This document shows positions 1-26,497 of a stretch of DNA of 26,497 nucleotides, piece by piece. The position numbers and the translations under genes are program-made. Source of the DNA: a virus. The notes under the pieces are model-generated. The model saw nothing but the letters and a program-made list of their open reading frames with translations, was not told the origin of the DNA and ran no database searches. The stretch lies in IMG/VR virus record IMGVR_UViG_3300032284_002211, positions 1 to 26,497 of that record; one strand, 5' to 3'. Position 1 is the stretch's first letter, and each line of letters begins with the position of its first letter.

Positions 1-547
1 ACCCACCATTATAAGCACTTGGATTCGTTTTGAAACCAACAATATCATCTAAGTATCTAAAACGAGTTTCACCACCGCCACCGATTGTGGAGAGTTGTTG
101 TTGAATACGATTGAGGAAAAGTTTATAGTGCTTTTCTAAATCCTCAAGTGTTGCAAACTTTTGATCTAATGGGGTTAGTGGGTCATTTTGTTGTTTAACA
201 TTTGAAGGTTCAGAGAGAAGTCCTAATGATCTCTCGATCAATGTTGGGTATTTTGGTTCTTCAAGTTCCTCTTGAAGTTCTTCTACTACTTCAACAATTT
301 CTTCAATTATTTTTTCATCAATTGTCTCTACTTCTTTGAAGGATAAGAAATCCTCAAATGCTTTGAGGGCCTTATCACCTTTTTTATTTTTTATTTTACT
401 CTTCGTTTTGAGAACAGAAACTTCTTCAAAAACTGAATCTAAATTTATCTCACCAATAATTGATTCTGTTTCCTCTTTTTTCTGTTTTTTGCCCACTATG
501 ACAGTAGAGAAAAAATCGGATAAATCTAAATTGTTTAGATCATCCAC
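1..547 (-). CDS. Putative virion structural protein, C-terminus cut by window edge
   Basis: The frame opens with GTG at 547 and runs off the left edge, giving 182 codons. The GTG start is chosen because an AG-rich Shine-Dalgarno sequence (GAGGAG, 560-555) lies 7 bases upstream inside the end of the preceding gene, and no ATG fits as well. The protein is charged: residues 20-80 are Lys/Glu-rich, and residues 83-100 are a Glu/Val-rich likely helix (EEIVEVVEELQEELEE). Near the visible end it has STIGGGGETRFRYLDDIVGF, a Gly-rich turn followed by RYLDD; I recall similar GGGGE..LDD segments in structural proteins of marine T4-like phages. Its place after gp20 and a gp67-like gene, where T4 has prohead core and protease genes, suggests a virion or prohead role. 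The function is inferred; the coding call is firm, the product is not. Confidence 0.6.
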   Translation of the reverse strand, partial: MDDLNNLDLSDFFSTVIVGKKQKKEETESIIGEINLDSVFEEVSVLKTKSKIKNKKGDKALKAFEDFLSFKEVETIDEKIIEEIVEVVEELQEELEEPKYPTLIERSLGLLSEPSNVKQQNDPLTPLDQKFATLEDLEKHYKLFLNRIQQQLSTIGGGGETRFRYLDDIVGFKTNPSAYNGG

Positions 548-551
548 AATA

Positions 552-716
552 TTACTCCTCGTCAGTAGTTTGTGATTGTGCAAACATTGATGCTGCCACA
601 ACTGGGCGAACTATTTCAATATTTTGTGCTGATTTTTGCATTAAAATTTCTTTAATTCTATCACTCACATCAGAAGGAGATTGGTCAGAAACCATCATAT
701 CAATAAGGTCATCCAT
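552..716 (-). CDS. Small prohead core protein, gp67-like (putative)
   Basis: A 54-residue protein beginning MDDLIDMMVSDQ and ending TTDEE. The start at 716 is the first ATG after a late promoter element at 752-745, 29 bases upstream. The sequence is acidic and helical, with the pattern DLIDMMV..SPSDVSDRIKEIL and VRPVVAASMF. Its size, acidity and position directly after the portal gene match the T4 gene 67 slot, where a small prohead core component is made. T4 gp67 is longer and very acidic, and direct residue similarity is weak, so the name rests on synteny. It is followed by a GTG-started gene 4 bases after its stop. The alternative is an unrelated small phage protein. Confidence 0.6.
   Translation of the reverse strand: MDDLIDMMVSDQSPSDVSDRIKEILMQKSAQNIEIVRPVVAASMFAQSQTTDEE
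555..560 (-). promoter_or_regulatory. Shine-Dalgarno site deciding a GTG start
   Basis: GAGGAG on the minus strand lies 7 bases before GTG at 547, and it is also the last two Glu codons of the upstream small gene. This coupling supports the GTG start of the truncated gene and suggests translational coupling of the pair. Confidence 0.6.
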
Positions 717-744
717 AGTTTTAAATTCAGTGTTTACTTAAGAA

Positions 745-752
745 TATTTATA
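745..752 (-). promoter_or_regulatory. T4-type late promoter element TATAAATA upstream of the gp67-like gene
   Basis: An exact TATAAATA on the minus strand (752 to 745) lies 29 bases upstream of ATG 716. It overlaps the last codon and stop of gp20 (ATA TAA). In T4 this octamer alone, recognised by gp55 with the gp33/gp45 activators, defines late promoters. Transcription would start near 739. Confidence 0.75.
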
Positions 753-2472
753 TCCTGCCACCTTTGGGCATCTTGAGAGAAGGTGCCTTTTCATCAGGTG
801 CAGTTTGAACTGCAGACAGACTTGCTTCGGGTGCTTGTGGAACATCTCCAAGATTTGTTTGTTGTTGATCTTGTGGTTCTGGTTGCATGGGAGGTTGTTG
901 TCCAACAGGTAGTCCAGTCATCGGATCAATTGGTGGAGGAATAATTCCTGTTTCCATTTCTTTTGCAATTTGTGCATCAATCTCCACAATCTCTCCATCA
1001 GTTTGTTTGAGAATATTTCTTCTCACATAATCAACTGAGAAGTACTTACCAACATAAGGTTCAACAATATTCAATACATTTATTCTTTCATTCATCAACT
1101 CAGTTTCTTTGAGTTCTGCAAAATGATTGTCGTAAACATAATCATATTGAATATGATCTGTAAGAACTTTCCAATCCTCTGGAGTTACAATATTTTTGAG
1201 AATTAATTGTGTTCTCAACATATCATTGAAGAGATGTGAAAATCTCTTTCTGAGACGACCTACAAACTTGGTAAATTTAATTTCATCTCTCAGAATTTCT
1301 GATGAACGACCAAGATTAAATCCACCTGCAGAATTCAATCTTGATTCTGGAACATTCAAAGATCTGTAAAGTTTCTTCTGGAAATAATCAATATCTGTAA
1401 TTTCTCCAAGATTTTGACCACCGGGAAGAGTTGTAATCTCAGTTCCTCTGCCACCTTCACGACGAGGTAACCAAAAATCTTCAAGCATCGCCATCATCTT
1501 GCGATCATCACGAATTTCTCCAGTATTTGCATCGTAAACCAACTTGGTACGATAACGGGTCATAACCTCACGCAGATACTGTTCTGCTTTGATCTTGGGT
1601 AGATTACCTACGTCAATGTAGAAGATACGACGTTCTGGCGCACGAGAAAGTCTATAAATGACCAAACTATCCTCAATCATGCGAAGTTGATTGAGAGCTT
1701 TAATTGCCTTATGTAGATACGAAAGAATAGTCTGCTTATTACGATCTACAAGACCTGAGTGAACATAAGCAACAGAATCTCTTGCAATACTTACCGCATT
1801 TACGTTGGTTTTGAAGATTGCTGGTTGACCATAACCGCCAGTAGTTGCATTTGGATCATACTGGAAGAATTCTTCTACCTCTGGACTATGAGTAAGTTGT
1901 TGAGTTCCTTTTGCTGTAGGACTGACATATGTTGGAGAAAGTTTATTAGAATTTTTTTTAATTCTACGAATTAGTTTAATTTTGAGTGGATCAATATATC
2001 TAAGTTCTTTAATTCCTTCTTGTGGTTTTTGAATGTCAATTACCTTATGATAATAAATTCTACCATCAATATACCAATTTCTTAAAATTTCGTGGCACTT
2101 ATTATCAAAGTCTAATAACTCTTTAATATATTTGAATTCTTTTCTGATTAATTCTTTTAACTTATCTGATGCAGGAAGATTGGAAAGATCAATCTGTATT
2201 GGCGAATCATTCTGATCCGCTACAATTGCTTCATTGATAATATCTTCAATCGCACTATCAACTTCTGGATGAAGAGACATTTCCCTATATCTCTTGATTA
2301 AATCAAATTCTGATTTATATACGCCTTCAATATCTACATATTGTCCATAAAAACCACTAGAAACATAAAAGTCCGAAGAATCTTCATGATTCTCCGGAAT
2401 AGGGGAAATGATAGATTTTTTGGATTTATCATTCCCCCCATCTTCTATTTTAAAACCAAATAATTTAGGCAT
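748..2472 (-). CDS. gp20: Portal vertex protein of head
   Basis: Portal protein: a dodecameric ring at one capsid vertex through which DNA is packaged and ejected, and to which the neck binds. The 574-residue product has the hallmark gp20 core. Residues 60-85 (RYREMSLHPEVDSAIEDIINEA), 230-275 (RDSVAYVHSGL..LSYLHKAIKALNQLRMIEDSLVIYRL), 276-310 (SRAPERRIFYIDVGNLP..YLREVMTRYR), 320-360 (RKMMAMLEDFWLPRREGGRGTEITTLPGG) and 370-410 (LNVPESRL..LGRSSEILRDEIKFTKFVGRLRKRF) are all in place. T4 gp20 has 524 residues; the extra length is mostly a Pro/Gln-rich C-terminal tail (about 508-574) ending MPKGGRI. Its own late promoter lies 28 bases upstream, and it follows tube gene gp19 as in T4. No damage is seen. 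Identification is near certain. Confidence 0.97.
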   Translation of the reverse strand: MPKLFGFKIEDGGNDKSKKSIISPIPENHEDSSDFYVSSGFYGQYVDIEGVYKSEFDLIKRYREMSLHPEVDSAIEDIINEAIVADQNDSPIQIDLSNLPASDKLKELIRKEFKYIKELLDFDNKCHEILRNWYIDGRIYYHKVIDIQKPQEGIKELRYIDPLKIKLIRRIKKNSNKLSPTYVSPTAKGTQQLTHSPEVEEFFQYDPNATTGGYGQPAIFKTNVNAVSIARDSVAYVHSGLVDRNKQTILSYLHKAIKALNQLRMIEDSLVIYRLSRAPERRIFYIDVGNLPKIKAEQYLREVMTRYRTKLVYDANTGEIRDDRKMMAMLEDFWLPRREGGRGTEITTLPGGQNLGEITDIDYFQKKLYRSLNVPESRLNSAGGFNLGRSSEILRDEIKFTKFVGRLRKRFSHLFNDMLRTQLILKNIVTPEDWKVLTDHIQYDYVYDNHFAELKETELMNERINVLNIVEPYVGKYFSVDYVRRNILKQTDGEIVEIDAQIAKEMETGIIPPPIDPMTGLPVGQQPPMQPEPQDQQQTNLGDVPQAPEASLSAVQTAPDEKAPSLKMPKGGRI

Positions 2473-2499
2473 TACTCAAAGTGTGACTGTAATATCTAC

Positions 2500-2507
2500 T
2501 ATTTATA
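2500..2507 (-). promoter_or_regulatory. T4-type late promoter element TATAAATA upstream of gp20
   Basis: An exact TATAAATA on the minus strand (2507 to 2500) lies between the gp19 stop (2511) and the gp20 start (2472). The distance to ATG is 28 bases, matching other late promoters in the window. Confidence 0.75.
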
Positions 2508-2510
2508 GAA

Positions 2511-3209
2511 TCACTGAGGGTTCAATACTTCAGGATCAGTATTAAGTTGGGTATTGCCTTGTGAATCAAGAGCATCCCACCACTGAACTTGGAGGTCTAC
2601 AGTAAACTCTTCAATTTGATCAGTAGTATCATATGAAAGTGGAATAGCAGCTACTGCAGTTGGGAACAATCCATATAGTCTATATGCTTTAAGTACTGGA
2701 ATTTGATTTCCAGCAGTAGTTAAAGTTGGATTGGTAACGTTTGAATTTGCAGAAGCAACTGACGATCTGCCAAATTGCTTTACGACTGCATCTCTTTGAT
2801 ACTGAGCTGGGTTGATTAAACCAGAATTATCATCATGCTTGTTAATTGCATTCATCCATTTTTCAAATGCAGTTCTGATTGAGAAATCAACATCGTTGAT
2901 AACTGTAATTTGCCAAGTATCAAATGTACGATCTCCAGCAATCTTGAGTTGTCTTCCTCTGAAAGGAACACTAATTGCTGCAATATTTGATGCAGGAAGA
3001 TCTGCAGTTTTAATCATAAATCTAGAAAGTTCGGAAACTGTTCTAGAAGTATCAGTTGTATTTGCAGTTCCATCAGTACCGTTGGTTGCAAAATTTGGGA
3101 ATGTCAACTCAACTTCAAAAAGATTTGGTCTAGCTGCACCCCCGATTAATCTGGCTTTGAAATCTTCTAGAGTTCTAGAACTGAAACTTGGTGTGTTTGA
3201 AAATGCCAT
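2511..3209 (-). CDS. gp19: Tail tube protein
   Basis: Monomer of the inner tail tube, which stacks as hexameric rings from the baseplate and guides DNA during ejection. The 232-residue product begins MAFSNTPSFSSRTLEDFKAR. The conserved tube core is seen at about 28-40 (PNLFEVELTFPNF), 61-90 (LSRFMIKTADLPASNIAAISVPFRGR..KI) and 91-125 (GDRTFDTWQITVINDVDFSIRTAFEKWMNAIN). T4 gp19 has 163 residues; the extra length here is partly a Thr/Asn-rich loop at 42-57 and partly the C-terminal half. A good Shine-Dalgarno (AGAGG) lies about 10 bases before ATG. It is 41 bases downstream of gp18 with no clear late promoter between, so it is probably expressed from the gp18 promoter. Confidence 0.95.
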   Translation of the reverse strand: MAFSNTPSFSSRTLEDFKARLIGGAARPNLFEVELTFPNFATNGTDGTANTTDTSRTVSELSRFMIKTADLPASNIAAISVPFRGRQLKIAGDRTFDTWQITVINDVDFSIRTAFEKWMNAINKHDDNSGLINPAQYQRDAVVKQFGRSSVASANSNVTNPTLTTAGNQIPVLKAYRLYGLFPTAVAAIPLSYDTTDQIEEFTVDLQVQWWDALDSQGNTQLNTDPEVLNPQ

Positions 3210-3250
3210 TGTTTTTTACCTCTATAGCGATTGATGTCTTAATTAAAAAG

Positions 3251-5662
3251 TTAAACAGTTCCAACAACTTCTTCAAAGCTAACTCCAGTTCTATTTGCAA
3301 CAAAAGTTAGTCCGATGAAATTGATTGACCTTGCTGGTTTAATGAAGATATCAGCCTTGAACTGATTTGAATCAATTATATCTGGGGTGTTATTTGACTC
3401 GTCACAAACTACGAGGAAATCAGTGATACCTCTCTTAGCTTTAACATCACGAAGATATGGTTCAATGATGTTAACAAAATTAGATCTTGTAATTACATCA
3501 TTAAATTCAAATAACTGTGCTCTTGCAGCTCTTTCAATTGTTTCTTCTAGAGTTAAGAACAATCTGCGGACATTGATACGATCAAATGCGGATGCATAAG
3601 AAAGTGCAGTTTTATCGCCAAAGAGAACAATTCCTGCACCAGGTGAGAAGATAACTGGGTTAATTCTCTTAGGATAGAGAAGATCTCTTTGTGATTGTGA
3701 TGGATTGTAAGCAAGTTTAATTGCATTATTAATAATTCCTCTCTGAGCTCCTGCTGGAGAGAACCAAGGATAATTGTTGATTGATGTTCTTGCCATCAAT
3801 CCAGCAATATCTGCATTCAATGCTACATATACGAAAGAATTATTGAATCTATCAAATGTGTACTTATATCCACTATCAAATACTGCATAAGAACTAGAAC
3901 TTAAAGCATCAAAGTAATTAATAATATTTGAAGTCTGAGTATCACTTGAAGGTACATTTACTACTGCATCTCTATGTGGAGAAAGAGTTACTACACAATC
4001 TTTTCTTTCTTCTGCAATTGCAATCAATGCATTTGCTTTTGCTTGTGATTCAAAAATAGTCGTTCCTCCACTAGGACCACCAATAATGAAATTAATTTTA
4101 TATTCAGAAGGATTCATCAATATATTGTAAGATGAAATTACTTCCGAAAGCAGAGGAGCCATTCCTGCAGTTCCAAGTGTTGCATAATCATTTCCGTTTG
4201 TGAGACTGTATGATCTTGCGCCAATTAAACCAAAATTAACTCCCGATGCATTCTGTCCCCATGCAATGGAACCTCCACTATTTGGAGTATATCCATCTAT
4301 GGATGTAAATTTGGACGATAGTAGACTATCTACCGCACCACCATAAATGTATGCAGAGTTATTTGCAACATAGTTTTTATAATAAATGCTTTGGGAAGGA
4401 CTGATCCTACCGTCAAGAGCTTTAGAAAGATTTGTAAATTTCTCTAGAATATTTCCTGCAATTCCTGTAATTGCACCAGAATCATCTACAACTACGATAT
4501 GAAGTTCATCATTTTTGGAAGTTCTATCAGATGCATATTGTGAAGTTGATGGTTTTGGTGCAATATTTTTCCAGTAAACTGTAGAATTTGTTAGTCCTAA
4601 AGTTTGTTGATCATACCAATCGGTTACAGCACTATTTGTTGGAGTTGGTTTTAAACCTTCTCCATTACTGAGAGTATTATCTCCAGCATTTCTTGTGTAA
4701 GTAACAATAAAAGTTGTTGCTGCTAGTGAAACTGGAGATGAAGAATTTAGAATAATTTGACCAGTACTTACTCCAACAAATCTTGCTTTATAAGCTCCAT
4801 TGATACTTTGAACTAAATCCCCAACTAAAACAGGAGTTAAATCTACGTAAGATGGACAAGTAATTACTGTAGATCCGGATCCAATTGTTCCAGTATTATC
4901 TAATCTATATTTCTCCAAAGAAGTAGCAGTTCCAACATTATTGAAAACTTGCCAATAATTAGTACCATCTACAACCGGAGATGGAATTTGATTCAATGAA
5001 TTTGATGAATAATAAATTTCTGTAGAGATTCCAGTGTCAGCATCATATCTGCTAATGAGTTTAACATCAACGCTACCTTGATTTACTTTAGTGACAATTC
5101 CTTTTAGATATCCGCCAAACAATTGTACTGTTCCATCAGATGCTGCATAAGAAGTACTAATGCTGCAGGTAAATGCATATCCAGCAAGAATTCCAAAAGT
5201 ACCAATTGAAACTCTTTGATCAGCACCACCATCAATCACGCAAACTTTTGCACCATTTGCCCAAGTTCCAGCAGTTTTGGAAGCCCACGTCCATCCAGTT
5301 GGAGATTGATAATTATTAAAATAATCTTCATTTGATTCAATAGCAAAAGTTTGTGGAGCAGATACATAAGAATGTGCATTTTGAAGATTAGTGTCATTAG
5401 TTCTTATGACTCTTAAGGTTCCACCATAAGATAGATAAGAAGATGCTGCCATCCAATATTCGTATTGTGCATCAGTTGTGGATGGTTTTCCGAAATAATT
5501 GATGAGATCCTGTTCGGTTTCAACCAAAGTGGGAACATTGATTGGCCCTTTTACAAATGGACCGGCGATTGCCCCTACTTGATCGTTAACTGCATCAATT
5601 CTACCTACAGTTAGATCAACTTCTCTAATTTTAACGCCTGGTGATACTAAGTTTAGCGACAT
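3251..5662 (-). CDS. gp18: Contractile tail sheath protein
   Basis: Sheath protein that surrounds the gp19 tube and contracts at infection. The 803-residue product has the conserved start VSPGVKIREVDLTVGRI, then the early core (GAIAGPFVKGPINVPTLVE..DLINYFGKP, 31-60; SSYLSYGGTLRVIRT, 74-88). It also has the conserved C-terminal domain from about 640 onward (NNYPWFSPAGAQRGIINN, YPKRINPVIFSPGAGIVLFGDKT, RRLFLTLEETIERAARAQLFEFND, FIKPARSINFIGLTFVANRTGV). T4 gp18 has 659 residues; the extra 140 or so lie in the middle (about 100-480), a Ser/Thr-rich region expected to be surface-exposed. Shine-Dalgarno AGAGGG lies 6 bases upstream of the chosen ATG, and a late promoter lies 38 bases upstream. Marine relatives also have enlarged sheaths. 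Confidence 0.97.
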   Translation of the reverse strand: MSLNLVSPGVKIREVDLTVGRIDAVNDQVGAIAGPFVKGPINVPTLVETEQDLINYFGKPSTTDAQYEYWMAASSYLSYGGTLRVIRTNDTNLQNAHSYVSAPQTFAIESNEDYFNNYQSPTGWTWASKTAGTWANGAKVCVIDGGADQRVSIGTFGILAGYAFTCSISTSYAASDGTVQLFGGYLKGIVTKVNQGSVDVKLISRYDADTGISTEIYYSSNSLNQIPSPVVDGTNYWQVFNNVGTATSLEKYRLDNTGTIGSGSTVITCPSYVDLTPVLVGDLVQSINGAYKARFVGVSTGQIILNSSSPVSLAATTFIVTYTRNAGDNTLSNGEGLKPTPTNSAVTDWYDQQTLGLTNSTVYWKNIAPKPSTSQYASDRTSKNDELHIVVVDDSGAITGIAGNILEKFTNLSKALDGRISPSQSIYYKNYVANNSAYIYGGAVDSLLSSKFTSIDGYTPNSGGSIAWGQNASGVNFGLIGARSYSLTNGNDYATLGTAGMAPLLSEVISSYNILMNPSEYKINFIIGGPSGGTTIFESQAKANALIAIAEERKDCVVTLSPHRDAVVNVPSSDTQTSNIINYFDALSSSSYAVFDSGYKYTFDRFNNSFVYVALNADIAGLMARTSINNYPWFSPAGAQRGIINNAIKLAYNPSQSQRDLLYPKRINPVIFSPGAGIVLFGDKTALSYASAFDRINVRRLFLTLEETIERAARAQLFEFNDVITRSNFVNIIEPYLRDVKAKRGITDFLVVCDESNNTPDIIDSNQFKADIFIKPARSINFIGLTFVANRTGVSFEEVVGTV

Positions 5663-5699
5663 GTCTTTCCCTCTAAAGAAGCTTCAACTTGACTAAATG

Positions 5700-5707
5700 T
5701 ATTTATA
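5700..5707 (-). promoter_or_regulatory. T4-type late promoter element TATAAATA upstream of gp18
   Basis: An exact TATAAATA (minus strand, 5707 to 5700) lies in the 83-base gap between the small zinc-binding protein gene and gp18, 38 bases before the gp18 ATG. It is likely to drive gp18 and gp19 together. Confidence 0.75.
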
Positions 5708-5745
5708 AATTGCTAACCTTACATTGGGGAAACAACCAGTGAACA

Positions 5746-5976
5746 TTACCAATCTGGATATTCCCAGTTGATTTGAACGTCAGACTTCTTTCTATTCTCA
5801 GTAATTCTTTGTATAGTACATACTTTACACTCGTATGAATACGCAGATGGAATGTCTCCTCTGCCCTTGCGAGTTAAATAAAATCCATCCAACAAATCCT
5901 TTATTTCTCTACAAACTCTACATTTTCTTTGTGTAAAAATTAAATGTTGTAATTGAATTTGTTGTTCAAAATCCAT
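5746..5976 (-). CDS. Small zinc-binding protein between gp17 and gp18
   Basis: A 76-residue protein whose ATG directly abuts the gp17 stop (TAA then ATG), so it is translated with gp17. It has two Cys pairs, CRVC at 19-22 and CKVC at 50-53, separated by LLDGFYLTRKGRGDIPSAYSYE. This treble-clef or zinc-ribbon-like arrangement resembles the metal-binding half of HNH-type proteins. The catalytic His-Asn-His residues of an active HNH nuclease are not visible, so nuclease activity is not claimed. I recall small proteins of this kind at the same place in marine T4-like phages. A packaging or assembly role beside the terminase is inference only. Confidence 0.7.
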   Translation of the reverse strand: MDFEQQIQLQHLIFTQRKCRVCREIKDLLDGFYLTRKGRGDIPSAYSYECKVCTIQRITENRKKSDVQINWEYPDW

Positions 5977-7626
5977 TTATCTGTAATCCCACATATATTG
6001 CATATCTCCATATTCATCTACGTGCCATCTATCTCCGCTCTCATCTACAAAACTTTCTCCAGAATCTAGTCCATCGCTCATAAATCCAAAAGGAGCCATA
6101 TCTTGTTCAATTTGATTTTTCTGTTCTTCATAAATTCTCTTACGGACATCATTGTCCGTCATTTCTTTAAAATAAGGTTGTGCAATTAACCAAGAAAAAA
6201 TTACCAAACACATTGCAAGGTCATCATTGCAACCTTCTTCCGCTTCAAATGAATTTGATTTTTGAATAAAAGTTGTCAACTCACTAATAGTTTCGTAGTC
6301 TTTTACAATTAACTTATCATCTTCAATCAGAGTTTTGAGATTTAAGCATCCAATTTTTTTGACAGTTTTGGACATCTTAACTCCCATTTGCGATTTCTTT
6401 CCAGAAAATCCTTGTCCGACTAATTGACCAGCACGACCTCTCATTGTACACATAAGGATATTGTCGTATTCCAAATCAAAGTGGAGAATTTGACCTACTT
6501 GCTCTCCAATATCATTGACTTCTACTAACACATAAGCTTTATTATATGCAGTCGCTACATCTTTAATGATGCTTGGAAACAACATTGGTTTTATTTGATT
6601 ATTCCTATATTTTGCAACCAAACGATACGGAAAAGTTGTAGTGTCACAGACAGTAAATGCCGAATAATCTTTTTCAACTCCACGAGCAACGTCAACTGTT
6701 ACCACATAATTATGATCTTTTTGTGGTTCTTCATAAACATCTAATCCAGCACTTCTCGTAATTGGATCATCATATACCAAGGATGTAAGTTTTGATGCAG
6801 AAATTAAAGTATCAACAGAACCCAAAAATTCGCAAAGGTGTTCTGCTTTAAATTGTTCTTCACTAGTATTTGCAATTGTCTGTTGTTTCCACTTCTCATC
6901 TCTACCGGGAACCTCTGACCAATGAACTGCAGTCGCAACAAATTGACTTTTACTCCTCTCAGCATCGTGCCACATTCTATAGAAGTGGTTCATACCTTTG
7001 GGGGTAGAAACAATAATTACCTTTGTGTTTTTACCAGAAGAAATTGTAGGATAAACAGAAGCGAAAAAGTCATCTGCAATATGATTTGGAACGAACGCAA
7101 ATTCGTCCAAAAAGATAATATTGAATGTCATACCACGAACAGCGGATGCTGAAGTAGATGCAGCAAGTATCTTGGATCCGTTCTCAAGTTCTAAAGAACC
7201 TTTATTCCAAGATACGATACCTTGTTGCATCCACTTAGGTAAATTTTCATAAGACAATTGGAGTCTACTTAGAATTTCTCTGGAAGTTGATGCTTTGTTT
7301 GCTAGAATACCAATGTTTACATTGTCATTAAACAAAAGGTAGTGTAATAGGTAAGATACTACAGTAGTTGTCTTTCCAACCTGTCTAGGCATTTTGCAGA
7401 TATTAAATCTGTTCTTATGGAAATTATTAATTAATTTTTCTTGGAAGGGCCATATACCAAAGTTTACTAATCCTTCATCAACGTTAACGATTTTGATATA
7501 TTTTTTCGTAAAATAGACAGGATCATTTTTGCACTTGATAAATTCAAGTACTTGTTCTTCTGTAAATTCTACAGCTACATTAGCTTTCTTTAAATTGGGA
7601 TTACCAAGATATACCTGATCAGACAT
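5977..7626 (-). CDS. gp17: Terminase large subunit (DNA packaging ATPase/nuclease)
   Basis: Motor that pumps concatemeric DNA into the prohead through gp20 and cuts it at the end of packaging. The 549-residue product (T4: 610) has a Walker A variant MPRQVGKTTT (79-88), Walker B with catalytic Glu IIFLDE (170-175) and the coupling motif VSTPKG (206-211). The C-terminal RNase H-like nuclease has D312 in VDVARG, E369 in VEVND and the acidic pair D468/D469 in GCNDDLAM. All key residues are present, so the enzyme looks intact. It follows a 57-residue protein gene by 9 bases; no strong Shine-Dalgarno is seen at its ATG, which suggests coupling. Unlike T4, it is not next to gp16 but 2.8 kb away from it. 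Confidence 0.97.
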   Translation of the reverse strand: MSDQVYLGNPNLKKANVAVEFTEEQVLEFIKCKNDPVYFTKKYIKIVNVDEGLVNFGIWPFQEKLINNFHKNRFNICKMPRQVGKTTTVVSYLLHYLLFNDNVNIGILANKASTSREILSRLQLSYENLPKWMQQGIVSWNKGSLELENGSKILAASTSASAVRGMTFNIIFLDEFAFVPNHIADDFFASVYPTISSGKNTKVIIVSTPKGMNHFYRMWHDAERSKSQFVATAVHWSEVPGRDEKWKQQTIANTSEEQFKAEHLCEFLGSVDTLISASKLTSLVYDDPITRSAGLDVYEEPQKDHNYVVTVDVARGVEKDYSAFTVCDTTTFPYRLVAKYRNNQIKPMLFPSIIKDVATAYNKAYVLVEVNDIGEQVGQILHFDLEYDNILMCTMRGRAGQLVGQGFSGKKSQMGVKMSKTVKKIGCLNLKTLIEDDKLIVKDYETISELTTFIQKSNSFEAEEGCNDDLAMCLVIFSWLIAQPYFKEMTDNDVRKRIYEEQKNQIEQDMAPFGFMSDGLDSGESFVDESGDRWHVDEYGDMQYMWDYR

Positions 7627-7635
7627 AAAATAAAA

Positions 7636-7809
7636 TCAAAAGGATTTCGATAAATTGGAAATTACTTCTTGTTGTTGTAGAAAAAGTTTGCAATAAGCCT
7701 TCGCAAAATCTCTTGCTTCTTGCTCATCCAATTTATCTATAAGTCTTGCTTGTTGTTCATAAACAAGCATTTTATTAATATCTTCAAGTTTTATTTCATC
7801 GGGGTTCAT
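7636..7809 (-). CDS. Small hypothetical protein preceding gp17
   Basis: A 57-residue helical, Gln-rich protein beginning MNPDEIKLEDINKMLVYEQQ and ending ISNLSKSF. The ATG at 7809 is 4 bases after the stop of the 608-residue gene, and the stop (7636) is 9 bases before gp17. The tight packing and the clean open frame support a real gene within the gp17 transcription unit. The middle segment (DEQEARDFAKAYCKLFLQQQ) is strongly helical, with a heptad-like pattern. No domain is recognised. A short helical protein of this sort before the large terminase could act in packaging or be an assembly factor, but there is no direct evidence. Confidence 0.65.
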   Translation of the reverse strand: MNPDEIKLEDINKMLVYEQQARLIDKLDEQEARDFAKAYCKLFLQQQEVISNLSKSF

Positions 7810-7813
7810 AATT

Positions 7814-9640
7814 TTACTTTTGAATGACTACAATCGGTGCATTTGGATCTGCTGGAGTTGGGTAATAACTTAATACTCTTGCGCCAGGATAGATCTTTTG
7901 AATTTGATTATCTACTTCCATTTTAGAAGGTCTTTTGGAGGAACCAAAAAATAACTGTACCTTCATTGGAGGTTTACTTCTCCAAGAAAACATTATAGTA
8001 TAGACATTTCCAGAAGATTGTAGTCTTTGATAGTCTTCTGTTGTTAATTGTCCGGGTTGAATTATTGATTCCTCATATTTGAGAGATGGTTTAGACCACT
8101 TAGGACCAGCAAGTTTTCCCTGTGCAGCTTTTTGTTCTCCGGGATTATTGGTTCTAGTTGCAAGAGTTTCAATTTTTTTTTGTCTTAATGCCTTTTTTGT
8201 ATCCTGTGATGTATGACTTATTTCAAAACTTTTAGATTCGGGCATATTCGTTGGATGAACGGTAGCAATACTAAATTCTTTTGGTGACAACTCTATTGGA
8301 TGAGAGAACATCCTCCAATATTTTTCTCCATACTTACACTCCGAAGCTTTTTCGCCTTTTTGACACATTGGACAATATCTGATTACTCCATCATGAAAAT
8401 GAATTTTCTTTTCATGTGATACAACTGGATTATCTAAGTCATCATTTTCACTATAATCTGTATTTTCACTTACAGATTTCCAACCACCACCTGCTTTTTT
8501 ATATTCCTTTGCTGCCCAACCATTTGCATAAGCACTTGGATATACGTCAAATTTTGATTTTGCTCTCGCTTTCATACGAGACCAAAGTGAAGGATTTGTT
8601 GGCACATTTTTTTCTTCAATATATTCTTCTTTAATTTTATTAGATACCATGATTGGTGCTTCACCTTTACCAGATCTATCAGATATCGGATCCTGTTTTC
8701 TCTTTCTCTTTACGGCATTTGCAATTGCCTTCGCACCCCCTTGAGAACGCAATTGTTTTGCTTTCTCTTTGCTCAGACACTTTGGCTTCGCTTCGTTTGG
8801 ATTCTCTCTTGCACATTTTCCAATTCTTTCACCTTTAGTATTATATCTATCCCATCCACCACCACCAACTCCACCTTCATCATCTTTTCCAAACCAACGG
8901 CGAAGATCTTCCTCCATATTTGTGAAGCCTTTGAATTTATCATCGGTTCCTTTAATTAAATCAGTTATTCTTGCAAAAAGATTGCCGTCTGCATCTAATA
9001 TATCAACATTTTCTTCTACTTCTACATCTTTATATTTTTTATGAGATTTCTTAGCACTCGCTTCCATCTTTTTAAGACGAGTATAATAATCTGGAATTTC
9101 ATCAAGATGTTGAAGTGCAATATCCATTGCAGTATCTTTATCTGTTACGTGTTCATGTTCAATCTTGATACCCATATCAAGTTGATTTTGAACAAATGAT
9201 ACATCTAATCTATGTTTTTTTGCAATTTGATCCACTGAATGATGTGACTTCAATGCCTCATCAAGTTCAACATCTTCTTTTACTTTTTTCTTTTTTCCTT
9301 GACAATGTGCTCTCTGAGAAAACCCTTTGGGGTGATCACAATCTATAGATCTCTTATATTTTTCCGACCACTCTTCTTTTGTAGTTTTAGTTGTTTCACT
9401 TTCTCCACTATCAATATAATCAGCAACTGTATCAATATAATCTGCTGCTTTGGTAATCTTTGATTGAATCCAAGCTTCAAGATCACCCTCACCTTTAAGA
9501 TGTCTCATTAATCTAGAAATTGCTGCTTGAGCAGTTTTCAATTCAGATCTTGCCATAGAGAACTCATAATCCTCTTGGATTGAATCAATGATTTGAAGGT
9601 CAGAAAGAATTGACCACTCCCTGAAACTGAGTTTACTCAT
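7814..9640 (-). CDS. Mosaic multi-module protein, function unknown (putative virion or internal protein)
   Basis: A 608-residue protein built from short modules. Residues 28-80 form a helical block (ARSELKTAQAAISRLMRHLK..EAWIQSKITKAADYI). Residues 95-115 carry C101-H103..H112-C113 (DCDHPKGFSQRAHC). Residues 134-194 (DMGIKIEHEHV..AMDIALQHLDEIPDYYTRLKKME) resemble DUF5661. Residues 262-320 (WDRYNTKGERIGKCARENP..KPKCLSKEKA) resemble DUF5872. Residues 353-388 hold FDVYPSAYANGWAAKEYKKAGGGWK. A CPMC pair is at 423-426, and a beta-rich C-terminal domain covers 533-607 (VYTIMFSWRSKPPMKVQLFF). I recall these modules as recurring, separately or combined, in marine T4-like phages; family names are from memory. 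It lies between the terminase genes, and a late promoter-like TCTAAATA lies 27 bases upstream. No enzymatic motif was found. Confidence 0.85.
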   Translation of the reverse strand: MSKLSFREWSILSDLQIIDSIQEDYEFSMARSELKTAQAAISRLMRHLKGEGDLEAWIQSKITKAADYIDTVADYIDSGESETTKTTKEEWSEKYKRSIDCDHPKGFSQRAHCQGKKKKVKEDVELDEALKSHHSVDQIAKKHRLDVSFVQNQLDMGIKIEHEHVTDKDTAMDIALQHLDEIPDYYTRLKKMEASAKKSHKKYKDVEVEENVDILDADGNLFARITDLIKGTDDKFKGFTNMEEDLRRWFGKDDEGGVGGGGWDRYNTKGERIGKCARENPNEAKPKCLSKEKAKQLRSQGGAKAIANAVKRKRKQDPISDRSGKGEAPIMVSNKIKEEYIEEKNVPTNPSLWSRMKARAKSKFDVYPSAYANGWAAKEYKKAGGGWKSVSENTDYSENDDLDNPVVSHEKKIHFHDGVIRYCPMCQKGEKASECKYGEKYWRMFSHPIELSPKEFSIATVHPTNMPESKSFEISHTSQDTKKALRQKKIETLATRTNNPGEQKAAQGKLAGPKWSKPSLKYEESIIQPGQLTTEDYQRLQSSGNVYTIMFSWRSKPPMKVQLFFGSSKRPSKMEVDNQIQKIYPGARVLSYYPTPADPNAPIVVIQK

Positions 9641-9665
9641 ATTTTTAGATTACTTTCCTATCTTA

Positions 9666-10442
9666 TTATTTAGATAGATTGTAGAGTTCATGATCAATTT
9701 TATAGAGTTCTGAAAATTTTGGATTATTCTCACAATAAGTTTCAAACATTTCTTTGCAGAAATTTAAGTTTTCTTTTTTATCAGAGTTATTTTCTGTGGA
9801 GTTAATTTTCTCCAAGGTTATATCTTCTTCAATAAAATTTGAAATTTTTTCTTCCAAATCATTTCCAAATCTTATGAATGAAAGGGAAAATCCATTTATG
9901 ATTAAATCTAATGAAATCCCTGAAAATTGTGGACAAGTATGGAGATCAAAAATAAATTTATCTTTTTTTAAGTTATCTACAATATATTTTTGGGGGATTT
10001 TTTTTAAGTATTGATCTATTCCTATTTTGTTTTTTCTAGTCATATATTCATTTAATCCTGATATCCAAGCAGACTTTACATCTCGGACTACTATAAATCC
10101 TTTATAATTTTTGATATAAAAATCAAAATTATTTTCAAAAAATTCTATTCTATCATCATAAAATGCAAAAAAAGAACTTTGGTTAGTCAAACATTTTGTT
10201 ATTGATGTTCCCGCACATTTAGCTGTTGGTACATAGATTATTTTTTTCTCTGAAGATTTGTAAAAAATATAAAGATCATTTCTTGTCCATATTCCATCAT
10301 TGTATTGAAAGTCTTTTTTATCTATTAACTCTCCATTTGAAGTTAAACTTTTGTCTCTAAGTACCTTATATAAATCGGTACAATATACGTCTATTAAGTT
10401 TTCATAATCATCAATATCCTTTTTAGCCAATATTAACGTCAT
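9666..10442 (-). CDS. Sulfotransferase-like protein
   Basis: A 258-residue protein with the two signatures of PAPS-dependent sulfotransferases. The 5'-phosphosulfate loop is YVPTAKCAGTS (70-80), and the 3'-phosphate-binding segment IVVRDVKSAWISG (117-129) has R120 and S128. A later HTCPQ at 168-172 and LSFIRFGNDLEE at 188-198 recall the H-PQ and rFExL landmarks of the carbohydrate sulfotransferase (family 2-like) group. No signal peptide or membrane segment is seen, so it would act in the cytoplasm. The start overlaps the end of gp16 by 20 bases and has its own AAGGA 10 bases upstream (10457-10453). The gene looks more AT-rich than its neighbours, suggesting later acquisition. The substrate (fibre, host glycan or metabolite) is unknown. 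Confidence 0.75.
   Translation of the reverse strand: MTLILAKKDIDDYENLIDVYCTDLYKVLRDKSLTSNGELIDKKDFQYNDGIWTRNDLYIFYKSSEKKIIYVPTAKCAGTSITKCLTNQSSFFAFYDDRIEFFENNFDFYIKNYKGFIVVRDVKSAWISGLNEYMTRKNKIGIDQYLKKIPQKYIVDNLKKDKFIFDLHTCPQFSGISLDLIINGFSLSFIRFGNDLEEKISNFIEEDITLEKINSTENNSDKKENLNFCKEMFETYCENNPKFSELYKIDHELYNLSK
9667..9674 (-). promoter_or_regulatory. Possible late promoter variant TCTAAATA
   Basis: TCTAAATA (9674 to 9667, minus strand) differs from TATAAATA at one base. It lies 27 bases before ATG 9640, the same spacing as the exact late promoters. It overlaps the end of the sulfotransferase-like gene. Confidence 0.4.
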
Positions 10443-10857
10443 TATTTAAATTTCCTTTCAAAAATTTTTGTAGTTCTGAAGTTGAACCTACAAATACCGC
10501 ATTATTAGTAACAGTAGTTGGACCACCTTTATCTTCTTTCTTAAGATCCTTCATTTTTTGTTGAAGATCTAAAAGTTTATCTGTAACATCTCCAACATTT
10601 TTAATAAGTTGTCCAGCAACTTCATATGCCCTTGGACTATCACTTTCTTGTGCCAATTCAAGAATTCCATTGATTGCTTCTTGACCCTTTTCTACAAGAG
10701 AATATAGATTACCTCTTGTATATTCATAGTCCTTATCAATTTGACTTTGAGTATCTTTTAATTTTTCAATAATCTCATTTGGTTCTTTTTTGACAATCTC
10801 CTTTTCTATAGGAGTTGTCTCAATATCTAAAGCATTGTCAATAGATTCAAAGTCCAT
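10423..10857 (-). CDS. gp16: Terminase small subunit
   Basis: DNA-recognition and regulatory subunit of the packaging motor; in T4 it forms rings and stimulates the gp17 ATPase. The 144-residue product (T4: 164) has the central helical pair expected for gp16. Residues 42-75 (DYEYTRGNLYSLVEKGQEAI..ILELAQES) are followed by SPRAYEVAGQLIKNVGDVTDKLLDLQQKMKDL, then TVTNNAVFVGSTSELQKFLKG near the C-terminus. The N-terminus is acidic and disordered-looking. Its ATG overlaps the gp15 stop by one base (TAATG), so the two are co-translated, and its end overlaps the start of the sulfotransferase-like gene. It is separated from gp17 by 2.8 kb of accessory genes. Confidence 0.9.
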   Translation of the reverse strand: MDFESIDNALDIETTPIEKEIVKKEPNEIIEKLKDTQSQIDKDYEYTRGNLYSLVEKGQEAINGILELAQESDSPRAYEVAGQLIKNVGDVTDKLLDLQQKMKDLKKEDKGGPTTVTNNAVFVGSTSELQKFLKGNLNNDVNIG

Positions 10858-11906
10858 TATACATCAGTCCCCTTTGTATTACTATAAACTTTTCCGTCAG
10901 AATACTCATAACGATATTCACTAAATCCAAAATCATCGTCAAGATTGATGAGGTCATTATCTAGTTGATTAATTACATTGACCGCAGTTCCTTCTGCATG
11001 AGTCGTAATTTCAGTTTTATCTTGACCTCTATTAACTAATAGAGTATTTCCATTAATTTGTTTAATATACATTGATTCATTATCAATTTGAATATAAGAT
11101 TCTGTAACTAAGGATGTTGCATCAGAAACAGTAAATTCTGTAATTTCTGCAGAAATATCTTGTGCAATAGTAGTAGTTCCGTCATTATTATAATCTTTGA
11201 GTGCTCTTGGTTCTGCAATATACCTAAGTTGTCTTGTAGAATTGACTCTATCAGTAGTGCTATAATAATCAACTTGTACTTTTTTGATAAGTCCCTCATT
11301 CTGTCCACCAGCAGGACCAAACAAGTAAGTTTTTGCTGTAAAATCTAAAGTATAAATTAAAGCCCTTCTTTCAGTATAATCACCTTCATATTGATCATCC
11401 ATATTAATTCTCTCAAGAATCATTGGAATATCTCTTTTTTCTCCAATTTCTTTTACCAAATCTACAGTAAGAGTGAATTGTGGTTGAAAATAGGGAAGAA
11501 TTTGTTCTATGATTTGTAGAGCATCCTCATTTAGTTTTGATAAAATTGAAAGCCTTATATGAATATTATAAGGCACAGGCATAAAAGTTTTTGTTAACTT
11601 TCCATCTGTAGCTTCTATAGATTTAAAAGTTTGAAGTGTAGATGTTTTTCTACTTGGATCGTAAGTAATGCCAGTCATCTCAAACGACATTCTTGGCAAA
11701 GTAATTGCAACTCTTTTTCTTAGATCTGGTACTTGTTCCAATCTTGCTAAGAATTTCTGAACTGGACCATAAGCAATAGGAACAGTAAGAATACTAAAAT
11801 CTGTTGCGTCGTTCTTCTTATGTTTTATCTGAATATCATTAAAAAGAGTACCAAAAGCCACAATGGTCTTTCTCAAGATTTCGTGATAAAAATAATGACC
11901 TAACAT
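10857..11906 (-). CDS. gp15: Tail sheath stabilizer and completion protein
   Basis: Protein that caps the tail tube and sheath and joins the tail to the neck; T4 gp15 is a hexamer. The 349-residue product (T4: 272) starts MLGHYFYHEILRKTIVAFGTLFNDI and has the conserved block VAITLPRMSFEMTGITYDPSRK (about 66-87), plus VPYNIHIRLSILSK and ILPYFQPQFTLTV. The extra length is explained by a beta domain at about 251-312 (ITEFTVSDATSLVTESYIQI..MYIKQINGNTLLVNRGQDK..HAEGTAV), a module I recall from other marine phage structural proteins. The conserved C-terminus follows it. A promoter-like ACTAAATA lies 29 bases upstream. No clear Shine-Dalgarno precedes the ATG. Confidence 0.9.
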   Translation of the reverse strand: MLGHYFYHEILRKTIVAFGTLFNDIQIKHKKNDATDFSILTVPIAYGPVQKFLARLEQVPDLRKRVAITLPRMSFEMTGITYDPSRKTSTLQTFKSIEATDGKLTKTFMPVPYNIHIRLSILSKLNEDALQIIEQILPYFQPQFTLTVDLVKEIGEKRDIPMILERINMDDQYEGDYTERRALIYTLDFTAKTYLFGPAGGQNEGLIKKVQVDYYSTTDRVNSTRQLRYIAEPRALKDYNNDGTTTIAQDISAEITEFTVSDATSLVTESYIQIDNESMYIKQINGNTLLVNRGQDKTEITTHAEGTAVNVINQLDNDLINLDDDFGFSEYRYEYSDGKVYSNTKGTDV

Positions 11907-11934
11907 GATGTGAGTGCGTTTTAGGAGTATTAAT

Positions 11935-11942
11935 TATTTAGT
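11935..11942 (-). promoter_or_regulatory. Possible late promoter variant ACTAAATA upstream of gp15
   Basis: ACTAAATA (11942 to 11935, minus strand) matches TATAAATA at six of eight positions and overlaps the gp14 stop. Its distance of 29 bases to ATG 11906 equals that of exact elements elsewhere in the window, which is the main support. Confidence 0.3.
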
Positions 11943-13341
11943 ATTCACCAAATGGATTTATATCACTGAAATCTAAAATTGAATTTGCTTCTTCTTGTAT
12001 TTGAATATTTTCTGCAAATGCATCCAAGAACTCATTATTTTGCACTGAAGAAATTTTATAACTTGATGCAGCACCAACTAAAGATTCTCCAAGTGCAAAA
12101 CTTCCGTCTACAACAGAAACTTTGAGAACTCTAGTATCTGCATCCCAACTCTTGACATATGCAGTTGTTCCAGTCTTAGTTCCTGTTACCAATTCATTAT
12201 AAGTATAATCACCAAATGTTACTGCAGTTGGATCAGTGAATGAAATACTTGGTAAAGCGGTATAACCAGCACCAGCATTTGAATAACGAACTGCAGCAAC
12301 AACTCCATTTGTATTGATAACTGTTTCTGCACTTGCTGATGTACTGGAAATTCCACCACTGAATGTGATTGTTGGAACTGTAGAGTATCCAACTCCACCA
12401 CTAGAAATTGCAACGGGTCCAAGTACTCCTTTAGCAATTACAGCAGTTGCAATCGCACCACCTCCAATATTACCCAAAATAGTAACAGTTGGTGGTTGAG
12501 TGTATCCATAACCAGGGTTAGTCAGAAGTATTCTATCAATAGACGCACCAGTTTGTCCCTTGCGACTCGTCATAATCGCAACAGCAGTTGCAGTTAATCC
12601 ACCAGGACCTGCAGTAGAAATTGCAACATTTGGTGCAGATAGATATCCGTAACCATCGTTAATAAGGTCAATATATTGAACAGAATATACCGAAGGATCT
12701 GAAGATGCATAGGAAACTGTAGCAGTTGCAGTGGTTGCTGCAGTTCCTACCATTTGAATTGTATAAATGTTTCCAAGATCTTTGATGGATTCATTAATAC
12801 TGATTCCATCCATATCAACTTCAGGTACATCAATAATTTCATCTTCATATTCAAATCTTTCACATCTAAGTTCATAAACATAGAGATGATTTAATTGATA
12901 GAATGGTTGTTTACCTTCTACATATTTGATTTCAAATAAAGATTCATCAAGTGGGAAGAAAATTAAATCTCCTTCTTGTGGACGAGTCGCAAGTTTAATT
13001 TGATCTGGAGGCCATAACTTTAGAAGAGGGGAGATAAAATCATCATATCTTTCTTTAGAAATAATCAAATTGATTTCATCTTTACTTCTTACACCAAATT
13101 TTGATAGAAGGTCTCCATTTCCACTAAAACCCTGATAATTCATCAAATATGCTTCAATTCTATAACTATCATCAAATCTTGAAGCAGTGATCTCTTTGAT
13201 GATACTATTTTCTCCTACAATTTTTCTAGGCATATAAAGAACATCTTGTCCATACATCTTCAACTGTTCGTTGATTAAGTCTTGGACAAGTCTTTGTTCG
13301 CTTGGTGATCCTTGTAAAAAGTAAGAATTGAGTGGAGACAT
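11938..13341 (-). CDS. gp14: Neck protein with inserted GxGYxxxP repeat domain
   Basis: Head-completion and neck protein that, with gp13, closes the packaged head and forms the tail attachment site. The N-terminal part (1-195) is gp14-like: MSPLNSYFLQGSPSEQRLVQDLINEQLKMYGQ, then DVLYMPRK, RIEAYLMNYQGFSG and EGDLIFFPLDESLFEIKYVE. The end (438-467) also fits: FLDAFAENIQIQEEANSILDFSDINPFGEY (two adjoining segments). Between them is an insert of about 240 residues, making the protein 467 residues against 256 in T4. The insert holds four repeats of a GxGYxxxPxVxI pattern (230-242, 278-290, 317-329, 358-370) and a further beta segment (376-432). It starts one base after the gp13 stop, so it shares the gp13 late transcript. 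Confidence 0.93.
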   Translation of the reverse strand: MSPLNSYFLQGSPSEQRLVQDLINEQLKMYGQDVLYMPRKIVGENSIIKEITASRFDDSYRIEAYLMNYQGFSGNGDLLSKFGVRSKDEINLIISKERYDDFISPLLKLWPPDQIKLATRPQEGDLIFFPLDESLFEIKYVEGKQPFYQLNHLYVYELRCERFEYEDEIIDVPEVDMDGISINESIKDLGNIYTIQMVGTAATTATATVSYASSDPSVYSVQYIDLINDGYGYLSAPNVAISTAGPGGLTATAVAIMTSRKGQTGASIDRILLTNPGYGYTQPPTVTILGNIGGGAIATAVIAKGVLGPVAISSGGVGYSTVPTITFSGGISSTSASAETVINTNGVVAAVRYSNAGAGYTALPSISFTDPTAVTFGDYTYNELVTGTKTGTTAYVKSWDADTRVLKVSVVDGSFALGESLVGAASSYKISSVQNNEFLDAFAENIQIQEEANSILDFSDINPFGEY

Positions 13342-13342
13342 A

Positions 13343-14164
13343 TTATCCTATGAGATCCAATGGTGGTAGTTCGTATTCTGTCTTCAGTAATCTATCGCAT
13401 TCTTCTAAATCTTTCATTGCATCTTCGTAGATTTGTCTTCCATTAAGTTGAACTCCACCGGGAAGTAAAACTCCTTGGAACTTAATCATATTTTGTCCCC
13501 ACTGCCTTTTAATCAAAGCAGTGAGATATTTTTTAAGCCACCAATCATTATAAAGAGTGGGAGCATCTGAGGGATCCAATATTCTATAACAATCTACAAT
13601 TACATATTCATCTCCACCGACACTACTCCAATCAATATCCAAATAAAGTTTATGATTTTTTTTATTAAATCTAATCTGTGCAGCGGGGTTGATGAGGAAA
13701 TCTAAATCTTCTAGATAAGTCTTTACCATCGCATAGTTTAAAATATCAAGTGCTCCATAATAATAAACATCATTCAAGAATATCTGATATTTGATATTAA
13801 AGAGACCATCAGAAATCGTACTTGCATTAATTTTAAGTACATTGTTTACTCCAATGATTGTATCTGGGAGAGGTAGATAATTAACTCCTTCTACCCAAGT
13901 TGCAGAAGTTAATCCAGTTCCAACAATCGGTGCAGATGTGGAGGTAGTTACTCCTAGATTTATTGTATCCTTCTGTTCTGGAGTAAGTTTATGTTTTAGA
14001 AATACACGATCAATTCCATCATAATGTCTTTCGTGGAAATATTGAATTGCATCATCAATCAGATTATCAATCTGATCATCATCTACATTTATTTCTAATA
14101 CTGGTTTTCCGAGCTGTTTGAGGCAGTATTCTTTCAAATCCGCTCTACTGGCTGGTTGTGCCAT
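13343..14164 (-). CDS. gp13: Neck protein
   Basis: Head-completion protein that forms the neck with gp14 below the portal. The 273-residue product (T4: 309) begins MAQPASRADLKEYCLKQLGK, then INVDDDQIDNLIDDAIQYFHERHYDG (25-50), the characteristic acidic helix and aromatic motif of this family. It continues with IDRVFLKHKLTPEQKDTINL, NDVYYYGALDILNYAMVKTYLEDLDFLINP and WWLKKYLTALIKRQWGQNMIKFQG. Its start has AGGGG 9 bases upstream, inside a hairpin that overlaps a late promoter (see 14165-14199). The gp14 gene follows after one base. The coding call and identification are firm from sequence pattern and synteny. Confidence 0.95.
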   Translation of the reverse strand: MAQPASRADLKEYCLKQLGKPVLEINVDDDQIDNLIDDAIQYFHERHYDGIDRVFLKHKLTPEQKDTINLGVTTSTSAPIVGTGLTSATWVEGVNYLPLPDTIIGVNNVLKINASTISDGLFNIKYQIFLNDVYYYGALDILNYAMVKTYLEDLDFLINPAAQIRFNKKNHKLYLDIDWSSVGGDEYVIVDCYRILDPSDAPTLYNDWWLKKYLTALIKRQWGQNMIKFQGVLLPGGVQLNGRQIYEDAMKDLEECDRLLKTEYELPPLDLIG

Positions 14165-14196
14165 AAAAAAATACCCCTAGTCTTCTAAGGGTATTT
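14165..14196 (-). terminator. Hairpin plus T-run ending the giant fibre transcript and masking the gp13 ribosome site
   Basis: On the minus strand, AAATACCCTTAG (14196-14185) pairs with CTAGGGGTATTT (14180-14169) around the loop AAGA, with one G-T wobble. Seven Ts span 14171-14165. This has the form of a Rho-independent terminator for transcripts coming from the fibre gene, whose stop (14225) is 28 bases upstream. The gp13 Shine-Dalgarno AGGGG (14178-14174) is in the 3' arm. Confidence 0.65.
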
Positions 14197-14199
14197 ATA
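14192..14199 (-). promoter_or_regulatory. T4-type late promoter element TATAAATA upstream of gp13
   Basis: An exact TATAAATA (14199 to 14192, minus strand) lies 28 bases before the gp13 ATG. By T4 spacing the start would be near 14186, at the base of the hairpin's 5' arm, so late RNA would lack that arm. It probably drives gp13 and gp14. Confidence 0.75.
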
Positions 14200-14224
14200 A
14201 ATTATAAGTCTAGTTTGATAGATC

Positions 14225-14539
14225 TCATAATTTCTTTTTAAGTTCTTCAATTTCCATCTTAAGATCATTTATAATTTTATTTTGTTCCTTAATTGCTTCT
14301 ATAAAAAGTCCCGCAAAATTTCCATAAGATACTGAGTATTCATCAACATCTTTAGCATAAGTAACAACTTCTGGGACAACTTTTTCAACTTCCTGAGCAA
14401 TCACACCAATTTGAGTTTTTTCATAATCGGCATCATCTTTTGGAAGATCACTTCTCTTATAAGTAACTCCTCTGAGATTATTAACTTTATCTAAAGCACC
14501 AATGATAGTTTCAATATCTTTTTTCTTTCTAATATCGGA
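14225..14539 (-). other. S74 intramolecular chaperone auto-processing domain (C-terminal 104 residues of the fibre)
   Basis: The segment starts with the conserved SDxRxKxxI motif (SDIRKKKDI); S3399 and K3404 correspond to the Ser and Lys of the dyad known from endosialidase-type fibres. It continues with RGVTYKRSD, QIGVIAQEVEKVVPEVV, YGNFAGLFIEAIKEQN and a C-terminal coiled coil (NDLKMEIEELKKKL). In known cases it assists trimer folding and then cuts itself off just before the Ser. Confidence 0.85.
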
Positions 14540-17500
14540 AGCTGCAGTAACTGTTCCGGTTGAATAAATTGATCCAGATACATAAAGTCCATAAGATGCA
14601 GATGTAGTGGAAGTATTAATTCCCATACAAGTATTGGAAATGAGGTGATACCAATACCACCTACCATTTGCTTCACGGTAGACTCCACCATTTCCGGCGG
14701 AATCGTACATAAACCCATTTACAGAACTATATGAGTCATATATTCCACCATAACTATTTCTACTTCCAGTCATTTGCCACTGCGTATATGTTGAAGTAGT
14801 ATTAAGACTAAATGTAGAACCATTACTCAAACTTACAGCTGATCCAGTACAAGAAGCAGAAGATCCTGTAACACTGATTCCCCAAGAACCCGAAGCACCA
14901 GTTCCTGTGAGTGTTGGAGCATAAGAATTATAATTTTGCGATGTTAGGTTTTTACCAGCAACTATTGGTCCTTGAGTTACTGTATCAAGAGTACCATTAA
15001 TACTAACTGTCCAACCACTTCCCCAAAGAGCATCCGTATAATTACTATATCCTGCTTGGAAATCAGTTACGAATATTTGAGGGTAAGACCATGCTGTAGA
15101 TGTTTCCCCAATCCAAATACATTGAGAAGTGCCATCATTACCAAATCTAACATTAATATCACCGCCACCCATTGTGGTTTGAGTTGCAAAGTAATTGATC
15201 CAGTTTCCAGCAGCATCACTATAATTATATCCACCAATTTCAAGGGTTCTTGAAGTTCCAGAAGCACTTCCATTATATTCATATATTTTCACAGTCATTC
15301 TCATCATTGTATTTGATTTGAATGTTGCTGTTGGCAACTTAATTTTAATCGCACCAGTTACAGTTGATGAAGAAGTTGCATAAGATGCACCTCTTGGAGA
15401 AGTAATTCTTAATGCACTACCAGTACCAGTTACATCAGAAATTCTTTCTGCTGAAAGATTAGGAACAGTAGTTGTGGAAGAAACTGTAAGTGGTGCAGTT
15501 CCTGTAGATACTGTGGATGTATGTGTTGTTCCTGTAATCGTACCAGCACTAAAGTTACCAGAACCATCTCTTAATACAATGCTATTAGCAGTATTTGCTG
15601 TTGCAGTTTGATATCCTTGTAGATAAGAAACGTTGAGGTTTGCTACTACTGTGGTAGAAGTAATTGTGAGTGGTGCAGTACCTGTACCGATTGTTGAGAT
15701 TAATTGAGTACCTTGAACTGTTCCAGTTACAGAAAGATTTCCAGAAGTATCAACTCTTAAACTCTCAGCCCAAGTTTGAGTTCCTGTTCTTCTGCCAACC
15801 ACAAAGTTTGCTGGTCCATTTCCAGTTCCACCAGCAACTGCTCCAAGATAGATACCAGTTGCTCCACCAGCAGAATTATAGGCATTAAAATCAATTAAAC
15901 ATCCACTATTGACAGAGTTATTAATAGCAACAAGAGAAGCAATAGTTCCTGCATTGAAATATTGATATTTACTACTAATTGCACCAGAAGAATTATATGC
16001 TTCTCCCAAAGCACTAACACTTAATGCAAAGTCATTACTAAGTGAAGAACTTCCAAAACTTCCTTTTCCAGTTGCAGATATTGTGGAAGCACTGACAGAA
16101 CCACCACTGACTGAACCACTAAATGTAGTAGCAGTAATTGTGCCAGCACTAAAGTTTCCAGAGGAATCACGAAGAACAACAGAATTTACAGTATTTGCAG
16201 TTGCTGTTGCATAACCATTCAGATAGTTTGAATTCAAATACGTAACTTGAGTTGTTGAATTGACTACAAATGGTGCAGTACCAGTCGTAACCGTTGAAGT
16301 ATATTGAGTAGCGGATACGATTCCAGCTGCGGTTGTATTACCAGATTGATCAACATAGAATATATTCGTTGCACTTTGATTTCTAAAATATATGGATCCA
16401 GTATATTGTAGATAAAGATTTGAGTTATATGCTTGGAGTTTATAGGATTTTTCTCCACTCCAAGTTCCACCACTAGTGAGAAGAATATCTCCGTTTGCAC
16501 CTACGGAAATTGCACCACTTGCACCACTATTAAATGATACAGAACCAACAAATGTTGGAGTTGTAGTTAAGTTATAAACACTACCATTACCAATTAGAAT
16601 TGCACCATTTGACGGAAGACCAGTGAGACCAGTACCACCACGAGTAATTGGAATACTACCTGTAGTATTGGTAATATCTAAGTAATAAGAAGCGGCATTA
16701 CCGTTCAAAGTTGCAGCATCAATATCACCACCCTGAGACAAACTCTTGACATATACTGAACCATCAGCTGCAATACCAAAGGTAGAGGTCTTAAATCTTG
16801 CAACACCAAGAGTTGAATATAAATCTCCACTGGTTTGTACTCTGTTTAATGTAAGTTGAACATTTCCATAATAAGTATTAATTCCAATTCCACCGGGAGC
16901 GAAATCTACACTAGTATAAGTAACTCCAATTGGTTGAGTTGTTCCAATTCCAACAGAACTTACTACTTTACTCCAAGAAGAATCACCTCTTAGGAATGTT
17001 TGATTATTTGCAGTTCCGGTTGCAAGTCTACTTGTTGGAACAATACCAGAAACAATATTATTAGCATCAATTGTTGTAGTAGCAAGTAATGCCCAGTTGT
17101 TTAGAATAGTTGATGAGGTATTAACAGTTGCATTATAACTAACATTTTGTTTAACCAATTGCATAATATCATATGCCGATCCAGATGCAGAGTCAAAAGT
17201 TGATGTGGATGAATCATATTTTGTGATGGTTGAATCCGAACCATAGAAAGTAATAGAACCAGTAACAATTCCGGAACTAACATCAACTGGATTATAGAGA
17301 AGTCCGTTTGCTGATAGAAGAGCATCAGCTTTTGATGTATGTAAAGTAAAGGTATTTACTGTATTTGATCCAACAAAGTAAAAATTAGTTGCAGTAAGTC
17401 CTTTTGGAACACTACCGTAAACTCTTACTGCATCACCTTGAGTATATCCATGATTTACGATTGCAAATTGGTTTGTTACTGTATTGACTCCAACTCTAGT

Positions 17501-20500
17501 CAGAGAATGAACTCCTGTACCGTTTGATAGTAGATCAATTTTGGTAGATAATGAATAAGTTGTATAAAGTTCCACGGAACTTATGCCAACAGTTTTAACA
17601 TAATACGTTGTGCTATCAATTAATGGAACTATAACGTTTCCTCCACCTGCAGAATAAACAACTGGATCTCCATCGGAAAACTTATGTCCCGGAATGACAA
17701 TTCTGTCATAATTAAAATCAACAGCACCACCAAGAGCCACATCATTTGGAACAAGGTTGGAAATTGCCGAATAATTTAAATGAGTAGATAATGTTCCTGC
17801 ATTTCTATCAGAAACATAGTCAGTTAGAGCAATTGATCCGGGAAACTTAGTATTGTTTGTTAATGATAGATAAAGTCTAGTTTCAACTGTACCGACTTTG
17901 ACACTGAAATTAGCTCCACCAGATCTACCACCAATCTTAGTGGGATCATTTATTGTAAGAATATCTCCTGATCCATAATAACGACCACCAGTATAAATTG
18001 CTACATTAGAGACCGTACCAGCAGCACTTACTGTAACTGTTGCGGTAATACTAGTACCAACCCCACTTGAATTATCAAGAGTAACGCCCGTATAGATACC
18101 AGCTGCAAGATATCCGGAACCTCCTACAAGATTGGTAAGTGTGAGTGCAACCCCTTTAACGAGACCTGTTGTACCATATCCAACAACATTAGGTGGAGCA
18201 ACAACTGTAGCAGTAGCATTTCCGCCTGATAATGTACTTGTTACAACGTCACCATTCTGCCAATTATAAGTTCCTGCATCATCAAGAATCAAATATTGAC
18301 TATAAACATCACTAATTAGTACCCAAGAATTTGAGGGTTCTACTACAGTATCACCAGTAATTAGATTTACTGCAGGAATTTTATTTGCAAGATAAATTCT
18401 TCCACCATCAGTTAATGAAGTATAATAATTGACAACTTTTGGTGGAATAAGATCGGCATTAATTTGTCCACTTGCATTTAATTGAACAACAGCGCCGGGA
18501 ACAGAGTTTGTGGTTAGGTTTTTATCAATAAATGCACCAAGTCTATTATTTAAGAATGATCTTGTGGCTAACTGTGTTGGAACTCGGAAATCTTGTGCAC
18601 CTCCAATTTCATTATCACCTAGACCATTATCTGTTGAAAATTCTGTAATTGAAGTACCACCAGAAAGACTCAATCTCAGAGAATCTAATTGTCCTATGGT
18701 AACTGTATTATTGAAGATAATATTACCAGTTCTATTGTATGCAGTAATAAAATTACCAACTTTAAAGTCACCAAGTTCATTAGTACCGGTTGAGTATACC
18801 CTACCCCCAAATTCACCAAGTTGTTCTGTACCATCTACAGACAATCCACCATTTTGTGGTAATGCATTATAATCAGTACCAGAACCAGAATATTCCCAAG
18901 CATGGGAGTTGGCATTAATAATTGATGGTCTGTGGAAATGACAACGATAATTTTCTGGTAAGGATGAAATACCGGTAATAACCGTACCAGAATTGGTAGA
19001 ATCTACCTTAAAGTTTGTTGTGTAATAAGTTGTAATTCCAGCAACATTTGTAACTGCAACTGAAACTGGAGTTCCACTATGATCTAAGATATTTAAATTA
19101 GTTGTACCATCTGTAATTTGGAAGTTTCTTCTAGTACCACCAGAAGTCTCAACGGAAACAACAAGTTCTCTTGTTGAACTATTATATGTGTATGCAAAAC
19201 CAACTGCAGTTCCACCAACAACGGTTTGTGTTACCTGACGACCAGATACAAAGTTTAAAGTACTTGTAGTAGATGCAAGACTTACTTTTTGATAACTATT
19301 GTGAGTTGAAAGTACTGATTTATTGAAGAAATCTTGAGTATTTTTTACAAAGGTATTAATACCAGTTGTTGTTGAAGTTATGTCAACAATTTTTGTTAAA
19401 CTAATATCTTCTGCAACTTTAAACTGACTTGCACTAATATAAACAATATAATATTGGTTTCCATTTGTAAGTCCTCCAATAATTCTTGAAGGTGATGCTT
19501 GTTCATCTCCTTGATAGATTAGAGCATCACCAGATGAAAATGGATGACCCGGAATAGTAAAAATATCTGAACCCACGTCTACTGCAGTTGCTGCATTAAA
19601 TTCAGATGAAACTGTTAATGGTTTAAAGTTTGAAGTTTTGTCAGTTAAACTATCATCAAAGAATCTTAGAACATAGAGATCTTGATTAATTCTACCAAGA
19701 CCAATAACAGTAAGAGTTTGAAGACCACCACTTGTACCAGTTGTAGCAATGCGTCCTCTATCAAATATAAATGAATTTGGACTAAATCCTTGAGATCTTA
19801 AAGCATAAAGTCCAAAGTTAGTTGCAGAGTTAGTGATTGACAAATAACCACCAGATTGCGCCAAAGATCCATAACGGCAGAAAATTTGGAAACAAGATAC
19901 AACCTGCGAATATCCATCGTTAATAACACGCCAACCAATACCACCGAACGAAACCATAGTAAAGGTTGCTGCAACCATTGATTTGCCGAATTCTGGTTGA
20001 TCACCCGCAACAGGATTTTCAGATTCTTGAGCAACAATAGCTTTATTTGGTGATAGTACTTTGGACCCATCAACAAGAATACCATTCGCTCCTAAGAATG
20101 AAAGAATAGAACAATTTTGAATATATGGTGATCTCGTAATGAATGGTTTGGTTGTCTTAACAGCATATCCAGTTCTATCTGTATATGGATCATATGGGTC
20201 ATCAAATGCAACCGCATAATTAAATGTATATTGTGGAACACCAGCGGCATCCACATAGTCTTTCATAGCAAATCCAGTTACATAACAACCGTTTCTTACA
20301 CGGAATAAATCTTTACCAGCATTCTTAGGACGAATGATTGTGTTTCTTAAGTTATCGCCAATAACCGCAATGTCCTCATAAAGAATAATTGGATTATCTT
20401 CTACATATTCTCCTGCTTCGCAGAAAATAGCAATTGGTGTTGATTTGGAAGTTGGAGAAACAACTGTTGGAGCTGCAGTTGATCCGATACCAATAATACT

Positions 20501-23500
20501 CGTAATAACACCAACTAATGTTGAAATAGTTGATTGTACATTTGCACAACCAGTGGAGGCATATGCAACCGGATTTACAGAGGCATCATATGCAATTGAT
20601 GTATCATATGTCTGATAAACAGATGTTTGGTATAAACCTACCGGACGAGTAATTGTTGGTGCATAAGTAACACCTTGTCCAACAATTGTAGTAATAATTC
20701 CTACAAGAGTATTAATATTACTTCTTACATTTGCACAACCAGTAACTGCATATCCAGTTGGATTTGCTGCTGTATCATACGCAATTGTTAAATCATATGT
20801 TTGTGCGACTGAAGATACTCCAGCTGCAGGTTGATATGATACTGGATTTTGAATATTGTTGATAATATAACTTGAAATTCCTGCGACATAGTTAAATGCT
20901 GCTACAGTTTGTACTTGTTCTCCGGGTAGATAACTTGTACCAACACCGCTCCAGTATGAAACACCAGCCCCAACGGACTTCATATTTCCACCATATTTGA
21001 TGTCGTATGCAAGTGCATCTACAATATATCCTACATCTCTAGCACATTTTGTAGCACTATAATTTGGATCAGAAAGAAGTGCAGGATATGTTGCAGTAAT
21101 AAATCCTACAACCTCATTTTGAATATATGATCTATTTTTTGTCAATAGACCTGAAGCATCATCATATCTACCACCGGGATCGGCAATTGTAACATTATTA
21201 ATAATATATTTGGAAATATCTACAATATGTTTGAAAGAATCTACTGTTTGGATTTTTTCACCAGCAATATAACTTGTACCAACACCACTATAATACGATA
21301 AACCTGCACCTACAGACTTGGAGTTTCCATTATAGGTTAAATCATACGCAAGAGCGTCTACAATATATCCTACGTCCCTATAACATACGTCTCTATAGTA
21401 ATTTGCATCCGTAGTAATTCCCGGATAAGTAGCTGTTAAGAACCCTACAACTTCTTCTTGAATGAAAGTTCTATTTTTCGTAAGTAAACTTGCAGCATCA
21501 AGAAATCTTCCACCGGGAAGAACAAAGGATTGGAATGATGCTAATTGAGCAGCCTTTTTAAGTGATTGAACTGGTTTTGTCTTACCATCATTCAAATCAC
21601 TACCATTAACAGAGGAAACATAAAGTCTATCTTGATACAAACCACCGGGATTTGTGCTAAATCCAAGATTACCAGAACCATCAATTGCTAAAACTTGACC
21701 GTCTTTCCCTCTAGTTGCAGGTAAAGTTAATGTATAATTTGTAGCTACTCCAGTTTGAGAAAGTTTAAACGTTACTGTTTGATCTAATCCAGTACTCGTA
21801 TTAACTCCAACAAAATTTAATGTTGAATTAATGCCAACAGAGTTAGAATAGAAATTAGTAATGAAACCAGAACTGGCTCTTAATGAACTCAATCCAGAGA
21901 TAGTTGAGGTATTGGAATCAAGGGTTATACTTGCAGTACCTACTGAAAGAACTCCGGTTATTCTTGCATTTCCATTAACTATTAAATCTGTACTTCCTCC
22001 ACCAATTACCACATTTCCAAGAGTGGAAATTCCAGTATATTTGACATTCGTACCAGTAAGATTTGTAATAATACCAGTTTGAACTTTCAATGTTGCAATA
22101 CTTGCAACACCAGAATTAGTCATATCAAGATTAGATACGGTAACACTTGAAATATTACCACTTGCAATCAGTATCTGAGCAAAAGTAGAAATTCCAGTAT
22201 ATTGAATATTTTTACCGATCAAATTAGGAATTGTGCTAAGTCCTGTTGTTCCATCAGTGAATGTAAAACTAGTTGTTTGAATACCCGAATTGAGTGCGGC
22301 AGTATTCAGTGTTATTGAACTTGTACCAATGGAAACTACATAAGCATTTGCAGGAATATTAGTACCAGTTACTGCATATGAAGAATAAACTCCAAAAGTA
22401 TTGACACCACTAATGACAGTTGTGCTTGCTACTGATAATGTGCCAGTATATGTAAAAGATAACCTATCACTTGCTACAATTCTATTTGAAATATTAAGTT
22501 GATTTGCACTTAGAGTCGTTACTCCAGAAATGGTTGCATCATTTCCAGATAAGATAATAGAAGAAACACCAACTGTAAGAATTCCACTTACTCTAGAGTT
22601 TACAAAAACAGCACTATTTGCTGATGATATCCCAGTTACATATAATTGAGTTCCTATTCCAGAATTAAAATATAAATTAGAACCAGCCAATCCAACACTG
22701 GATATAGTAGTACCGATTCCAATATTAATGTTTAAAGTATCTACAGTTTCCGTGGATACCATCAAATTAGTAACTATTCCACTTTGAATATATGCTGTAG
22801 TGAGAAGACCCGTATTTATTGTGGCAGTACTTATAGAAGCAGTTGTAAAAATACCATTATTTACATTAAGTTGATTTATTGAAGCAGTTGTAAGAATACC
22901 ATTATTTACATATAGAGTTGATATAGTTGCAATACCAGTGACATTCAAATTGGTTGTAACAAAATTTGTAGATAAACCACTTTGAATATAAGCAGTTGAA
23001 ATACCTATTGTGGATACGCCTATATTTGTAAAAATACCAGCATTTGCAGTTATAGTGCTTATAGAAGCAGTTGTAAAAATACCATTATTTACATTAAGTT
23101 GATTTATTGAAGCAGTTGTAAAAATACCATTATTTGCATATAGAGTTGATATAGTAGAAATTCCAGAAACATTAACATTAGTTGAATTTAAATTTATTAT
23201 TGTTCCAAGACCAGTAATATTAGTATTAGTAGAAGTTAAGTTAGTAATTATTCCACTTTGAATATAAGAATTTTGAATAGTTGATGTAGAGACGGATTCA
23301 TCTGTAATAATGATTTTATTTGCAGTAGAAATTCCACTTATAGAAACATTTGTAAAAATACCATTATTTGCAGTTATAGTGTTTATAGAAGCAGTTGTAA
23401 AAATACCATTATTTGCAGTTATAGTGTTTATAGAAGCAGTTGTAAAAATACCATTATTTGCATATAGAGTTGATATAGTTGCAATACCTGTAATATTAGT

Positions 23501-24733
23501 ATTAGTAGAAGTTAAATTTGTACCTATTCCAGAATTAAAATATAAATTGGATCCAGTCAATCCCGTACTGAATATAGTAGTACCAATTCCAACATTTGTG
23601 TATAAAGTACTTATTGTAGAAGTGCCGCTTACTCTAGAATTAGTAGTAATTTGATTAATAATATTAGCATTAGTAATAGTCGCACTAGTAATTCCAGCGG
23701 TTGTAATACCAGCATTATCAATAATAGCATTATTTGCAAGTAATGCTACTGCTGCAGCGTTGTTTGAATTTAAAACATCAACATTAATTTGACCAGATAT
23801 CAGATCTGTGAAAGAAAAGTCTGTAGTAAATCCTGAGGCAGAAAATACGACGTTTACCGGTCTAGTAAAAGTAAATGATGTTGTGCCGGAAGTATTGAGA
23901 CCAGTATTTGTGACAATTCTATTTACACCAATGCTATAAATTGTCGTTATTCCAACCGTACCACCAACATAATCTACATGGTCACCAACTTGCAAAGAAG
24001 TTGTAGTAACTCCAGTAATCGCAGTTGTACCAATTCCAGCAGAAGTACCAGTTCTAGTTGTGATACCTAAAGTACCACTAGAAGCCTGAGAAATAGTTAC
24101 AGTTCCATTACTTGACGTGGAAAGACCTGTAATTGTAGTATTATTTGAAATAGTGTTACCACTAACAGCATCTCCAACATTTATTAGTAATGGAGAAGTT
24201 ATCAATAATGTCGCTATTCCAACAAGAACTGTTCCATTATTGGTTAAAAAGTTACCAGTTGCCGATATGGTAAAATCTAAAGTTGCTGGACTGATAAATA
24301 TTGTTCCCAACCCCAAAGATGTTACAGTAGTAGTAGGGTCAATATATGTACCACTTACAGCATAACCAACTCTAATATTATTTGTTGCAATACCAATAAT
24401 TTTTGTATTTGGGGTTCCAGTAATGATACCAGATCTTGTTACTGGACCCTGATACGCTACTGTTAAACTTCTAGAATTAATATTTCCTTGTATATCCGCG
24501 TCACCGATGACTTGAAACTCTTTTGATAAACTGCTAGTTCCAATACCTACACCGGATTTGTTTATAATTTGTTGAGTCGCTGCAGTTCCAACAAGAGGCC
24601 ATCCACCTACAGTAACACCATCATGTACTATCGCTACATTTTTTGATGTATCAACTGTTACTTCCGCTAGTGCTCCAGTGAAAACCGAATGTTCTGCTGA
24701 TGTTCCCCTTCTTAGCTGTACCTGCTTCGTCAT
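14225..24733 (-). CDS. Giant tail fibre / appendage protein with S74 intramolecular chaperone
   Basis: A 3502-residue fibre-like protein. Residues 1-50 (QLRRGTSAEHSVFTGALAEV, then VHDGVTVGGWPL) resemble the N-terminal attachment module of Mtd-type tail proteins. Residues about 350-650 are 15-residue repeats (NNGIFTTASINTITA). A spacer, LPATRGKDGQVLAIDGSGNL (about 1005-1025), leads to LYVSSVNGSDLNDG (about 1036-1050), a typical entry to beta-helix folds. A 113-residue module is duplicated (about 1080-1300), then a 63-residue module (about 1305-1425). A likely parallel beta-helix follows (about 1430-1660), then RCHFHRPS (about 1930), and copies of VLRDSSGNFSAGTITA toward the end. The last 104 residues are a Peptidase_S74 chaperone, SDIRKKKDI, with predicted self-cleavage before S3399. 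It occupies the T4 wac position upstream of gp13. It probably recognises the host surface, but fibre, whisker or baseplate placement is not settled. Confidence 0.9.
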   Translation of the reverse strand: MTKQVQLRRGTSAEHSVFTGALAEVTVDTSKNVAIVHDGVTVGGWPLVGTAATQQIINKSGVGIGTSSLSKEFQVIGDADIQGNINSRSLTVAYQGPVTRSGIITGTPNTKIIGIATNNIRVGYAVSGTYIDPTTTVTSLGLGTIFISPATLDFTISATGNFLTNNGTVLVGIATLLITSPLLINVGDAVSGNTISNNTTITGLSTSSNGTVTISQASSGTLGITTRTGTSAGIGTTAITGVTTTSLQVGDHVDYVGGTVGITTIYSIGVNRIVTNTGLNTSGTTSFTFTRPVNVVFSASGFTTDFSFTDLISGQINVDVLNSNNAAAVALLANNAIIDNAGITTAGITSATITNANIINQITTNSRVSGTSTISTLYTNVGIGTTIFSTGLTGSNLYFNSGIGTNLTSTNTNITGIATISTLYANNGIFTTASINTITANNGIFTTASINTITANNGIFTNVSISGISTANKIIITDESVSTSTIQNSYIQSGIITNLTSTNTNITGLGTIINLNSTNVNVSGISTISTLYANNGIFTTASINQLNVNNGIFTTASISTITANAGIFTNIGVSTIGISTAYIQSGLSTNFVTTNLNVTGIATISTLYVNNGILTTASINQLNVNNGIFTTASISTATINTGLLTTAYIQSGIVTNLMVSTETVDTLNINIGIGTTISSVGLAGSNLYFNSGIGTQLYVTGISSANSAVFVNSRVSGILTVGVSSIILSGNDATISGVTTLSANQLNISNRIVASDRLSFTYTGTLSVASTTVISGVNTFGVYSSYAVTGTNIPANAYVVSIGTSSITLNTAALNSGIQTTSFTFTDGTTGLSTIPNLIGKNIQYTGISTFAQILIASGNISSVTVSNLDMTNSGVASIATLKVQTGIITNLTGTNVKYTGISTLGNVVIGGGSTDLIVNGNARITGVLSVGTASITLDSNTSTISGLSSLRASSGFITNFYSNSVGINSTLNFVGVNTSTGLDQTVTFKLSQTGVATNYTLTLPATRGKDGQVLAIDGSGNLGFSTNPGGLYQDRLYVSSVNGSDLNDGKTKPVQSLKKAAQLASFQSFVLPGGRFLDAASLLTKNRTFIQEEVVGFLTATYPGITTDANYYRDVCYRDVGYIVDALAYDLTYNGNSKSVGAGLSYYSGVGTSYIAGEKIQTVDSFKHIVDISKYIINNVTIADPGGRYDDASGLLTKNRSYIQNEVVGFITATYPALLSDPNYSATKCARDVGYIVDALAYDIKYGGNMKSVGAGVSYWSGVGTSYLPGEQVQTVAAFNYVAGISSYIINNIQNPVSYQPAAGVSSVAQTYDLTIAYDTAANPTGYAVTGCANVRSNINTLVGIITTIVGQGVTYAPTITRPVGLYQTSVYQTYDTSIAYDASVNPVAYASTGCANVQSTISTLVGVITSIIGIGSTAAPTVVSPTSKSTPIAIFCEAGEYVEDNPIILYEDIAVIGDNLRNTIIRPKNAGKDLFRVRNGCYVTGFAMKDYVDAAGVPQYTFNYAVAFDDPYDPYTDRTGYAVKTTKPFITRSPYIQNCSILSFLGANGILVDGSKVLSPNKAIVAQESENPVAGDQPEFGKSMVAATFTMVSFGGIGWRVINDGYSQVVSCFQIFCRYGSLAQSGGYLSITNSATNFGLYALRSQGFSPNSFIFDRGRIATTGTSGGLQTLTVIGLGRINQDLYVLRFFDDSLTDKTSNFKPLTVSSEFNAATAVDVGSDIFTIPGHPFSSGDALIYQGDEQASPSRIIGGLTNGNQYYIVYISASQFKVAEDISLTKIVDITSTTTGINTFVKNTQDFFNKSVLSTHNSYQKVSLASTTSTLNFVSGRQVTQTVVGGTAVGFAYTYNSSTRELVVSVETSGGTRRNFQITDGTTNLNILDHSGTPVSVAVTNVAGITTYYTTNFKVDSTNSGTVITGISSLPENYRCHFHRPSIINANSHAWEYSGSGTDYNALPQNGGLSVDGTEQLGEFGGRVYSTGTNELGDFKVGNFITAYNRTGNIIFNNTVTIGQLDSLRLSLSGGTSITEFSTDNGLGDNEIGGAQDFRVPTQLATRSFLNNRLGAFIDKNLTTNSVPGAVVQLNASGQINADLIPPKVVNYYTSLTDGGRIYLANKIPAVNLITGDTVVEPSNSWVLISDVYSQYLILDDAGTYNWQNGDVVTSTLSGGNATATVVAPPNVVGYGTTGLVKGVALTLTNLVGGSGYLAAGIYTGVTLDNSSGVGTSITATVTVSAAGTVSNVAIYTGGRYYGSGDILTINDPTKIGGRSGGANFSVKVGTVETRLYLSLTNNTKFPGSIALTDYVSDRNAGTLSTHLNYSAISNLVPNDVALGGAVDFNYDRIVIPGHKFSDGDPVVYSAGGGNVIVPLIDSTTYYVKTVGISSVELYTTYSLSTKIDLLSNGTGVHSLTRVGVNTVTNQFAIVNHGYTQGDAVRVYGSVPKGLTATNFYFVGSNTVNTFTLHTSKADALLSANGLLYNPVDVSSGIVTGSITFYGSDSTITKYDSSTSTFDSASGSAYDIMQLVKQNVSYNATVNTSSTILNNWALLATTTIDANNIVSGIVPTSRLATGTANNQTFLRGDSSWSKVVSSVGIGTTQPIGVTYTSVDFAPGGIGINTYYGNVQLTLNRVQTSGDLYSTLGVARFKTSTFGIAADGSVYVKSLSQGGDIDAATLNGNAASYYLDITNTTGSIPITRGGTGLTGLPSNGAILIGNGSVYNLTTTPTFVGSVSFNSGASGAISVGANGDILLTSGGTWSGEKSYKLQAYNSNLYLQYTGSIYFRNQSATNIFYVDQSGNTTAAGIVSATQYTSTVTTGTAPFVVNSTTQVTYLNSNYLNGYATATANTVNSVVLRDSSGNFSAGTITATTFSGSVSGGSVSASTISATGKGSFGSSSLSNDFALSVSALGEAYNSSGAISSKYQYFNAGTIASLVAINNSVNSGCLIDFNAYNSAGGATGIYLGAVAGGTGNGPANFVVGRRTGTQTWAESLRVDTSGNLSVTGTVQGTQLISTIGTGTAPLTITSTTVVANLNVSYLQGYQTATANTANSIVLRDGSGNFSAGTITGTTHTSTVSTGTAPLTVSSTTTVPNLSAERISDVTGTGSALRITSPRGASYATSSSTVTGAIKIKLPTATFKSNTMMRMTVKIYEYNGSASGTSRTLEIGGYNYSDAAGNWINYFATQTTMGGGDINVRFGNDGTSQCIWIGETSTAWSYPQIFVTDFQAGYSNYTDALWGSGWTVSINGTLDTVTQGPIVAGKNLTSQNYNSYAPTLTGTGASGSWGISVTGSSASCTGSAVSLSNGSTFSLNTTSTYTQWQMTGSRNSYGGIYDSYSSVNGFMYDSAGNGGVYREANGRWYWYHLISNTCMGINTSTTSASYGLYVSGSIYSTGTVTAASDIRKKKDIETIIGALDKVNNLRGVTYKRSDLPKDDADYEKTQIGVIAQEVEKVVPEVVTYAKDVDEYSVSYGNFAGLFIEAIKEQNKIINDLKMEIEELKKKL
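20460..20830 (-). repeat. Tandem duplication in the fibre gene, 189-bp period
   Basis: Two copies of a 63-residue unit with TGCANV(R/Q)S.I.TLVG and a following hydrophobic segment and AP-T. The plus strand shares the string acatttgcacaaccagt at 20538 and 20727, exactly 189 bases apart. Confidence 0.7.
20850..21500 (-). repeat. Tandem duplication in the fibre gene, 339-bp period
   Basis: Two copies of a 113-residue module with the order LLTKNR, EVVGF.TATYP, RDVGYIVDALAYD, KSVGAG.SY.SGVGTSY and YIINN. The TKN codons of the copies are exactly 339 bases apart (21481 and 21142). The protein copies are highly similar while the DNA has diverged at silent sites. Confidence 0.75.
22829..23154 (-). 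repeat. Direct repeat pair, 228-bp offset, in the fibre gene
   Basis: Bases 22829-22926 and 23057-23154 are almost identical over about 98 bases (two differences noted by eye) and lie 228 bases apart, which is 76 codons. Both encode NNGIFTTASI-type units. Confidence 0.7.
23351..23462 (-). repeat. Perfect 45-bp tandem repeat (about 2.5 copies) in the fibre gene
   Basis: Copies start at 23351, 23396 and 23441 with no mismatch in two full copies; the third is identical for 22 bases. Each unit is 15 codons (NNGIFTTASINTITA), so gain or loss of units keeps the frame. Confidence 0.85.
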
Positions 24734-24769
24734 TTTACGACTTCATTCAAACGGCTATTTCCTTCCAAT

Positions 24770-24777
24770 TATTTATG
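24770..24777 (-). promoter_or_regulatory. Likely late promoter variant CATAAATA upstream of the giant fibre gene
   Basis: CATAAATA (24777 to 24770, minus strand) differs from the T4 late octamer only in its first base. It lies in the 51-base gap between two genes, 37 bases before ATG 24733, matching the 38-base spacing seen for gp18. Confidence 0.5.
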
Positions 24778-24784
24778 ATATAAA

Positions 24785-26497
24785 TCAAATGATGATAACG
24801 TAAGATCTTGGGATTTGATAAGGATTGTTGATGGTAATACCAGAAGTTTGCATAATATGAATTGTTCCAATTCCGGAATATGGTTTTCTTGTATAAGATT
24901 CTTTTCCATTTGAGAATGCAAATAGAGACCCAGAAGTTTTATATGGTTTTGAATGACTTTTTGCTGCAGAACCAAGAATTGTGATTGATCCTGTTGCTTT
25001 TGGAGCTGGTACAAATTTGACATTTGGATATAGAAGTTGCCCAGAAAGACGAAGTACTCCAAGATTATTCCAATCAAAGGTGGGTTCGGTCTGATCAAAT
25101 GTTGGATTGTTATTACTAAAGTTATAGAATTTTGATGAAGTAACAATGGAAGGTTTAAATGTTTTCTTGGTAACTGCAGAAAGTTTGGAAATTGCAATCG
25201 TTCCAATTCCAGAAATTCCGACAATATGATTAATTGCAGTGGAAGAAATTCCAGAAATATTGTATAATACAGTATTATTGACTGGTTTTTTGATAAGAGA
25301 TTTCGCAGAACCCGAAAGAATTGTAATAGAACCAGAACCCTTGTAGGAACGAATATCTTTGTAACGACCAGAAGATATCTCAAAGATGGTTCCGATACCA
25401 ACATAAGACTTAGTTTTCTTGATATTGGTTGCACTTCCGGAAAGTCTGATTGTGCCTGCAACACCAACATAAGAACGAGAAACTCTCTTAGAAGTAATTG
25501 CGGATCCAAATATTGTAAAGAGTTCCGTGTTTTCTGGTGGATTTGCAATAAACTTGACTTTTGCAGCATTAACATAATCAACTGATACTGTTGAATCTAC
25601 AGTATCATAAACATTATCAGAAGTATGAGTGGTGAATTTAATTAATCCACTCGCAGGAGCGGTAGACTCTACTTTTATTTTAGCTGAACCACTAACTGCG
25701 ATTGAACCAGAACCAGAATATGAATTAGTTTTCTTAAGATTACTATAAGATCCAGAAATTCTAAAGAGTTGAATATTCTCTGGTGGGTTGGAAACTTTAT
25801 ATACAGAACTATTTCCAGAGATCTTATAAAGTATAGTGTTAGTTCTGGAAATTTTAGTAAATGAATTTGCAGAACCAGAAAGTTCAGTAATAGTACCAGA
25901 TCCACTATAAGAATGAACTTGTTTCTTACCAGCAGTAGATTGAACAATACTATAACCAGAATCAAAAGTTTTATTTGTAATATCAAAAGTATTGTTTGTA
26001 GAATCAAAAGTTGGTGATAAAGATTTGCCAAGAAGAATAGTAGTTAATCCTACATAACTCCTATTTTGTTTGAATGTAGAAGGAACTTGAGATTGAACTA
26101 TCGCAATTGTTCCTGAACCTAGACCGGTAAATACTGCAATTTTCCTTGTTGAAGAAATTCCAGATATTGTTGCAGTACCAACTCCAATATAAGTTGTTCT
26201 GGTGTAACTTTCATTACCTTTTCCAGAAACTCTGAACAAACCATTTTTGGAAATATATGGAATATTTGCTCTGTAGAATGTAAGTTCTTTATCATCATTG
26301 ATTCTGATAGTTCCAACACCGGCATATCTGTTGGAATGGTAAATACCCTGACCATAAAGTTGAATACCGGTAGTTCCAACACCAATATTCTTATCTTTAC
26401 CATAATGAGGAATGATCTTAACATTCGGGAATACAGTATTTTTTCCAGAAATTGTAATAATTCCGGGAATACCTTGTAAACCTCTAACATATTTTTC
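24785..26497 (-). CDS. Beta-repeat structural protein, N-terminus cut by window edge
   Basis: The frame is open from the right edge to the stop at 24785, giving 570 visible residues. A TTG at 26239 is in frame but is not taken as a start, because the upstream residues (GIITISGKNTVFPN, NIGVGTTGIQLYG, YAGVGTIRI) continue the same repeat pattern. The protein is a series of short beta units of the forms SYxGxGTIxISGSA and LFRISG, separated by NPPENxxL linkers. It also has several N-TFD segments (SPTFDSTNNTFDITNKTFD; NPTFDQTEPTFDWNN). No enzymatic motif, signal peptide or membrane segment is seen. It lies upstream of the giant fibre, near the T4 position of baseplate and short-fibre genes, so a tail-associated extended protein is likely. 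Exact assignment is open. Confidence 0.75.
   Translation of the reverse strand, partial: EKYVRGLQGIPGIITISGKNTVFPNVKIIPHYGKDKNIGVGTTGIQLYGQGIYHSNRYAGVGTIRINDDKELTFYRANIPYISKNGLFRVSGKGNESYTRTTYIGVGTATISGISSTRKIAVFTGLGSGTIAIVQSQVPSTFKQNRSYVGLTTILLGKSLSPTFDSTNNTFDITNKTFDSGYSIVQSTAGKKQVHSYSGSGTITELSGSANSFTKISRTNTILYKISGNSSVYKVSNPPENIQLFRISGSYSNLKKTNSYSGSGSIAVSGSAKIKVESTAPASGLIKFTTHTSDNVYDTVDSTVSVDYVNAAKVKFIANPPENTELFTIFGSAITSKRVSRSYVGVAGTIRLSGSATNIKKTKSYVGIGTIFEISSGRYKDIRSYKGSGSITILSGSAKSLIKKPVNNTVLYNISGISSTAINHIVGISGIGTIAISKLSAVTKKTFKPSIVTSSKFYNFSNNNPTFDQTEPTFDWNNLGVLRLSGQLLYPNVKFVPAPKATGSITILGSAAKSHSKPYKTSGSLFAFSNGKESYTRKPYSGIGTIHIMQTSGITINNPYQIPRSYVIII

Follow-up and report, generated by a model that had tools for sequence, protein, structure and literature searches.

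The window analysed here is a virus record of 26,497 bases whose structural genes are nearest to those of T4-like cyanophages (60-80% DNA identity), and Synechococcus phage S-SCSM2R is the best record for these surrounding structural genes. On the minus strand the genes run in the order fibre, gp13, gp14, gp15, gp16, a sulfotransferase-like gene, a gene for a 608-residue protein, gp17, a gene for an endonuclease-VII-like protein of 76 residues, gp18, gp19 and gp20. The sulfotransferase-like gene (9666..10442, minus strand, 258 residues) and the gene for the 608-residue DUF5661 protein (7814..9640, minus strand; Pfam E 2.2e-16) thus lie between the small terminase subunit gp16 (10423..10857, minus strand; phrog_445, E 2.8e-55) and the large subunit gp17 (5977..7626, minus strand; Terminase_6N, E 3.3e-27). 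A survey of gp16 junctions showed that the 608-residue protein is related to the gene that usually follows gp16 in many relatives. This large post-gp16 gene (7814-9640 in the window and its counterparts in loci L058-L137; DUF5661 and others) is a mosaic, in which segments match those of relatives and their order and number have changed. A fibre-like protein of 3502 residues is also encoded in the window, and no sugar-pathway gene was identified near the sulfotransferase-like gene within the 26-kb fragment.

The reading frame begins with an ATG at 10442, is intact over 258 codons and overlaps the end of gp16 (10423) by 20 nt, exactly as the original prediction had placed it. That prediction also described the gene as more AT-rich than its neighbours. 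This holds for overall composition (GC 0.248, against 0.30-0.36 in the neighbours), and foreign codon usage was rejected as its source, since GC3 (0.189) falls within the range of the neighbours (0.145-0.26). Because GC3 is normal and most relatives are likewise AT-rich (GC 0.20-0.30), the apparent oddity is a family property of a protein rich in Lys, Asn, Ile and Phe, and does not point to a recent foreign source.

Profile searches of the window protein against Pfam, PHROGs, NCBIfam and PDB sequences gave no convincing match; weak matches to defensin-like, CP12 and ribosomal L10 profiles, like those among PDB sequences, were attributed to chance. In particular, Pfam PF03567 (Sulfotransfer_2) gave no match at E 1, its curated cut-off not being reached, and PF13469 (Sulfotransfer_3) was absent among the matches, again short of its cut-off. 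A tblastn search found one isolate homologue, an S-SCSM2R protein annotated "sulfotransferase" (E 6e-11, over 73%). A first scan of viral contigs with the window sequence alone recovered no relative; the alignment of these two sequences opened up the family, and alignment-guided scans of IMG/VR then yielded 32 loci. Together with S-SCSM2R these gave 20 distinct relatives besides the window protein, a family of 21 sequences in which the window protein shares 27-37% identity with the main relatives and 20% with the outlier L045. Some relatives are recognised by Pfam: those of L003/L010 score 24.1 bits against PF03567 (cut-off 22), that of L044 likewise passes the curated cut-off, and the cut-off was exceeded in three of the five searched records carrying relatives and in none of 14 control genomes. 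The family assignment proposed originally is thus reached through the relatives, the window protein itself going unrecognised by direct profile search. Because its own score fails the Pfam cut-off, we assign it by sequence to an S-SCSM2R-type phage sulfotransferase-like family and not to PF03567. Profile-profile comparison with the HIPRTGG-type phage sulfotransferases, a clear and paralogous family, was weakly positive (E 0.002, probability 14%; control 0.67). Two scans of cellular genomes found no relative, though the peptide patterns used were tight and may have missed a cellular source. In nine close pairs of relatives, with the window sequence lying outside these pairs, dN/dS was 0.08-0.23, which argues that the family is functional. 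The deposited sulfotransferase CDS of S-SCSM2R (L001:5869-6525) begins at Met72 of a 218-residue frame and omits the PAPS 5' loop (IYIPIDKCASNS), so that the true gene is probably longer than the deposited one.

Both PAPS-binding signatures that had been read from the window sequence are present. The 5' signature, IIYVPTAKCAGTS, includes Lys75, Thr79 and Ser80, the Lys and Ser/Thr residues of the 5'-phosphosulfate loop of PAPS-dependent sulfotransferases; the predicted loop occupies residues 74-80 (A-K75-C-A-G-T-S80; 10203..10223, minus strand), and Lys75 is found in all 21 sequences and Ser80 in 20. The 3' signature, FIVVRDVKSAWISG, has Arg120 and Ser128 at the spacing of 8 expected of a 3'-phosphate site, within a predicted motif at residues 120-129 (R120-D-V-K-S-A-W-I-S128-G; 10056..10085, minus strand). 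A further family signature, KFIFDxHTxPQ, appears in the window protein as KFIFDLHTCPQ (residues 162-172; 9927..9959, minus strand), with Asp166 and His168 as candidate catalytic or structural residues. Alignment of the 21 sequences showed that Lys75, Arg120, Ser128, Gly129, Asp166, His168 and Asp250 are constant, so the Lys, Arg and Ser on whose conservation the original prediction had staked itself are kept by every member. The stretches around Lys75 and His168 were covered by two of the scan patterns, and their conservation was partly selected for; Arg120 and Ser128 lie outside every search pattern. Moreover, L041, which has no match to the Lys-loop pattern, and L045, which has none to the His pattern, were recovered through the pattern that each does match, and both keep Lys75 and His168. 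The window protein is the sole exception at two positions of the RxPxxRWxSG signature, Pro122 and Arg125 being present in 20 of the 21 members and replaced here by Val122 and Ala125.

Structure prediction pointed the same way. A model built from a two-sequence alignment was useless (pLDDT 38); the one built from a ten-member alignment was of moderate confidence (mean pLDDT 64.8, pTM 0.69). When the latter was compared with the PDB by VIA-align, all 50 matches listed were sulfotransferases, StaL and SULT enzymes included, and heparan 3-O-sulfotransferases led the matches listed, the best being 3-OST-5 with a middling Z of 6.4 (173 residues, 4.7 Å). Foldseek against the PDB was weak (best E 0.33), with sulfotransferases in its top rows, and the best BFVD match was a Caudovirales sulfotransferase-domain protein (E 1.4e-5). 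The predicted model therefore supports, with moderate confidence, the sulfotransferase alpha/beta fold anticipated for this protein, and a different fold, which would have spoken against the original prediction, did not emerge. All in all, the homology, the conserved motifs, the fold and the purifying selection seen in the family bear out the description of the product as sulfotransferase-like.

The relatives occupy varied genomic contexts. Those of L003/L010, L020, L028 and L036 lie in a metabolic island next to speD, which encodes S-adenosylmethionine decarboxylase, and have thyX- and phoH-like genes close by; the S-SCSM2R copy adjoins psbA/psbD; those of L026 and L039 are clustered with genes for an AMP-binding enzyme and for a SPASM radical-SAM protein; and those of L040 and L041 lie in clusters with DegT sugar aminotransferase genes, joined in L040 by an NAD-dependent epimerase. 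The thyX, phoH and L039 neighbours were named by eye from their sequences. No relative was found at a gp16 junction or on a locus that also carries homologues of the structural genes of the window. The L026 and L039 clusters (L026:6046-12100 and L039:3241-9126) contain, besides the AMP-binding enzyme and the sulfotransferase, two SPASM-like proteins and a small membrane-like protein, and possibly represent a phage-borne modification or metabolite pathway. In L040:1397-12046 and L041:6857-12368, repeated family-25-glycosyltransferase-like genes accompany the aminotransferase genes around the sulfotransferase. Two records carrying relatives also hold a second, different sulfotransferase of the HIPRTGG type (L051:1498-2115 and L056:1138-1752), in both cases near a fibre- or structural-protein-like gene; this second type may be the more promising candidate to sulfate the virion.

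The layout of promoter-like motifs bears on when the gene would be expressed. The described cyanomyovirus late promoter is NATAAATA/TATAAATA (PMC2984593), and the positions of the heptamer CTAAATA suggest that it is a variant of NATAAATA. It occurs on the minus strand at 9667..9673, where it overlaps the stop codon of the sulfotransferase gene and lies 33 nt ahead of the 608-residue gene, and at 11935..11941, 35 nt upstream of gp15; further late-promoter-like motifs lie on the same strand at 14192-14199, 5700-5707, 2500-2507 and 745-752. Such a motif precedes gp20, gp18, the 608-residue gene, gp15, gp13 and the fibre gene by 33-45 nt, whereas the 60 nt ahead of the sulfotransferase gene, gp16, gp17, gp14, gp19 and the endonuclease gene contain none. 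The motif words are no commoner in the window than shuffles predict; it is their position that is telling, and it offers a putative map of the late transcription units of the window. Since a motif precedes gp15 and none precedes gp16 or the sulfotransferase gene, the latter would be read through gp16 from the presumed promoter of a gp15-gp16-sulfotransferase transcript. Late expression together with virion proteins, as had been proposed, is thus likely.

Comparison of gp16 junctions showed how unusual this placement is. Of 80 other gp16 loci, 76 have a late-promoter motif between -35 and +30 relative to the stop codon of gp16, compared with 2.9% of random 65-base stretches from the same loci. 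In these phages CTAAATA looks like a regular variant of NATAAATA, and it usually overlaps the gp16 stop codon. The family profile found no copy of the sulfotransferase gene in the 80 other loci, 59 of which have at least 900 nt downstream of gp16, the remaining loci being weaker tests. Among 81 junctions, that of the window alone has the gene placed after gp16 and ahead of the next promoter motif, and the comparison called for by the original prediction thus found a placement private to this phage. In the usual layout the motif lies at the gp16 stop, before the next gene; in the window it lies at the sulfotransferase stop. The last sulfotransferase codons (CTATCTAAATAA; CTA TCT AAA TAA) are those that end gp16 in the relative L059 (GAT CTA TCT AAA TAA), and ATCTATCTAAATAA, around the motif at 9667..9673, matches the gp16 3' end of that locus. 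Alignment also showed that the C-terminal tail of the window gp16 differs from those of its relatives, a new tail being encoded by the opening bases of the insert. Because the motif lies at the sulfotransferase stop and CTATCTAAATAA matches the gp16 end of L059, the gene appears to have been inserted between gp16 and the late promoter, and by this insertion it would join the gp15-gp16 late transcript. Several sulfotransferase relatives (L010, L030 and L036) also end in TCTAAATAA, so short homology was available for exchange, and we infer from these sequences a route via short homology at the stop/promoter site. The junction is an example of a late cassette added at the gp16 stop/late-promoter site with the downstream late gene unharmed. 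The gp16-gp17 interval holds differing extra genes from cyanophage to cyanophage; that of S-SCSM2R contains an NblA gene (phycobilisome degradation; L046:13659-13826).

The reading that we prefer, with a probability of about 0.72, is that the gene encodes a PAPS-dependent, carbohydrate-type (Sulfotransfer_2-like) sulfotransferase, made late from the gp15-gp16 transcript after insertion at the gp16 stop, and that a glycan is its most likely acceptor. The enzyme would transfer sulfate from host PAPS to a hydroxyl, most likely on a sugar of the host envelope, of exopolysaccharide or of a phage-made glycan. In this reading the 5'-phosphosulfate would be bound by Lys75 and Ser80 and the 3'-phosphate by Arg120 and Ser128, and the candidate base would be His168 or Asp166. 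Production would fall late in infection. The gene would have entered at the stop codon of gp16, directly ahead of the late promoter, and would have altered the end of gp16. Glycan sulfation is put forward as the most likely role because the fold resembles carbohydrate sulfotransferases and some relatives lie in a sugar context. Val122 and Ala125 count against this reading, as the activity of the window protein itself could be weakened.

The acceptor might instead be a small host metabolite or lipid, the gene then being an auxiliary metabolic gene. This is a tentative alternative that draws on the metabolic island in which most close relatives adjoin the S-adenosylmethionine decarboxylase gene, and on the group adjoining the AMP-binding enzyme and SPASM radical-SAM genes. 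It is opposed by the polysaccharide 3-O-sulfotransferases that are the best fold neighbours among the PDB matches listed, by the relatives beside sugar aminotransferase and epimerase genes, and by the recognised Pfam family, Sulfotransfer_2: known members of that family act mostly on carbohydrates.

We consider it unlikely that the protein keeps the fold and no longer moves sulfate, or moves another group, as a decaying passenger at a hot spot. It is the only member of the 21 without Pro122 and Arg125, it escapes direct profile recognition and it is a single copy among 81 gp16 junctions. However, the frame is open over its 258 codons, Lys75, Ser80, Arg120, Ser128 and His168 are intact, and the relatives are under purifying selection. 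At the site that corresponds to residue 125, cytosolic SULT enzymes are not known to carry an Arg.

Sulfation of a virion component, which the original prediction had drawn as one option from the late-module placement, would explain why the gene lies among late structural genes; the acceptor would be the fibre, the sheath, a capsid decoration or a glycan carried by one of these. In favour of this, the gene would be read with gp16 from the gp15 late promoter, and the window also encodes the 3502-residue fibre-like protein. We regard this as distinctly improbable: the relatives lie by speD/thyX/phoH-type genes, psbA/psbD or sugar clusters, none being found at the gp16 junction or with homologues of the window's structural genes, and insertion at the stop/promoter site accounts for the place. 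As relatives occupy other contexts and insertion explains the position, the late-module argument carries little weight. In a bolder and equally doubtful version, a sugar sulfotransferase has become part of the packaging and structural late operon of a T4-like cyanophage, as a cassette acquired via short homology at the gp16 late-promoter/stop site, and at the time of assembly the phage uses it to sulfate its own virion or the emerging host surface; if true, the short-homology route would be a general way in which such phages add late genes with the next promoter intact. A chance open frame or assembly artefact, which the lack of a direct profile match might suggest, is refuted by homologues at 27-38% identity across most of the length, by a stop-free run whose probability is ~4e-12 at the composition of the gene, and by clean junctions and conserved motifs.

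Cyanophages and other marine phages are already known to encode sulfotransferases, whose role in phages has been stated to be unclear, and the S-SRM01-type enzyme is reported as Sulfotransfer_3 (PMC10580990); in the literature searched we found no paper on the S-SCSM2R-type sulfotransferase-like family. Other phage families (P-SSM7 E3SP23, ACG-2014f, S-T4 and the S-SRM01 type) share a phage-borne sulfotransferase fold with the window protein, several matching its model structurally, but tblastn found no sequence relationship to it. The heparan sulfate 3-O-sulfotransferases (PDB 3bd9, 1t8t and 1zrh), the best structural neighbours among the matches listed (Z 6.0-6.4, ~170 residues), are in contrast eukaryotic enzymes with known glycan substrates and share 7-12% identity with it. 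With PF03567 the window protein agrees in the order of 5' loop, 3' motif and acidic/aromatic C-terminal ending, although only its relatives reach the cut-off. Closest is SSCSM2R_276 of S-SCSM2R (PQ898602.1), homologous at 28% identity and carrying the same invariant Lys/Arg/Ser/His set; unlike the window gene, it lies beside psbA/psbD and thioredoxin, away from gp16, which in that phage directly precedes the large hypothetical gene, whereas in the window the sulfotransferase gene stands between the two. These comparisons tie divergent unnamed proteins into one family with invariant PAPS residues and place one member under likely late transcription, which makes the choice among virion, host surface and metabolite testable. 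The window gene is thus a divergent member of the known phage sulfotransferases, in a new position.
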